In this document: in pieces, positions 1 through 64,000 of the stretch | How positions within the stretch are numbered: position 1 is the stretch's first letter | Layout of the letters: every line of letters begins with the position of its first letter | DNA from: an uncultured SAR202 cluster bacterium | GTDB lineage: Bacteria; Chloroflexota; Dehalococcoidia; Lucifugimonadales; Lucifugimonadaceae | Assembly (NCBI GenBank): GCA_902620405.1 | Contig: CACNIC010000001.1 | Span: forward strand, 124,001-188,000 | Direction of reading: 5' to 3' | DNA: 64,000 nt | The notes under the pieces: model-generated | Database searches by the model: none | Seen by the model: the letters and a program-made list of their open reading frames with translations, nothing else | What the model was told of the DNA's origin: nothing | Translations under genes and position numbers: made by a program

Positions 1-1
1 C

Positions 2-139
2 AAGGGAGAATCTCTAGAATTTTCAATAAGAAAATCAAAAGAATTTTTAACAAATGGTCTTAAAAATTCATATAGTGTTGGTGAAGGTCCTGGTCCAGTA
101 AACCATTTTTTCAACTTCAAAAATCATAATGAGATTTAA
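2..139 (+). CDS. C-terminal fragment of a CDS entering from outside the window, product unknown
   Basis: Open frame from position 2: KGESLEFSIRKSKEFLTNGLKNSYSVGEGPGPVNHFFNFKNHNEI*; overlaps the next start codon by 11 nt. Confidence 0.6.
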   Translation, partial: KGESLEFSIRKSKEFLTNGLKNSYSVGEGPGPVNHFFNFKNHNEI

Positions 140-770
140 AGAAAAAAAGTCCACTAAATTAAGTTACCTTATTAGAATTCCAGATAATATTGATGATCTA
201 AAAAATGTAAATATTATTTTTTTTATGCATGGTTATGGGGACAGCATGAAAGGAATATCTCAAATAGGAAATTTATTAAATCCTGAAAACATACATGTTT
301 TTTTTAATGCCCCATTTAAGATGGATGTAGGTTTTGGCACAGAAGGCTTTAGATGGTTTGAGTTTCCATCTAATGAAGATGAGTTTAAGTTTTCTCAGCA
401 GGCAATAAGCCAAACAATATCTGAAATTTTAAATGATATTAAATTCAATATTAAAGGGATTTTTATTGGAGGATTTTCTCAAGGAGGCATGATGACTCTG
501 CACAATAACTATAATGAAAAAGTAGATGGCCTTATAATTCTTGGTTCACAATTACTTTACGAAAATAAAGAATTTAATTTAAATATGAAAACAAAAATTT
601 TTATGTCTCACGGAACATACGATCAGGTAATCCCTATTATGGGTTCAACTCAGACTCTAAATTTTTTAAGGAAAAAAGGTTTTAGCGTAGATTACAAAGA
701 ATACCCTATAGGACACGAAATTAGTTTGGATCAAATTAACGAATTAAATAATTGGATTGATAAAATTTAA
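129..770 (+). CDS. alpha/beta hydrolase, phospholipase/carboxylesterase family
   Basis: FFMHGYGDS, GGFSQGG nucleophile elbow, C-terminal D and H (YDQVIP, GHEI). Confidence 0.8.
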   Translation: MRFKEKKSTKLSYLIRIPDNIDDLKNVNIIFFMHGYGDSMKGISQIGNLLNPENIHVFFNAPFKMDVGFGTEGFRWFEFPSNEDEFKFSQQAISQTISEILNDIKFNIKGIFIGGFSQGGMMTLHNNYNEKVDGLIILGSQLLYENKEFNLNMKTKIFMSHGTYDQVIPIMGSTQTLNFLRKKGFSVDYKEYPIGHEISLDQINELNNWIDKI

Positions 771-771
771 A

Positions 772-1974
772 TTATTGCATTCCGCAAATATTTGAATTAA
801 TTAAAAATTTTATTTCATCAGATGGGTATCCTAATTCTTTAAGTATCTTTTTTGAATGCTCACCGTAAAGTGGTGCAGGCGTTTTTATTTCACCTGGGGT
901 TTTACTTAATTTAACTGCCACGCCAATGTTTCTGCTATTTTTTTGTTTTGGATGATCTAATTTTACATCCATATTTCTGTGCCTTACCTGCTCATCATTC
1001 CAAACCTCTTCCATATTGTATATGGGTCCGCTAGGAATACTATTCTCAATCAATATACTAATCCATTCTTTGCTAGACTTTGTAATAAATATTTCTTCAA
1101 GAATTTTTTCCAGTTTAACTTTATTTAATTGTCTATTCTTAGAATCTGAAAAATCAGGATCATCATTTAATTTTTCCATTCCTAATACTTTTATCAGTCT
1201 CTCCCAATTTGATTGATTTGCAGCACCAATATTGATATATCCGTCCTTTGTTTTAAAAGCTTGATAAGGAGCAGTTAATCTGTGAGCAGATCCATCAGGA
1301 GTAGAAATTTTACCGGTAGTAAAATAAATACTGCTTTCATACATAGTGTAAGCTAAAGCAGATTCCAGTAAAGAAACTTCTAAATATTGCCCTTCATTTT
1401 TCTTTAATCTGTGTATGTATGCAGATAAGATTCCCTGCATTGCAAACATTCCTGTATTTAAGTCAGCTATTGGAACACCAACCTTTACAGGAGGAGAATC
1501 TGGATGCCCAGTTATACTCATAAGACCACTCATTCCTTGAGCAATTAAATCGAAACCACCTCTTTTTGCATATGGTCCATCTGTGCCAAAGCCTGTAATT
1601 GAACAATATATAATTTTTGAATTTATTTTTTTGGTATCCTTATACCCAAAACCTAACTTATCCATTGTGCCGACCCTTGAGTTTTCAATCAAAACATCTG
1701 CATTTTTAATAAGTTTTCTTAAAATCTTCTTTCCTTGTTCTTCTTTGATGTCAAGAGAAATGCTTTCTTTATTTCTATTTAATTGTACAAATGCAGAAGA
1801 GTCCTTTCCTATAAATGGAGGCCCCCATGTTCTTACATCGTCGCCACCATTTGGTTTTTCAACTTTAATAACCCTTGCTCCGTGGTCAGCTAATAACATT
1901 GAACAAAATGGCCCAGCAAGAATTTGACTACAATCAATTACTGTTATTCCTTCCAAGGATTGATTAGATGGCAT
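772..1974 (-). CDS. CoA-transferase family III (CaiB/BaiF)
   Basis: LEGITVIDCSQILAGPFCSMLLADHGARVIKVEKPNGGDDVRTWGPPF is typical of the family. Confidence 0.93.
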   Translation of the reverse strand: MPSNQSLEGITVIDCSQILAGPFCSMLLADHGARVIKVEKPNGGDDVRTWGPPFIGKDSSAFVQLNRNKESISLDIKEEQGKKILRKLIKNADVLIENSRVGTMDKLGFGYKDTKKINSKIIYCSITGFGTDGPYAKRGGFDLIAQGMSGLMSITGHPDSPPVKVGVPIADLNTGMFAMQGILSAYIHRLKKNEGQYLEVSLLESALAYTMYESSIYFTTGKISTPDGSAHRLTAPYQAFKTKDGYINIGAANQSNWERLIKVLGMEKLNDDPDFSDSKNRQLNKVKLEKILEEIFITKSSKEWISILIENSIPSGPIYNMEEVWNDEQVRHRNMDVKLDHPKQKNSRNIGVAVKLSKTPGEIKTPAPLYGEHSKKILKELGYPSDEIKFLINSNICGMQ

Positions 1975-2018
1975 TGTTTAAATATCCTTAAGTTATATTT
2001 ATTTAGTAGGAGAATAAT

Positions 2019-2777
2019 TTGTTTAGCATAAAAGATAAAGTTTCAATAGTTACTGGGGGAAACGGAGGGATAGGAGAAGGTATTGCAAAGGGCTTTGCAG
2101 ATTCAGGTTCAATAGTAGCAATTGTCGGTAGAAATGATGAAAAATCGAAAAAGGTTAAGGATGATATTGTAGAATCAGGTGGTAAGGCAGAATATTTTAG
2201 TTGCGATGTTTCAAAATATGAATCTGTTAAATCTTGTATCGAAGAGGTTAACAGTAAGCTGGGCTCAGTTGATATACTTGTTAATAATGCTGGAATAGGA
2301 ATAAGAACTAAAGAGCCCCAAGAATTAACCGAAGATAATTGGCGTACCGTCATAGAAACAAATTTATCAAGTGTGCATTATTTTTCTTCTTTAATCATCG
2401 ACCAAATGAAAGAAAAAGGCTCTGGAAAAATAATTAATATTGGTTCAATGTTTTCTATTTTTGGAGGAGCTCATGCTTCTGTATATGCAGCAAGTAAAGG
2501 TGGAGTTGTTCAATACACTAAGAGTTGTGCAGTGGCATGGATTAAATATGGAATTCAAGTAAATGCTATTTTGCCTGGATATATTACAACAAATCTCACT
2601 GATGGATTTAAAGAATTTTTTCCTGAAGAAGCTAATTTAGTTACTACTAGGATCCCTGCTGGAAGGTGGGGAGTACCGAATGATCTTGCAGGCACAGCAA
2701 TATATTTAGCATCTCCAGCTTCAGATTATGTAACTGGAACATTTATCCCCGTTGATGGAGGGTATTCAATTAGGTGA
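2019..2777 (+). CDS. SDR family oxidoreductase
   Basis: TGGNGGIGEGIA, NNAG, YAASKGG motifs; TTG start with AGGAG upstream. Confidence 0.9.
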   Translation: MFSIKDKVSIVTGGNGGIGEGIAKGFADSGSIVAIVGRNDEKSKKVKDDIVESGGKAEYFSCDVSKYESVKSCIEEVNSKLGSVDILVNNAGIGIRTKEPQELTEDNWRTVIETNLSSVHYFSSLIIDQMKEKGSGKIINIGSMFSIFGGAHASVYAASKGGVVQYTKSCAVAWIKYGIQVNAILPGYITTNLTDGFKEFFPEEANLVTTRIPAGRWGVPNDLAGTAIYLASPASDYVTGTFIPVDGGYSIR

Positions 2778-4109
2778 TTAGTCCCAAGGGATATTTTCTT
2801 CTGGGATCACATCGTCTAATTGGTCAGGCACATCTTCCCATGGTATTTGCTCCCATGGTTTCATTTTGCCAAGCTTTCCTGTTAAAGAAGAAAGCCTGTC
2901 TTTTAAATCAAGCATCTTAGTTACAGGTATTTTATCAACTGGTAATTTATCAGCTGGAAAATTAACTTTATCTAGTGGAATTTTTTTCCAAAATTGTTCT
3001 TGTGAATCTCTCTCAGCATTTGCAAGTGAATTAGTTATTTCATTGCTACACTTCAAATATTCTTCATTCTCACAAAGAGTATATAAGCCAACCAACCCAA
3101 AATAATAAGAGGATTTATAGTGATTAGTAAAATCCCTCTTAGTAAATAAAATTGCAGTATTAATATCAGAAGGATCATACATATCTCCAGATTCATCAAT
3201 TTGAATTAACTCACCCACATGCTCATAAGGGATTAGCATTCCAGGAACTCTTGCTATTGGATCATTCGCAACAACTACCCTAAAGAGATTAATTGGCAAT
3301 TTTTCAAAAGCATTCCTAAAATCATTTGTCCCAACTCTTGGAGCTCCAAATGTCACTGTATTAACTTCTCTATTCAATGAAGAAGCAATATCAAAACTTG
3401 CAAGTGTAGCAAGTGCACCACCTAAACTGTGGCCAACAACATGAATTTCTTTATCAGGATGCTTATCAACATATTCAATTACTTTTTCTCTGAATAGAAT
3501 ATATTCGCTCACAAATCCTTCATGTGCTTTGATTTCTGATAATTCAGGATCATCAAGATAAGACATTTTCTTGAGTGTTGCGCGTGCATCGGTAAGCATG
3601 TTTAAAATTCTTTCCCATCTTTTATCACTACCAGTATCTCTAAATGCAACAATCACTTTATCCATCTCTGTTACCACATATGCCTGACCACCACTCATTA
3701 CTACACCATAATCCAAAAATTCAGCTTTCTTATCATTTCCTGGAACAATTGGTTCTCCAACAAGTTCGATTCCAGCAGATTCTAGATATTCCTTCATTTC
3801 ATTTGCTTCTGCCATAACCCAATATGTATGCTGAAGTGACCTCATGGCAATTTTTAATGTTTCAATTGAAAAAGAATTAAGTGAATCTAAAATTGGATTT
3901 GATAATAATTCCTTTTCATTGCTTTTTAATTGTTCTTTGTCAATGTTTAAGCTTAGAGTTTTTTGTTCTTTTGCTGATGATGTAGCTTTGAGATCTTTTT
4001 CACTTATTTCATTTCCTTCATTATCCGTTTTAGTAACATTACAACCAATCAAAAGAAACGCTAAAAGCATTAATTTAAAGAAAACAGAAAACTTTTTATT
4101 CGACATCAT
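2778..4109 (-). CDS. lipase class 3 family lipoprotein
   Basis: Lipobox LLIGC, VVGHSLGGALATLASFD, TFGAPRVG; Pro/Asp-rich repetitive tail. Confidence 0.88.
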   Translation of the reverse strand: MMSNKKFSVFFKLMLLAFLLIGCNVTKTDNEGNEISEKDLKATSSAKEQKTLSLNIDKEQLKSNEKELLSNPILDSLNSFSIETLKIAMRSLQHTYWVMAEANEMKEYLESAGIELVGEPIVPGNDKKAEFLDYGVVMSGGQAYVVTEMDKVIVAFRDTGSDKRWERILNMLTDARATLKKMSYLDDPELSEIKAHEGFVSEYILFREKVIEYVDKHPDKEIHVVGHSLGGALATLASFDIASSLNREVNTVTFGAPRVGTNDFRNAFEKLPINLFRVVVANDPIARVPGMLIPYEHVGELIQIDESGDMYDPSDINTAILFTKRDFTNHYKSSYYFGLVGLYTLCENEEYLKCSNEITNSLANAERDSQEQFWKKIPLDKVNFPADKLPVDKIPVTKMLDLKDRLSSLTGKLGKMKPWEQIPWEDVPDQLDDVIPEENIPWD

Positions 4110-4112
4110 TTT

Positions 4113-5237
4113 TTACCTCTTTAGAAACTTTATACATACTGGATATGGAATATCTATCTTGAAACCAGTTGGGTCAAGTTTTCCACTTTCCTTATTAATT
4201 TTAAATGTAAATATATCGCTTGAATCTTGATTTGCTGCTAATAAAAAATTTCCATTTGGGTCTATGGCAAAATTTCTTGGTGTTTTACCTAATGTAGACT
4301 GAAAATCAATATTTTCTAATTTTCTACCTTCATCTGATACTTTATAAATCGCAAGACTATCATGCCCTCTGTTTGATCCGTATAAATATTTTCCATCAGG
4401 ACTAATGTGGATATCTGCACAACTTTTCTGCTCATAATCTGGGGGCAAAGTTGATATAGATTGAATTTCATTCAATTTTCCATTATGGTCATCAAGATCA
4501 AACACAGATATATTTGCCCCTAGCTCATGAATGACGTAAACCACTTTTCCGTTAGGATGGAATTCTAAATGCCTTGGACCCATCCCGGGAGTTACTTTTG
4601 CAAATTCTGGCACATTAGATAAAAGTTTTTTTGATTCATTATCAATTTTATAAATAATCACTTTGTCAGTTCCTAAATCTGGGACAAGGGCATATTTGCC
4701 TGAAGGGGAAATATTTATAGAGTGCGCATGAGGCTCCATTTGTCTTTCAGGATTAATGCTTGAGCCTTGGTGTTGTATTACTTGGACATTTTCATTTAAA
4801 CTTCCATCATCATTTATTCTAGCTAATGTAGACGCTCCTCCGGCATAATTTGCAGCTAACAAAATAGAACCAGAAGCATCAGTCATTAAATGACAAGGGC
4901 CATTTGAACCGGTAGAAATAGAGTTAATAATGTTTAGTGATGCATTTTCTTTATCAACTAAGTATGAAGACAGAGCTCCACCTCTTTCATCATCTATTTC
5001 ACCTACAGAATAAAGATATTTTCCATCAGGTGAAACTGACAGAAAAGATGGGTTGTCCTTTTCGTACGCTGTATTTAATAGTCCTAATTCACCACTTTTA
5101 GAATTATAACCTAATATATAAATCCCTTTGCTTTTTAAACCTTCATTAACCACATTACCCTTTGTATATGTTCCAATAAATGCAAGGTAATCAAAATTGT
5201 CCAAAACATACTCCTTTAAATATTTAATAATTAGCAT
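4113..5237 (-). CDS. lactonase/6-phosphogluconolactonase-type beta-propeller; true start probably an internal TTG (MDNFDYLAFIGTYTKG)
   Basis: FIGTYTKG, repeated SPDGKYLY blades, GPRHLEFHPNGK; AAAGGAG lies just upstream of the internal TTG. Confidence 0.85.
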   Translation of the reverse strand: MLIIKYLKEYVLDNFDYLAFIGTYTKGNVVNEGLKSKGIYILGYNSKSGELGLLNTAYEKDNPSFLSVSPDGKYLYSVGEIDDERGGALSSYLVDKENASLNIINSISTGSNGPCHLMTDASGSILLAANYAGGASTLARINDDGSLNENVQVIQHQGSSINPERQMEPHAHSINISPSGKYALVPDLGTDKVIIYKIDNESKKLLSNVPEFAKVTPGMGPRHLEFHPNGKVVYVIHELGANISVFDLDDHNGKLNEIQSISTLPPDYEQKSCADIHISPDGKYLYGSNRGHDSLAIYKVSDEGRKLENIDFQSTLGKTPRNFAIDPNGNFLLAANQDSSDIFTFKINKESGKLDPTGFKIDIPYPVCIKFLKR

Positions 5238-5275
5238 ACATTAAAATAAGGAATTAAAAAAAGAGCAAAAAAAAA

Positions 5276-5294
5276 GTCCGGTTTTTGACCGAAC
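5276..5294 (-). terminator. Rho-independent terminator on the minus strand
   Basis: Minus strand GTTCGGT-CAAAA-ACCGGAC followed by U9 (A-run 5267-5275 on +). Confidence 0.75.
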
Positions 5295-5303
5295 AATAAA
5301 TAT

Positions 5304-5333
5304 ATTATAACACAATTTTTTTTTCACTGTCAA
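5304..5333 (-). promoter_or_regulatory. sigma70-type promoter, minus strand
   Basis: Minus strand TTGACA (5333-5328), 18-bp spacer, TATAAT (5309-5304); perfect hexamers. Confidence 0.7.
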
Positions 5334-5358
5334 TACATTAGGTTTGATAATTAAAATT

Positions 5359-6222
5359 TTATAAATTAATTCCTGTCAATTCTTGTGTTTTTTCCCATAA
5401 TAAATTTCTTAGCTCTCCATCATTGCAAATAGGATTAGGATCAACAATTACTGGATTGCCTTTCCATTGATTTTTAGTGTCAAATCCAATAAATTCCCCC
5501 CCATTCAAATGTTGATTAGTCATGGATTCATAAATAGGCTTTATACCAATAATTGTTGGAGGTAAAATTGGTAATGAGTATATAAGTTTAGAAATCCAAA
5601 CGTATCTTCCCAAGCTACTTTTTACTACACCAGGGTGACAGGCAATTGATTTAGTTTTAAAACCTCTCTGCCTTAGTTTATTTGAAAGTTCAATAGAAAA
5701 CATCAATCTGAAAAGATTAGTGTAAGAATATAATTCTCTTTTATATTTCAAATTATTGTGTGTTTTATTAGGATTAAAAAAATTCCAATCTAAACTTTTA
5801 ACGCTATAACTGGAAATACTTGAAACATTGATTATTTTAGAGTTACTATTTTTTTCTAAAAGATCAATTAATTTCAATGATAAGTAGTAATAGCCTATGT
5901 AATTAATAAAAAAAGTTACATTTATTCCATTTTTAAGAAAATAATTTGGATGAAACATTACTCCAGCATTGTTTACTAAATAATTTATATTTAATTTTTC
6001 ATGTCTTATCTGTCTAGAAAAAGTATCAATACTTTCATAATTTGATAAATCTATTTCTATAAATTTTGATCTTATTCCAAGCCTTTTTTCTGCATCTAGC
6101 CCCTTTTTTCTATTTCTACAAGCTAAAATAACAAAATAATTTTCTGAAATTAATTTCTTAGCTAATTCAAATCCAATACCACTGTTAGATCCTGTAATTA
6201 TCACTGTTTTATTTGATTTCAT
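5359..6222 (-). CDS. SDR family NAD(P)-dependent oxidoreductase (retinol-dehydrogenase-like)
   Basis: TGSNSGIGFELAKKL, NNAGVMF, YSYTNLFRLMF, HPGVVKSSLGR. Confidence 0.87.
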   Translation of the reverse strand: MKSNKTVIITGSNSGIGFELAKKLISENYFVILACRNRKKGLDAEKRLGIRSKFIEIDLSNYESIDTFSRQIRHEKLNINYLVNNAGVMFHPNYFLKNGINVTFFINYIGYYYLSLKLIDLLEKNSNSKIINVSSISSYSVKSLDWNFFNPNKTHNNLKYKRELYSYTNLFRLMFSIELSNKLRQRGFKTKSIACHPGVVKSSLGRYVWISKLIYSLPILPPTIIGIKPIYESMTNQHLNGGEFIGFDTKNQWKGNPVIVDPNPICNDGELRNLLWEKTQELTGINL

Positions 6223-6307
6223 ATTAATACTATTAAATTAATTAATACTATATAATATTATATATAGTAATTATGATTTTATTATTTATCTCGTTATAAT
6301 TTTATTC

Positions 6308-6400
6308 ATGTTTAATAATAAACTACCCACTTATATTTTTATAATTGCTGCAATCCTTGATGCCATTTTAATAATATTGGTTTTTACCTATTGCTTATAA
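6308..6400 (+). CDS. 30-aa single-TM microprotein, not in the supplied ORF track
   Basis: MFNNKLPTYIFIIAAILDAILIILVFTYCL*; TAA directly followed by the ATG of the next gene. Confidence 0.5.
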   Translation: MFNNKLPTYIFIIAAILDAILIILVFTYCL

Positions 6401-6904
6401 ATGAAAATTAAAATAACAAAATTTATTAAAGAATATCAAAATCAAGTCCAATCTATGGTTTTTGATGGTTTAAATGATACAGCTAATAATCATAATAATA
6501 ATGTAAAACTTGCTATTAAAAATTATTTGAATAGATCTTTGAATGAAGATTTAGGTTCAATTTTTTCACATTTTAATGATAAAGGTATTTTTTATGTTGC
6601 TATAAATGAAAAAGGTGAAGTCGTTGGTTCTCTCGGAGCTGAATATGTAGATGGTAATAAGTTTAGACTAAAAAGGCTTAGTGTAAAAATTGGTTATAGA
6701 AATAACGGTATTGCAAAAGAACTGTTAAAAAAGGTTGAAAAATGGGTTTTAGATAACAATGGAAATGAATTAATATTAGGTACTTCAGAAATTCAAGAAA
6801 AAGCTTTTAATTTTTGGACATCTAATGGCTTCAAACTACTTAATACAGACATTTCTGATATTGGTATTAAATTATATTCTTTAAAGAAAGAGCTTAAACC
6901 TTAA
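6401..6904 (+). CDS. GNAT family N-acetyltransferase
   Basis: GSLGAEYVDGNKFRLKRLSVKIGYRNNGIAKELLKKVEKW. Confidence 0.88.
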   Translation: MKIKITKFIKEYQNQVQSMVFDGLNDTANNHNNNVKLAIKNYLNRSLNEDLGSIFSHFNDKGIFYVAINEKGEVVGSLGAEYVDGNKFRLKRLSVKIGYRNNGIAKELLKKVEKWVLDNNGNELILGTSEIQEKAFNFWTSNGFKLLNTDISDIGIKLYSLKKELKP

Positions 6905-7424
6905 CCTTGTTTATTGATAAGTAAATTGTAATTGCAAGACTTATGAGCCAGTAAAAAAAGTCTACTTGAAATCCAAATGAAATTATTAAGTGCCCAGCAG
7001 CAGCACTTAAACCGGCAATTAAAGTTAAAGTTAAACTTTTTTTATATTTTGAAGTTCTCTCAATAATATTTCCTATTGCCCAGCCTAATAATGGAGGCAC
7101 AAGCAATAATAAGTAAAAAACAATTATTCCTGGAGCAACATTATTTATGATGTTCAAAGTAGCATTAATTCCTATTGAAAGAACTATTGAAGATGTGCTG
7201 CACACCACAAAGCTTAAAATAAGTTCTTTCGGGGTAGGATTAAAAGCAGGATTTTTTTTCAATTTTGCACACTTTCTACATTTAGGGACAGTTTTAGTCT
7301 GAATCATGCATTTTGGGCAAATAAATTCTTGGCAATCAGCATCACCACATTTTAAATTAGTATTTACTTTGCTTCCACATGCGCACTTGTTGAGTATTAT
7401 TCTTTTATCTAAAGTCTCTGTCAT
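6894..7424 (-). CDS. zinc-ribbon plus multi-TM membrane protein
   Basis: N-terminal CACG...CGDADC...CPKC...CRKC followed by several hydrophobic helices. Confidence 0.65.
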   Translation of the reverse strand: MTETLDKRIILNKCACGSKVNTNLKCGDADCQEFICPKCMIQTKTVPKCRKCAKLKKNPAFNPTPKELILSFVVCSTSSIVLSIGINATLNIINNVAPGIIVFYLLLLVPPLLGWAIGNIIERTSKYKKSLTLTLIAGLSAAAGHLIISFGFQVDFFYWLISLAITIYLSINKVKV

Positions 7425-8010
7425 AAATAATTCTATTAATTATAATATTTATATCAAATTTAAACTGATTTCCAGTTACTCTTTTTAATATTGTTAAAAA
7501 TATACAAGCGAGATAGCAATAAAGCACATTTAACGAAAAGCCTATTGATATAAATGCAGTAATAGTTAGAGATATTATCCATGTTATTCCGCCATCTTTA
7601 AACTTACTAAAATAAAGTAACAAATATGTGCCATATAGAATGAGAGCTAATACAAAGTTGATTCCGAGCAAAGAGCCAATTGCTATTGCCATCCCTCTCC
7701 CACCTTTAAATTTTAAAAAAATTGACCAATTATTACCTATCATTTGAATAATTAAAATATATAAAAAAATATATTCATTATTAATATTCAATATATATTT
7801 GCATAAAAAAACAGGAAAAAATCCTTTAATTACACTATCTCCAAAAAATATTGTTAGCCCTGCAAATTTTGAATGATTACTCCAAATATATGATGAACCC
7901 AAATGATCATTTTTGTTAAATTCTAAATTTTTATAATTTGATAAATATTGAGTAGATAAATTAACTGAAGATAAGATAAAAATAATTGTTAAAAATATTA
8001 AAATTTCCAT
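7405..8010 (-). CDS. plsY: glycerol-3-phosphate acyltransferase PlsY-like
   Basis: GNNWSIFLKFKGGRGMAIAIGSLLGI and FFGDSVIKGFFPVFL match PlsY motifs; divergent N-terminal motif. Confidence 0.75.
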   Translation of the reverse strand: MEILIFLTIIFILSSVNLSTQYLSNYKNLEFNKNDHLGSSYIWSNHSKFAGLTIFFGDSVIKGFFPVFLCKYILNINNEYIFLYILIIQMIGNNWSIFLKFKGGRGMAIAIGSLLGINFVLALILYGTYLLLYFSKFKDGGITWIISLTITAFISIGFSLNVLYCYLACIFLTILKRVTGNQFKFDINIIINRIIYDRDFR

Positions 8011-8840
8011 TTTATTTTCCCATTTAATATTTTTTTTGCATTTGAATAAAAATGAATAAATTCTTCTTCAGATAAATTATTTTTTCCTAAGTAAGAATTT
8101 TTTCCTGGCCTGTGAAAATCACTTCCAGCAGTTTTTATTAATCCCATAGATATAAATTCTTCATCATCTTTATATATTTTTTTATTTTCTATAACTTCTA
8201 TTCCAGTTAATCCTTTCTTAACTAATTTGGGAATGATCTTTTCAGCATTATTTATTGTATGAGGATGTGCAATTGAGCAAACACCTCCAGCTGCATTTAC
8301 TATTCTAATAATTTCAGCGGTATTAAATTCATATTTTTCTGGATAATTACTTCTATATTTATTTAAATAAATATCAAATGCATCAGAAACCCTTTTTACT
8401 ATTCCTTTTCTTTGCATTGCGTATGCAATATGGAGCCTTCCTAATGAGCCATTAACATTAACTAGCAAATCTCCCCAATTGATATTAAACCCTTCCCCCT
8501 TAAGATTACTTAATGCATACTTTGCAAACTCATTCCTCCTCAGTTGCAGTTGTTTTAGAATATCATTTAAACCAGTATTATTAGCGTCAAAAAAATAACC
8601 CAAAAGATGAATACTAGATCCTTCAAAAGTTGTTGAAATCTCAACCCCAGGGATTAATAAAATTTGATTTGCATATGAGTCGTTAATAATTTTTCTAGCT
8701 TTTTTATATCCTGACAAAGTGTCATGATCTGTTATAGAAAGATATTTAATTTTTTTATCTATAGCTTCATTAATTATTTCAATTGGACTCAATTCTCCGT
8801 CAGAAAAATTAGTATGCGTATGAAGGTCTGCTAAATTCAA
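7998..8840 (-). CDS. PHP domain phosphoesterase
   Basis: ADLHTHTNFSDGELSP, SITDHDTLSGY, PGVEIS, AHPH, GSDFH metal-binding motifs. Confidence 0.92.
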   Translation of the reverse strand: MNLADLHTHTNFSDGELSPIEIINEAIDKKIKYLSITDHDTLSGYKKARKIINDSYANQILLIPGVEISTTFEGSSIHLLGYFFDANNTGLNDILKQLQLRRNEFAKYALSNLKGEGFNINWGDLLVNVNGSLGRLHIAYAMQRKGIVKRVSDAFDIYLNKYRSNYPEKYEFNTAEIIRIVNAAGGVCSIAHPHTINNAEKIIPKLVKKGLTGIEVIENKKIYKDDEEFISMGLIKTAGSDFHRPGKNSYLGKNNLSEEEFIHFYSNAKKILNGKIKWKF

Positions 8841-8842
8841 AA

Positions 8843-10372
8843 TTATTGTGCTGTTTCTATAGATCTAGACTCTCTAATCACAATAACTTTTATTTGCCCT
8901 GGGTAGTTCAATGAAGATTCTATTTTTTCGACAATATTTTTAGCTAAAATTGATGTTTCGTCATCATCCACAATAACCGGGTCAACAAGTACGCGCAGTT
9001 CTCTTCCAGCTTCAATAGCAAAACATTTGTCAACACCTTCGAATCCTAATGCAATTTCTTCAATGTCCTTTAACCTTTTAACGTATGCTTCTGCAGAATC
9101 TCTTCTTGCTCCTGGTCTTGATGCACTAATTGCATCTGCGGCAGCTACAATAAATGATTCGGTAGTTGTGAATTCAGAATCATGATGTTCTCTTATAGTT
9201 GTAACAATTTTGGAATCAATTTCATATTTTGAAGCTAGCTGAGCCCCTATTTCAGCATGAGGGCCCTCAATCTCATGAGTCATGGCCTTACCTATATCAT
9301 GTAAAAAACCTCCAGTCCTGCAAACTTTGACATCTGCACCAATTTCTTCGGCCATTAAAGCACTAAAATTTGCAACTTCAACTGAATGTTGTAATACATT
9401 TTCACCATAACTGTACCTATATTTTAATCTACCAACGATTTCAATTATTTCAGAAGGTAAGCCTTTGACATTAGAATCAAATGTTGCATCTTCGCCAGCT
9501 TTTTTAATAGTTTTATTAATTTCACCTTGAACTTTCTTTGTTAGAGATTCAATTCTTGCAGGATGAATTCTTCCATCTTTTATTAGATCTTTGAGCAAAT
9601 TAATTGCCACTTGTCTTCTTATTGGATCAAAGCATGAAACAGTAACAGAATCAGGAGATTCGTCAACAATTAAATCTACCCCTGTTGTTTTTTCAATGGC
9701 ACGGATATTCCTTCCATCTCGACCAATTAACCTTCCCTTCATTTCTTCATTTGGAATCGATATTGCCTGAACAGTTTCTTCACCTACAACTTCCGAAGCA
9801 AATCTTTGTATTGCTTCAGCAATAACATTTTTGGCATGATCTTCAACCTTTTTTTCAAGTTCCTCTTCAGCAATTCGATATTTTTTGGCAACATTATGCT
9901 CTATATCTTCTTGGGCTTCTTTTAAAAGAATTTCTTTTGCCTCTTCTAATGTAATATCAGAAGCTTCCTCAATTTTTTTTGCATATATTTCTCTGTTCTC
10001 TTTTAATTCAGATTTTTGATTATTAATAAATTTTAACTGATCACTAATCTTTTTATTTTCCTTATCAATAAACTTTAATTTGTCATTAACTTCCTGTTTA
10101 ACTGACTCTAAATTATTCTTTTCTTGTGATAAATTATTTTTTTGATTATTTATTTCTTTCTCGGACTCTAATCGTATTTGAAGAGATTCTTCTTTAGCTT
10201 CAATCAAAATTTCCTGACTTCTCTCTTGAGCCATATTTATTTGTTGGTTTATTGCATTCTTGGAAGCTAATTGTGACTTTTGATCAATAATTAGTTTTAT
10301 TAAATAACCTGCAATTCCAGATAAAATTCCAGAAGCTAAAGCGGCAATAATTATGAGTGTTAAATCACTCAT
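8843..10372 (-). CDS. rny: ribonuclease Y
   Basis: N-terminal TM, long coiled coil, KH domain (EEMKGRLIGRDGRNIRAIEKTTGVDLIVDE), HD domain (HSVEVANFSALMAEE, GFLHDIGKA). Confidence 0.97.
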   Translation of the reverse strand: MSDLTLIIIAALASGILSGIAGYLIKLIIDQKSQLASKNAINQQINMAQERSQEILIEAKEESLQIRLESEKEINNQKNNLSQEKNNLESVKQEVNDKLKFIDKENKKISDQLKFINNQKSELKENREIYAKKIEEASDITLEEAKEILLKEAQEDIEHNVAKKYRIAEEELEKKVEDHAKNVIAEAIQRFASEVVGEETVQAISIPNEEMKGRLIGRDGRNIRAIEKTTGVDLIVDESPDSVTVSCFDPIRRQVAINLLKDLIKDGRIHPARIESLTKKVQGEINKTIKKAGEDATFDSNVKGLPSEIIEIVGRLKYRYSYGENVLQHSVEVANFSALMAEEIGADVKVCRTGGFLHDIGKAMTHEIEGPHAEIGAQLASKYEIDSKIVTTIREHHDSEFTTTESFIVAAADAISASRPGARRDSAEAYVKRLKDIEEIALGFEGVDKCFAIEAGRELRVLVDPVIVDDDETSILAKNIVEKIESSLNYPGQIKVIVIRESRSIETAQ

Positions 10373-10435
10373 TTTTTCTCCTTTAATTCTTAAAATAAAT
10401 AAAAATTAAATTTAAAAAACAATAATATTCATATT

Positions 10436-11101
10436 CTAATTATCTGTGTCTCCAGATTCATCAGATTGTGGTGAATCTTCAGCACCTTCTTCAGCACCTT
10501 CTTCAGCACCTTCTTCAGCACCTTCTTCAACTTCAACCTCTTCCTGTACTCTAGGTGGTTGTATCCATGCCACTGGAATGTCTGGATCTCCGATTAATTC
10601 AACTCCTTCAGGAAGAACCAAGTCACCCCTCTTTATGTTAGTTTCTAGATCTACTAGAACAGAAACATCAGCCTGTATTTCACTTGGAACAGTAAAAGGT
10701 TTTGAAAGTACAGAAAGTGAATAAATTGCCTGTGTAACTGTCCCCGCTCCACCTCTTGTACCCGGAGCTTCACCAATTAGGACAACAGGCACCTCTACTT
10801 CGATAGCTTTATTCTCATCAACTCGCATAAAATCAACATGTTGAAGTTCTCCAGTTGCTGGGTGCTGATCAACATGTCTTACTAAAGTAGTGTGTTCTTT
10901 ATCAGAGTCAATTATTTTAACTGGGTTTGTTCTTCCAGCTTCTTGTAATACTTTTAAAACGTTATTAGTCTCAGATTGAAGAGCAATTGATTCCATACCT
11001 GGGCCGTATACATGTATAGGTAAAACTCCCTTTTTTCTCAAAGACCGTAATTTTTTACCGTATATTTCTCTTTTTTCAGTATTTAATATTATTGGATTCA
11101 T
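10436..11101 (-). CDS. rplY: 50S ribosomal protein bL25 (CTC family) with acidic repeat tail
   Basis: REIYGKKLRSLRKKGVLPIHVYGPG, HVDFMRV, EVEVPVVLIGEAPG. Confidence 0.93.
   Translation of the reverse strand: MNPIILNTEKREIYGKKLRSLRKKGVLPIHVYGPGMESIALQSETNNVLKVLQEAGRTNPVKIIDSDKEHTTLVRHVDQHPATGELQHVDFMRVDENKAIEVEVPVVLIGEAPGTRGGAGTVTQAIYSLSVLSKPFTVPSEIQADVSVLVDLETNIKRGDLVLPEGVELIGDPDIPVAWIQPPRVQEEVEVEEGAEEGAEEGAEEGAEDSPQSDESGDTDN
10477..10529. repeat. 12-bp tandem repeat (about 4 copies) encoding EEGA repeats in the bL25 tail
   Basis: TTCAGCACCTTC repeated in tandem on +. Confidence 0.85.
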
Positions 11102-11143
11102 AATTTTAATTTTTTGCAGAACGTATAATACACAAATATGGGT

Positions 11144-11170
11144 GAATAATCCAATAACGTGTTATTATTC
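11144..11170. promoter_or_regulatory. nested palindrome, candidate operator in the bL25/Rrf2 divergent region
   Basis: GAATAAT-cc-AATAAC-GT-GTTATTATTC: two nested inverted repeats, 35 nt upstream of the likely Rrf2 ATG. Confidence 0.45.
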
Positions 11171-11194
11171 AATAATGATTATGGAGATAAAATT

Positions 11195-11632
11195 ATGCTA
11201 GTACCTATGAAAATTGATTATGGAGTAAGAATCCTTGTGCATCTTGCCTCACTTGAACCTGATACTATTGTAAAAGCAACTGAAATTTCAAAAAAAAGAC
11301 ATATACCAGAAAAATTCCTTTTTCAAATATCAAATGAATTAATTGAAAAAAAATTTATAAAAAGTCTTAGAGGTCCAAATGGAGGATATTCACTTGCAAA
11401 GAATCCTTCTGAAATATCTATTGCTGATATCATGGAAGGTCTCGATAAAAGTAGGTCATTAGTATCCTGCTTATATAACTCTGATATATGTGTTATTTCT
11501 GGTCACTGCTCACAACAAGACATGTGGTCAGATGTAGAACAAACTCTTATTTCTAAGTTGCAAACTATAACTATCAAAGACTTAGCAGATAAGGACAGAA
11601 CAATTATCGATGCGGCAAAGTTGGAAAATTAG
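11195..11632 (+). CDS. Rrf2 family transcriptional regulator (probable Fe-S type); start trimmed to internal ATG
   Basis: MLVPMKIDYGVRILVHLASL...LRGPNGGYSLAKNPSEISIADIMEGLDKS; C-x6-C-x5-C cluster; listed GTG start (11159) lies inside the operator-like palindrome. Confidence 0.88.
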   Translation: MLVPMKIDYGVRILVHLASLEPDTIVKATEISKKRHIPEKFLFQISNELIEKKFIKSLRGPNGGYSLAKNPSEISIADIMEGLDKSRSLVSCLYNSDICVISGHCSQQDMWSDVEQTLISKLQTITIKDLADKDRTIIDAAKLEN

Positions 11633-11677
11633 ATGAATTTTGCTAAGTTGTGTTGCATAAATTGTTGTATTTTATGA
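11633..11677 (+). CDS. 14-aa cysteine-rich leader peptide MNFAKLCCINCCIL
   Basis: ATG directly after the Rrf2 TAG; 4 Cys codons of 14; followed by an intrinsic terminator ahead of moeB. Confidence 0.7.
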   Translation: MNFAKLCCINCCIL

Positions 11678-11702
11678 AGGGTATTTAAATTTTTACTCAA
11701 GT

Positions 11703-11729
11703 ACCCCGAATATTCGGGGTTTTTTTTTG
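11703..11729 (+). terminator. intrinsic terminator/attenuator in the moeB-cysM leader
   Basis: ACCCCGA-ATAT-TCGGGGT + T-run; the gene start is only about 10 nt past the T-run. Confidence 0.85.
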
Positions 11730-11739
11730 AAAGGAAAAA

Positions 11740-12555
11740 ATGTTTAATAAATTAACTCCAGATGAAGTAGATAGATATAGTAGACATATCATAATGCCTC
11801 AGGTTGGATCTGAAGGACAAAGAAAATTAAAAAATTCAAGTATTCTTATTGTTGGTGCTGGTGGCTTAGGATCTCCCGCTGCATTATATTTAGCTCTAGC
11901 AGGAGTAGGAAAAATAGGAGTTGCTGATTTTGATGTAGTTGACCGTAGTAATTTACAAAGGCAAGTTTTACATAGAGATTCAGATATTGGTAAAAGAAAA
12001 GTTGTTTCCGCAATGGAAACATTAAAAGCTTATAATCCTAACGTTGAAGTTATTATGCATGACGAACCCATTAATTCATCAAATGCTTTGCAAATTATAA
12101 ATAATTACGACGGGGTAATTAATGGTGCTGATAATTTTCCAACAAGATATTTAATTTGTGACGCTACATTTCTTTTAAAAAAACCTCTTTTTGACGGCAG
12201 CGTGTTAATGTTTGATGGTCAAGTTACAACATATGTTCCTAGTAAAAATTGTTACAGATGTATTTTTCCTGACCCACCACCACCGGGATCAGTTCCGAGT
12301 TGTTCTGAGGCAGGGGTTATTGGTGCTCTACCTGGATTAGTTGGAAGCATCCAAGCTATTGAAGCTGTTAAATATTTATTGGGTATCGGGGATGTGCTTG
12401 ATGGAAGAATGATCCTTATTGATGCTTTAAGCATGGAGTTCAGAACTGTCAAAATTAGGAGAAACAGTGATTGTGATTTATGTGGAGATGAACCTAAAAT
12501 ATCTGAATTAATCGACTACGAAGTTTTCTGTGGAATGCCTGCAGTTGAAAGGTGA
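11740..12555 (+). CDS. moeB: ThiF/MoeB/HesA family adenylyltransferase
   Basis: RYSRHIIMPQVGSEGQRKLKNSSILIVGAGGLGSPAALYLALAGVG; CYRCIFP and CDLC Zn cysteines. Confidence 0.93.
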   Translation: MFNKLTPDEVDRYSRHIIMPQVGSEGQRKLKNSSILIVGAGGLGSPAALYLALAGVGKIGVADFDVVDRSNLQRQVLHRDSDIGKRKVVSAMETLKAYNPNVEVIMHDEPINSSNALQIINNYDGVINGADNFPTRYLICDATFLLKKPLFDGSVLMFDGQVTTYVPSKNCYRCIFPDPPPPGSVPSCSEAGVIGALPGLVGSIQAIEAVKYLLGIGDVLDGRMILIDALSMEFRTVKIRRNSDCDLCGDEPKISELIDYEVFCGMPAVER

Positions 12556-13487
12556 CTATGCAAAAAAATATTGTTGAAACTATTGGTAACACTCCTTTAA
12601 TAGAAATTAGTGAAATAAGTCCCAACAGCGCAAAGATTTTTGCAAAACTTGAAAGCTCAAATCCTGCGGGAAGTATTAAAGATAGAGTTGCAAAATATCT
12701 TATTGAGTCTGCTGAGAAAAATGGAAATATAAAAAAAGGATCGACGATAATTGAGCCTACAAGTGGAAATACAGGAATAGCGCTTGCAATGATATCCAAG
12801 GTTAAAGGCTACAATATGATTGCAGTAATGCCAGACAATGTAAGCGATGAAAGAAAATCTTTACTTTCATCATTAGGTGCAGAAATTATTTTTTCAAATG
12901 GTGAAGAAGGAACCAACGGTGCTATTAGGCTTGCCCAAGAAATTGATAAAAATAATGATGATTATTTCATGCCATATCAATATGGAAACGAAGCAAATCC
13001 AAGAGCTCATTATGAGACAACGGGACCTGAAATTATAAAACAAATGCCTGATATAAATGTGTTTGTAGCAGGGCTTGGTACAGGTGGAACATTAATGGGT
13101 GTTGGAAAAGCTCTAAAAGAATATAATGAAGATATAAAAATCGTCGCTGCCGCACCTCATCCAGAAGAAGTTGTGCCTGCCTTAAGAAGCATTGAGCATG
13201 GATTTATACCTCCTATCTTAGATTTAGAAAAACTTGACTCCAGAATTCTTGTAGGGGAAGAAGAATCATTTTACTGGACTAAGGAATTGATGGACAAATG
13301 TGGGGTTTTCGCAGGCGTATCTTGTGGCGCTGTAACAGCGGCAGCAGTAAAAGTTGCGAAAAAAATTGAAAAAGGAAATATTGTTTTAATTATTGCTGAT
13401 TCGGGTGAAAGGTATCTTTCCAGTAGGTTATGGGACATGGAGTACAAAGAAATCAAAGAAATCGGTGATCAAAAAATATGGTGGTAA
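12552..13487 (+). CDS. cysM: cysteine synthase (CysM/CysK family, PLP)
   Basis: IVETIGNTPLIEI, SSNPAGSIKDRVAKYLIE, EPTSGNTGIALAMI, GTGGTLMGVG. Confidence 0.94.
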   Translation: MTMQKNIVETIGNTPLIEISEISPNSAKIFAKLESSNPAGSIKDRVAKYLIESAEKNGNIKKGSTIIEPTSGNTGIALAMISKVKGYNMIAVMPDNVSDERKSLLSSLGAEIIFSNGEEGTNGAIRLAQEIDKNNDDYFMPYQYGNEANPRAHYETTGPEIIKQMPDINVFVAGLGTGGTLMGVGKALKEYNEDIKIVAAAPHPEEVVPALRSIEHGFIPPILDLEKLDSRILVGEEESFYWTKELMDKCGVFAGVSCGAVTAAAVKVAKKIEKGNIVLIIADSGERYLSSRLWDMEYKEIKEIGDQKIWW

Positions 13488-13964
13488 ATTATTTTTTCAT
13501 CTTTTTCAAAAATAAAAATTTTTAAACCAATCTATTCTGTTTTAGGCATAGGTTACATTAAAATTGGCTCTGGTACTGTTTGTAGCTTAGTACCTTGTGC
13601 AATAATATTTTTTTTAGGAGAAAATATAAACTTTGTGAATAGGCTTATACTCTTAGCAATAATTTTAGTTCTTTCTTTTATTTCATTAAATATAAACTTC
13701 GAAGAAAATGGTATTGAAAACAAGGATCCGAGTTTTGTGGTCATTGATGAATTTGCAGGCATGTGGATTTCTTTAATTGTTTCTGATCAATTATTTCTTG
13801 TAATAATGTCATTTTTGTTATTTAGATTTTTTGACATTACAAAATTTCTGGGCATTAATAGAATAGAAAAGCTCAATGGTAGTCTTGGAATTATGCTTGA
13901 TGATATAGTTGCAGGGTTTTATACATTGATAATTGTTATTTTAATAAAAATATTTTTAGTTTAG
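13488..13964 (+). CDS. pgpA: phosphatidylglycerophosphatase A (PgpA) family; N-terminus extends upstream of the listed GTG (13635), no ATG/GTG/TTG available
   Basis: GIGYIKIGSGTVCSL, SFVVIDEFAGMWISL, LFRFFDITK, GSLGIMLDDIVAG; frame open from the codon after the cysM stop. Confidence 0.75.
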   Translation: MIFSSFSKIKIFKPIYSVLGIGYIKIGSGTVCSLVPCAIIFFLGENINFVNRLILLAIILVLSFISLNINFEENGIENKDPSFVVIDEFAGMWISLIVSDQLFLVIMSFLLFRFFDITKFLGINRIEKLNGSLGIMLDDIVAGFYTLIIVILIKIFLV

Positions 13965-13977
13965 TTGAGGATGCAAA

Positions 13978-15141
13978 TTGCAATTACACGAATATCAAGC
14001 AAAAGAAATTCTAAATAGTAGTAAAGTTCCTATTCCGGATGGCAAAGTAGCAAAATCCGGAATTGAAGCAAAAGAAATAGCCTCATCATTTGGTGGAAAT
14101 TGTGTTGTTAAAGCACAGGTTCATGCAGGTGGAAGAGGGAAAGCTGGTGGTATAAAGCTTGCAAATAATCCTGATGAAGCTTCAGAGCATGCCGACAATA
14201 TGATAGGCTCATTTTTAAAAACTTTTCAATCTGGTGACACTGAATTCCCTATCAACGAAGTGTATATTGAGGAAGCTTCTAGTATTTTAAAAGAGTATTA
14301 TTTAGCTGTAACAATGGATTTTGATTTTAAATGCCCCGTAATAATTTTTTCTACTGAAGGGGGAATGAATATTGAAGAAGTGGCAGAAAAATATCCAGAT
14401 AAAATAATTAAAATTCACGTTGACCCTCTTGTTGGGCCTTCGCCATACAAAATTAGAAATCTGATAAGTGTTTTTAAATTTGATAAAGAAATTTCATCTC
14501 AACTTTATAAAATTATTAATCAACTTTATGGAATTTTTATATCGAATGATTGCACGCTCATTGAGATCAATCCTCTTGCTCTTGTAGAAGGAAATAATTT
14601 AGTTGCTCTTGATGCAAAAATTACAATTGATGATGATGCATTGTTCAGGCATAAAGACTTATTAAAGTTATTTGATGAAGCACAAATAAATAAGTCTGAA
14701 CTCAATGCTCAAAAAAATGACCTTGCATATATTAAATTAAGTGGTGGCGAGGTTGGGTGCATGGTAAATGGTGCTGGTCTAGCAATGGCAACTATGGACA
14801 TAACTATGAAGGCTGGCGCACTTCCCGCAAACTTCCTTGATGTTGGAGGTAGTGCATCAGAGGAAAGGATAATGGAAGCGTATAACATTATTACTTCTGA
14901 TGCTGATGTAAAGTTAATTTTGGTAAATCTATTCGGGGGAATATTGAGGTGTGATGTTGCTGCTAAAGGAATTATTGAAGGGTTTAAAAAATATAACAAA
15001 TCTGTTCCTATGGTTGTTGTATTGAGAGGAACAAATTCAGAAGAAGCTAAAAATATTTTAAAAGAGTCAAGTATGGAAATTTATTTTTCTGATGATCTGC
15101 CAAGTGCAGCAGAAGAAATTAACAAAAGGTTAGGAAAATGA
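13978..15141 (+). CDS. sucC: succinyl-CoA synthetase beta subunit
   Basis: [54 protein letters not shown] start. Confidence 0.96.
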
Positions 15142-16007
15142 AAAGTATATTAAATAAAGATTCGAATAAAGTTTTGGTTCAAGGTTTAGGGAGAGACGGG
15201 AGCTTTCAGACTCAAAAATGTATAGATTATGGAACTGAAGTCGTTGCAGGTGTTCACCCAACTAAAGCAGGTGAAAATTTTAATGAAATACCAATATTTG
15301 GAAGTGTAGAAGAAGCAGTAAAACATACTTCTCCTGATATTGGCCTAATCTTTGTGCCTGCACCATTTGCATCAGACGCAATAATTGAGCAGGTAGATGC
15401 AGGAATTGAAACAGTTGTTTGTATAACGGAAGGGATTCCAGTAAACGATATGTTAAAAGTAAATAATTATATCAAAGGGAAAAAGGTTAGGCTTATTGGT
15501 CCTAACTGCCCAGGATTTTTAATACCTAGGAAGAAACTAAAAGTAGGCATAATTCCAGGAAGCATAGTTTCTGAAGGAAAAGTTGGAGTTGTATCTAGAA
15601 GCGGAACTCTTACTTACGAAGCAATTGTTCAGCTGACTATGCTTGGAATAGGTCAAAGTGCTTGTGTTGGAATTGGAGGCGATCCTTTACATGGAACATC
15701 CTTTGTTGATGTATTACAAATGTTTGAAGAAGATCAAAATACCGAAGCAATTGTTATGATAGGTGAAATTGGAGGCACTAGAGAACAAGCCGCAGCAAAA
15801 ATGATAAAAGAGTCAATTTCAAAACCAGTTGTCGCTAGTATAGTTGGCCAAACTGCACCTGAAGGCAGAAGAATGGGTCACGCAGGGGCTGTAATTACTG
15901 GAAAGTCAGCTTTAGCTTCAGAAAAAATTAAATCATTGAAATCTGCAGGGGTTTATATAGCTGATTCACCGACAGAAATCGGGCTAAGACTAAAAGAGTT
16001 AATTTAA
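15138..16007 (+). CDS. sucD: succinyl-CoA synthetase alpha subunit
   Basis: [48 protein letters not shown] active-site His. Confidence 0.96.
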
Positions 16008-17029
16008 AGGTTAAATAAAGTTATTCCTATAGCTGCAAATCCTATCATCAACACAGAAGAAAATAGAACTGCAAACGAAATTTTTAATGCTGATACTTTT
16101 AAGTCTTTGAAAGCAACTGTAAGCCCTATCCCGGCCATAGATATAGAAAACAATATCTTGCTAATATTATTTATAATATTAATTAAGCTTTCTGGAATTA
16201 TCTCTATTGAACCTATTATTGATGCAAGAATAAATCCAACCACAAACCAAGGTATATAGGTACTAATCTTGTTATTTGAAAATACATCTGCATTATCTTT
16301 TTTATAAAACAACCCAACTATTAGTATTAAAGGACCCAGCATCAATACTCTTAGAAGTTTTACTTGTGTTGCAATTAAACCTGCTTCATTTCCGATAACA
16401 AATGAAGCAGCAACTACCTGTGGTACCGCATATACTGATAGGCCAGCAACTACGCCATACTGAAATTCAGTGATTGACATAACTGTAAATAATATAGGTA
16501 AGAAAATTACTTGAATTAGGCCAATGGCTGCACTAAAACTTATTGCAGAGGCAACGTGATTTGAAGGAGATTTAATCACCGAAGCCATTGCTGCGATAGC
16601 AGAATTTCCACAAATTGAATTTCCTGTTGCAACAAGTATTGATACAGTTTTATCAAGCCTTAAGATAGTACTGCACAATAAAAATATTAGGAGCATGCCA
16701 AAAAAAACAGAAATTACAGATATAGAAATTAATGAAATCCCGCTTTCTTTTAAAATAGAAAAATTAATATTAAACCCTAAAAGAATAACAGCAAATTCCA
16801 ATAAGTTTTTAGAAACAAATTTAGGAGCTTTATCTTCTCTTGAAAAAAAACTTGGAATATTTTTTGGAATATTTTTTACTAATATGCCAATTAATAATGA
16901 AATGATCAGGACATCAAAAATCTTTGAATTAAAAATTAAGGTTTCAATATATTGAAAAATATAGCTGACTATAGATATGGTTATGCATAAAAATAATCCT
17001 TTTTTATTTTCTAAAATAAATTTCATCAT
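16004..17029 (-). CDS. YeiH family putative sulfate exporter
   Basis: [39 protein letters not shown]. Confidence 0.85.
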
Positions 17030-17087
17030 GCTATTTTACATTTTTTTTATATTCAGTATGGGAAAAGAGCAAAATTAACATAATTAT

Positions 17088-18209
17088 ATGGAAAATACAT
17101 TTAATATATGGTTTCTTGAAAAAGGAGTATGGTTAATCCTTGTTGGTGTTGCTGGAATTGTTGGGGTGTGGGCAATTTCATTGTTAATTTTTAAAGGATT
17201 AAAGTTAGTTGGGATTGATTCTGAAAAAATTAGCGATCCCAGTTCAAAAAAAATAGTCGATAATGTAAAAAATATCAGTGTAATTATTATTGCACTTGTT
17301 GTTGTTGGAATTCCTAGTTTTTTCGGAATACTTTCAATATTAAATATTGGTGAAAGTGATGAAGGATTTAATTGGGCTTTAGGTGCTTCCTATAGATTAA
17401 TAATTTCAAATGGAGTCCCAATACTAATTGTTTTAATTCTTGCATACATATCTCTAAGAATTGCAGGAACTATTATGCCTAATTTAATTAAGCTTTATTT
17501 AAATTCAAGTAAACGATCAGATGATGTAGCAAAAGAAAATGAAAAAAGAGTAGAAACTTTTGCAATTGTTATACGAAGTGTATTAAGAATATTTGTAGTA
17601 CTAATAGCATTATTAACAATATTGTCTATACTTGGAGTGCCAGTTACTTCTCTTGTTGCAGGAATTTCAATTCTAGGAATTGCATTAGGTCTTGGCTCTC
17701 AAAGCCTAGTAAAAGATGTAATTCAAGGGATGTTGATTATAGCTGAAAATCAATTAAGAAAAGGCGATATAGTAAAAATTAATGGGAGGGCGGGTTTAGT
17801 GGAAGACTTAAATTTAAGAAGAATTCTTGTTAGAGATTTAGATGGGGCTCTACATATTATTCCAAATGGTTCAACAGATATAATTACAAATTTAACTAGT
17901 CAATGGTCTAGAGTAAATATCGAAATATATGTTTCTTATGAAGATAATTTAGAAAATATTATCAATATACTTAATAAAACTGGATCAAAAATATCAAATG
18001 ACCCAGATGTCGGTAAATTCGTAAAAGAAAGTCCAAAAGTATTTACGATAACTTCATTCTCTGACTCAGGAATAAAGCTGAAATTCGTCGGTGTAACTTT
18101 GCCCGGCAAGCAATGGGATGTTAGAACTAAGTTAATAAGAGATATCAAAATAGCTTTTGATGAAGCTGAAATTAAAATACCTTATAATCAAATAAGAATT
18201 GTTAATTGA
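17088..18209 (+). CDS. MscS-type mechanosensitive ion channel
   Basis: GISILGIALGLGSQSLVKDVIQGMLIIAENQLRKGDIVKINGRAGLVEDLNLRRILVRDLDGALHIIPNG. Confidence 0.93.
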   Translation: MENTFNIWFLEKGVWLILVGVAGIVGVWAISLLIFKGLKLVGIDSEKISDPSSKKIVDNVKNISVIIIALVVVGIPSFFGILSILNIGESDEGFNWALGASYRLIISNGVPILIVLILAYISLRIAGTIMPNLIKLYLNSSKRSDDVAKENEKRVETFAIVIRSVLRIFVVLIALLTILSILGVPVTSLVAGISILGIALGLGSQSLVKDVIQGMLIIAENQLRKGDIVKINGRAGLVEDLNLRRILVRDLDGALHIIPNGSTDIITNLTSQWSRVNIEIYVSYEDNLENIINILNKTGSKISNDPDVGKFVKESPKVFTITSFSDSGIKLKFVGVTLPGKQWDVRTKLIRDIKIAFDEAEIKIPYNQIRIVN

Positions 18210-19404
18210 AATCCGGAAACCACTCTCTTTTAATTTCTAACCCAAAACCAGGTGCATCAGAAGGAGTAATTGTTCCATCTTTTGGAACTGGAGTTCCTGG
18301 AAACCTTTCTTTTTCTTCTAATGGAACCCCAATTGGTGTTATCACGGGACCTGAGCATTCAATCATAGAAATTCCTGTTAACCCATAAGATGCATGCTGA
18401 CCAAATGCCGAACCTCCTCCTCCATGGAGAATAACATCAATACCAGCCGCTTCTGCTATATGGACTATTTTTATTATTGCCGACAAACCACCAACCCACG
18501 TAATATCTGGTTGCAAAATATCTATAATACCTTTGGAGGCAGCATGAAAAAATGGATACACCCCATACCAATGTTCTCCCGTTGATAGAGTTTCGTTTGG
18601 AATTCTGCCCCTTAAAATTTCATATTGATTAATACTTTCAGAAATAAGAGCGTCTTCAATCCATTTTAATTTAAATGGTTTTAGTAATTGAGATAATTTT
18701 ACAGTTGTTTCTATGTCCATGCTAAGCCAACAATCTAGCATTAAGTCAGATTCATATCCGATTAGATCTCGAGTTTTAGCAATTTCATCTTCGGTTTTTT
18801 TTAAACCATCTATTCCATCTCTTGGTCCATATGAAATAAATCTTTTGAAATTTTTGAATCCTAATTCTTTTAGCCACTCAGTGTTATTTGAACTCGCATA
18901 GAGTGGTAATTTTTCAATAATTGATCCTCCCAATAATTCATATACTGGCTTTTCAAGAACTTTACCTTTTAAATCCCAAACTGCTAAATCAACTGCACTA
19001 ATGGCTCGTGATGAAAAAGAATTTGATCCAATTGGTGAAAGTATTCTTGTCATCATGTCATAAATTTTTTCAGTTTCAAAAATACTTCTGCCAATTAAAT
19101 TTGGAGCCAAATAATCATCAATAATTGATGCAGTTATTCTTCCTCTATCTGAAAACCCAAATCCCCAGCTGCCATCTTCGGCTTCAATAATACAACCAAC
19201 GTCTCGTTCAATTCCTACCCCAATATCTTTTCTCAATGCTTTGTCCCACCAATCATTTTTGTGGAAATATCGTCCGCCTAGGGAAGTAGACATAGGAGCA
19301 CCAGTAGCAATTTTTCCAGCAAACTTATCATTTTCTCTTGGTTTAGTTTTTTGAGGTATTCTAGGGTAATTATTACTTACTGCTTTTACACTTTTTATTT
19401 TCAT
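18202..19404 (-). CDS. enolase superfamily (mandelate racemase/muconate lactonizing enzyme type)
   Basis: AVDLAVWDLKGKVLEKPVYELLGG, LMLDCW, WIEDAL, QPDITWVGG. Confidence 0.93.
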   Translation of the reverse strand: MKIKSVKAVSNNYPRIPQKTKPRENDKFAGKIATGAPMSTSLGGRYFHKNDWWDKALRKDIGVGIERDVGCIIEAEDGSWGFGFSDRGRITASIIDDYLAPNLIGRSIFETEKIYDMMTRILSPIGSNSFSSRAISAVDLAVWDLKGKVLEKPVYELLGGSIIEKLPLYASSNNTEWLKELGFKNFKRFISYGPRDGIDGLKKTEDEIAKTRDLIGYESDLMLDCWLSMDIETTVKLSQLLKPFKLKWIEDALISESINQYEILRGRIPNETLSTGEHWYGVYPFFHAASKGIIDILQPDITWVGGLSAIIKIVHIAEAAGIDVILHGGGGSAFGQHASYGLTGISMIECSGPVITPIGVPLEEKERFPGTPVPKDGTITPSDAPGFGLEIKREWFPDFN

Positions 19405-19559
19405 ACTTTATGCTTCCTTTTGCATAAACCTACCTTGTGCTTTGTTCCATTTTCATGATAACAGTAACCATCATTCCCATTTTTACCAGTACACTTTCCA
19501 TTGCATTCATGATGCTGAATTTCTTGAATTACTTTTATATTTAAAGGTTTGAAACTCAT
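19401..19559 (-). CDS. 52-aa Cys/His-rich small protein, not in the supplied ORF track
   Basis: MSFKPLNIKVIQEIQHHECNGKCTGKNGNDGYCYHENGTKHKVGLCKRKHKV*; ATGA overlaps with the genes on both sides. Confidence 0.65.
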   Translation of the reverse strand: MSFKPLNIKVIQEIQHHECNGKCTGKNGNDGYCYHENGTKHKVGLCKRKHKV

Positions 19560-20323
19560 CTTGTTCTTATGCTTCCTCTTAGATAATCTGCTTCATCACT
19601 AATTATAAATGAAACTATTTTAGCAACACCTTCCGGATCACCAAGATCATTATTCTGGTCATCAAAAGCTTCTTTATCTCCAGTATTTTTAAATGCCTCA
19701 TTAAGTTGACCTTCCTTTAATGGAGATCTAATACTTCCAGGTAAAATATCATGTATTCTGATGCCTTTATTAGCTAAATATTGTTGAAGATGCAATGTAA
19801 GTCCATGTGTGCCGCCTTTACTAGAACTGTATGGCGCTGAAGAGCCAGGCCCTTCTACTCCAGCTCCAGATGAAGTTAATAATATAACTCCAGAATTTCT
19901 TTTTTTCATATGTTTAGCAACTGCTCTTGTAACATTATATGTTCCATTAAGATTAATATTTATTATCCTATTCCATGTTTCTGGGGTTAATTCATCTATA
20001 TCTACTACTGACCCTTCTAATACTCCAGCAAAATGAATTAAACAATTAATTCCTCCTTCAAACCATTGTTCAATTTTTTCAATTTTATCTTCTACTTCAT
20101 TTATAGAAGTCACGTCCATAAGGTCTGAAGTAAAGTTCGCGTTCATAGATTTTAATTTTTCAGATACTTCGTTAAGGCCATCTTGATTTATATCCACAAT
20201 AGATATGTTTGCTCCATGCTGTGCTAATTCTAACGCTGAAGACCTGCCCATACCGGTAGCAGCACCTGTAATCAATACATTTTTCTGTGAAAGATCTAAT
20301 TTCATTATTTGTAACTTTCCCAT
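19556..20323 (-). CDS. SDR family oxidoreductase
   Basis: VLITGAATGMGRSSALELAQHGA, HFAGVLEG, YSSSKGGTHG. Confidence 0.92.
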   Translation of the reverse strand: MGKLQIMKLDLSQKNVLITGAATGMGRSSALELAQHGANISIVDINQDGLNEVSEKLKSMNANFTSDLMDVTSINEVEDKIEKIEQWFEGGINCLIHFAGVLEGSVVDIDELTPETWNRIININLNGTYNVTRAVAKHMKKRNSGVILLTSSGAGVEGPGSSAPYSSSKGGTHGLTLHLQQYLANKGIRIHDILPGSIRSPLKEGQLNEAFKNTGDKEAFDDQNNDLGDPEGVAKIVSFIISDEADYLRGSIRTR

Positions 20324-21213
20324 TCTATTCCAGCAGCATTAGAATACTCTATAGTTTCATGATATGAAGGTTTAAATTTATCTCTTGGAATGTGTTCTAC
20401 TAAGATATGAGCATCAGGGCAAATCTCATTCATTCTTTTTAAGAAATATGCTTGATCCATCATCCCGCTACCAATATATTCTTCTTCAAATCTTAATAAC
20501 AAGGTATCAATTATAGTAAAGTCTTTTAGGTGAGCACCTAAAGTATGCTTACCAAGCAAAGTAAAAAATTCTTCAAGGAATTCTCTAGTATTGTATGCTT
20601 GTTCAATACTAGAAATAAAATTTACCGGATCTTGATTAAATCCTAAGTTCTTTGACCCAACTGCATCAATAAATTCTTTTGCTCTTTTTGCTGAGAAAAT
20701 TGGAGAAACATACCCGCCTTCAAGGCTAAGCATAACACCCTCATTTTCAGCAACAGTTATTATTTCTTTTGTAGAATTAATAAGCCTGTCAAAAACTTTA
20801 TCAGTATGGTTTTCAGGGTGAGGAAGCCAAGGGCCATTTGTATTAATACTTCCTGGTCTAAGATATGTGTTAGGTGCTTCAAGTTTTGAGGTCAATTCAC
20901 ACATATCTTGAACAAATTTAATGCAGTTGCCCCTAATTGTTTGATCTGGGTTTACTAAATCTCCTCCATACCTGCCGTTGGTTTGGCCAATTATTAAAGA
21001 ATTTTTATTGAAGTTATCTTTTATTTTTTTTATGTCTTGATCAGATATCATATTAGGATCGTTAACAACAATATTATGAACTGTGTAACCTAAAGATGAA
21101 ACTTCTTTCAAGTCTTCATGTGTGAACTTTAATATATCAAAGTCTTCAGAAACACCATTATCTGAACCGTTTGAAGCAGTTGCACCAATCATAGATGCCG
21201 CGCCTAAATGCAT
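20305..21213 (-). CDS. sugar phosphate isomerase/epimerase (AP-endonuclease-2/xylose isomerase-like TIM barrel)
   Basis: LSLEGGYVSPIFSAKRAKEFIDAVGSKNLGFNQDPVNFI, GAHLKD, HILVEHIP. Confidence 0.8.
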   Translation of the reverse strand: MHLGAASMIGATASNGSDNGVSEDFDILKFTHEDLKEVSSLGYTVHNIVVNDPNMISDQDIKKIKDNFNKNSLIIGQTNGRYGGDLVNPDQTIRGNCIKFVQDMCELTSKLEAPNTYLRPGSINTNGPWLPHPENHTDKVFDRLINSTKEIITVAENEGVMLSLEGGYVSPIFSAKRAKEFIDAVGSKNLGFNQDPVNFISSIEQAYNTREFLEEFFTLLGKHTLGAHLKDFTIIDTLLLRFEEEYIGSGMMDQAYFLKRMNEICPDAHILVEHIPRDKFKPSYHETIEYSNAAGIEWESYK

Positions 21214-21225
21214 GATAACCTCTCC

Positions 21226-23493
21226 TTATTTTTTAGATAAGGCCTTTAGTATAACAGATGGTTTCATTGGAAGGTCATTTAGCCGTATTCCAAGCGCATC
21301 TTTTATTGCATTTGATATTGCACCTAACGGAGGGCAAATTGGGACTTCTCCAACACCCCTTACTCCAAAGGGTTGTTCTGGATTTTCATTTTCAACAAGT
21401 ATTGTATCTATCATTGGAAGGTCTAATGCAGTAGGCATCCTGTAATCAAGATAACTTGAATTCAACATTTTCCCTTTTTCATTTATGAAGTACTCTTCAT
21501 TTAAAGCCCATCCTATTCCTTGTGCAGCTCCACCTTGAATTTGACCTTCTACATAAGAAGGGTGAATTGCTCGCCCCACATCTTGTACTGCAGTGTATTT
21601 AATTATGTCAGTTTTGCCTGTTTCAGGATCTATTTCCAAATCAACTATGTGAGTGCCAAATCCGTGTGTACTTGAATCCAAGTCAACTGAACCGACAGAA
21701 CTCACAGGGCCACCAGTCCCATCAAGCTTTTTTGCTAGATCTCTTATATTAATTGAAAGTTCAGAGTCTGATTTTGATGAGAAATTACCATTGTCAAAAG
21801 CTATTTCTTCAGCCTCAATCTCCCATATCATGCTTAGACGATTTTTGAGTTCTTTGATCATATTTCTGGCTGCATTAACTGCTGCCCAACCAGTTGCAAA
21901 AGTTGTTCTACTTCCACCTGTCATTCCGTTGTATCCAACTCCATCAGTATCTGGAATTCTAGGAAACATTTCAGTAGCATTGAGACCTAATATCTCGGCT
22001 GCTTGCATTGCTATACTTGGTCTTGTTCCACCAATATCTGAGCTACCTTCAAGTAGCGTTACAGTTCCGTCATCATTTAATGATAAAGTCACTGAAGATT
22101 TTCCTCCTCCATTCATCCAATATCCACTAGCTATACCCCTTCCTACAAGCCTCCCATTTTTTGATTCAGGTTTATCACTATTCCAATGTTCAGATTTTTT
22201 GACAGCATCAAGAACATCGAGATTTCCAATTTTTGGGAATTTAGGTCCATCACCCCTTCTAGTTCCTTCTTTGGAAGCATTTTTAATTCTGAATTCTAAT
22301 GGATCCCAACCGTTTTCATTACATATTTCATCTATAGTAACTTCCATAGCGAAAGATACTTGAGGTGATCCAGGGGCTCTGTAAGCGGCAGATTTTGGTT
22401 TGTTTACAACCAGATCATATCCATCAATCTTTGTATTTTCGATTTCATAACATGAAAACACACATTTAGCTGATGCACCAACTGCTGAACCTCCAAATGC
22501 ACCTCCCTCAAGCCGAAGATCTGAATAAGCAGATTTAATTTTCATATCTTTGGTTACACCAATTTTAATTTTAATTTTTCCACCAGGAGCTGGTCCTGTT
22601 GCATCAAAAACAGATGGTCGGTCCATAACTATTTTCACTGGTCGATTAGATTTTTTAGATAGCATAGCTGCCAATGGTGTTAAATAAACTCTGGTTTTTC
22701 CTCCAAATCCTCCACCAATTTCAGCAGGCATAACCCTTACTCTTGATTCGGGCATACCTAAAATGCCTGCAGTTTGAGTCCTTACAGGAAAAGCACCTTG
22801 AGTTGAGGTCCATAATGTCAACCGACCGTCTTCTCCCCATTGAGCAACTGCAACATGAGGTTCAATGTAACCTTGGTGTACCATAGGCATTGTATACTCT
22901 TTTTCAATTACATAATCAGAATCTTTAAAACCTTTATCTACATCACCAAAGTTAAACTGAAAGTAATCAGCAACATTTTTCGAAGATAATTCACCATTAA
23001 TTTCAACACCTTTAAAGTCATCTTGAATAACAACCGAACCTTTTTTTACAGCTTCATCGACATCTAGTACTGGTGGTAATTCTTCGTATTCAACCTTTAT
23101 TTTCTTCAAAGCTTGCAATCCGGTATTCCTGTCTTTAGCTGCCACTGCTGCAACAGCATGACCAAAATAAACAACTTTATCTCTGGCCATAATATTCATA
23201 CTGTCCCATTTAAAGTTTGCAATCCCTTCACCAATTTCAATATCTTTATCAATTCCAGTTTGAAAATCTTTACCAGTTATTACTGCAAAAACACCATTAA
23301 GTTTTTCTGCTTCTGATGTATCAATTGAAACTATTTTTGCGTGAGCATATGGACTTCTAAGAATTGCGCCAAAAGACATATTTGGAAGCTGAACGTCAGC
23401 ACTATAAACAGCTTTGCCAGTTACCTTTTCAAGGCCATCATGCCTAATGGGTCTTGTTCCGATTACGTTATATTTATTATTTTTTAATATCAT
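21226..23493 (-). CDS. xanthine dehydrogenase family, molybdopterin-binding (large) subunit
   Basis: IGTRPIRHDGLEKVTGKAVYSADVQLPNM, GGGFGGKT, AYRAPGSPQ, QDVGRAIHPSYVEGQIQGGAAQGIGWAL, GVRGVGE. Confidence 0.95.
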   Translation of the reverse strand: MILKNNKYNVIGTRPIRHDGLEKVTGKAVYSADVQLPNMSFGAILRSPYAHAKIVSIDTSEAEKLNGVFAVITGKDFQTGIDKDIEIGEGIANFKWDSMNIMARDKVVYFGHAVAAVAAKDRNTGLQALKKIKVEYEELPPVLDVDEAVKKGSVVIQDDFKGVEINGELSSKNVADYFQFNFGDVDKGFKDSDYVIEKEYTMPMVHQGYIEPHVAVAQWGEDGRLTLWTSTQGAFPVRTQTAGILGMPESRVRVMPAEIGGGFGGKTRVYLTPLAAMLSKKSNRPVKIVMDRPSVFDATGPAPGGKIKIKIGVTKDMKIKSAYSDLRLEGGAFGGSAVGASAKCVFSCYEIENTKIDGYDLVVNKPKSAAYRAPGSPQVSFAMEVTIDEICNENGWDPLEFRIKNASKEGTRRGDGPKFPKIGNLDVLDAVKKSEHWNSDKPESKNGRLVGRGIASGYWMNGGGKSSVTLSLNDDGTVTLLEGSSDIGGTRPSIAMQAAEILGLNATEMFPRIPDTDGVGYNGMTGGSRTTFATGWAAVNAARNMIKELKNRLSMIWEIEAEEIAFDNGNFSSKSDSELSINIRDLAKKLDGTGGPVSSVGSVDLDSSTHGFGTHIVDLEIDPETGKTDIIKYTAVQDVGRAIHPSYVEGQIQGGAAQGIGWALNEEYFINEKGKMLNSSYLDYRMPTALDLPMIDTILVENENPEQPFGVRGVGEVPICPPLGAISNAIKDALGIRLNDLPMKPSVILKALSKK

Positions 23494-23548
23494 GAGTTTT
23501 CTCCAAAATTAAATATCTATTATTATTTTACCTTAAAAATTAAATTTT

Positions 23549-24847
23549 TTAATTATTTTTCAATACAGGAATTGTTATTGGTCCTTCAGGAAGAACGCAT
23601 CCTCTAATATTTGTATTTTCTTTTACCTTTTGGTCAATGAATTTTTGTGGATCAGGAACATTAAACATAAATGCATTTTTAATTTCTATTTCTGATAGTC
23701 CTTCAGTGTATAAATTGATGTTAGATTTTTTTGCAATTTGAGAGAGAATCTGAACTTGCCATTGGTCTTGGCAATGAAAATTTGGATCAGACAACATTCC
23801 CTCTACATGTTCTGGGTCACTAAATTCAGAAAGTAAAGAATAAAATTTTCCATGACTTGGTATGCCATCTGAGCATTCAGAAAGGCATAATATTTCACCT
23901 TTATCTTTAACTATTTGAGATGCTGCTGAAAGACCTTTTACGGTTTGGTATAGATTTTGATCTAACGGATAACCAGAATTAGAAGTGATTACTAAATCGT
24001 ATGGTTGACTAACCTGGACCATGGCTGTTTCTCTAGCAAAATTACAAGCTTCATTATGAGAATCAATTAAGTCCCCACAAAAAACATTTGTAATCTTTTG
24101 GTCTCGATTTAAAGCTACATCTAATGTGAAATCAACTCCGGTCTCTTTTGCAATTTTTCTTACATCTTGCTGAATTGGATTTTTTTCAACTTCTCCCCAA
24201 ATTGAATTTGGATTATTTAACCTTTTGTAATTATGTAATTTCATTATTGTTTTCAAACCTGCTAATCCGGGTGCTACAAGCTTTGAACCCCCTGAAAATC
24301 CTGCAAAAAAATGAGGCTCTACAAATCCTGTAGTAATCCTAAAATCAGCATTAACCCAGTGTTTATTGAGTAATACGTTCACATCATCAAGTGAAGTGGG
24401 CATTTTAATTAACGACTCGTTATCATCACAAACATGATTAATGACATTTAATGTTCTAACAATGTCTTTGCCTAGCATTTCAATTAACTCTTCTTTTGTA
24501 TTTGGTCTATGGGTACCTGTTGCAATTAAAATCTTGATATTTGAAATTGGGATTAGATCTTTAATGTGCTCAACAATTGTTTCTATTACAACTTTTCTGG
24601 GTTGAGCTCTAGTAATATCGCAAACTGAGATTGCAATATCATTTTTACCTTCCAGTAATGACCTTAATGGCTTTGAGTTTGTTGGAGATAATAATGCCTT
24701 ATCAATTTCTTCTTTAGCACTCCCAACTTCTTTAATAAATTTTGGTTCTATAACATCAAAATTTTCAGGAACTTTTAATTTATAACCCTTTTTGCCGTAT
24801 GCTAATTGGACTTCGTTATATTTATTTTCTGAATTTATTAATATCAT
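23549..24847 (-). CDS. larA: LarA-like (nickel-dependent lactate racemase family, DUF2088)
   Basis: IAISVCDITRAQPRKVVI, LIATGTHRPNTKEEL, EPHFFAGFSGGSKLVAPGLAGLKTI. Confidence 0.93.
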   Translation of the reverse strand: MILINSENKYNEVQLAYGKKGYKLKVPENFDVIEPKFIKEVGSAKEEIDKALLSPTNSKPLRSLLEGKNDIAISVCDITRAQPRKVVIETIVEHIKDLIPISNIKILIATGTHRPNTKEELIEMLGKDIVRTLNVINHVCDDNESLIKMPTSLDDVNVLLNKHWVNADFRITTGFVEPHFFAGFSGGSKLVAPGLAGLKTIMKLHNYKRLNNPNSIWGEVEKNPIQQDVRKIAKETGVDFTLDVALNRDQKITNVFCGDLIDSHNEACNFARETAMVQVSQPYDLVITSNSGYPLDQNLYQTVKGLSAASQIVKDKGEILCLSECSDGIPSHGKFYSLLSEFSDPEHVEGMLSDPNFHCQDQWQVQILSQIAKKSNINLYTEGLSEIEIKNAFMFNVPDPQKFIDQKVKENTNIRGCVLPEGPITIPVLKNN

Positions 24848-24928
24848 TACTTTTCATTATTAAATTTAATTGATACTATCTTGTAGTCATATTATTAATA
24901 TTAAATCAAATATTATCAACATACTATT

Positions 24929-25135
24929 ATGAATATTAGAGAAAAATTAGGTTTAAAACCAAAAGCAACGCCTCAATTTGGGCAGAGTAGAAGCCATGCA
25001 ATGAATGCTTCCAAAAAGATGTTTAAACCTAACATACAAAATAAGACAGTCATCATTGATGGTAAAAAATATAAGGTTAAGCTTACTACTAGGGAGATTA
25101 GGACCCTTGATAAAAAAGGTATTAATCTTCTTTAG
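24929..25135 (+). CDS. rpmB: ribosomal protein bL28, Cys-less (C-minus) form
   Basis: FGQSRSHAMNASKKMFKPNIQNKTVIIDGKKYKVKLTTREIRTLDKKGI aligns with the L28 core; no Cys residues. Confidence 0.85.
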   Translation: MNIREKLGLKPKATPQFGQSRSHAMNASKKMFKPNIQNKTVIIDGKKYKVKLTTREIRTLDKKGINLL

Positions 25136-26922
25136 TTTTTACTGAGCACAAATATCGCAGTATCGCAATTTAAATTAGGGTCTTCTTTAACTATCTTTTT
25201 TTCTTGTGTGTTCAAAAAATAATCCTCAATTATTTTTATAGCTTTGTCGTTACAGAATTCTTGAAAATCAAGTATTGTAGGAAATCTTCTGTTAGGAGTA
25301 TTGTACCAATTATATCCATACAAACCTTCAGCTTTAGGAGCTTTTCCTTGATTAAATAGCATTTCTCTCAATGGTTTATATGCAAAATTTGGAAAAGAAA
25401 TTATAGACCTTTTAGATATCCTTAAAATTTCTTCAATTGTCTCATCAACATTTTTTATGGATTGTAAGGTTTGAGACAATATCACCACGTCAAACTGATT
25501 ATCATTAAATCTTTTTAATCCAGTATTTATATCTAAATTGATTACTTCAATTCCTTTTGAAACACTTTCAACAACTTTCTTGTTATCAATTTCAACTCCA
25601 ACTAATTTCTTACAATTTTTTTTCTTTAATTCTTCAAGCAACGTTCCGTCTTCACAACCCAGATCAAGTACTCTTTCATTGTCATTAATTAAATTAGTTA
25701 TGAACTTCAAATCTATCCTCTCATCAAAAAATATATTTGTAGTTGACCTGCTTAGATTTTTTGATTTTTTTGATGAAGAAATTCCAGTAATATTTTCTAA
25801 GAAAGATGAAGAAAGTTTTCCATAACCTCTCTCAAGAAGAAATGCGTCATGACCAGCATTACTATTAATGCAACTATATGAAACAGGCTTATCCAAATTT
25901 ATTAATGCATTCACAATTTCTTCAGATTGAAACGGAGGGTAAAGCCAATCACTTGAAAAACTTATAACTAACCACTTGCAGTTACTTTTTTCTAGTGTTT
26001 TAGAGATCTCTGTAATATTTTGCCCAATATCAAAATAATCTACTGCAGTAGATAAAGTTATATAACTATTTGCATCAAAGCGGTTTACAAATTTTGAACC
26101 TTGGTATGCCAGATATGACCCAACAGAAAATCTATTTTCAAATTCAGTCGATATGTCCTTAGGGTCATACCTTGAATTATCAAACTTTCTTTTAAGTGAA
26201 TCATTTGACACATAAGTTATGTGAGCCAACATTCTTGCAATTGCAAGGCCATCTTCTGGCTTTTCATTAGATTGGTAATAATCTCCTTTTTTAAAATTAA
26301 GGTCAGTCTTGATTGCATTTCTACCAACAATATCAAAGGCCAATGCCTGATTAGTAAGCCTTGGAGAAGTTGCAATTGGTATTATGCTTTCTACTTTCTT
26401 TGGAAACTGGATAGCCCATTGCATTGACTGAAATCCACCCATTGAACCTCCAGTAACGCACAAAAGTTTTTCAATTCCAAAATAATCAAGTAACAATTTT
26501 TGGGCACTTACCATGTCTTCAACAGTTATTACTGGAAAAGAAGAACCAAACTCTTTACCTGTTTTTGGATTTATAGAATTTGGGCCAGTTGATCCACTGC
26601 AACCACCTATAACGTTGCTGCATATTACAAAGTATTTGTCAGTATCAATAGACTTTCCAGGGCCAACCATTATATCCCACCACCCAGGCAAATCTTGTTT
26701 ATCATGCCTAGCAACATGTGAATCTCCACTGATAGCATGGCAAACTAAAATAGCATTACTCTTTTCGTTGTTTAATTTGCCATAGGTTTCATAAGCTAAC
26801 TTTATTTCACTAAGTTTTTCTCCGGACGACAATTCAAAAGTATCCTTGTATTCAAAAAACTTTACATGATTTGATAGCTCACCTGTCCTATTAAGATCTG
26901 AATTAAATTTTTCTTCTGACAT
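25132..26922 (-). CDS. metX: homoserine O-acetyltransferase (MetX) fused to a MetW methyltransferase-like domain; start trimmed to ATG (MSEEKF)
   Basis: MetX: ILVCHAISGDSHVA, GGCSGSTGP, VTGGSMGGFQSMQWA, SDWLYPPFQ, NAGHDAFL; C-terminal MetW: RVLDLGCEDGTLLEELKKKNCKKLVGVEID, SFPNFAYKPLR, YGYNWYNTPNRRFPTILDFQEF. Confidence 0.95.
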   Translation of the reverse strand: MSEEKFNSDLNRTGELSNHVKFFEYKDTFELSSGEKLSEIKLAYETYGKLNNEKSNAILVCHAISGDSHVARHDKQDLPGWWDIMVGPGKSIDTDKYFVICSNVIGGCSGSTGPNSINPKTGKEFGSSFPVITVEDMVSAQKLLLDYFGIEKLLCVTGGSMGGFQSMQWAIQFPKKVESIIPIATSPRLTNQALAFDIVGRNAIKTDLNFKKGDYYQSNEKPEDGLAIARMLAHITYVSNDSLKRKFDNSRYDPKDISTEFENRFSVGSYLAYQGSKFVNRFDANSYITLSTAVDYFDIGQNITEISKTLEKSNCKWLVISFSSDWLYPPFQSEEIVNALINLDKPVSYSCINSNAGHDAFLLERGYGKLSSSFLENITGISSSKKSKNLSRSTTNIFFDERIDLKFITNLINDNERVLDLGCEDGTLLEELKKKNCKKLVGVEIDNKKVVESVSKGIEVINLDINTGLKRFNDNQFDVVILSQTLQSIKNVDETIEEILRISKRSIISFPNFAYKPLREMLFNQGKAPKAEGLYGYNWYNTPNRRFPTILDFQEFCNDKAIKIIEDYFLNTQEKKIVKEDPNLNCDTAIFVLSKN

Positions 26923-26926
26923 TTTT

Positions 26927-26954
26927 TTCCGAGGCAATTATGATTGCCTCGGAA
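26927..26954 (-). promoter_or_regulatory. 12-bp perfect hairpin between metY and metXW, abutting the metX start
   Basis: Minus strand TTCCGAGGCAAT-CATA-ATTGCCTCGGAA then AAAAATG. Confidence 0.65.
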
Positions 26955-26966
26955 TCCTTTCTTTTT

Positions 26967-28289
26967 CTAACTTTTACTTAATGCTTGTTCAAGGTCATCA
27001 ATAATGTCATCTGCGTCCTCGATTCCTACTGAAACCCTTATGTATTCTGGATTTACACCAGCAGATCTTTGTTCCTCTTCAGACAACTGACTATGAGTTG
27101 TTGAAGCTGGATGAATCACTAATGTTTTAGCATCACCTATATTAGCTAAATGACTTGCTAATTCAACATTATTAATAAACTTTATTGCTGAATCTTTTCC
27201 ACCTTTTATTCCAAATCCCAAAATTGCACCAGCACCATCAGGAAGATACTTCTTTGCATTTTCATGATGAGAATGACTTTCAAGGCCAGGGTAATTTACC
27301 CATTCAACTTTATCGTGAGACTCTAAAAATTTAGCAACTTTTAGAGCATTTTCACAATGACGAGGCATTCTAAGGTGTAATGTTTCAAGACCGAGTAGTG
27401 TAGACCATGCTCCAAAAGGACTCATCGTTGCTCCTGTATCTCTTAACCAGTGAACCCTGATATGAAGATTGTAAGCTATGTTTCCTAATGGTCTTAAAGC
27501 TTCCTCTAAGACAGCTCCATGGTAAGATTCAGAAGGTCCACAAAATTCTGGCCATTTTTCAGGATTGTCTGTCCATTTGAAATTTCCACTATCTACAATT
27601 GCTCCACCTATGTGAACACCGTGACCACCAATAAACTTTGTTGTTGAATGTATAACTATATCAACTCCATGCTCAATTGGCCTAAATAATGCAGGTGTTA
27701 ATACTGTATTGTCACAAATAGTTGGTAAGCCTAAATTATGACTAATATCAGTTATCTTTTTAAAGTCTGGTACATCATTTTTTGGGTTCCCAACACTTTC
27801 AAAATAAACACACCTTGTATTTTCATCGGTAAGTTCTTCAATTTTTTCTGGTTCATCTGGGTCAAAAAATCTTACTTCAATTCCTAACTTTTTGAATGTT
27901 TGAGTGAACAATGTCCATGTACCACCATACAAGCTAGTAGAAGAAATAAAATTTTGACCACTATGAACTATAGTTAGCAGAGCTGCATTTATTGCAGCCT
28001 GACCAGATGAAAATGCTAAACCAGTAGCTCCTCCATCCAAAGCTGCTATTCTTTGTTCAAGAATATCAGTCGTTGGGTTTTGCAATCTAGTGTATATGTT
28101 TCCAAATTCACTAAGCGCAAATAAATTAGCAGCATGGTCAGTATCATTAAACACATACGATGTAGTCGCATGAATTGGTACTGCCCTTGAATTTGTTGAT
28201 GGATCAGCACTTTGTCCAGCGTGTATAGATTTAGTGCCCAATCCGTGTTCTTTTTTTGGCGTATTAACAATGCCATTAATTCCAGCCAT
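26967..28289 (-). CDS. metY: O-acetylhomoserine aminocarboxypropyltransferase/sulfhydrylase
   Basis: TKSIHAGQSADPSTNSRAVPIHATTSYVF, YTRLQNPTTDILEQRIAALDGG, HSTTKFIGGHGVHIGGAIVDSG. Confidence 0.97.
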   Translation of the reverse strand: MAGINGIVNTPKKEHGLGTKSIHAGQSADPSTNSRAVPIHATTSYVFNDTDHAANLFALSEFGNIYTRLQNPTTDILEQRIAALDGGATGLAFSSGQAAINAALLTIVHSGQNFISSTSLYGGTWTLFTQTFKKLGIEVRFFDPDEPEKIEELTDENTRCVYFESVGNPKNDVPDFKKITDISHNLGLPTICDNTVLTPALFRPIEHGVDIVIHSTTKFIGGHGVHIGGAIVDSGNFKWTDNPEKWPEFCGPSESYHGAVLEEALRPLGNIAYNLHIRVHWLRDTGATMSPFGAWSTLLGLETLHLRMPRHCENALKVAKFLESHDKVEWVNYPGLESHSHHENAKKYLPDGAGAILGFGIKGGKDSAIKFINNVELASHLANIGDAKTLVIHPASTTHSQLSEEEQRSAGVNPEYIRVSVGIEDADDIIDDLEQALSKS

Positions 28290-28341
28290 TATGACCTCCT
28301 TATTTAATATTATTTTTAATTAAGAAGTGCCAATAAAAAAA

Positions 28342-28365
28342 TCCGCGTATCTTTCGATACACGGA
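28342..28365 (-). terminator. intrinsic terminator downstream of the SAM-II aptamer (expression platform)
   Basis: Minus strand TCCGTGTATC-GAAA-GATACGCGGA + U-tract. Confidence 0.85.
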
Positions 28366-28373
28366 CACGTAAT

Positions 28374-28428
28374 TTGCCTTTTAGCAGGTTTTTATAGTGT
28401 CCGCAAGCTGACTTTCAAATCAACACTT
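28374..28428 (-). ncRNA. SAM-II (SAM_alpha)-like riboswitch aptamer
   Basis: Minus strand AGTGTTGATTTGAAAGTCAGCTTGCGGACACTATAAAAACCTGCTAAAAGGC: P1 (AGTGT/ACACT), GATTT loop, CTTGC, and terminal GCTAAAAGG resemble the SAM-II pseudoknot; located ahead of metY. Confidence 0.8.
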
Positions 28429-28434
28429 ATATTC

Positions 28435-28464
28435 ATTATAACATAATTATTTTTTGTAATTCAA
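28435..28464 (-). promoter_or_regulatory. promoter for metY-metXW leader
   Basis: Minus strand TTGAAT (28464-28459), 18-bp spacer, TATAAT (28440-28435); expected start site lies at the aptamer 5' end. Confidence 0.65.
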
Positions 28465-28557
28465 GTCTTAAGTTTAATTTTTTAAAAATTTTAAAATTCA
28501 AACTCTTCTTTATACAAAGCTTAATTAATTGTTTAATTTTGCTGTTGAAAATAATTA

Positions 28558-29328
28558 ATGTATAAAGAGGTAATGGTAAAAATAAAAAAGAAAATCGGAA
28601 AAGAAATTATTTCAGTTAATTCTGTAACTAAAGAATTTGGCGACTTTAAAGCCTTGGATAGCGTAAGCGCAAAAATTTATGAAAAAGAAGTTGTAGTTGT
28701 CTTAGGTCCCTCAGGTTCAGGTAAATCTACATTTATAAGAACTATTAATGGTCTCGAGCCTCATGATTCTGGCAAAATTATTATAGATGGCACCGAAATA
28801 AATGATAATTTAAAGACGCTTCAGAAAATAAGGTCAAATGTTGGAATGGTCTTTCAGCAATTTAATTTATTTCCACACCTTTCCGTTTTGGACAATATAA
28901 TTTTAGCTCCAATGAAAGTAAGAGGCTTAAGTGAAAAAGAATGCAAAAAAATTGCCACCTCTTTATTAGAAAGAGTTGGCATTCCAGAACAGGCTGAAAA
29001 ATTTCCTAATCAGCTTTCTGGCGGTCAACAACAGAGAGTTGCTATTGCAAGGGCTCTCGCAATGAAGCCGAAAATAATGTTGTTTGATGAGCCTACATCT
29101 GCATTGGATCCTGAAATGATAAAAGAAGTTCTTGAAGTTATGACAGAGCTAGCTGAATCAGGAATGACAATGATCGTAGTTACACATGAAATGGGTTTTG
29201 CGAAAAATGTTGCAGACAGGTTTTTATTTTTTGATGAAGGCAAAATTATTGAAGAGGGAACACCTGACCATTTTTTTAAAAAACCCAAAGAAGAAAGAAC
29301 AAAGTTATTTTTAAGTCAAATACTTTAA
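28558..29328 (+). CDS. amino-acid ABC transporter ATP-binding protein (GlnQ-like)
   Basis: [54 protein letters not shown]. Confidence 0.95.
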
Positions 29329-29343
29329 AAATAATTTCTAGTA

Positions 29344-30561
29344 ATGAAAATGTTCAATTTAAATGATGAAAGAACAAGGTGGGCTGTATTTTTTTCGATT
29401 TTTTTATCAGGGGCTTTAATTATCGGCTTGAATACCTATTCATTTGGCTTATTTGTTAAACCCCTTGAAAATGAGTTCGGGTGGACAAGGGAACAAATAA
29501 GTTTAGGCTATTCTGTCAGTTTTATTAGTAGCTTAATAGCTCCAATTGTAGGTAAATTTGTTGATATAAAAGGGACAAAGATTTTCTTAGTTGGCTCATT
29601 GTTTCTTATAGCTTTTGGTTTTATTTTGAGGCCACTTATGACTAACTTAAATCACTGGATAATACTGAATTCTATGGTTTTTGCTGGTTACCCTGGAACT
29701 TTGCTTCTAGCATCCGGAATTCTTATGCAGGTTTGGTTTCCTAAATCAAGAGGAAGGATGGTTGCTCTTGCTACCTCGGGGCACAATGCAGGAGGCCTTG
29801 TTATCCCCTTGATTACATTAGTAGTTATATTTTATTCTAGTTGGAAAATAGCTTATGTTTTTTTTGGTGGAATGCTACTTTTAGTAGCTATTTTAAGTTT
29901 ATTATTTGTAAAAGATTCACCTCAAAAAGAATATAGAAAAAAAGAAAAAGATATTCAAAAAGAGGGTATAAATTTCAATGATGCAATAAGAACAAAAAAA
30001 TTCATTTTTCTTACTCTTGGAATTACTTTTGCAATGTTTACATATAATGGAGTAATGCCACAAATGGCTCCCCATTTAGAAACTGAAGGGCTTTCATTAA
30101 AAGCTGCGACTATAGCAATGAGTTACATTGGGGCTATGGGCATTTTGAGTAAATTATTTTTTGGAAGATTGAGTGAAAAATACTCTTCAATTCTAATGAC
30201 TTGCATTTCAGTTTTACTTCAATCAATAGGGTTATCAGTAATTCTGTTGTCATTTGGAAATATTATAGGGATATGGATGGGTATTGTAATTTTTGGCATT
30301 GGGTTTGGTGGGTTAGGTGCACTAATTTCATTGAATATTACAGAATGCTTTGGATTGAAATCCTTAGGGAGTATATTCGGCACATTATCTTTCTTGGGTA
30401 TTTGGGCATCAGTTTCTGCGCCATGGATGATGGGCAGAATATTTGATGAAACTTCATCATATAGAAATGCTCACTTAATAGTTATAGCAATATTTATTCT
30501 TGGTATATTTTTTCTTCTTCTAACAAGATATGTAAATAAGAAAAACTATCTTTTAAGTTAG
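29344..30561 (+). CDS. MFS transporter
   Basis: 12-TM pattern, NTYSFGLFVKPLENEFGWTREQISLGYSVSF. Confidence 0.88.
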   Translation: MKMFNLNDERTRWAVFFSIFLSGALIIGLNTYSFGLFVKPLENEFGWTREQISLGYSVSFISSLIAPIVGKFVDIKGTKIFLVGSLFLIAFGFILRPLMTNLNHWIILNSMVFAGYPGTLLLASGILMQVWFPKSRGRMVALATSGHNAGGLVIPLITLVVIFYSSWKIAYVFFGGMLLLVAILSLLFVKDSPQKEYRKKEKDIQKEGINFNDAIRTKKFIFLTLGITFAMFTYNGVMPQMAPHLETEGLSLKAATIAMSYIGAMGILSKLFFGRLSEKYSSILMTCISVLLQSIGLSVILLSFGNIIGIWMGIVIFGIGFGGLGALISLNITECFGLKSLGSIFGTLSFLGIWASVSAPWMMGRIFDETSSYRNAHLIVIAIFILGIFFLLLTRYVNKKNYLLS

Positions 30562-31122
30562 TTAATCAACAAATTTAACAACTTCATTAAGCATATTACT
30601 GCAATTTAATATCGGGTCAGAAACACCGCTAACAGCAGAAGATTTTTCGCTGGGGCAAAGTACTATTACATTTCCAAAAATTACATAATCCATATATTTT
30701 GGAGTAATTGTTCCAAAAAAAGTTGTTCCCGACCTATCTTTTATCCCTTCCTTCCAGGAAGCTTCAGATTTTTTCAAAATTGCATCGCTTCCAGTCACTT
30801 CCTCCGCATAAAAAATTCCCGATTCCTTTGCAACTTTATTTGATGGATAAAATCTTAATTCGTAAGCTAATCTGTCAAAACTCTTTAATCCCCAAAATCC
30901 ATATACTGCACTAACTGCATCAGGAAGATTTTCAACATTGTAATCTTTGTTGAATTTAAATCCTATTTTTTCAAAGGATTCTTTTGATAAAAACAAATTA
31001 TCATAACTCCCATCCATAATATTTTCTTTTACTTTTTCGTCATCGTTATTTGAACATGAGGATATAAATAATATGGATAAGACTATTAAAGATTTAATTA
31101 TTATATATTTGTACTTCATCAC
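30562..31122 (-). CDS. putative lipoprotein (paralogue of 38151..38768)
   Basis: Lipobox ILFISSC; secreted-protein character. Confidence 0.65.
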   Translation of the reverse strand: MMKYKYIIIKSLIVLSILFISSCSNNDDEKVKENIMDGSYDNLFLSKESFEKIGFKFNKDYNVENLPDAVSAVYGFWGLKSFDRLAYELRFYPSNKVAKESGIFYAEEVTGSDAILKKSEASWKEGIKDRSGTTFFGTITPKYMDYVIFGNVIVLCPSEKSSAVSGVSDPILNCSNMLNEVVKFVD

Positions 31123-31570
31123 CTTTTCTTATAATGCCAGTTTCAAAAACATTTGCAAGAAGGCCTCTTTTTCCAATTATTAATTTAAGCATCTTTTCAT
31201 CAATTGAATTCAATGTAGCACAAGGTTGATTTTGACCTGTAATTTCCAGGATTACGTCATCACCAAATTTTAATTTATCACCTTTATTAAAATTTTCTAG
31301 GTAACCTAAACCTTCAATTAAAATGTTTTCACCTAATGACCCAGGAAATAATTTTTTTCCAATCAATCCATTAATTTCCTTTAATACCTCATTAGAGACT
31401 ATTGAAATTTGTCTGCCTAGATTATTTTTATTTGCATGAAAATTTACTTTTCCAGAATGATAGTCACCCTTAACACCAAATTTATATATCTCAATAAATT
31501 CTTTTTCGTATTTTGGTATACCGCTATTTCTACTTAAATTAGTAGAGATAACTTTTCCAACTTTCATCAT
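31094..31570 (-). CDS. MOSC domain protein
   Basis: GVKGDYHSGK, GRQISIVSNEVL, FPGSLGENILIEGL, ILEITGQNQPCATL. Confidence 0.85.
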   Translation of the reverse strand: MMKVGKVISTNLSRNSGIPKYEKEFIEIYKFGVKGDYHSGKVNFHANKNNLGRQISIVSNEVLKEINGLIGKKLFPGSLGENILIEGLGYLENFNKGDKLKFGDDVILEITGQNQPCATLNSIDEKMLKLIIGKRGLLANVFETGIIRKGDEVQIYNN

Positions 31571-31920
31571 TATTTTCTTATTCTTGCGTCGATAAAACTT
31601 TTAATAAAAATTACTAATGCCAATGTTGAAGTAGATATCATTGATATAACCCGAATTAAGCCCACTCCGCCATCATCAATAGATTTTGGCAATCTTACTA
31701 ATACTAGGGCTATCAAAATCAATATAGTAAAGGTAACTGCAATATGAGCAAATAATTTATTTAAAGAAGGTTTTGTTTTAGAAATTAAATAACAAATTAG
31801 CAATATGATTCCAAATACTGCAGGAATTAATGCTGTAGGGGAGGATAATTCTAAAAATCCCCAAAACCCCATAATGATTAGCACCAGTGAATTCAATAAA
31901 TTTGTGTTAGAAACATTCAT
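31570..31920 (-). CDS. small membrane protein
   Basis: Four hydrophobic segments. Confidence 0.6.
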   Translation of the reverse strand: MNVSNTNLLNSLVLIIMGFWGFLELSSPTALIPAVFGIILLICYLISKTKPSLNKLFAHIAVTFTILILIALVLVRLPKSIDDGGVGLIRVISMISTSTLALVIFIKSFIDARIRK

Positions 31921-32043
31921 AACTTAATTATTACAGTTTATTTTGATTATGTACAAAGAAGTAAGCTTAGTTAACAAAATTTTAATATATAAAACAAATT
32001 TAGAAATATAAATTTTGAGCAGGCTAATTAATCTAAATTTAAT

Positions 32044-32112
32044 TAAGCTTCTCCTGAGAGTTCCTTAATCCCCAAACTCTCGGTTAAACCTCTTTGGTCC
32101 TCTTAGGAAAGC
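32044..32112. other. structured intergenic element of unknown class
   Basis: AAGCTTCTCCT...AGGAAAGCTT closing stem around GAGAGTT...AACTCTC hairpin and small ACC/GGT and TCCT/AGGA stems. Confidence 0.4.
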
Positions 32113-32143
32113 TTATTTTTAATTTTTTTTATACAATTCTTCT

Positions 32144-33157
32144 ATGAGTAAATATTTAATCCCACTTTTTTTAGTTCTTATATCCTGTACATCTTCAATT
32201 GAAGAAGAATCTATTTCTAACCCTGTAACTTCTCCTACGCAAACACCTACCCCTGAAACAGAAATTGTGTCTAGCAACAAAAACGATGGTGAAATGAAGT
32301 ATAACCATCCTAAAATTGTTGACACCAAAGAAATAAAAGATCCTTCTTTGATGGATTTGCTTATTGTTAAACAAAAAGAAGAAAGTAAGTCTTTCAGTAA
32401 TTTTTTAAATTTGGCTGAGTTATCTGAAATCAATTTTAATGATTACGAAGATATAACATTATTAATTCCTGAAGATAAAGGATTTGAATCGATCAGCAAT
32501 GAAGTCAAAGAGCAAATTTTTTCTAATAAAGAATTTGCCTATGAAATTGTTAGTAATCATATACTACCTTTTAAATTTAAAGAAAGTAATTTAAAAAAAT
32601 ATTCTCATCTGGATACATTAAATGGAGGGAGCCTAGATATTGAAGTCTCTGATAGAAAATTAATTATTAATCAAAAAATTAGGGTTATTGAAAAAGACAT
32701 TAAAGTGCAAGAGGGGTTAGTTCATTTAATTGATAATCCAATTCTGAATAATAAAATAGACCAAGATAATCTTAATGCACCTACAATTAGCTTGAATCAA
32801 ATTCTGGAAAAATCATTAATTGCTATAAAAATGATTTCATCAAATGAATATAACTTTAATAATGAATATACTCTTGAGTTAAATTTTGATAACGAAGGTA
32901 GGTATTCTGGAAAATATTTATGCAATAATATTTTTGGAAATTATCAAATAAATGATTCGGGCAATATTAAAATGGATATTCCAGCTTCAACAAAGATGTT
33001 CTGCTTTCCTCCTAATGAGGATGTTGAGACAAATACTGATTTAATGATTGAATTTATTTCAAATAATGAAATGGAATTAAAGTCAAACGATGGTTCAGTA
33101 GATGAAATCTACTTTGAATCTGAAGGCAATAAGTTGTTCTTCAAAGTTACTAACTAA
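32144..33157 (+). CDS. lipoprotein with fasciclin (FAS1)-like and C-terminal META/HslJ-like domain
   Basis: LISC lipobox; DITLLIPEDKGFESI...NHILPFKF...IRVIEKDIKVQEGLVHLIDNPIL; KYLCNNIFGNYQI... Confidence 0.7.
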   Translation: MSKYLIPLFLVLISCTSSIEEESISNPVTSPTQTPTPETEIVSSNKNDGEMKYNHPKIVDTKEIKDPSLMDLLIVKQKEESKSFSNFLNLAELSEINFNDYEDITLLIPEDKGFESISNEVKEQIFSNKEFAYEIVSNHILPFKFKESNLKKYSHLDTLNGGSLDIEVSDRKLIINQKIRVIEKDIKVQEGLVHLIDNPILNNKIDQDNLNAPTISLNQILEKSLIAIKMISSNEYNFNNEYTLELNFDNEGRYSGKYLCNNIFGNYQINDSGNIKMDIPASTKMFCFPPNEDVETNTDLMIEFISNNEMELKSNDGSVDEIYFESEGNKLFFKVTN

Positions 33158-33921
33158 TACCAAAGAACGTCAGTAAAACTAGTACCCAAAGCGATGTCTG
33201 ATCCAAGTGCTAACCCTAAAGCTATGCTTAAAAAACCGAAAGCACTAATAATATAATTACTTAGTTTTTCTGAAGAATTATATTTAAATGGAAGTGCCAA
33301 AATTATGGTCATTATTGACATTGATAACATTGTTCCAACAGAAAATAATATCAAGAATAATATTCCAGTAAATATGCTTGGAGTAGTTGGTAAAATTGCA
33401 AGCATCACTGCAGCGCTTCCTGCCATGCCGTGAATAAGCCCAATTACAAATGACTTAGGTCTAAAAAAAGGAAAAAGTGTAAGCAATGGATGCCGCTGAT
33501 CATGATGATCATCATCTTCATCGTCGTGATCATGAGATCCATGAAGATGTGTGTGATCATCATCATGATCATGTGAATGGATATGCATGCTGCCGTTGAA
33601 AAGTTTATAGAAAACTTGTGCACCTAATAGAACTAGCATTATTGCTACTCCAAATTCAAAATATGTTGCAACAGATTCATAAAATTCCATCAAACTTTCT
33701 TTAATAAATAAAATTAATGTTCCTAATATTAATAAAGGTGTTGAGTGACCTAAGCCCCAAGAGACACCGACCCATAAGGATTTAAAAATATTTTTAAAAT
33801 TCTTTGCCATCGTTGAAACAGCAACAACATGATCACCATCAGTCGAATGTTTAAAACCTAAAATTAAGCCCAAAAAAAGTGCTGAGAAAATTCCGGATAT
33901 TTGTATTAAATCGTTTTCCAT
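33154..33921 (-). CDS. nickel/cobalt-transporter-like membrane protein with His/Asp-rich loop
   Basis: GFKHSTDGDHVVAVSTM, GLGHSTPLLILG; HIHSHDHDDDHTHLHGSHDHDDEDDDHHDQRH. Confidence 0.75.
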   Translation of the reverse strand: MENDLIQISGIFSALFLGLILGFKHSTDGDHVVAVSTMAKNFKNIFKSLWVGVSWGLGHSTPLLILGTLILFIKESLMEFYESVATYFEFGVAIMLVLLGAQVFYKLFNGSMHIHSHDHDDDHTHLHGSHDHDDEDDDHHDQRHPLLTLFPFFRPKSFVIGLIHGMAGSAAVMLAILPTTPSIFTGILFLILFSVGTMLSMSIMTIILALPFKYNSSEKLSNYIISAFGFLSIALGLALGSDIALGTSFTDVLWY

Positions 33922-33987
33922 TTGTTATCCTTTTTTACAACTTTTTAATTATAAAACAATAAACATGATTAGTGATAACATTTATTT

Positions 33988-35010
33988 ATGAAGGAAGCAT
34001 GGGCTATTAGAGATATTAACAATGAAGTGATTAGTACTTCAAAACAATTGGGGGTAAATAATTTTATTTATTATGGTGGCCCCGGAATATCAAAAATAAA
34101 TAAAAAACCATTAAATTGTTATCAAATTTATAAAGAAATTATTGAGAAATTAAAGTCTGTAGATATTAATTTAGTTGGAGTGGAAAGTGGTTTTTTTATA
34201 GATCCTTATTATTGGGATGTAGTTTCAGGTGGCCCAAAAAGAGATGAATTGATTGAAGACCTCATAGTGCAAATAAAAGATATGGCTAGGGCTGGAGTTT
34301 CTATTTTGGGATATAGCTGGATGCCATTAGGCCCAATAAGAACTGAACCAATAACAATCAGGGGCGATGCATCTGCAACTGCATTTAATGAAAAGAGTAA
34401 GAACCTTGAATTAGCTGGAAAAAATTCAATTAAAATACAGCATTCTGATGATTTTCCAATTAATGATATCTTGCACCTTACTAGTGACATGCTATGGCAA
34501 AATCTAGAATACTGGATCAAAGCAGTAACTCCTGTAGCTGAAGAAGAGGGTATAAGACTTGGTATACATCCAGACGATCCTCCCGTTGAAAACCTTGGTG
34601 GAGTCCCTAGAATAATGACGAATTTCGATGCGTTTAAAAGACTAATTGAAATCTATCCATCTGATTCAAACGCAATAGAATTTTGTCAAGGAACATTCTC
34701 TGAAATGGACGAAGACATATATGAAATGATCGAATATTTCGCATCAAGAAATAAAATTTTATATGTACATTTTAGAAATGTATCTGCGCCAACACCAAAT
34801 GAGTTTCATGAAGAATTTATAAATACTGGATACGTTGATATGGTAAAAGCTATGAAGACTTATAAAGATGCTGGATTCGATGGCTGCTTTATGGACGACC
34901 ATTGCCCAGACATATACAACGATCAAGAATTTCCTGGAAACCTTGGAGGATACAGATCTAGAATATTCGCTCAAGGCTACATACAAGGACTACTGGATTC
35001 AATCAGATGA
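33988..35010 (+). CDS. mannonate dehydratase (UxuA)-like
   Basis: IRLGIHPDDPPVENLGGVPRIMTNFDAFKRLIEI, FCQGTFSEM, YVHFRNVS, MDDHCPDI. Confidence 0.85.
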   Translation: MKEAWAIRDINNEVISTSKQLGVNNFIYYGGPGISKINKKPLNCYQIYKEIIEKLKSVDINLVGVESGFFIDPYYWDVVSGGPKRDELIEDLIVQIKDMARAGVSILGYSWMPLGPIRTEPITIRGDASATAFNEKSKNLELAGKNSIKIQHSDDFPINDILHLTSDMLWQNLEYWIKAVTPVAEEEGIRLGIHPDDPPVENLGGVPRIMTNFDAFKRLIEIYPSDSNAIEFCQGTFSEMDEDIYEMIEYFASRNKILYVHFRNVSAPTPNEFHEEFINTGYVDMVKAMKTYKDAGFDGCFMDDHCPDIYNDQEFPGNLGGYRSRIFAQGYIQGLLDSIR

Positions 35011-35126
35011 GAATAACCCCTTCATCATCTAAATTAGCACTATTAGTTATTCTGGGAATTATTGTTTCAACAGTACTAATAGCCGTAATAACAACTTATA
35101 TAGGCTCTCAAATAAATTCAGGTTAA
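35007..35126 (+). CDS. 39-aa single-TM microprotein, not in the supplied ORF track
   Basis: MRITPSSSKLALLVILGIIVSTVLIAVITTYIGSQINSG*; ATGA overlap with the upstream stop. Confidence 0.6.
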   Translation: MRITPSSSKLALLVILGIIVSTVLIAVITTYIGSQINSG

Positions 35127-36182
35127 TTTTAAAATTGAACTTTCGAATATTTTGAAACATTCATTCCAATTAAATCTATCAATGCTATTTAATATTTTAT
35201 TTTTATCACAATTAAGACTATGTTTTATAGCAATTGATAAATCCTCATGGGTATATCCTGAAATATCATTTTTAATAATATCCGCCGGGCCATTTACTGG
35301 ATATCCTGCCACTGGTGTTCCACAAGAAATGGATTCTAAAATTGTATTTCCAAAAGTGTCATTCTTACTTGGAAAAACAGAACAGTCTGCGCTTGAATAA
35401 TATTTTGCCAGCTCTTTCCTAAATTTATATCCAGGAAAAATTATTTTTGGGAACTGATTAGCAAGCCTCTTTTTTAATGGACCATCACCCACCAATACAA
35501 ATTGGTAATTATTATTTTTTTTGCTTAACTCACATAGATTAATTAAGTTTTTTTCTTTACTAATTCTTCCAACGTACAGAATAACCTTTTCTTTATTTTT
35601 TGGGTTCATTAAATCCCTTATTTTTTTATCAAATGTTGGTCTGAAAATTTCTTTATCTATACCTCTTGTCCATTCAATTAGATTAGTAAATTTTAAAGAG
35701 ATCAATTCTTTTTTCATTGTTGGGGTATTCACAAGAGTTGATTCTGAGGCATTATGAAAATTTCTTATTACGTTATAAGTAAGTACTTTGGGCACCCAAT
35801 ATAAAGAAGATAAAAATTCTGGAAACTTTGTATGATAGCTCGTTGAAAATGAATAATTATTCTTTATGCAATAATTTCTTGCATACCATCCTAAAATGCC
35901 CTCCGTAGCAATGTGAATGTAATCAGGCTTCATGTGTTTAATCATATTAACTACTGTTTTATATCTAACCATTGGTAGCTTAATTTCTTTGTAAAAAGGC
36001 CAACTTATATTAGAAAAAAGAAAAGGGTGTATAATCTTTATATCCATATCATTTTTCTTAGATATCTTTATTAAATTTTTCCAAGTATTTACTACCCCAT
36101 TTATCTGTGGTGACCATGTATCCGTTATCAATAAAACTTTTTTCACATTATCAATGTTAACTACTTCTGCAGAAAATTCCAC
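35118..36182 (-). CDS. glycosyltransferase family 4
   Basis: VLLITDTWSPQINGVVNTW, ILYVGRISKEKNLINL, LVGDGPLKKRLA, FPSKNDTFGNTILESISCGTPVAGYPVNGP. Confidence 0.92.
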   Translation of the reverse strand: MEFSAEVVNIDNVKKVLLITDTWSPQINGVVNTWKNLIKISKKNDMDIKIIHPFLFSNISWPFYKEIKLPMVRYKTVVNMIKHMKPDYIHIATEGILGWYARNYCIKNNYSFSTSYHTKFPEFLSSLYWVPKVLTYNVIRNFHNASESTLVNTPTMKKELISLKFTNLIEWTRGIDKEIFRPTFDKKIRDLMNPKNKEKVILYVGRISKEKNLINLCELSKKNNNYQFVLVGDGPLKKRLANQFPKIIFPGYKFRKELAKYYSSADCSVFPSKNDTFGNTILESISCGTPVAGYPVNGPADIIKNDISGYTHEDLSIAIKHSLNCDKNKILNSIDRFNWNECFKIFESSILKLT

Positions 36183-36234
36183 TTCTAATCAAATAAACTT
36201 TCTACACTTATCACTATAATTACCCTGATAAAAT

Positions 36235-36259
36235 CCAACAATACTTTGGACATTGTTGG
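36235..36259. promoter_or_regulatory. 8-bp inverted repeat in divergent intergenic region
   Basis: CCAACAAT-actttggac-ATTGTTGG. Confidence 0.4.
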
Positions 36260-36326
36260 GGCAAGAAATTATTAAAAATAGTAAAATAACACAATTCAAA
36301 TAAATATTTTTAACAGAGAAAATAAT

Positions 36327-37037
36327 ATGAACGAAGTATATAAAGTAAGTGGAATGACTTGTGATAGTTGTGCAAACAGCATTAAAGAAGCTCTAGAGTT
36401 AAATAAATTTATTTCTTATGTAAATATTAGTCTTGAAGATGAAAATATAAATATAAGTTCTGACAAAAGTTTTACTGTCAATGAATTAAATTCATTGATT
36501 GATAATTTAGGTAACTACAAAATATATGAAGAAAAATTTACTTCAAAAATTATTGAATATTTTTCTTCAAAAAAGACTTTGTTATTGGCATTATTACTTG
36601 TTTTAATATCCTCTCTGTCATTACAGGTTTCTAAGGATAATTTTGAGTTAAATGAATGGATGATTTCTTATATGGGAATTTTCTTTCTAATATTTTCTTT
36701 CTTGAAGCTAATAGATGTAAAAGGTTTTAGTGGATCATTTAAAAAATATGACTTAATATCAAAAATAATGCCTGGTTATGCAGTTACTTATCCATTTTTA
36801 GAGTTATTTTTAGCATTAGCTTTTCTTTCAAGTTACTTTTTAATTACCTCATATATTATGACTCTTATTTTTATGACCTCTCAGTTTTTTGGAGTATTTA
36901 TTTCTCTTCAAAAGAAAGAAGTCATTAAATGTGCTTGTATGGGTTCTTCAATAAATATTGATATTTCAACATTAACTTTAATTGAAAATCTTGTAATGAT
37001 TTTGATGTCTAGTTACATGATTATAATTTTTATTTAA
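36327..37037 (+). CDS. HMA (heavy-metal-associated) domain fused to MauE/DoxX-like membrane domain
   Basis: YKVSGMTCDSCANSIKEAL; C-terminal 4-TM with KCACMGSS. Confidence 0.78.
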   Translation: MNEVYKVSGMTCDSCANSIKEALELNKFISYVNISLEDENINISSDKSFTVNELNSLIDNLGNYKIYEEKFTSKIIEYFSSKKTLLLALLLVLISSLSLQVSKDNFELNEWMISYMGIFFLIFSFLKLIDVKGFSGSFKKYDLISKIMPGYAVTYPFLELFLALAFLSSYFLITSYIMTLIFMTSQFFGVFISLQKKEVIKCACMGSSINIDISTLTLIENLVMILMSSYMIIIFI

Positions 37038-38150
37038 ATGAGAAGATATGAAATAGATTCAATAAGATCAATTGCTTTAATTTTATTAATTTTTTACCAC
37101 ATAATTATTTCTTTTGTACCTGAGACAATAGCAATTGGTTTTATCATAAATAAAGAAAAAGATGATCTTGTAGATTTACTACTTTTATTATCTCCTGCTT
37201 TAAACATATGGAGGATGCCAATACTTTTTTTAATTGCAGGAATGGCTTTTTATTTTTCATCATTAAGAAGAAACAATAAGGAACTTTTTAAAGAAAGGTT
37301 GGTGCGTATAATTATGCCACTTACTTTTTGTAGTTTTTTTATCGTGCCTGCGGGATATTTTATTTCTGGAAACTATTACAATTCTGATTTTAAGTATTGG
37401 CCATTTCCAGCGTACTTATGGTTTTTAAATTCAATTTTTTACTATTCTTTGTTTTTACTTCCTTTAATTTATTTAAATAAAAAAAATACTAATTTATTCA
37501 AATTTTTTAATAACTTATTAAAGAATAAATATATTATGTTAATGATATTTTCTATACCAATGATAATAATTGCTGGAATATTTAATCCAAAAGATTATTC
37601 AAATTTTGTTAACTTTGCATCTCTTCCATTGTTACCATTAGGTGAGCTAAATATTCATGGATTTTTTGTTGGGTTGCTTTGTTTTCTTATTGGATTTATT
37701 TTTGCGTCATCTGGAGATATATTTTGGGATTCTGTAAGAAAGATAAAATTTATAACGTTAATTTTAGCGATTATTTTTTTCTCCCAAAGACTACTTTTTT
37801 TCCTTATTCCTTATTGGGAGGGTGAATCAACAGCATACTCATTACAAATATCAAATATTTTAACTGCTTTCGAGTCAGTATGCTGGATGTTATCTTTCAG
37901 CGGGTTTGCCTCTACTTACTTAAATAAAAAGAATAATTTTCTTTCTTATTTAACATTAGCAGTATTTCCAATTTACATTTTTCATATGCCAGTGCAATTT
38001 TTAATTTCAAGTTTTATATATCCAACATCGATTGCACCAACATTAAAATTTATAATTGTCTTCCTAGCAACAATTTTATCGTGCCTTGTAATTTATGAGA
38101 TTGTTAAAAGACTCAAAGGGATTAAGATTCTTTTTGGGATTAAGACTTAA
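37038..38150 (+). CDS. acyltransferase 3 family membrane protein
   Basis: MRRYEIDSIRSIALILLIFYHI, RMPILFLIAGMAFYFSSLRR, multi-TM. Confidence 0.85.
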   Translation: MRRYEIDSIRSIALILLIFYHIIISFVPETIAIGFIINKEKDDLVDLLLLLSPALNIWRMPILFLIAGMAFYFSSLRRNNKELFKERLVRIIMPLTFCSFFIVPAGYFISGNYYNSDFKYWPFPAYLWFLNSIFYYSLFLLPLIYLNKKNTNLFKFFNNLLKNKYIMLMIFSIPMIIIAGIFNPKDYSNFVNFASLPLLPLGELNIHGFFVGLLCFLIGFIFASSGDIFWDSVRKIKFITLILAIIFFSQRLLFFLIPYWEGESTAYSLQISNILTAFESVCWMLSFSGFASTYLNKKNNFLSYLTLAVFPIYIFHMPVQFLISSFIYPTSIAPTLKFIIVFLATILSCLVIYEIVKRLKGIKILFGIKT

Positions 38151-38768
38151 TTATTCTAGTAATTTGCTAGCAAGATTTTCAATAAATTTAGAAGTATCTT
38201 TTTCATCTTCAGTATTTAGAGGTTCAGCCATAATTATTATATTTCCAAACACTTTGTAGTGAGTGTAAAGAGGTTCTCTTCTTACACAAGGAGGTGCATT
38301 GTTGCTTAAGTTTTCTGATTCAGAAAATATTTGAAGTTTGTTAGTAATTATAATTCCATCTAGTCCTGGGTTAGACTCTGGAAGCTGATTTAATTTCAAT
38401 CCTCCTCGACCTGCAACACCAACACCAGGCTTGTAGCCTCTGCAAACTAATTTCTCAACATTTGGGCCATGGCCGATATTTTTTTCCACTATCTCAATCA
38501 TTTCTGTTTGCTGTTTTGCTGTTTCCAATCCATTAGTATTTGCTAGATCTAATGTTGGATAAACAATAAATGCAACCTCTCTACCTTTATAAAAACCATG
38601 CATTGATTCAGAAGATCCTTTAAATTCTGATTCAAAGTTACCGCGCATTTTAAATCCTGAAGATTTTACTTCTTCAGCTGTAAAAACTTTATCCGTTTCT
38701 AATACTGAACTACTTGATGAACAACTTATGAATGTAAAAATAAATACTATAAATAAAATATATTTCAT
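38151..38768 (-). CDS. putative lipoprotein (paralogue of 30562..31122)
   Basis: Lipobox TFISC; HGFYKGREVAFIVYP..., YKVFGNIIIMAEP. Confidence 0.65.
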   Translation of the reverse strand: MKYILFIVFIFTFISCSSSSSVLETDKVFTAEEVKSSGFKMRGNFESEFKGSSESMHGFYKGREVAFIVYPTLDLANTNGLETAKQQTEMIEIVEKNIGHGPNVEKLVCRGYKPGVGVAGRGGLKLNQLPESNPGLDGIIITNKLQIFSESENLSNNAPPCVRREPLYTHYKVFGNIIIMAEPLNTEDEKDTSKFIENLASKLLE

Positions 38769-38791
38769 ATTTATAATTTATATCATTTTGA

Positions 38792-39721
38792 TTATCTTGT
38801 TTCAATCGGCAACGAGCTATCATTACCCCATTCTGTCCAAGATCCGTCATATACTTTTACATTTTTTTCACCTAGTAAATCAGTAAGTATGAACCATGTA
38901 TGCGTAGCTCTAACTGCAGTTTGGCAAAGAGTATAAATTGTTTCACCATCGGTAATTCCTGCATCTCCATATAATTTTTTAAGTTCATCTGCAGATTTAA
39001 ATTCTCCGGTGTCATTTACTCCCATAACCCAATTAACATTTTTAGAATTAGGTATATGACCACCTCTTTCAGCCCTAACATCTTTACCTGAATATTCTTC
39101 TGGAGACCTTGTGTCGCAAACAATTTTTGAAGGATCGTCTATCGATTCAATTATTTCATCAAGCCCGGCAATTAAGCTACTATTTATAGATGAGCTGAAT
39201 TTATAATTTGAAGATTTTGGATCTGGTGGTGAAGTAGAAATTTCTCTTCCTTCACTTTCCCATTTACCCCAAACCCCATCAAGAAGTTTTGTATTTTTGT
39301 GCCCGTATACTTCAAGGGCCCATAGCCCTCTTGAAGACCATAAATTTGAATTGCCATCATAAAAAACAATTGTTGAATTTGGTGTAGCCCCAGTAATACT
39401 TAAATTCTTTTCAATATGGCTAGCTGAAGGAAGCATGCCTTTGACGCCATCTATTTCTTGCTGGAAAACTTCTCCTGGAGTCATATGAAAAGCTCCTGGA
39501 ATGTGACCAGAGTCATACTGCTCTTTTTTTCTTACATCAATAACAATAACATCTTCATTATTTAGTTCATTTTGAAGCCATTCTGTACTGACTAATCTTG
39601 ACGAATCATTATAACCTCTATCATCAATTTCATTGTTAAGTGAATTATCATCAGAAGAGCAACCAAAAACAAATAAAGAGATGATTATTATGGTTGGTAA
39701 ATATTTTTTTAAGTTTTTCAT
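38792..39721 (-). CDS. rhodanese-type sulfurtransferase lipoprotein (two rhodanese domains)
   Basis: VIDVRKKEQYDSGHIPGAFHM, YDGNSNLWSSRGLWALEVYGHKNTKLLDG, LCQTAVRAT active-site loop; FGCSS lipobox. Confidence 0.92.
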   Translation of the reverse strand: MKNLKKYLPTIIIISLFVFGCSSDDNSLNNEIDDRGYNDSSRLVSTEWLQNELNNEDVIVIDVRKKEQYDSGHIPGAFHMTPGEVFQQEIDGVKGMLPSASHIEKNLSITGATPNSTIVFYDGNSNLWSSRGLWALEVYGHKNTKLLDGVWGKWESEGREISTSPPDPKSSNYKFSSSINSSLIAGLDEIIESIDDPSKIVCDTRSPEEYSGKDVRAERGGHIPNSKNVNWVMGVNDTGEFKSADELKKLYGDAGITDGETIYTLCQTAVRATHTWFILTDLLGEKNVKVYDGSWTEWGNDSSLPIETR

Positions 39722-39751
39722 TTTTATCCTTTACTTTAGTTAATTTAATTT

Positions 39752-39979
39752 TTAGTTTTTTGTTAAGTAAATTTTCCACTCACCATCATTTTCTTCTTCA
39801 ATTTCACAATCAAAGCCTCTTTTCATTGCTTCAGGGGGAATTGTTGATAAAGCTGGAGGGTGATCTAATATTATTTCCAATGAATTTAATTTTGGATTTG
39901 AATCTAATTCTTTATTAGTTATCATCATAGGATATGGACAAATCTCACCTCTAACATCTAATGATTTTTCAAATTTCAT
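39752..39979 (-). CDS. TusA/TsuB-like sulfur carrier protein
   Basis: KSLDVRGEICPYPMMITNKEL (CPxP). Confidence 0.9.
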   Translation of the reverse strand: MKFEKSLDVRGEICPYPMMITNKELDSNPKLNSLEIILDHPPALSTIPPEAMKRGFDCEIEEENDGEWKIYLTKN

Positions 39980-40191
39980 TTAGCCTCCTTTGCTATTAAA
40001 TTTACTCTCCAAGAGTTGTCAGTAAATTTCATTTTGCATTTAATTTTTTTGTCTAAAATTTGCATTGGTATCATTTTTATAATTGTTTCTTCATTTGTAA
40101 TTATTGAAGTTTCTGTAAAACTGCTTTCAATGATTTCATTAACTTTTTTTATTTGATCACTCAATTTTGTGTTTCTTAAATCAATTACCAT
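39976..40191 (-). CDS. small protein, possible Cys-less TusA-fold paralogue; start trimmed to the MVIDLRNTK Met (approx.)
   Basis: MVIDLRNTKLSDQIKKVNEIIESSFTETSIITNEETIIKMIPMQILDKKIKCKMKFTDNSWRVNLIAKEAK; the longer listed ORF overlaps yeeE. Confidence 0.55.
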   Translation of the reverse strand: MVIDLRNTKLSDQIKKVNEIIESSFTETSIITNEETIIKMIPMQILDKKIKCKMKFTDNSWRVNLIAKEAK

Positions 40192-40193
40192 TT

Positions 40194-41414
40194 TTAAAAC
40201 CTGCTTATAATCTTTGTTCCTAAAAAGGCACCTATGGCCAGAGATAATCCGAATAACCACCCACTAAGACTCATTGAAGGTATTGCTGAAAAAAAGGATC
40301 CCAATGTACATCCAATTGCTAACCCTGCTCCATAACCCATAAGAAGCCCGCCGCCAAAAGATTGAACTAGTCTAACCGGATTTTTTGGCATTCTAATTTT
40401 GAATTCACCAGATAGTTTTGAAGCTAAAAAAGAACCAGGAATTATTCCATATGTTGCTGCAAAAGAATTAGAAAAATAATTTGAGTTTGATGCTGCATTT
40501 GCAACACAACCTCCAAGTTCACTCAAACCTTTTACAGCTGGTTCCAGCCCAATAATTCTTAAAATATCATTGGCAGATGAAAAAAGTTCTCCAGTAACAC
40601 CAAAAGGTTTCGATACCACAAGAAGAAAAGTACTAATTATTCCTAAAATTATTACTCCTGTAGGCATGTTCCAAGGTGTCTTAAATATTAAGTATAGTGG
40701 TGAGTAAAGCTTTTCTTTAAGAGAATTGAATTCGTTTGGTTTATTGGATATTTTAAATTCCTTGTAGCCTTTTTTATGTTCGTATATTGTTAACCCAATA
40801 TAAACAGCAATACCCAGAAATAAAGTAACCAAAAAAGCTCCAAAATAACCCATATTAAATAATTTAGGAAGCCATATTTTAGGTTCATTGGATATTAAAT
40901 TGTCCCACCACCAATCCCATGATAAAGAAAGTACTGATAAGCCAGTTATTACTCCTAAAATACTAAAAAGTGAAGCTATGTAACCTTCACCAATCCTATA
41001 CAGCGATCCTGATACACAACCTCCAGCAATTACCATTCCAATACCAAAAAGGACACCCCCAATAATTGTAGAAATGCCAAAAGGTAAAATATATGGATCA
41101 GAAGGAATAGATCCAATAGTTGGATTTTGTATTATGGATCTCATAACAAATATGAATAAAAAAGACGTTGTAATCAATCCTAGAATAATTGACTTTAACG
41201 TTTTCGTGCTACCAAAAAGAAATAGATCTCTAAAAGATGATGCGAAACACAGCCTGCTTCTCTGAAGAGTTATTCCAGCTATTACAGAAAAAATCCAAAT
41301 AATACCAGTTACACTACTTATCGAATTCAAATAAATACCAAAAATAATAATAAATAATATAGCCAATAATGATGTTGGCTTAAAAGATATTAAATTTTGT
41401 GCGATTTTTTCCAT
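40194..41414 (-). CDS. YeeE/YedE (TsuA-type, probable thiosulfate) transporter
   Basis: QRSRLCFASSFRDLFLFG, GMVIAGGCVSGSLYRIGEGY, GCVANAASNSNYF, GGGLLMGYGAGLAIGCTLGSFFSAI. Confidence 0.92.
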   Translation of the reverse strand: MEKIAQNLISFKPTSLLAILFIIIFGIYLNSISSVTGIIWIFSVIAGITLQRSRLCFASSFRDLFLFGSTKTLKSIILGLITTSFLFIFVMRSIIQNPTIGSIPSDPYILPFGISTIIGGVLFGIGMVIAGGCVSGSLYRIGEGYIASLFSILGVITGLSVLSLSWDWWWDNLISNEPKIWLPKLFNMGYFGAFLVTLFLGIAVYIGLTIYEHKKGYKEFKISNKPNEFNSLKEKLYSPLYLIFKTPWNMPTGVIILGIISTFLLVVSKPFGVTGELFSSANDILRIIGLEPAVKGLSELGGCVANAASNSNYFSNSFAATYGIIPGSFLASKLSGEFKIRMPKNPVRLVQSFGGGLLMGYGAGLAIGCTLGSFFSAIPSMSLSGWLFGLSLAIGAFLGTKIISRF

Positions 41415-41439
41415 AAAAAAAGCCCCGAATTTTCGGGGC
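41415..41439 (-). terminator. intrinsic terminator/attenuator in the yeeE leader
   Basis: Minus strand GCCCCGA-AAAT-TCGGGGC + U7, immediately followed by the yeeE ATG. Confidence 0.85.
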
Positions 41440-41468
41440 CGTCCATAACTTTACTAATTTAAACGCAG

Positions 41469-41528
41469 TTATATGACCCCATTTAAGGGAGTACAACAAC
41501 AGCAGTTTGAATTAGTAATATTTTTCAT
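41469..41528 (-). CDS. 19-aa polycysteine leader peptide MKNITNSNCCCCTPLNGVI
   Basis: Four consecutive Cys codons (TGC TGT TGT TGT) upstream of a terminator and the sulfur transporter; promoter places it nearly leaderless. Confidence 0.75.
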   Translation of the reverse strand: MKNITNSNCCCCTPLNGVI

Positions 41529-41538
41529 ATCAATGAGG

Positions 41539-41567
41539 ATAGTAATTTTTATATATCCATATGTCAA
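41539..41567 (-). promoter_or_regulatory. promoter of the yeeE operon
   Basis: Minus strand TTGACA (41567-41562), 17-bp spacer, TACTAT (41544-41539); predicted start about 3 nt before the leader ATG. Confidence 0.6.
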
Positions 41568-41631
41568 TATGTATTATTATATTTATTTTTAAATTAGAAT
41601 TAAGAAAATAGTATTTAGTAAGGAGATTTAT

Positions 41632-42468
41632 ATGGTTCACGGTGGTTTTTTTAATAGGGTTTCCAATACTTTTAAAATGATGAAGTCATGTTTGGATGTA
41701 TTAAAGAAAGACAGAGAATTAATTCTTTTCCCGGTTTTTGCAGCTATATCTGTTGCCATATTTGTATTAATTATGTCTGCAGGTGGGTACCTAGATAATC
41801 TTGACACAGAACAAGGTGGGTCTCTTGCACCATTAATATTGTTGATATTTGGTGCAAATTTTTTAATAGTTTTTTTTAATTCTGCATTAGTATCCGCGGC
41901 ATTGGAAAGATTGAGAGGCGGTGATCCAAATGTTAAATCTGGACTGTCTCATGCAATCAAACATATTCACCATATTTTTTTCTGGTCAATTATTGTTACT
42001 ATAGTTGCAATTTTAATTGCAATTATTAGAGGAGATAGGAGAGAAAATAGTATTTTTAGAGAAATTTTTGCAAGTATAATTCAAGCTGGTTGGGCTATGA
42101 TGACATTCTTTGTAGTACCAATTATTGTTTCTGAAAATATTGGCCCAATAAATGCCATTAAAAGATCAACAAGTTTATTTAAGCAGACTTGGGGAGACCA
42201 AGTAGTTGCAAATTTTGGATTTGGAATTTTTCAGTTGTTTGGAGTATTGCTTGGAGTTGTTGTTGGCTGGTTTTTTGGATTATTTAGTCCAGTTTTAGGT
42301 GCATTTCTTGGAGGTTCGATAGCTGTTATGTCCGTTGCGATTATATATACCTTAGAAGGTATTTATAAGGCAGCCCTCTATGAATTTGCTCTTGGTGAAA
42401 AACCTCTTGAATTCCAGCAAGAAGATTTAAGAACTGCTTATCAAAGAAAAGTTGCATCAGCATTCTAA
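41632..42468 (+). CDS. DUF6159-type membrane protein
   Basis: MKSCLDVLKKDRELILFPVFAAISV, FFNSALVSAALERLRGGDP, VPIIVSENIGPINAIKRS. Confidence 0.75.
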   Translation: MVHGGFFNRVSNTFKMMKSCLDVLKKDRELILFPVFAAISVAIFVLIMSAGGYLDNLDTEQGGSLAPLILLIFGANFLIVFFNSALVSAALERLRGGDPNVKSGLSHAIKHIHHIFFWSIIVTIVAILIAIIRGDRRENSIFREIFASIIQAGWAMMTFFVVPIIVSENIGPINAIKRSTSLFKQTWGDQVVANFGFGIFQLFGVLLGVVVGWFFGLFSPVLGAFLGGSIAVMSVAIIYTLEGIYKAALYEFALGEKPLEFQQEDLRTAYQRKVASAF

Positions 42469-42470
42469 GT

Positions 42471-43679
42471 ATGAGCAATTTTAGCTGTGATAGTTTTGGG
42501 CAAATTGAAAAAAATTTAGACAAATTATTTGTTCCAAAATATTATCCTGGTTTCATTTTATCTATTTATGAAAATGGAAATGAAAGCTTTTTTTTAAATA
42601 AAGGATATGATGACATTTTTAAAAAAATAGAATACAAAAAAGATTCGATTTTTAGAATTTATTCAATGACTAAGCCAATTGTATCTACTGCTGCAATGCA
42701 ACTTATAGAAAATAAAAAATTGGGTTTAGATGATGATGTTACTAAATATATTCCTGAATGGGATGACGCAGTTTTTTATAAATCTAACAATAAAAATGTT
42801 ATTACTATAAAGGATTTGTTTATACATACATCCGGACTAACTTATGCGTTTCAAGGTCAAAGTGAAGTAGATAAAAAGTATAAAGTAAGCGGAATAAATT
42901 CCATTGTTGATTCTGAATTATCTTCTCAAGAAATAATAAATGAATTATCAAATATTCCTTTAGAATTTTCTCCAGGCAGTTTTTATAATTATTCTATTTC
43001 AATAGATATTTTAGGATTTATTATTGAAAGAATTTCAAATAAAACTTTGAATGAATACCTTTATGAAAATATATTTAATATTCTGGGAATGAATGATACT
43101 TCTTTCACTTTAGATACTTCAAAGACTGAAAGATTAGCCATGTGCTATCGATGGGATGAAGAGAAAAAGAAATATGAGGCTCATGACTTAAAAACTAAGC
43201 CCAACATTGAAGTAAAAAGTTATTTAAAAAAACCTAGTTCTTATTCTGGCGGTGCTGGGCTACTCTCAACAATGAATGATTACCAGCTATTTGGCTCAGC
43301 TATTTTAGATGCCAAGAAAGGAAGAAAAAATCCTTTGATAAATAAAGATACCGCAAATTTGATGATGAAAAATCATTTACCAAACAATAATCATATAGAC
43401 CAATTATCTAAATATCCATTAAAAGGTGAGCAATACTATCGAGGGCTTGGATTTGGACTTGGAGGTTCAATTTGCATTGATGAAAATGTAGGCCTTAGTA
43501 ATAGTAATGCGGGAGATTTTGGTTGGGGAGGAGCTGCTTCGACTTCATTTTATATTAGTGATAAATACGATTATTCACTTGTTTTTTTAACTCAAGTGCT
43601 TGAATCTGAAGAAACAAGAAAGTTAAACAGTGAGATTAAAAAGCTTGTTAATGGTTGTCTTGATGTTCACAAAGAATAA
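42471..43679 (+). CDS. serine hydrolase, class C beta-lactamase family
   Basis: FRIYSMTKPIVSTAAMQL (SxxK), YNYSISIDILGFIIERIS, GWGGAAST. Confidence 0.92.
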   Translation: MSNFSCDSFGQIEKNLDKLFVPKYYPGFILSIYENGNESFFLNKGYDDIFKKIEYKKDSIFRIYSMTKPIVSTAAMQLIENKKLGLDDDVTKYIPEWDDAVFYKSNNKNVITIKDLFIHTSGLTYAFQGQSEVDKKYKVSGINSIVDSELSSQEIINELSNIPLEFSPGSFYNYSISIDILGFIIERISNKTLNEYLYENIFNILGMNDTSFTLDTSKTERLAMCYRWDEEKKKYEAHDLKTKPNIEVKSYLKKPSSYSGGAGLLSTMNDYQLFGSAILDAKKGRKNPLINKDTANLMMKNHLPNNNHIDQLSKYPLKGEQYYRGLGFGLGGSICIDENVGLSNSNAGDFGWGGAASTSFYISDKYDYSLVFLTQVLESEETRKLNSEIKKLVNGCLDVHKE

Positions 43680-43749
43680 TTTAAAAATTTTTATTGTTGC
43701 TATTATTACTTTTCTTGTTTTAATTTTAATTACTGAACTTACTAATTAG
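43651..43749 (+). CDS. 32-aa single-TM microprotein (alternative start 43663), not in the supplied ORF track
   Basis: MVVLMFTKNNLKIFIVAIITFLVLILITELTN*; start inside the beta-lactamase 3' end. Confidence 0.45.
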   Translation: MVVLMFTKNNLKIFIVAIITFLVLILITELTN

Positions 43750-44878
43750 AAGTTAATTTCCAGATTGATGAATTTGATTCATCTGTAATAATAAATATTT
43801 CTCCTTCTGAATTTATATCAACATCTCTAAGTCGACCTATCTCGTCTTTAAAAATAATTTGATTATTTAAAATATTTCCATTTTGATAATCAATTTTTAT
43901 TAATAATTTATATTTCAGTGAAGTAACTAAAATATCTCCATTCCAGTCTGGGAACTCATTTCCATAGTAAAAAATTAAATCGCTAGGTGCTATAGATGGA
44001 ACCCATGATAAAAGAGGGTATTTAAATTCCTCTTTAAATGGGGCTCCGTCACCAATCTTTGTGCCAATATAGTTTGTTCCTCCCCAACCTATTTCATTCC
44101 ATCCATAGTTAGAGCCAGCTTCAACCTCCCCAATAAAATCACCACCTTTTGCTCCATGATTTGATATCAATAATTTTCCTTCTTTTGATAATGCCATTCC
44201 TTGAGGATTTCTGACACCAATCATATATATTTCATTTAATTCTCCATCAAATGGATTCTTTGGGATACTTCCATCCAAATTAATTCTAATAATGCTTCCA
44301 GCATGTGAATTAAGATTTTGAGCTACATCACCTTGGCCTCTTTCTCCAATAGTTGCAAAAAGATAATTATCTTTAATGATAATTCTTGATCCAAAATGTT
44401 TTCCGCTTGAATAAAATGGTTCTGCTTTAAAAAGTATTATGAAATTATCAAGTTTTTTAAAATCATCACTTAGCTTACCTTTTCCAATTGCAGTAGTGTA
44501 TTTGTCATCATCATTTTTGATAGAAAATGAAACATAAAGATAATCATCATAAAATTTTATGTCTAATAAACCGCCTTGCCCAATACTTGCTATAGGTATT
44601 TTGTGAATAATTTTATGATTCTTGTTAGTTTTTAGGTTGGCATAAATTAAATTACCATTTTTTTCGGTAATTAATATTTCATTATCATTAATAAATTCTA
44701 AAGCCCATGGATTATTTAATGTAGTACCAATATCAAGTTTTGATAAGTTAATTAATTTGTCATCAATAATTTCGTAATTTTCGTAATTTTCAATAATACT
44801 TTCAGATTGTTGCTCAATTGGTTCATTGCAACTCACAAATAGTAAAGCAAATAATATAAATATTAGTTTAAATGTCAT
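43742..44878 (-). CDS. PQQ-dependent sugar dehydrogenase family (aldose dehydrogenase-like) lipoprotein
   Basis: LNNPWALEFINDNEILITEKNGNL, GGLLDIKF, GVRNPQGMALSKEGKLLISNHGAKGGDFIGEVEAGSNYGWNEIGWG. Confidence 0.9.
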   Translation of the reverse strand: MTFKLIFILFALLFVSCNEPIEQQSESIIENYENYEIIDDKLINLSKLDIGTTLNNPWALEFINDNEILITEKNGNLIYANLKTNKNHKIIHKIPIASIGQGGLLDIKFYDDYLYVSFSIKNDDDKYTTAIGKGKLSDDFKKLDNFIILFKAEPFYSSGKHFGSRIIIKDNYLFATIGERGQGDVAQNLNSHAGSIIRINLDGSIPKNPFDGELNEIYMIGVRNPQGMALSKEGKLLISNHGAKGGDFIGEVEAGSNYGWNEIGWGGTNYIGTKIGDGAPFKEEFKYPLLSWVPSIAPSDLIFYYGNEFPDWNGDILVTSLKYKLLIKIDYQNGNILNNQIIFKDEIGRLRDVDINSEGEIFIITDESNSSIWKLTSN

Positions 44879-44942
44879 AAAATTTTTTGTTAATTATTGG
44901 TAATTGTATATCATTATTATTAACAATCTATAAAGGAGAAAT

Positions 44943-45587
44943 ATGACGAGTATAGATATGAAAAAACTTGCAGGTTATGCATTAATTTTCGGACCAATTA
45001 TAGCTTTGACAAGTTATTTTATTCAGCCGGGAGGTGTTTTGGGAATTGGGGGGACAGCAGACCCAACAATTTCTGAAGAAGTTATAAAAATATTATCTGA
45101 AAACTCTGCATTAGGAATTATAAGTGCGATGACTGTAATGATTGGATTGCTTACAATTTTTTCAGGATACGTATATCTAGCAAATTCAATGGAAGGTGGG
45201 AGTGGATATGCTGTAGCTAAACTAGGCATAGTCATAAATGCTTTTGGAATATTTGGTTTTTGTATTGGTAGTTCTATGGGGCTTGGAATTGCTTCAGGAG
45301 TAATTACTGACAACGTAGTACCAGACATTTTATGGGCAGTAAGTACTGGCGCAACAACAGCTTTTGGTTTAGGCGGGATGTTAATTTGGATAGGGTTATC
45401 ATCCAGAGATGAATATAATAAAAATATATCTTTATCGGTTGTAGTTGCAAGTGCAGTAGTTTTTATTGCACCATTTATTGCTGCTTTTGGGCCAGAAAAT
45501 ACAAGATTAGTGAATAGTATTACTGGAATATGTTTCTTTGTAATAACTCTTGCATCAATATATGTTGGAAGAATACTTTCAAAATAA
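44943..45587 (+). CDS. multi-TM membrane protein
   Basis: Six hydrophobic segments; RBS AAGGAG at 44933. Confidence 0.65.
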   Translation: MTSIDMKKLAGYALIFGPIIALTSYFIQPGGVLGIGGTADPTISEEVIKILSENSALGIISAMTVMIGLLTIFSGYVYLANSMEGGSGYAVAKLGIVINAFGIFGFCIGSSMGLGIASGVITDNVVPDILWAVSTGATTAFGLGGMLIWIGLSSRDEYNKNISLSVVVASAVVFIAPFIAAFGPENTRLVNSITGICFFVITLASIYVGRILSK

Positions 45588-45659
45588 TTAGATTAATTTA
45601 AATAATTGTTTCAATTTATAGATTAGGTATTTAGATACTTTTAAAGTTCCCCTAGCCAT

Positions 45660-45863
45660 TTAATCTACATCTTGTTTGTTAGTATAATTTTCATCGGATG
45701 TTTTTGATTTAAATCTTAAAAGGTAAACACCCAGAACCATAAGAGAAATGGATATAAATAAATCGCCTATTGTTAAGCCTGTTCTTAGCCTGTAAAGAGT
45801 GTAAATAAAACTAAGCAGGACGTAGAAAGCTCCAAGTATTCTTCTGTAATAAAATCTGATCAT
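45660..45863 (-). CDS. small two-TM membrane protein (67 aa)
   Basis: AFYVLLSFIYTLYRLRTGLTIGDLFISISLMVLGVYLL. Confidence 0.5.
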   Translation of the reverse strand: MIRFYYRRILGAFYVLLSFIYTLYRLRTGLTIGDLFISISLMVLGVYLLRFKSKTSDENYTNKQDVD

Positions 45864-45877
45864 CTTTTTACTCTCAA

Positions 45878-46045
45878 TTATTTATCAGAATTTAATGACC
45901 TTGTTTTGAGTAAAATGTCTTTACATTGATCACAAATCACTTTTCCATCAGGTTGAGGGTTATAGCTTTTCCAAATAAATAACCATTCTTCTATTTCTTC
46001 TTCGCAGTAATTACATATCTTTGATTTATAAAAAAAATCACTCAT
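45878..46045 (-). CDS. 55-aa zinc-ribbon-type protein, not in the supplied ORF track
   Basis: MSDFFYKSKICNYCEEEIEEWLFIWKSYNPQPDGKVICDQCKDILLKTRSLNSDK* (CxxC...CxxC). Confidence 0.65.
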   Translation of the reverse strand: MSDFFYKSKICNYCEEEIEEWLFIWKSYNPQPDGKVICDQCKDILLKTRSLNSDK

Positions 46046-46179
46046 TATTTTCTTTTTCCAGGCCTATTTGTCCTTAAATCGACTCTACCCTTTCTTTTAG
46101 AGATATGTATTTTTTTCCTTTTTTCTCTTCTGTATGATGCTATTAAAGCTTTTTCATCTTTTTCAAATGTATTAGTCAT
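46045..46179 (-). CDS. 44-aa highly basic protein, not in the supplied ORF track
   Basis: MTNTFEKDEKALIASYRREKRKKIHISKRKGRVDLRTNRPGKRK*; TAATG overlap with the next ORF. Confidence 0.55.
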   Translation of the reverse strand: MTNTFEKDEKALIASYRREKRKKIHISKRKGRVDLRTNRPGKRK

Positions 46180-46186
46180 TATTAAT

Positions 46187-46552
46187 TTATTGTTTATTTA
46201 ATGGGGGCATAGAAATCCACTCCCTATTATATTTTACCCATATTTCTTCTCCGTGGGACGTTAGGAAATATTTTTTCTCTTTATTTATCTTGATTATTCC
46301 GTTTTTAATCAATTTGCCTAAGTTATTATCAATTAAAGATTCTCGTTGATTTTTTAAATTTTCAGAGTCTATGAATCCTAAGTTTTTGATCAAATCATTA
46401 TATTCTTTGCAATTTTTAACATGCTCATGAATCATTACTCTTCTTATTCCTGATTTAATATTTTTTTTAATTGAATCAATAATTAAACCAAATATTATTG
46501 ATCTATCAAATCTACTTAATCTTTTATAATTTTTTTTTATCTTTCGTTTCAT
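46187..46552 (-). CDS. 121-aa basic protein, possible winged-helix C-terminus
   Basis: LGKLIKNGIIKINKEKKYFLTSHGEEIW wing-like segment. Confidence 0.5.
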   Translation of the reverse strand: MKRKIKKNYKRLSRFDRSIIFGLIIDSIKKNIKSGIRRVMIHEHVKNCKEYNDLIKNLGFIDSENLKNQRESLIDNNLGKLIKNGIIKINKEKKYFLTSHGEEIWVKYNREWISMPPLNKQ

Positions 46553-46580
46553 TAATATGTTAAAAATTTAATTAGATAAA

Positions 46581-47804
46581 TTAGTCTATATCAATGATTC
46601 TTAAATCTGGAATAGGAATAATTAATTTTCCATTAAAGTTAAAATTATTTTTTAAATCATCAATAATTTCTTTTGAAAAATTCCAAGCAAAAAGGAAAAT
46701 GTAATCTGGTTTATCATATTGTATTTCAGAAGGATCTTTAATTTTTATTGATGTTCCTGGTAAATATTTTCCTTGTTTTAAGTGTGATTTATCATAAATA
46801 TATTTTAAATTATTTTCTCCTATAAAGTTAATCAATGTTGATGCTTTTGCAGGAGCTCCATACCCATAAACTATCTTTTCATCATTGGATATTTTTTCAA
46901 ATAAGTCCAATAAATTTGATTTAATTTTTAAAACTTTTTTGCAGAATAGTTTTAATTTTTTTCCAATTAAATCTTCCTTTTCTTCTTTATCTAATAAATC
47001 ATTTAATGACTTAGTTTTTTTATATTTTTTACTCTTTGATAAATATATTCTTAATTGTCCATGATGAACTGGTAATACGTATGCATCAAAAATATTTAAA
47101 CCAAATTTTGAAAATAAATTGTTTAAATTATTTAGGGACCAGTAAGAAAAATGTTCATGATAAATAGTATCAAATGAATTGTCGTCGATCATTGAGCCTA
47201 AATAATGTATTTCAATTATAATTACTCCTTCATCAGATATTAATTCTTTCATGCCTTCAACAAAATCATTTATCTTGGGGGTATGAGCAAATGTATTGGT
47301 TGATATAATGAAATCTGCACTTCCATATTTATTTTTTATTTTTTTTGCAAGTTTATGAGAAAAAAAATCGTTTATAGTTCTAATGCCTTTTTTATTGGCA
47401 ATGTCTGATAAATTTTTTGCAGGATCTACCCCAAGGATATTTTTAGAAAAATTAGAAGCAGATTCTAAAAAAGTTCCATCATTTGAACCAATATCTAAGA
47501 TAAAAGTATCACTTTTAATTTTAAATTTTTTATTAATTTCCTTAGAGATTTCTTTTAAATGATTTGTTAATGTTTTAGATACAGATGGCATATAAAAATA
47601 GTCATTAAAAATTTTTTTTTGATCAATAATTTCGCTAATTTGTACATGATTACACCCTGACCTGCAAACGCTTAAATTAAGCGGATATTTTTCTGCGGTC
47701 TGAGACTGATCAATATCTATTTCTAAATTATTAGCTATTGGGCTCATTCCGAGATCAAGAATTGTTTCAGATGAATTTTTATTACATATAAAGCATTTAT
47801 TCAT
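46581..47804 (-). CDS. zinc-containing NDP-hexose C-methyltransferase family protein (class I SAM-dependent)
   Basis: N-terminal CFICNKNSSETILDLGMSPIAN, LDIGSNDGTFLESASNFSKNILGVDPA, YHEHFSYWSLNNLNNLFSKFGL, YGYGAPAKASTLINF. Confidence 0.9.
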   Translation of the reverse strand: MNKCFICNKNSSETILDLGMSPIANNLEIDIDQSQTAEKYPLNLSVCRSGCNHVQISEIIDQKKIFNDYFYMPSVSKTLTNHLKEISKEINKKFKIKSDTFILDIGSNDGTFLESASNFSKNILGVDPAKNLSDIANKKGIRTINDFFSHKLAKKIKNKYGSADFIISTNTFAHTPKINDFVEGMKELISDEGVIIIEIHYLGSMIDDNSFDTIYHEHFSYWSLNNLNNLFSKFGLNIFDAYVLPVHHGQLRIYLSKSKKYKKTKSLNDLLDKEEKEDLIGKKLKLFCKKVLKIKSNLLDLFEKISNDEKIVYGYGAPAKASTLINFIGENNLKYIYDKSHLKQGKYLPGTSIKIKDPSEIQYDKPDYIFLFAWNFSKEIIDDLKNNFNFNGKLIIPIPDLRIIDID

Positions 47805-48702
47805 AATAATTTTTATAGTTTGATTTTATCCATTCTACAGTATTAGATAATCCTTTTATTAAGCTTGTTTTTGGATGCCAATTAAATTTTTCTTGGGCAA
47901 TAGAAAGGTCAGCTTTCATAAATGAAATTTCTTCTTCACTAATGTTTTCTTGAATATTAATTTCTTCTTTTATATTCATAATTTTATAGATCTCTTTAAT
48001 AACATCTAATATAAAAACTGGATTAGAACTACCTATATCAATAGTTTCAATTTTTTGATTTGAAAATATAACCTTTTCCATAACTTCAATTACATCATCA
48101 ATGTAAATAAAATCTCTTCTAGAATTTGGATTTTTGATTAGAGGATGTTTTCCATTAAGTAAATCAATTGTAGATGATTGAATTAATCTGTATTTATAGT
48201 CATGAGGTCCATATGGAGTGAATAGATTAATTTCAGTGCCTAAAATGTCTTTATTTTTAATTGATTTATGAAATAATTCAGATGAATTTTTTTTTGAAAA
48301 TGTATAGCTGTCATTATCTTCATTTGAATTAAGTTTTGATGCGCCACTGTTTACAAATATTATTTTTGGATTTAATTTATTTTGACTACAAGCTGTTATA
48401 AGATTTTTTATTCCATTTGTATTAATGTCAAAATGATCTTCATTGTTGACAGGAGCAGGAAAATATCTTGATGATGCCATGTATATAATAATATCGGCAT
48501 TTATTTCTTTAATTATTGATGAAATTTCACTCAAATATCTTACATCACACTTCCTAAAAGATAATTTATTACTCGAGAAATTATTAGATAAATTATTGTT
48601 TAAATATGTACATATAATTTTTTCTACATTATTGTCATACACTAATTTATTTAATAAATGTGAACCTATAAACTTAGAAGACCCTATTAATAAAATGTTC
48701 AT
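47797..48702 (-). CDS. NAD-dependent epimerase/dehydratase
   Basis: NILLIGSSKFIGSHLLNKL, SRRDFIYIDDVIEVM. Confidence 0.88.
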   Translation of the reverse strand: MNILLIGSSKFIGSHLLNKLVYDNNVEKIICTYLNNNLSNNFSSNKLSFRKCDVRYLSEISSIIKEINADIIIYMASSRYFPAPVNNEDHFDINTNGIKNLITACSQNKLNPKIIFVNSGASKLNSNEDNDSYTFSKKNSSELFHKSIKNKDILGTEINLFTPYGPHDYKYRLIQSSTIDLLNGKHPLIKNPNSRRDFIYIDDVIEVMEKVIFSNQKIETIDIGSSNPVFILDVIKEIYKIMNIKEEINIQENISEEEISFMKADLSIAQEKFNWHPKTSLIKGLSNTVEWIKSNYKNYYE

Positions 48703-48704
48703 AC

Positions 48705-49127
48705 TTAATTCCAGTCGAACATTAGCTCATTGATATCTATCTGTTCTGCTTCATCATCATTGTGTTCTTCATTTGAAATATTAACAAGGAGGCCTATTTC
48801 TTCAGTTATGCATTGGAAACCAAACCAAAAATTTGGAGGAATAGTAATCATCTTGTAATTGTCCTTTGATAATATTTCAGTTAAATAGTTTTTATCCTTT
48901 TTTTGAATTACAATTTTTATCTTTCCTCGTACAGCAATCAGATTGCAAGTCATTGTTTTGTGCCTTTTCCAAGCCTTTATTTCATATGGGTTAATTTCAG
49001 TGAAATATACTTCATTAACATCAATAGCTTTATTTTCTGATTTCAAAAAACCTTTTAATAAGTCACCCTTTTCATTGTTTATAACAGAAAGATTTTTAAT
49101 TTTTATTTCATCCATTATTTTGTCCAA
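48705..49127 (-). CDS. cupin sugar epimerase (RmlC-like)
   Basis: EIKAWKRHKTMTCNLIAVRGKIKIVI, ITIPPNFWFGFQCI. Confidence 0.75.
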   Translation of the reverse strand: MDKIMDEIKIKNLSVINNEKGDLLKGFLKSENKAIDVNEVYFTEINPYEIKAWKRHKTMTCNLIAVRGKIKIVIQKKDKNYLTEILSKDNYKMITIPPNFWFGFQCITEEIGLLVNISNEEHNDDEAEQIDINELMFDWN

Positions 49128-50227
49128 GAATAATTTTTTCCCTTTGCAATTTTTATATAGTTTTTAATTTGATTTTCAGAAGCAAGAACCATTCCTTCTA
49201 AGTCATTAGTATCATAAAATTCTTTATACCAATCTGCAGATAAATTTATCATTTGATCAAAGGATAAGTTGGGTTTCCAATTAAGTATGTTATTAGCCTT
49301 AGAACAATCAAGCTGGAGTAAGCCAGCTTCATGAAAATCGTCGGTATGCCTGATTGAGTATGAATCACTTTCTTCTTTAAAGCCCCACCTTTTAGAAAGT
49401 TTATCAATCAAATCTTTTACAGTTTTATTACTTGTTCCATTTGGGCCAAAATTAAAATTCTCGCCATTTAAATTTTTATCTAAATAGAGTTTACTAGCCA
49501 ATGTTAAATAGCCACTGATAGGTTCTAATACATGTTGCCAAGGTCTTGTTGAAAGTGGATTCCTAATTGATAATTTTTTATTTTTATTCCATGATGTTAC
49601 TGCATCTGGAATAATTCTATCCTTGCCCCAATCACCACCACCAATTACATTTCCTGCTCTGGCTGAAACTACAGTAGATTTGTATTCATGATTTTTAAAA
49701 AAAGAATTATAAAAAGATTTAATTATTAACTCTGCAGCACCTTTTGATCCGCTATAAATATCTTTACCGCCAAGCAAATCCTTCTCGTTATAACCTCTTT
49801 CTAATTCTAGATTATCGTAACATTTGTCACTTGTAATTATTACAGAAGTAACTTCTTTTTTAAGATCTTTAATTGAACTTAATATGTTTGCTGTTCCGAG
49901 CACATTAGTTTTGATTGTGAACAGAGGATCTTGATAGGAAACTGAAACTAAAGGCTGAGCTGCTAAATGAAAAACAAAGTCAGGATTAATTATGTTGACA
50001 ATTTTATTAACTTCATATTGATTTTCAGCAATATTTAATTTATGAAAAGATTCGATTTTATTTTCAATCCCTAAAGATTCAAACATGTTAGTTTTAGAAG
50101 GAGGCATATAAGATATACCATGCACTTCAGACCCAAGATTTCTGAGCCACAATGTTAACCAACTTCCTTTAAACCCAGAGTTTCCAGTAACTAAAACTTT
50201 TTTTTGGTTAAATATATTTTCAAACAT
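49115..50227 (-). CDS. rfbG: CDP-glucose 4,6-dehydratase
   Basis: VLVTGNSGFKGSWLTLWLRNLGSEVHGISY, FHLAAQPLVSVSYQDP, SDKCYDN, NVIGGGDWGKDRIIPDAV. Confidence 0.95.
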   Translation of the reverse strand: MFENIFNQKKVLVTGNSGFKGSWLTLWLRNLGSEVHGISYMPPSKTNMFESLGIENKIESFHKLNIAENQYEVNKIVNIINPDFVFHLAAQPLVSVSYQDPLFTIKTNVLGTANILSSIKDLKKEVTSVIITSDKCYDNLELERGYNEKDLLGGKDIYSGSKGAAELIIKSFYNSFFKNHEYKSTVVSARAGNVIGGGDWGKDRIIPDAVTSWNKNKKLSIRNPLSTRPWQHVLEPISGYLTLASKLYLDKNLNGENFNFGPNGTSNKTVKDLIDKLSKRWGFKEESDSYSIRHTDDFHEAGLLQLDCSKANNILNWKPNLSFDQMINLSADWYKEFYDTNDLEGMVLASENQIKNYIKIAKGKNYSWTK

Positions 50228-50936
50228 TTTTCTTTAGCCAAGGTGTATTTTTTGTTTTTATCATTTCATCTAAATATTCTTTTTCACGAATATTATCCAT
50301 ACATTGCCAAAAACCATCATGTTTGTAAGCATATAATTTCTTTTCATGAGCAATTACATCAAGTGTTCCATATTCTAAATCACAATCATCCCTGTCATTA
50401 AGATAATTAAATATAACTTTATTAAATAAAAAAAATCCACCATTTATAAATCCGGACTGCATCTGCGGTTTTTCTTCAAATTCATCAACAATATTTCCGT
50501 CTAAAGAAACAAATCCAAATCTTGATGGAGGCCTTACAACAGTCATAGTATGCACACCATCATGATTCTTATGAAAGTCGACAAGTTTGTTTATATTTAT
50601 ATCACTTACACCGTCACCATAAGTTACATGAAAATCTTCAGAAATAATATGTTTTTCAACTTTTTTTAATCTTGCACCTTTTTCAGAATCAATTCCAGTT
50701 TCAACAAATTCAATACTCCAGGATTCATTAGTTAAATTGGTATTAAACCATTCTTTAATTACTGAGCCCTTATATCCTAAAGTTAAAATAAATCGGTTAA
50801 ATCCAAAATTAGAATACATTTTCATTATGTGCCACAGAATGGGTTTGTCTCCAATATTGATCATAGGCTTTGGCTTATCATAAGTTTCATCACTCATCCT
50901 CGAGCCTCTGCCTCCACAAAAAATTATTACATCCAT
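50220..50936 (-). CDS. rfbF: glucose-1-phosphate cytidylyltransferase
   Basis: CGGRGSRMSDETYDKPKPMINIGDKPILWHIMKMYSNFGFNRFILTLGYKG. Confidence 0.95.
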   Translation of the reverse strand: MDVIIFCGGRGSRMSDETYDKPKPMINIGDKPILWHIMKMYSNFGFNRFILTLGYKGSVIKEWFNTNLTNESWSIEFVETGIDSEKGARLKKVEKHIISEDFHVTYGDGVSDININKLVDFHKNHDGVHTMTVVRPPSRFGFVSLDGNIVDEFEEKPQMQSGFINGGFFLFNKVIFNYLNDRDDCDLEYGTLDVIAHEKKLYAYKHDGFWQCMDNIREKEYLDEMIKTKNTPWLKKNV

Positions 50937-51045
50937 ATAAAAACCTCCAAAGATTTACTTTATATTATCCTGTTTTTAATTGATCTTGCTAATTATTTAA
51001 GAAAGCACTACAAGTGGTTAATTTCAAAATTAATAATAATTTAGC

Positions 51046-52545
51046 CTATTCAATTAATATAAATTCTTCTTGATTGCTTGCATTCCAGAATTGAAGGTTT
51101 TCTTTATTTTTAAAATTAATATCAAAGCAAGTTCTTAATAAAGTAGGAATAATATTTATATTTGTATTAATTGAATCTATTTCTTTTGTGCAAAAATTTG
51201 GGACATAGATATAGCTAATAGTTGAAAATAACTCTTCATATATATCTTTAGGGAGTTTTCCATTTATTAGATTGTCGGTGCCTGACATATTATTAATTCC
51301 ATGATCAGAGTGAATAATGATTATTACATTATTTGAATTAGATAAAATTTGCCTAATTACTTCAATAATTTTTTTGTTTACATATTTTAATTGATTAATA
51401 AAATTAACTTTTTCTTCAATTGTCCAAGAGTCACTTAAGTCTTCGGAGAATGTATTATATGGATTAGCATTCAAATTTTTTGAACCATTTTCATTAAAAA
51501 TAAATGGAGGGTGAGGTGGCCTGCTGTAGAAATATGTCCAAGTCTTGTTGGGATCATTTGAAATATCATTTAATTTTTCTATATTTTCTAAAAAATATTT
51601 TTGATTTTTATTAATCCACAAGTTATGAAGAGGGATTGGGGAATCATCTATTACCCTTAATAAGTTTGTTCTTACAAAGACTCTCGAAAAGTCTCCTAAA
51701 AATGAAGAATGAAAACCACTCACGTCATTTGTAGATATTTCATTTACACGATAACCCAATTTCTTTGCTATTTGTCCCTCAACTGATTTATGGAATTTTT
51801 TTAAAGTTTCCTTCATATAAATGATTTCATCTGGACTCGAGTTGTAGAAATGACTCATGTTAAATGTAGAAGGCAAAGAGTACATAGTTCTTATATAATT
51901 AGCTTTTAAATCTTCATTCCTGAATCCCAATAAATTTAATTCTTCAGAAAATTTATCATTATTAAAATTGAATCTTGACTCAAGGATTTCATTTGTAGGG
52001 TACATGTCAAGCACTAGATGAAAGACGTCTGGTGAATTTTCACTTTTTTTATATTCAATATTTAGGTTTTCAGTTAAAGTACTTGATGTTTTTTGGTTGA
52101 AAGAAATTATTTGAAATATGTTAATTAAAATTAAACAAGTTATGGATAAAAAAATAATTCTGGAAAGACCATTTAAATCTCTATCTTTTCTTCTTAAATA
52201 AAATAATAAAAAAACATAAAACAATAATATCAATGGCACTAGGTATCTGTGCCTAAATATATCCCCCAGAAAGTCTATTTGGTTAAATAAATCATAAAAA
52301 TAACCATATGATAAAAATATAAACATAATAATCGTTAATAAGATTGAAGATTTTGGTAGGTCACTAAATATGATAAATAAAATTATGAATATAATGGCTT
52401 CAAACAAGGTCACAATTAATATTAATGAAAATAACTCAAGAGGAATAATTATTTCACCTAGATTTGATGAAAAAAGAAGCAAAACAAAGAAAATTCCAAG
52501 AATGATTGGATTTAAAATATAAATTAAATTACTTATCTTCATCAT
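51046..52545 (-). CDS. membrane-anchored sulfatase/alkaline-phosphatase-superfamily protein
   Basis: N-terminal TMs; DVFHLVLDMYPTNEIL, IIIIHSDHGINN. Confidence 0.75.
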   Translation of the reverse strand: MMKISNLIYILNPIILGIFFVLLLFSSNLGEIIIPLELFSLILIVTLFEAIIFIILFIIFSDLPKSSILLTIIMFIFLSYGYFYDLFNQIDFLGDIFRHRYLVPLILLFYVFLLFYLRRKDRDLNGLSRIIFLSITCLILINIFQIISFNQKTSSTLTENLNIEYKKSENSPDVFHLVLDMYPTNEILESRFNFNNDKFSEELNLLGFRNEDLKANYIRTMYSLPSTFNMSHFYNSSPDEIIYMKETLKKFHKSVEGQIAKKLGYRVNEISTNDVSGFHSSFLGDFSRVFVRTNLLRVIDDSPIPLHNLWINKNQKYFLENIEKLNDISNDPNKTWTYFYSRPPHPPFIFNENGSKNLNANPYNTFSEDLSDSWTIEEKVNFINQLKYVNKKIIEVIRQILSNSNNVIIIIHSDHGINNMSGTDNLINGKLPKDIYEELFSTISYIYVPNFCTKEIDSINTNINIIPTLLRTCFDINFKNKENLQFWNASNQEEFILIE

Positions 52546-53501
52546 ATTATCTTATTTTCAAGAATCTTGATATGAATATTGTCGTTAATTAAGGTGGTAT
52601 TTTTACTTAAAATACAATTAATTAAATGATAATTTTTTATTTTAGATTGATCTAATATTACGCAATTTTCTATTTTAGAATTTTCAATAACTACATCTTT
52701 GCCAATTGACGAATACTTTATTATTTCTGAATCTATTAATTTAGTATTTCTGTAGCAAAAAAAATCTTTATTGGTACTTAAATTTTTATTATTTGATTCA
52801 ATTATCATAAATTTATTAGCCAATAAATAATCATTATGACTACCTGTATCAATCCACCAGCCATTATTAATTATTGATTCAACATTATTAAACTTTATTA
52901 ATAATTTAATTGCATCTGTTATCTCATATTCTCCTCTTTCCGATATAGAAATTTTATCTATAAATTCAAAAACGATATTTTTAAATGCGTATATTCCTGT
53001 GACTGCAAAATTACTTTTTGGGACTTTTGGTTTTTCAGTTATTCTTACAAGAATTCCTTTGTCATCAATTTCTGCAACTCCGAATCTTCTAGGGTCTTCT
53101 ACCGACTTTAAAGAGATAATATTATTTTTGCTCTTTGAAAATTTTTTTACTAAGTTAATTATTCCATTTTCGAAAAGATTGTCTCCTAGGTATAAAATGA
53201 AATCGTCATTTTTAATGTATTCTTTTGAGATTTTTACTGCATGTGCAACTCCTAATTGCTTATTTTGCACTATCAAATTGATTTCTATGTCACTATAATT
53301 ATCTTTAATAAATTTAAAAATTTGATCGTAATTATCTTTTGAAACTACTATGCCAATATTTGAAATTCCACTTTTTAGAATTTCATCAATAATATAATTT
53401 AGTGTTGCCTTGCCAGCCAAAGGCATCAATGGTTTTGGGGTTGACTTAGTTGCAGGAAATAACCTTGTCCCTTTTCCAGCAGCTAAAATTAAGGCTTTCA
53501 T
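52542..53501 (-). CDS. sugar-1-phosphate nucleotidyltransferase (RmlA/GlmU-like)
   Basis: MKALILAAGKGTRLFPATKSTPKPLMPLAGKATLNYII, LYLGDNLFE, EKPKVPKSNFAVTGIYAF. Confidence 0.92.
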   Translation of the reverse strand: MKALILAAGKGTRLFPATKSTPKPLMPLAGKATLNYIIDEILKSGISNIGIVVSKDNYDQIFKFIKDNYSDIEINLIVQNKQLGVAHAVKISKEYIKNDDFILYLGDNLFENGIINLVKKFSKSKNNIISLKSVEDPRRFGVAEIDDKGILVRITEKPKVPKSNFAVTGIYAFKNIVFEFIDKISISERGEYEITDAIKLLIKFNNVESIINNGWWIDTGSHNDYLLANKFMIIESNNKNLSTNKDFFCYRNTKLIDSEIIKYSSIGKDVVIENSKIENCVILDQSKIKNYHLINCILSKNTTLINDNIHIKILENKII

Positions 53502-53624
53502 ATGATTAATTAATAGTTTATTGCAATACCTAACAGTGATATGATTATTATTAATCTTATAAATAAAAATATTATAGGGAAAGTGTTAATTTAAATTTAA
53601 TTGTTCAATAAGGAGTTATAAATT

Positions 53625-54278
53625 ATGAGTAAGTTTACATTATATGACTACGATAGCTCTAAATTTCCATTTAAAGAAACAGTTCAAAAAATGATGGATG
53701 TTGACCAGCTTGATATGATTCATGAAATTTTCGAATTTCCAGAAAAATTAGAAATAATTAAAGATCAAAATACAATTTTGCATGATAAGTTTTATGAGGA
53801 GATGAAAAAGGATGAATTTACTAATCTATATAGAAACTTTGTAAGTAGTTATATAAGCAATCTTGAAATCTTTAGAGGCGAACAAATTCTATATCAAACT
53901 TACCCTTCATTTAGAATACATCAACCAAATAATATTGCTGTGGGGCAGTACCATAAAGACTCAGATTTTGGACACAACACTCATGAAATGAATTTCTGGT
54001 TACCTTTCACTAATGCTTGGGACACTAATGCAGTTTGGATAGGAGATCCTGATTCTGATGACCATGTATGTATGGAAGTTGATTACGGCCAGGTTGCCAA
54101 TTTTGACGGTGCTAATTCACTTCATGGCAATAAAGATAATTTGACAGGAAAATCTAGGTTAAGTATTGATTTTAGAATTTTTCCATTAAAATTTTATAAT
54201 CAACAAGAACAAGAACAGACTCAAACTTTAACCCAAAAAAAGAAGTTCGTTATTGGGGAATATTGGTCAGAATTATAG
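53625..54278 (+). CDS. putative Fe(II)/2OG-dependent oxygenase-like protein (StrG-like)
   Basis: QYHKDSDFGHNTHEMNFWLPFTNAW, FDGANSLHGNKDNLTGKSRLSIDFR (HxD...H). Confidence 0.65.
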   Translation: MSKFTLYDYDSSKFPFKETVQKMMDVDQLDMIHEIFEFPEKLEIIKDQNTILHDKFYEEMKKDEFTNLYRNFVSSYISNLEIFRGEQILYQTYPSFRIHQPNNIAVGQYHKDSDFGHNTHEMNFWLPFTNAWDTNAVWIGDPDSDDHVCMEVDYGQVANFDGANSLHGNKDNLTGKSRLSIDFRIFPLKFYNQQEQEQTQTLTQKKKFVIGEYWSEL

Positions 54279-54289
54279 ATAATTAGGTT

Positions 54290-55444
54290 TTGCAGATGAA
54301 TGAAAAAGGCTCAAGAAGAATTCCATCTGCAGGACCATCTATAACGCAGGCTGAGATCGATTTAGTTTCTCAAGCTATTAAAGATGGATGGGGACCTAAA
54401 ATGTCATATTATATTGACGAGTTTACTGAAGAATTTTCAAATTATATAGGATATAAATACTGCCTTCCGACATCACATTGTACAGATGCTATTCACTTAG
54501 CCATGCTAACTTTAAATTTAAATCCAGAAGATGAAGTTATAGTACCTGATATGACTTGGGTTGCTTCGGCAGCACCAGTAATTTACGTTGGTGCAAAGCC
54601 TGTTCTTGTAGATGTAGATCCAGATTCTTGGTGCATTACTGCTAGTCAAATTGAAAAATCAATAACTAAGAATACCAAGGCTGTAGTCGTTGTTGATTTG
54701 TTAGGAAATATGCCAGAATGGGATGAAATACTAGATGTTTGTAGAAAAAATAACTTATTTATTATTGAAGATGCATCAGAGGGCATTGGGGCTAAATACA
54801 AAGGTAATTTAGCTGGCACATTTGGAGACATTTCATTATTTAGTTTTAATGCTACGAAGCTAATTATGTCAGGCCAAGGCGGTATGCTTTGCACAAACAA
54901 CCAGGATTTGTACAATTCTGCCAAACTTATGTCCCATCATGGAATGGATAAGCCAAAAGACGGAAAAGGAAAATATTACTGGTCAGATGTATTAGGATTT
55001 AATTACGGATGGACCAATATACAGGCAGCACTAGCACTTGCTCAACTTAGAAGAATTAATGAATTGATTGAATATAAAAAATGGTTATTTGGTGAATACC
55101 AAAAAAGACTTTCTACTGTACCGAATCTAAAATTGAGTCCATCAACAGATAATGTTGATCATACATATTGGATAACAACAGCATTATTAAAAGATTATCG
55201 AATAAAAAAAGAAGACTTTAAGGTTATGCTTGATGAACATACAATAGATATGAGGCCTTTATTTTATCCTTTAAGTGCAATGCCACCATTTAAAAATTAT
55301 GTAAATAAAAACATGCGCGATGAAAACCCAATAACATATGAATTATCAGACTACGGAATATGCTTACCTAATGGAAACAACCTTAGTGAAGATGACATTG
55401 ATTACATTTGTTATCACTTTAAAAATGCTTTGGGAGTCAGTTAG
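54290..55444 (+). CDS. DegT/DnrJ/EryC1 family PLP-dependent aminotransferase
   Basis: PTSHCTDAIHLAMLTLNLNPEDEVIVPDMTWVASAAPVIYVGAKPVLVDVD, FSFNATKLIMSGQGGML. Confidence 0.95.
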   Translation: MQMNEKGSRRIPSAGPSITQAEIDLVSQAIKDGWGPKMSYYIDEFTEEFSNYIGYKYCLPTSHCTDAIHLAMLTLNLNPEDEVIVPDMTWVASAAPVIYVGAKPVLVDVDPDSWCITASQIEKSITKNTKAVVVVDLLGNMPEWDEILDVCRKNNLFIIEDASEGIGAKYKGNLAGTFGDISLFSFNATKLIMSGQGGMLCTNNQDLYNSAKLMSHHGMDKPKDGKGKYYWSDVLGFNYGWTNIQAALALAQLRRINELIEYKKWLFGEYQKRLSTVPNLKLSPSTDNVDHTYWITTALLKDYRIKKEDFKVMLDEHTIDMRPLFYPLSAMPPFKNYVNKNMRDENPITYELSDYGICLPNGNNLSEDDIDYICYHFKNALGVS

Positions 55445-56364
55445 TTTTTCTGAAAAAAACTTTTAATATCAATTACTAGAGCATGCCTTTTTTTATAAAT
55501 AAAGATTGTCAATAAGTATATACTCATAATTAAATTTATAGGATTCAGAATTGTTTTTATTCCAATTTCAAATAATATTTTCCAGCACATAAATAAAACA
55601 GGAAAATATAAAAAAATACTCGGTTTGGAATCACCTATTTCTCTGGGCCCACGAAATCTTTTAGTTAAATGTTTATATTTTGATTCCCAAGAGTCAAAAC
55701 TACTTTCATCTTCCCTGAAATATCTCCTACTTCTTAAAACTTCATCTACCCTTTTAATTTTTCCGATGCTGGCTAATTGGTAAACCAAAAAAACATCCGC
55801 CCATAAAACTGATTTGGAAAATAAATCTGTTTTTTTTAATTTTTCCATTTCAAACATCCCCATGACAATATCTCCACTTCCCTTAATTGCCCAAGGGAGC
55901 TTTAGTAACCTTATAAATTTACTATTGTGTATTAATTCGAAACCCGTATCTTTTTTTTCAATTATTACTTCATTATTACTCCCAATGTTTGACACATTTG
56001 AAAAAACTACTGAAGTCTTATCGTCTTTAATTATTTTTGATAAAAGTTTTTCGACATAAAATTTATTATAAATATCATGCGCTCCAATCCAAGAAAAATA
56101 TTTTCCTTCAGATTTTTTTGTAAGTAAATTAAAATTATTTGACAACCCTATATTCGCATCGTTCCTATATACTTTTAATCTTCTATCTTTTTCTGAATAT
56201 TTTTTTAAAATGTCGTAACTGCTATCAGATGAACAATTGTCAATTGCAATAATTTCTAAATTTGAATAACTCTGATTCAATAAAGACTCAATTGTGTCTT
56301 TTAAAAATAAGGATTCATTATAAACGGGAATACCTAAACTTACTTTTATAACTTTGTTCAACAT
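55441..56364 (-). CDS. glycosyltransferase family 2
   Basis: VSLGIPVYNESLFLKDTIESLLNQSYSNLEIIAIDNCSSD. Confidence 0.93.
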   Translation of the reverse strand: MLNKVIKVSLGIPVYNESLFLKDTIESLLNQSYSNLEIIAIDNCSSDSSYDILKKYSEKDRRLKVYRNDANIGLSNNFNLLTKKSEGKYFSWIGAHDIYNKFYVEKLLSKIIKDDKTSVVFSNVSNIGSNNEVIIEKKDTGFELIHNSKFIRLLKLPWAIKGSGDIVMGMFEMEKLKKTDLFSKSVLWADVFLVYQLASIGKIKRVDEVLRSRRYFREDESSFDSWESKYKHLTKRFRGPREIGDSKPSIFLYFPVLFMCWKILFEIGIKTILNPINLIMSIYLLTIFIYKKRHALVIDIKSFFQKN

Positions 56365-56366
56365 TT

Positions 56367-57398
56367 TTATTTAATTTTTCCAATAATGTGTTGGTAAGAA
56401 AAGTTAATATTTTCTGAAGACTTATTTAGTATTTTTCTTAAATTGCTTTTAATCATTTTTCTTAAACTCATATTGTTATTTAATGGATTAATATCGGTGT
56501 AAGTAATATTTAGTAACTTTATAAAATTAATTTCATAATGATCAGAAATAATTTGACTAACTGATCTTTTTAGGTCAGCGTTATTCTTATTAAGATCTCT
56601 GTTTAAAGAGTAGATAAATTTAGATTTTTGATTACTTACTTTTTTAATGTATTCCTCTACTTGCGGTGATGTCATTTCTTGAAAAGAACATAAATTTACT
56701 GTCAGATCAATTTCACCTTCGAAATCTATAAATTTACTGCTTGGCATTAGTAAAAAATCACACTCATTAAGTGAAGATGCTTCATAATTAAATAACTTAA
56801 CCTCTTTATTTGGGTATAGTTCTGAAAGATAAAGGTAAGAAAATATTAATGTTTCTGCTAAATCTACTATTACAAACTTTGAATTATTGATAGACTCTGT
56901 GAGGCAGTGAGTAAAACCTCCCCAACCAGCACCAATTTCACAAATAACAGGATTGCTTATTTCATTTATTTCATTTAAGAGTCCATATTTTTTTAGTGCA
57001 ATTAGTGATTCATGATATTTTAAAGTATCTTTATTGATTAATTTTCCATTAATATTATGACCAAATCCACCTAAGATATTTGGCTCAGGAACTAAAATAT
57101 CTTCTTCTAATAAAGTGTTTAATAATTCAAGTTTAGATTTAAATTTCGGCGCATTATAATTATGATGATCCCTGTATTCATAAGGTAATTCGCCTGTAAT
57201 ATGATGACAATGATGCCTTAAATTATTAATTATTGATGGACTAGCCTCAAAAATATATTCAAACCCATTAATTTCTTCTGACCAATAATTGCTAATTGAA
57301 TTACTACTATCAAAAACTAATTCTTTAAAAAATGGCAATACTCTCAGATAGTTTTTATAGACCTCAGTATTTTGGTTTGATAAATTTTTTTTATTCAT
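56367..57398 (-). CDS. putative sugar O-methyltransferase
   Basis: NPVICEIGAGWGGFTHCLTESINNSKFVIVDLAETLIFSYLYLSELYPNKEV. Confidence 0.78.
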   Translation of the reverse strand: MNKKNLSNQNTEVYKNYLRVLPFFKELVFDSSNSISNYWSEEINGFEYIFEASPSIINNLRHHCHHITGELPYEYRDHHNYNAPKFKSKLELLNTLLEEDILVPEPNILGGFGHNINGKLINKDTLKYHESLIALKKYGLLNEINEISNPVICEIGAGWGGFTHCLTESINNSKFVIVDLAETLIFSYLYLSELYPNKEVKLFNYEASSLNECDFLLMPSSKFIDFEGEIDLTVNLCSFQEMTSPQVEEYIKKVSNQKSKFIYSLNRDLNKNNADLKRSVSQIISDHYEINFIKLLNITYTDINPLNNNMSLRKMIKSNLRKILNKSSENINFSYQHIIGKIK

Positions 57399-57488
57399 AT
57401 TTCTTATACTAACAAAAATAATTCAAGCCCCCCAATTTTGAAATATCTACTACCATTGTCAGAGTATTAGGTTTAAAATATGCCCTTA

Positions 57489-57564
57489 GCCCCTGTAGCT
57501 CAGAGGATAGAGCACCGGTTTCCTAAACCGGGTGTCCCGTGTTCGAATCACGGCAGGGGCGCCA
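57489..57564 (+). tRNA. tRNA-Arg (anticodon CCT), 3' CCA encoded
   Basis: GCCCCTG...CAGGGGC acceptor, CCGGT-TTCCTAA-ACCGG anticodon arm, CCGTGTTCGAATCACGG T-arm, GCCA end. Confidence 0.96.
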
Positions 57565-57682
57565 TATTTTTAAGTTTGAAAATTATTGATATAAATTTTT
57601 TCTTAGTAATTAAAAATAATAAATTAGATTAAATTATTTATGCAACCCTAATCCTTTTACAAAGGTCACCTAATAGAATCAT

Positions 57683-57714
57683 CTTTGATTGTGGTTTTAA
57701 AATTAAAATCAAAG
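57683..57714. repeat. 8-bp inverted repeat upstream of the enolase-superfamily gene
   Basis: CTTTGATT...AATCAAAG, 16-nt spacer. Confidence 0.4.
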
Positions 57715-57789
57715 AAGGTAATATAGAATTATGGCCTATTCAAAATAATATTTAGATCCATAAATGATTGTTATATAAGTTGAGGGAAA

Positions 57790-58980
57790 ATGAAAATTAC
57801 GGATGTTCAAATTATTAGATTCTCAGTTGAATCTGAACAATATAGCACTAAATGGGGTTATGGAAAAATAGGATCAAAGAGGCGTGTACCTAATGGTCTT
57901 ATTAAGGTAATTACAGATGAAGGGGTCAATGGCTTTGATACTGTATACGGCTGGGGATCGTATTATGAACCTCCGTCAATAGATATTACAGAAAACATCA
58001 TTAAGCCCTTACTCGTCGGGCAAGATCCTAGAAATATTGAAAGATTATGGCAATGGATGATGGCACATAGAGGTTTTTCAGAAACTGCTGTCGGATCTGT
58101 TGATTGTGCATTATGGGACATCATGGGTAAAATAGCTAATTCTCCAACTTATAAGGTACTTGGAGGGGCAAGAGATAAAGTTTTAGCTTATGCTAGCACT
58201 TATCCTAATTTAGGGGATCCCGATGTTTATGCCCAACATGCTAAAGATGCGGTAAAAAGAGGATACAAAGCTTTTAAAGTGCATGCTTATATTTTTTGGG
58301 ATCCTGTAAATAAATGTCCAGCACCAGGAAAACCCAGTTTTCCAAAAAAAGATATAGAAGTATGTGAAGCAGTAAGGCAAGCTGTTGGGGATAATATTGT
58401 TTTAATGCTTGATCCTTGGAGTGTCTATACATACCAAGAATCTATTATGGTGGGGAGGCAGCTAGAAAAATTAGATTATTATTGGCTCGAACATCCAATG
58501 GATGAAAGAAGGATAGAACCTTATAAACAATTAACCAAGGAACTTAAAATAAATATTTTAGGACCTGAAATGGAGCCTGGTAGTTTTTATAGCAGAGGAA
58601 ATTGGGCTTTCCAAAGGGCATCTGATATGGGAAGAATAGATGTGAGTTTTGGTGGAATTACAGGTAATAAAAAAGCTATAGCAATGTATGAATCTTTAGG
58701 TATGCAATGTGAAATGCATGTTGGAGGATATGGCAACCTAGCTATTCTTGGGTCTACAGTTGAAGAACAATGTGAATATTATGAAAGAGGTCTTACAAGG
58801 CCAGGGGAAGATCGAGATCAATGCCCTCCATTTCTTAATAACCCTTGTGACCCAATGGATGATGATGGATATGTAAAAATACCTCAGGGGCCAGGATTAG
58901 GGATAGAATTTAATTGGGACTACATTAAAGATAATTTTTTACCAGATTTAAGTAGTAAAAATGTTAAATTTGAAGATTAG
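57790..58980 (+). CDS. enolase superfamily (mandelate racemase/muconate lactonizing enzyme type)
   Basis: SVDCALWDIMGKIANSPTYKVLGGARDKVLAYAST, YKAFKVHAY, LMLDPWSVYT, YWLEHPMDE. Confidence 0.94.
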   Translation: MKITDVQIIRFSVESEQYSTKWGYGKIGSKRRVPNGLIKVITDEGVNGFDTVYGWGSYYEPPSIDITENIIKPLLVGQDPRNIERLWQWMMAHRGFSETAVGSVDCALWDIMGKIANSPTYKVLGGARDKVLAYASTYPNLGDPDVYAQHAKDAVKRGYKAFKVHAYIFWDPVNKCPAPGKPSFPKKDIEVCEAVRQAVGDNIVLMLDPWSVYTYQESIMVGRQLEKLDYYWLEHPMDERRIEPYKQLTKELKINILGPEMEPGSFYSRGNWAFQRASDMGRIDVSFGGITGNKKAIAMYESLGMQCEMHVGGYGNLAILGSTVEEQCEYYERGLTRPGEDRDQCPPFLNNPCDPMDDDGYVKIPQGPGLGIEFNWDYIKDNFLPDLSSKNVKFED

Positions 58981-59008
58981 TTATTAAGATTTCTTTGCCT
59001 GATACCCA

Positions 59009-59021
59009 GTGTTCGAATCAC
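59009..59021 (+). repeat. 13-bp direct copy of the tRNA-Arg T-arm (other copy 57539..57551)
   Basis: GTGTTCGAATCAC identical to the T-arm of the upstream tRNA; no rest of a tRNA present. Confidence 0.75.
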
Positions 59022-59033
59022 TTCAATGGATCT

Positions 59034-60419
59034 CTAATTTAGTTCTTTAAAAGATTTAGTTAATGAATCTATAGAGTTTTTTGCGTCACCAAAAAACATA
59101 ATAGTTTTTTCATTATAAAAAATATCATTATCAAGACCAGCAAAACCTGGGTTCATTGATCTTTTAATAACAACAATTGATTTTGATTTTTCAACATCTA
59201 GTATTGGCATACCATAAATTGGGCTACTTTCATCTAACTTTGCTGCTGGATTAACAACGTCATTTGCTCCTATTATTATAGAAACATCAGTCTGAGAAAA
59301 CTTTTCATTAACTTGGTCAAGATCTAATAAAAGTTCATAGTCAATATTTGACTCAGCTAACAATACATTCATATGCCCAGGCATCCTTCCCGCTACAGGA
59401 TGAATAGCAAAAATTACATTTTTACCTTGCTTAACTAAAATATCCAATAATTCTTTAATTGAATGTTGAGCCTGAGCAACTGCTAGACCATACCCAGGAA
59501 CAATTATTATTTTTTCTGAATATTCTAAAATAGATGCTACATCATCACTTGATCCAGATTTATAGGTTTTATCAGATACTTCTTGATTACTTGTTTCAGT
59601 TGTTGCACCAAACCCGCCAAGAACCACATTTGCCAGAGATCTATTCATAGCTTTAGTCATAATTCTTGTCAGAATTAGACCTGAAGCGCCAATTAGAGAT
59701 CCGCTAATTATTAGAGCAATATTGCCAAAAATAAATCCTGTAAAAGCTGCAACAATTCCTGAATATGAGTTTAATAATGCTATTACAACAGGCATATCAG
59801 CCCCACCTATTGGCAATACAATTAAAATTCCCAGTAAAAGGCAAGAGCTAATTAAAATGTAAAAAAGAAATGTGTATTCGACAAAAAAGAAACTAGTAAT
59901 CATCAAAGCAATTATTGAAATTAAAAGAATAAAATTTAAATAATTTCTTAATGGAATTAGTATTGGCTTACCGGTAATTATTGATTGCAATTTTAAGAAA
60001 CCGGTAATACTTCCTGAAAATGTCACTGACCCAATAAGAATACTTATAAGTATACTGACAGAAATTATATTTAAAGAAATGGTTGTATCAGATTTAATTA
60101 TTTCTGAAAATGCAATTAATGATGAAGCTAATCCTCCAAGCCCATTAAATATCGCCACCATTTGAGGCATAGAGGTCATTTGAACTTTTTTAGCAAAAAT
60201 TAAGCCAATAATCCCTCCAGAAAAAATCCCTGAAGCAATAAATATAATTGATCTCAAATTATAATTAACAATAAGTAGGGTAGTAGTTACGGCAATTATC
60301 ATTCCTAAAAAAGAAATAAAATTTCCTCTTCTTGCTGTAGCAGGACTACTTAACATCTTTATGCCTAAAATAAAAAGTATAGAAGAAATAAAATAAAAAA
60401 TTATATATATTGAATCCAT
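59034..60419 (-). CDS. pntB: NAD(P) transhydrogenase beta subunit
   Basis: GGADMPVVIALLNSYSGIVAAFTGFIFGN, VPGYGLAVAQAQHSIKEL, HPVAGRMPGHMNVLLAE, GANDVVNPAA. Confidence 0.97.
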   Translation of the reverse strand: MDSIYIIFYFISSILFILGIKMLSSPATARRGNFISFLGMIIAVTTTLLIVNYNLRSIIFIASGIFSGGIIGLIFAKKVQMTSMPQMVAIFNGLGGLASSLIAFSEIIKSDTTISLNIISVSILISILIGSVTFSGSITGFLKLQSIITGKPILIPLRNYLNFILLISIIALMITSFFFVEYTFLFYILISSCLLLGILIVLPIGGADMPVVIALLNSYSGIVAAFTGFIFGNIALIISGSLIGASGLILTRIMTKAMNRSLANVVLGGFGATTETSNQEVSDKTYKSGSSDDVASILEYSEKIIIVPGYGLAVAQAQHSIKELLDILVKQGKNVIFAIHPVAGRMPGHMNVLLAESNIDYELLLDLDQVNEKFSQTDVSIIIGANDVVNPAAKLDESSPIYGMPILDVEKSKSIVVIKRSMNPGFAGLDNDIFYNEKTIMFFGDAKNSIDSLTKSFKELN

Positions 60420-60715
60420 TATTTTTTACCCTGATTTTTAGGTTTTTTAAACATTTCTAACATTCTGTCAGTAACAATAAATCCACCGAAAACATTTATA
60501 CTGCTTAATAATAGAGATGCAAAACCTAAAATATTAATTAGTAAACTGGAACTACTTGTTATAACTAAAATCGAACCTATTATTACAATTCCTGAAATCG
60601 CATTTGTTCCAGACATTAGGGGAGTGTGTAAAGTTGGTGGAATTTTTTTTATGAGTTCATATCCAAGCATCATTGCCATCACAAATACTATAATTAAGTA
60701 AATTTCATTATTCAT
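60419..60715 (-). CDS. pntAB: NAD(P) transhydrogenase alpha subunit, C-terminal membrane part
   Basis: PPTLHTPLMSGTNAISGIVIIGSI, NVFGGFIVTDRMLEMFK. Confidence 0.95.
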   Translation of the reverse strand: MNNEIYLIIVFVMAMMLGYELIKKIPPTLHTPLMSGTNAISGIVIIGSILVITSSSSLLINILGFASLLLSSINVFGGFIVTDRMLEMFKKPKNQGKK

Positions 60716-61799
60716 CTGATTCTCCCAAATTAAGATTGGTGGATTTTATAATTTCATCGTTTAAATCTAACTTAATTTTATTCTCTTTAATTATTAAATT
60801 TAAATATGATTCAACATTTCTTGAAAAAACTAAACTCGAGTGCTCTGCAACCATATTTGTTATATTTTTTGGTTTATTAATTATTACACCATAATGGGTC
60901 TCAACATCGCCATATTTTCCTAATTCGCAATTTCCTCCACTTTCTCCAGCTAAATCAATAATTACACTTCCAGGATTCATATTTTGAACATTATCACTTG
61001 TTATAATCTTTGGGGCTTTTTTCCCGGGAATAGCGGCAGTTGTAATTACACAATCAGAATTTTCTATATATTTAGAAAGCATTTCATTTTGTTTTTTTTG
61101 TATTTCATTTGACTGCTCTTTTGCATAACCTTGTTTATCTGAATCATTATATTCATAATCCAGTTGTAAAAATTTACCTCCTACACTCTCTACTTGCTCC
61201 TTAGTGGACTCTCTAACATCAAATCCAGTAACCTTTGCTCCCAGTCTGTTGCAAGTTGCTATTGCTTGTAAACCAGCTACGCCAGCACCCACTACTAAAA
61301 TTTTTGCCGGAGAAATAGTACCAGCAGCAGTTATAAGCATTGGAAAGTATTTATTTAAATGATTAGCTGCAAGAAGGGATGCTTGATAGCCTGCAATTGA
61401 AGCTTGAGAGGAAAGTATATCCATTGACTGCGCTCTTGCAATTCTTGGGATTTTTTCCAAAGCCAAAAAAGTAAATCTACTATCCGGAACAGAATTGTTA
61501 AAGTTAAAATTTCCAATAAATATTTTTGAATTAATATTTTTTGAAATGTCATTAAAATTTATATCTAGAGGATTTATAGATAATATAATATCTGATTTTT
61601 CAATTAGAGATTCTCTGGTTTTAAATGTTTTTGCTCCTGCATCAATATAATTGTCATTGCTAAATCCAGATTTTAATCCACAATCTTCTTCAATGTGGAC
61701 ATTAATGTTTTTGTTAATTAATTTTCTTGAAGTTTCTGGAGTAATAGATACTCTAAAGTCATTATCATTATTTTCTTTTATACATCCAACAGATAGCAT
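60708..61799 (-). CDS. pntAA: NAD(P) transhydrogenase alpha subunit, N-terminal NAD-binding part
   Basis: RVSITPETSRKLINKNINVHIEEDCGLKSGFSNDNYIDAGA, ILVVGAGVAGLQAIATCNRLGAKVTGFDVR. Confidence 0.95.
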   Translation of the reverse strand: MLSVGCIKENNDNDFRVSITPETSRKLINKNINVHIEEDCGLKSGFSNDNYIDAGAKTFKTRESLIEKSDIILSINPLDINFNDISKNINSKIFIGNFNFNNSVPDSRFTFLALEKIPRIARAQSMDILSSQASIAGYQASLLAANHLNKYFPMLITAAGTISPAKILVVGAGVAGLQAIATCNRLGAKVTGFDVRESTKEQVESVGGKFLQLDYEYNDSDKQGYAKEQSNEIQKKQNEMLSKYIENSDCVITTAAIPGKKAPKIITSDNVQNMNPGSVIIDLAGESGGNCELGKYGDVETHYGVIINKPKNITNMVAEHSSLVFSRNVESYLNLIIKENKIKLDLNDEIIKSTNLNLGESDE

Positions 61800-61842
61800 T
61801 ATTTGATTTTATATTATTTCTTTAATCTTATTAATAAAAAAA

Positions 61843-62193
61843 TTATTTTAATTCTCTTTCTAATCTGATTGACACTGTTTCGTCATTTTCATATACAGAG
61901 GGTTTAAATAATTCAAGATTTATTTTTTTTACTCCAAATTTTTCAATTATTTTTTTTGCCAGATTATCTCCAAGAGTTTCAATTAAATAATAATTTGTTC
62001 CAGAAATGAATTTCTTTGTGAACTTATAAATCTCAGAGTAATTAATTGTTTTTTTAATATCATCATTTAAGTTTGAAAAATCATGAAATATTGTCATATT
62101 AATAATTATTCTTTGCTTTATTTTTCTTTCATGATCATTAATGCCTATAATGCATTCAGATTTAAGACCTTTTAATATTATTTGATCCTTCAT
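61843..62193 (-). CDS. folB: dihydroneopterin aldolase
   Basis: IILKGLKSECIIGINDHERKIKQRIIINM, NYYLIETLGDNLAKKI. Confidence 0.87.
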   Translation of the reverse strand: MKDQIILKGLKSECIIGINDHERKIKQRIIINMTIFHDFSNLNDDIKKTINYSEIYKFTKKFISGTNYYLIETLGDNLAKKIIEKFGVKKINLELFKPSVYENDETVSIRLERELK

Positions 62194-62756
62194 AAAATAT
62201 TTTTTTCTATATGACTTAAGAATTCTTGCCTAGTCTTAGAATTGCTTCTAAACGAACCATGCATTGAGCTTGTAATTAAATTTGAACTTGAAAAATTATC
62301 ACCCCTCATAATTGAACAGGTATGTCTCGCCTCCACAACAACACCCAGACCATGTGGAGATATTATTGAGTCTAAAGCAGATGAAATTTGATTAGTTAAA
62401 TTTTCTTGAACTTGAAGTCTTTTAGAAAAAATTTCAATAATTTTTGGAATTTTTGAGAGGCCAATTATCTTTTTATTTGGTATGTAGCCTAAATTTACCA
62501 TGCCAAAAAAAGGTGTCATTTCATGCTCACAAATACTTGAAAATTCGATATTTTTAACCACAATCATGTCATCTAATGTTGTTTTAAATAAAGAATTATT
62601 TACTACTTCATTAATATCCTTTTTATAACCTGATAACAGTTCTTCATAAAGATTTGCAACTCTCTCTGGAGTGCCCTTTAAGCCATCTCGAGTATGTTTG
62701 TCTCCAGATTCTTGTATGATTAATGATATTAACTTTTTTATATTTTCTTTGTTCAC
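62190..62756 (-). CDS. folE: GTP cyclohydrolase I
   Basis: FSSICEHEMTPFFGMVNLGYIPNKKIIGLSKIPKIIEIFSKRLQVQENLTNQI. Confidence 0.96.
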   Translation of the reverse strand: MNKENIKKLISLIIQESGDKHTRDGLKGTPERVANLYEELLSGYKKDINEVVNNSLFKTTLDDMIVVKNIEFSSICEHEMTPFFGMVNLGYIPNKKIIGLSKIPKIIEIFSKRLQVQENLTNQISSALDSIISPHGLGVVVEARHTCSIMRGDNFSSSNLITSSMHGSFRSNSKTRQEFLSHIEKNIL

Positions 62757-62858
62757 CTTTTGATTTTAGAGAATTAAATGATAAGTAAAAAGATATTTAT
62801 AAATTATGAATATATTAAATCAGATAATTTTATTTCCACAAAATATTAATCTGTAGAT

Positions 62859-63542
62859 TTAATTTTCTTTATCGTACTTGTCTAAATTACTTAAAATGAT
62901 CTCAAACTGATCTTTTGTATAAGATCCAGATAACCTTGTAACAATTTCTCCATCGCTATCTATCAAAACCCAAAAAGGAAAACCTCTTATTCCGAAGTGC
63001 TGAGCTACGCCATTTAATTCATTATCTGTAAAAGACTGAAAACTCCATCCTTCTGAATTTAGCCATTTATCAGGAGGGTAATTAGGTTGAGAAGAATTAA
63101 TTGAAGTTAATATTGAAAACATTTTTACACGACCCATATCACCACCATCTTCAATCCAGTCTTGTATTTCTTTAACTTCAACTTGGCAGTAACCACACCA
63201 ATGAGCTAAAAATAATAATATTGTGGGTGAATTATTTTCAGATGTTATTGTATTTCCATTTAAGTCAGTTCCATTGATTACTGGGGCCTTCATATTTGCT
63301 GCTGGTTCAAGTTGTTGGCAAAAATTTAAGTTTTCAAAAAAAACACAATCCCTATTAAAATCTATGGAAAGGTCAGGCAGTTGATCACCAGTAACATTAA
63401 TATTTCCGCCTAAATAGTTTTCTTCAGATGAAGGTTGGATAAAAAATAGAGCAAGAAAAAAAATCAGTACTAGACCAGCTATTGCACCAACAAATATCGG
63501 AGTTAAATTTCTTTTAGTTTTTATATTTTTACGTGTCGCCAT
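62859..63542 (-). CDS. membrane-anchored TlpA/ResA-like thiol-disulfide protein
   Basis: LLFLAHWCGYCQVEVKEIQDW, FGIRGFPFWVLIDSDGEIV. Confidence 0.87.
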   Translation of the reverse strand: MATRKNIKTKRNLTPIFVGAIAGLVLIFFLALFFIQPSSEENYLGGNINVTGDQLPDLSIDFNRDCVFFENLNFCQQLEPAANMKAPVINGTDLNGNTITSENNSPTILLFLAHWCGYCQVEVKEIQDWIEDGGDMGRVKMFSILTSINSSQPNYPPDKWLNSEGWSFQSFTDNELNGVAQHFGIRGFPFWVLIDSDGEIVTRLSGSYTKDQFEIILSNLDKYDKEN

Positions 63543-64000
63543 AATTTTTTATTTTAGGTATTAATAATAATACAGAAATAAGTAAAAAAGTTGATAATGC
63601 CATAAATGGCATAGTAACGAATCCAAATTCTTTTATCCATGTTCCTGTGCAGCTAACTTCTGTTGAGCATGTTGGTGAATTTTGATTTGGAAACATTTGC
63701 AATTGATAATGATAAATAGTTATTAGTAAACCTATAATTGATAATGGCAAACCATATAACCATGATTTATTGTCTTTGATTAGTATTCCTATTCCAAGCA
63801 CAATAACTAGAGGGTACATTGCAATTCTTTCATACCAACAGTAGGTACAAGGAACAAAACCAGATATTTCTGAGTAAAATAAGCTTCCAATTGAAGCTAA
63901 AGAAGCAATTGTCCATGCAAATAGAATATGGTAATCATTGATACTATTTTTTAAAAAAATTATAAATTTATTTTTAGGCTTTTTAAGAAAAAAAACCGCA
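63529..64000 (-). CDS. disulfide bond formation protein (DsbB/BdbC family), N-terminus continues beyond the window
   Basis: Open frame upstream of the listed ATG reads ...SINDYHILFAWTIASLASIGSLFYSEISGFVPCTYCWYERIAMYPL; CTYC plus CSTEVSC. Confidence 0.85.
   Translation of the reverse strand, partial: AVFFLKKPKNKFIIFLKNSINDYHILFAWTIASLASIGSLFYSEISGFVPCTYCWYERIAMYPLVIVLGIGILIKDNKSWLYGLPLSIIGLLITIYHYQLQMFPNQNSPTCSTEVSCTGTWIKEFGFVTMPFMALSTFLLISVLLLIPKIKNYGDT

Follow-up and report, generated by a model that had tools for sequence, protein, structure and literature searches.

A polycysteine leader upstream of a yeeE-like sulfur transporter gene is a probable transcription attenuator, one of an apparent set in an order of Chloroflexota

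The short, cysteine-rich reading frame that precedes the yeeE-like sulfur transporter gene of a SAR202 cluster bacterium is very probably the sensor of a ribosome-mediated transcription attenuator that responds to the supply of cysteinyl-tRNA. We put the probability of this reading at roughly 0.88; termination, the response to cysteine, and the direction of that response are what we infer. The reading is strongly supported by sequence comparison among relatives. The yeeE element appears to be one of a set of similar attenuators placed before sulfur and cysteine genes across the order, and these bacteria seem to sense cysteine scarcity via the ribosome. Table 1 collects the features of this element and of a second one in the same window (the whole 64,000-nucleotide stretch of DNA that was analyzed).

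Table 1. Features of the two leader elements and the adjoining operons in the window.
Feature	Positions	Strand	Basis or remark
-35 box TTGACA	41562..41567	-	sequence; similar boxes in relatives L003, L004, L062, L121
-10 box TACTAT	41539..41544	-	sequence; 17-nt spacer after -35; leader ATG 10 nt further
leader ORF MKNITNSNCCCCTPLNGVI	41469..41528	-	ATG 41528, stop 41471-41469; orthologous leaders in six families
control codons TGC TGT TGT TGT	41493..41504	-	sequence; relatives' leaders
arm 1 (ACUCCC), able to pair with arm 2	41487..41492	-	MFE fold; conservation within close relatives
arm 2 (GGGGUCAUAUAACU), antiterminator 5' arm, spans leader's final codons and stop	41467..41480	-	
arm 3 (AGUUAUGGACGGCCCC), terminator 5' arm and flank	41435..41450	-	folding, duplex tests
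terminator hairpin GGCCCCGAAAATTCGGGGC, stems GGCCCCGA/TCGGGGC	41440-41422	-	sequence
arm 4 (CGGGGC), terminator 3' arm	41422..41427	-	terminator hairpin -14.6 kcal/mol
U7 tract	41415..41421	-	sequence; abuts yeeE ATG 41414
yeeE/tsuA-like sulfur transporter (PF04143)	40194..41414	-	Pfam E 1.7e-61
small ORF downstream of yeeE	39976..40191	-	~71 aa from ATG; no family match
TusA-like sulfurtransferase	39752..39979	-	PF01206 E 6e-18
two-domain rhodanese	38792..39721	-	PF00581 E 1e-35
second leader ORF MNFAKLCCINCCIL	11633..11677	+	begins right after Rrf2 stop; orthologues in G001, G003, G004, G005
second element arm 2 AGGGUAUUUA	11678..11687	+	duplex with AAGUACCCC, -10.2 kcal/mol
second element arm 3, terminator, and U9 tract	11699..11728	+	
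MoeB/ThiF adenylyltransferase	11740..12555	+	PF00899 E 2e-80
cysteine synthase (CysK/CysM subfamily)	12552..13487	+	TIGR01136 358.7 bits, cut-off 344.15 exceeded

The promoter, leader ORF, Cys codons, hairpin, and U7 tract reported in an initial annotation of this region proved exact base for base on the minus strand. The ORF comprises 19 codons, and the promoter position places the predicted 5' end of the transcript a few nucleotides from its ATG at 41528. Arm 2, which starts 12 nt past the Cys codons, can form a duplex of -17.5 kcal/mol with arm 3. Folding of the leader RNA, a check named in the same annotation, gave -40.1 kcal/mol, compared with -21.9 ± 3.1 kcal/mol for dinucleotide shuffles (z = -5.9; 0 of 200 shuffles as good). 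A blind scan of both strands of the window for at least four Cys in eight codons near a stop, followed by a terminator, returned two sites only, namely, the yeeE leader and an element on the plus strand (11633-11719) missing from the initial annotation; first-order Markov resampling of the window, done 40 times, never gave the pattern. At the gathering score, no Rfam 15 family lies over the leader (the matches in the window are one tRNA and a SAM-II riboswitch elsewhere), and no match fell on any leader among the 19 leader loci searched.

The arrangement of these features suggests how the leader could work. Judging from promoter geometry, transcription would begin a few bases upstream of the leader ATG, with a ribosome loading on a nearly leaderless mRNA. 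When cysteine is plentiful, the ribosome would clear the Cys codons and halt at the UAA, covering arm 2; arm 3 would then be free to pair with arm 4, and RNA polymerase would stop at the U-tract without reaching yeeE. If Cys-tRNA becomes scarce, the ribosome would stall on the Cys codons and the exposed arm 2 would pair with arm 3 as it emerges, so that the terminator would form too late and the sulfur-uptake operon would be transcribed. With no translation, the leader's own hairpin would hide arm 2, and termination would be the default.

We collected yeeE homologues from 100 relatives, from the order (250 genomes, of which 45 have yeeE), and from 394 genomes across the class, most of the related genomes being MAGs, and read the DNA upstream of them. 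By an automatic rule, a Cys-run leader ORF precedes yeeE in 24 of the 45 yeeE-bearing genomes of the order and in 1 of 51 outside it, where the single match is without a start codon. The initial annotation had made its proposal depend on conservation of the Cys codons and the hairpin among orthologous leaders, and such conservation was found: six families of the order have a poly-Cys leader ORF and a terminator before yeeE, and orthologous leaders of this kind occur down to 41 to 54% YeeE identity. The automatic rule overlooks the leader at L115 (C-S-C), loci L190 and L191 were left out for want of a leader start, and a Cys ORF 296 nt upstream at L025 was set aside as probably spurious. Genome G003 has two slightly different leader-bearing yeeE loci (L002 and L027), which are probably strain variants. 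Among 21 yeeE leaders, both Cys codons are used freely (71 TGT and 21 TGC, 92 in all), and the Cys run is the sole common part of the peptides, the remainder of which diverges. Over the end of the leader, GGGUUUCUU is kept as RNA while its frame differs, being read as RFL, GFL, RVSSV, or LVSLIC. A Cys run kept as codons, together with a tail kept as RNA, matches what an attenuator requires.

A GTDB-wide peptide scan returned two close relatives only. Matches to the Cys-run pattern in the wider class were mostly coding coincidences when inspected; we therefore claim nothing outside the order. In a genome from another order, two stretches some 2 kb from each other (G105:C118:85189-85257 and 87387-87455) each have a Cys run, a stop, and a terminator; they are nearly identical and possibly the same kind of element. 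Further Cys-run and terminator stretches were seen in family f19 (G269:C79:35835-35907, G310:C9:2716-2785, and G365:C12:39746-39818).

For each leader, we asked whether the RNA that follows the last Cys codon can pair with the terminator's 5' arm. The combined p values were 4e-14 for yeeE leaders and 2e-28 for all leaders, both inflated by relatedness, and the shuffle test on the window leader alone gave p = 0.09. In a set of 23 less redundant leaders, pairings with the leader's own terminator averaged -16.9 kcal/mol versus -11.3 kcal/mol for swapped ones (permutation p = 5e-5). Arm 2 starts 5 to 19 nt past the last Cys codon in most of these 23 leaders; it is located at or just past the front edge of a Cys-stalled ribosome and at or near the leader stop codon. 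The arm pairs have a different sequence in each family and the same layout throughout (GGUUUC/GAAACC, GGGGUC/GGCCCC, GUGAGGU/ACCUCAC, and GGCUGGGGUGUGG/CCACACCCCAGCC).

We also modeled the nascent RNA by folding it before arm 4 exists, with the ribosome at the Cys codons, at the stop codon, or absent. Over 36 leaders, the pairing of arm 3 was 0.68 for a ribosome at Cys and 0.22 for one at the stop (Wilcoxon p = 6e-10). For the yeeE leader of the window, the corresponding values were 0.79 and 0.25, with 0.25 again in the absence of a ribosome; the mean of the relatives in this last state was 0.43, and the hairpin that would keep the default off varies among them. Full-length equilibrium folding with masked ribosome positions favored the terminator in nearly all leaders, mostly without switching (0.98 in all ribosome states for the window leader). 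Because the terminator wins at equilibrium, the switch would have to be kinetic and decided during transcription, as is usual for trp-type attenuators. The competition between 2:3 and 3:4 pairing that had been suggested for the window leader appears to be borne out by these duplex, permutation, and nascent-fold tests on many leaders.

Most of the leaders are probably leaderless, as had been suggested for the window ORF; promoter geometry and missing Shine-Dalgarno motifs favor this. No Shine-Dalgarno-like motif was found upstream of any of 39 leaders (background 10.7%), and within the 18 nt preceding the start, 56% of them carry a -10 match of 5/6 or better, versus 12% at random positions, with a median distance of 9 nt from -10 box to start codon. 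In the GTG-started leaders L115 and L121, the start lies exactly 6 nt after the -10 box, and a good -35 box is present at 17-nt spacing. The second element of the window is not leaderless, its ATG coming directly after the Rrf2 stop codon.

This second element sits between the gene of an Rrf2-family regulator and an operon for MoeB/ThiF and cysteine synthase, and its arms 2 and 3 covary within the genus (GGGUA/UACCC in the window, GGGUA/UGCCC in G003, and GGGCA/UGCCC in G001). A pattern search in the 100 relatives gave 123 matches, versus 17 for the reversed pattern, overlapping matches being counted. At the 28 loci that we read, the device precedes genes for sulfite reductase, PAPS reductase, an OAH-sulfhydrylase-family enzyme, and MoeB/ThiF, as well as AhpC/TSA peroxiredoxin, DUF4395, PhyH-type dioxygenase, and RimK-like ATP-grasp genes, which with yeeE makes nine kinds of target gene. 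One leader (L169) has seven consecutive Cys. In the leaders of PhyH genes (L181-L184 and L188), the antiterminator arm lies between two Cys clusters, the later of which is at the stop. According to the model, a ribosome stalled on this later cluster would mask arm 2, and such two-sided leaders could respond non-monotonically to Cys-tRNA.

The SAM-II (SAM_alpha) riboswitch of the window (28361-28436, minus strand) lies upstream of an O-acetylhomoserine sulfhydrylase gene (28289-26967). Although Rfam names this family after alphaproteobacteria, it occurs here in Chloroflexota, and L006 has a further copy. A gene of this enzyme family in a different genus (L175) has a poly-Cys attenuator upstream instead of SAM-II.

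The product of yeeE, initially annotated as a thiosulfate-type YeeE/TsuA, is a PF04143 transporter, but it misses the NCBIfam cut-offs for both TsuA and YedE/FdhT (for the TsuA equivalog, 140 bits versus 400 and 84.5 versus 645), and family scores do not fix its substrate. On this basis, it can be assigned only to the sulfur transport family, the substrate being thiosulfate or another sulfur or selenium species. We considered selenium transport since YedE/FdhT is the best NCBIfam match; it is left unproven by the below-cut-off scores together with the Cys leader and the TusA and rhodanese neighbors. In yeeE homologues from two families of the class (L202-L206; f100 and f112), an in-frame TGA occurs at one conserved site (VPGT-TGA-V) that aligns with a Cys of the window YeeE (LGGCV). 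By this alignment, these are likely a selenocysteine form of YeeE/YedE.

Could the leader act on yeeE other than by attenuating its transcription? It might control translation, with the terminator-like hairpin masking the yeeE start in the manner of the mycobacterial poly-Cys sORFs, which are described as translation attenuation in PMC13236596 and PMC9031893. The U-tract of the window does abut the yeeE ATG without a Shine-Dalgarno motif. However, a T-run follows the hairpin in every accepted leader, and some target genes start far downstream with a start region of their own, as with a PhyH gene that begins some 350 nt past the leader stop, so that masking cannot work there. We consider translational control quite unlikely.

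Cys-rich peptides are able to bind metals, and the nascent peptide might itself sense metal, redox state, or sulfide and arrest the ribosome as a peptide rather than through a shortage of Cys-tRNA. The peroxiredoxin and DUF4395 genes among the targets would suit such a sensor. Against this, the number and spacing of the Cys residues vary widely (CSC, CCCSC, CICCCC, or seven in a row), no other residue is conserved, and the targets mostly make or import reduced sulfur and cysteine, which makes a peptide sensor very unlikely. That an unrelated terminator merely follows a meaningless ORF could be entertained for a frame of so few codons, but it is scarcely credible given the conservation in six families, the empty resampled windows, and the excess over reversed-pattern matches among the 100 relatives.

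If cysteinyl-tRNA attenuation is the correct reading, it looks like a main way in which these marine bacteria adjust the uptake of sulfur, the reduction of sulfite, and the synthesis of cysteine to their needs. We think it likely that this order, whose members are mostly uncultivated, runs a cysteine regulon without a dedicated regulator for the signal. Poly-Cys transcription attenuators, built separately and for the most part leaderless, would stand before nine or more kinds of sulfur, cysteine, and redox genes and would have arisen independently of those of mycobacteria. The device can serve as a sequence rule by which the cysteine regulon is located in genomes of uncultured bacteria. It also suggests sulfur-related functions for the DUF4395, peroxiredoxin, and PhyH genes, and, as an attenuator with a leaderless start and a terminator, it can be tested in a laboratory host.

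The trp/his-type attenuators of Proteobacteria combine control codons, 1:2/2:3/3:4 pairing, and a terminator before the structural gene. The yeeE leader resembles them in its several codons for the regulated amino acid, its intrinsic terminator before the first gene, its mutually exclusive antiterminator, and the spacing of its control codons, by which a stall would expose arm 2 and the stop would cover it. It differs in using cysteine, in being probably leaderless, and in having a transporter as its target. The trp attenuators of Actinobacteria have also been described (PMC1262725). The operon itself resembles the YeeE/TsuA and YeeD/TusA-like system (PMC11073785) in joining a PF04143 transporter with a TusA-like sulfurtransferase; the window operon adds the two-domain rhodanese and the leader attenuator, and its transporter falls short of the TsuA equivalog.

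Cysteine-directed attenuation is rarely described, and the reports that we found concern Actinobacteria and the cysS gene of one alphaproteobacterial order. The leaderless poly-Cys sORFs of mycobacteria (Canestrari et al. 2020, as cited in PMC9094748, PMC9031893, and PMC13236596) were first seen in PMC4633059 (2015), which called its own cysteine attenuation candidates the first in bacteria; similar Cys leader peptides had already been predicted in 2005, without conserved terminators (PMC1262725). Like the leaders described here, they are short ORFs (here probably leaderless) with a Cys run that head sulfur and cysteine operons, and ribosome speed on the Cys codons would be the sensor in both. 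Unlike these sORFs, which belong to another phylum and are described as translational, each Chloroflexota leader is equipped with an intrinsic terminator as well as an antiterminator that matches it. The uORFC-8-2 motif upstream of cysS in Rhodobacterales, for which ribosome-mediated attenuation was proposed (PMC8632094), is similar in that an intrinsic terminator comes after a uORF with tandem Cys codons. It has two Cys codons and is found before cysS alone in one alphaproteobacterial order, with no multi-operon set, whereas the genes downstream here are yeeE, moeB-cysK, and others. In the literature searched, which covered few subscription papers, we found no report of a poly-Cys attenuator in Chloroflexota. 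Poly-Cys attenuation was known before; the order-wide, terminator-based version proposed here for Chloroflexota is new.
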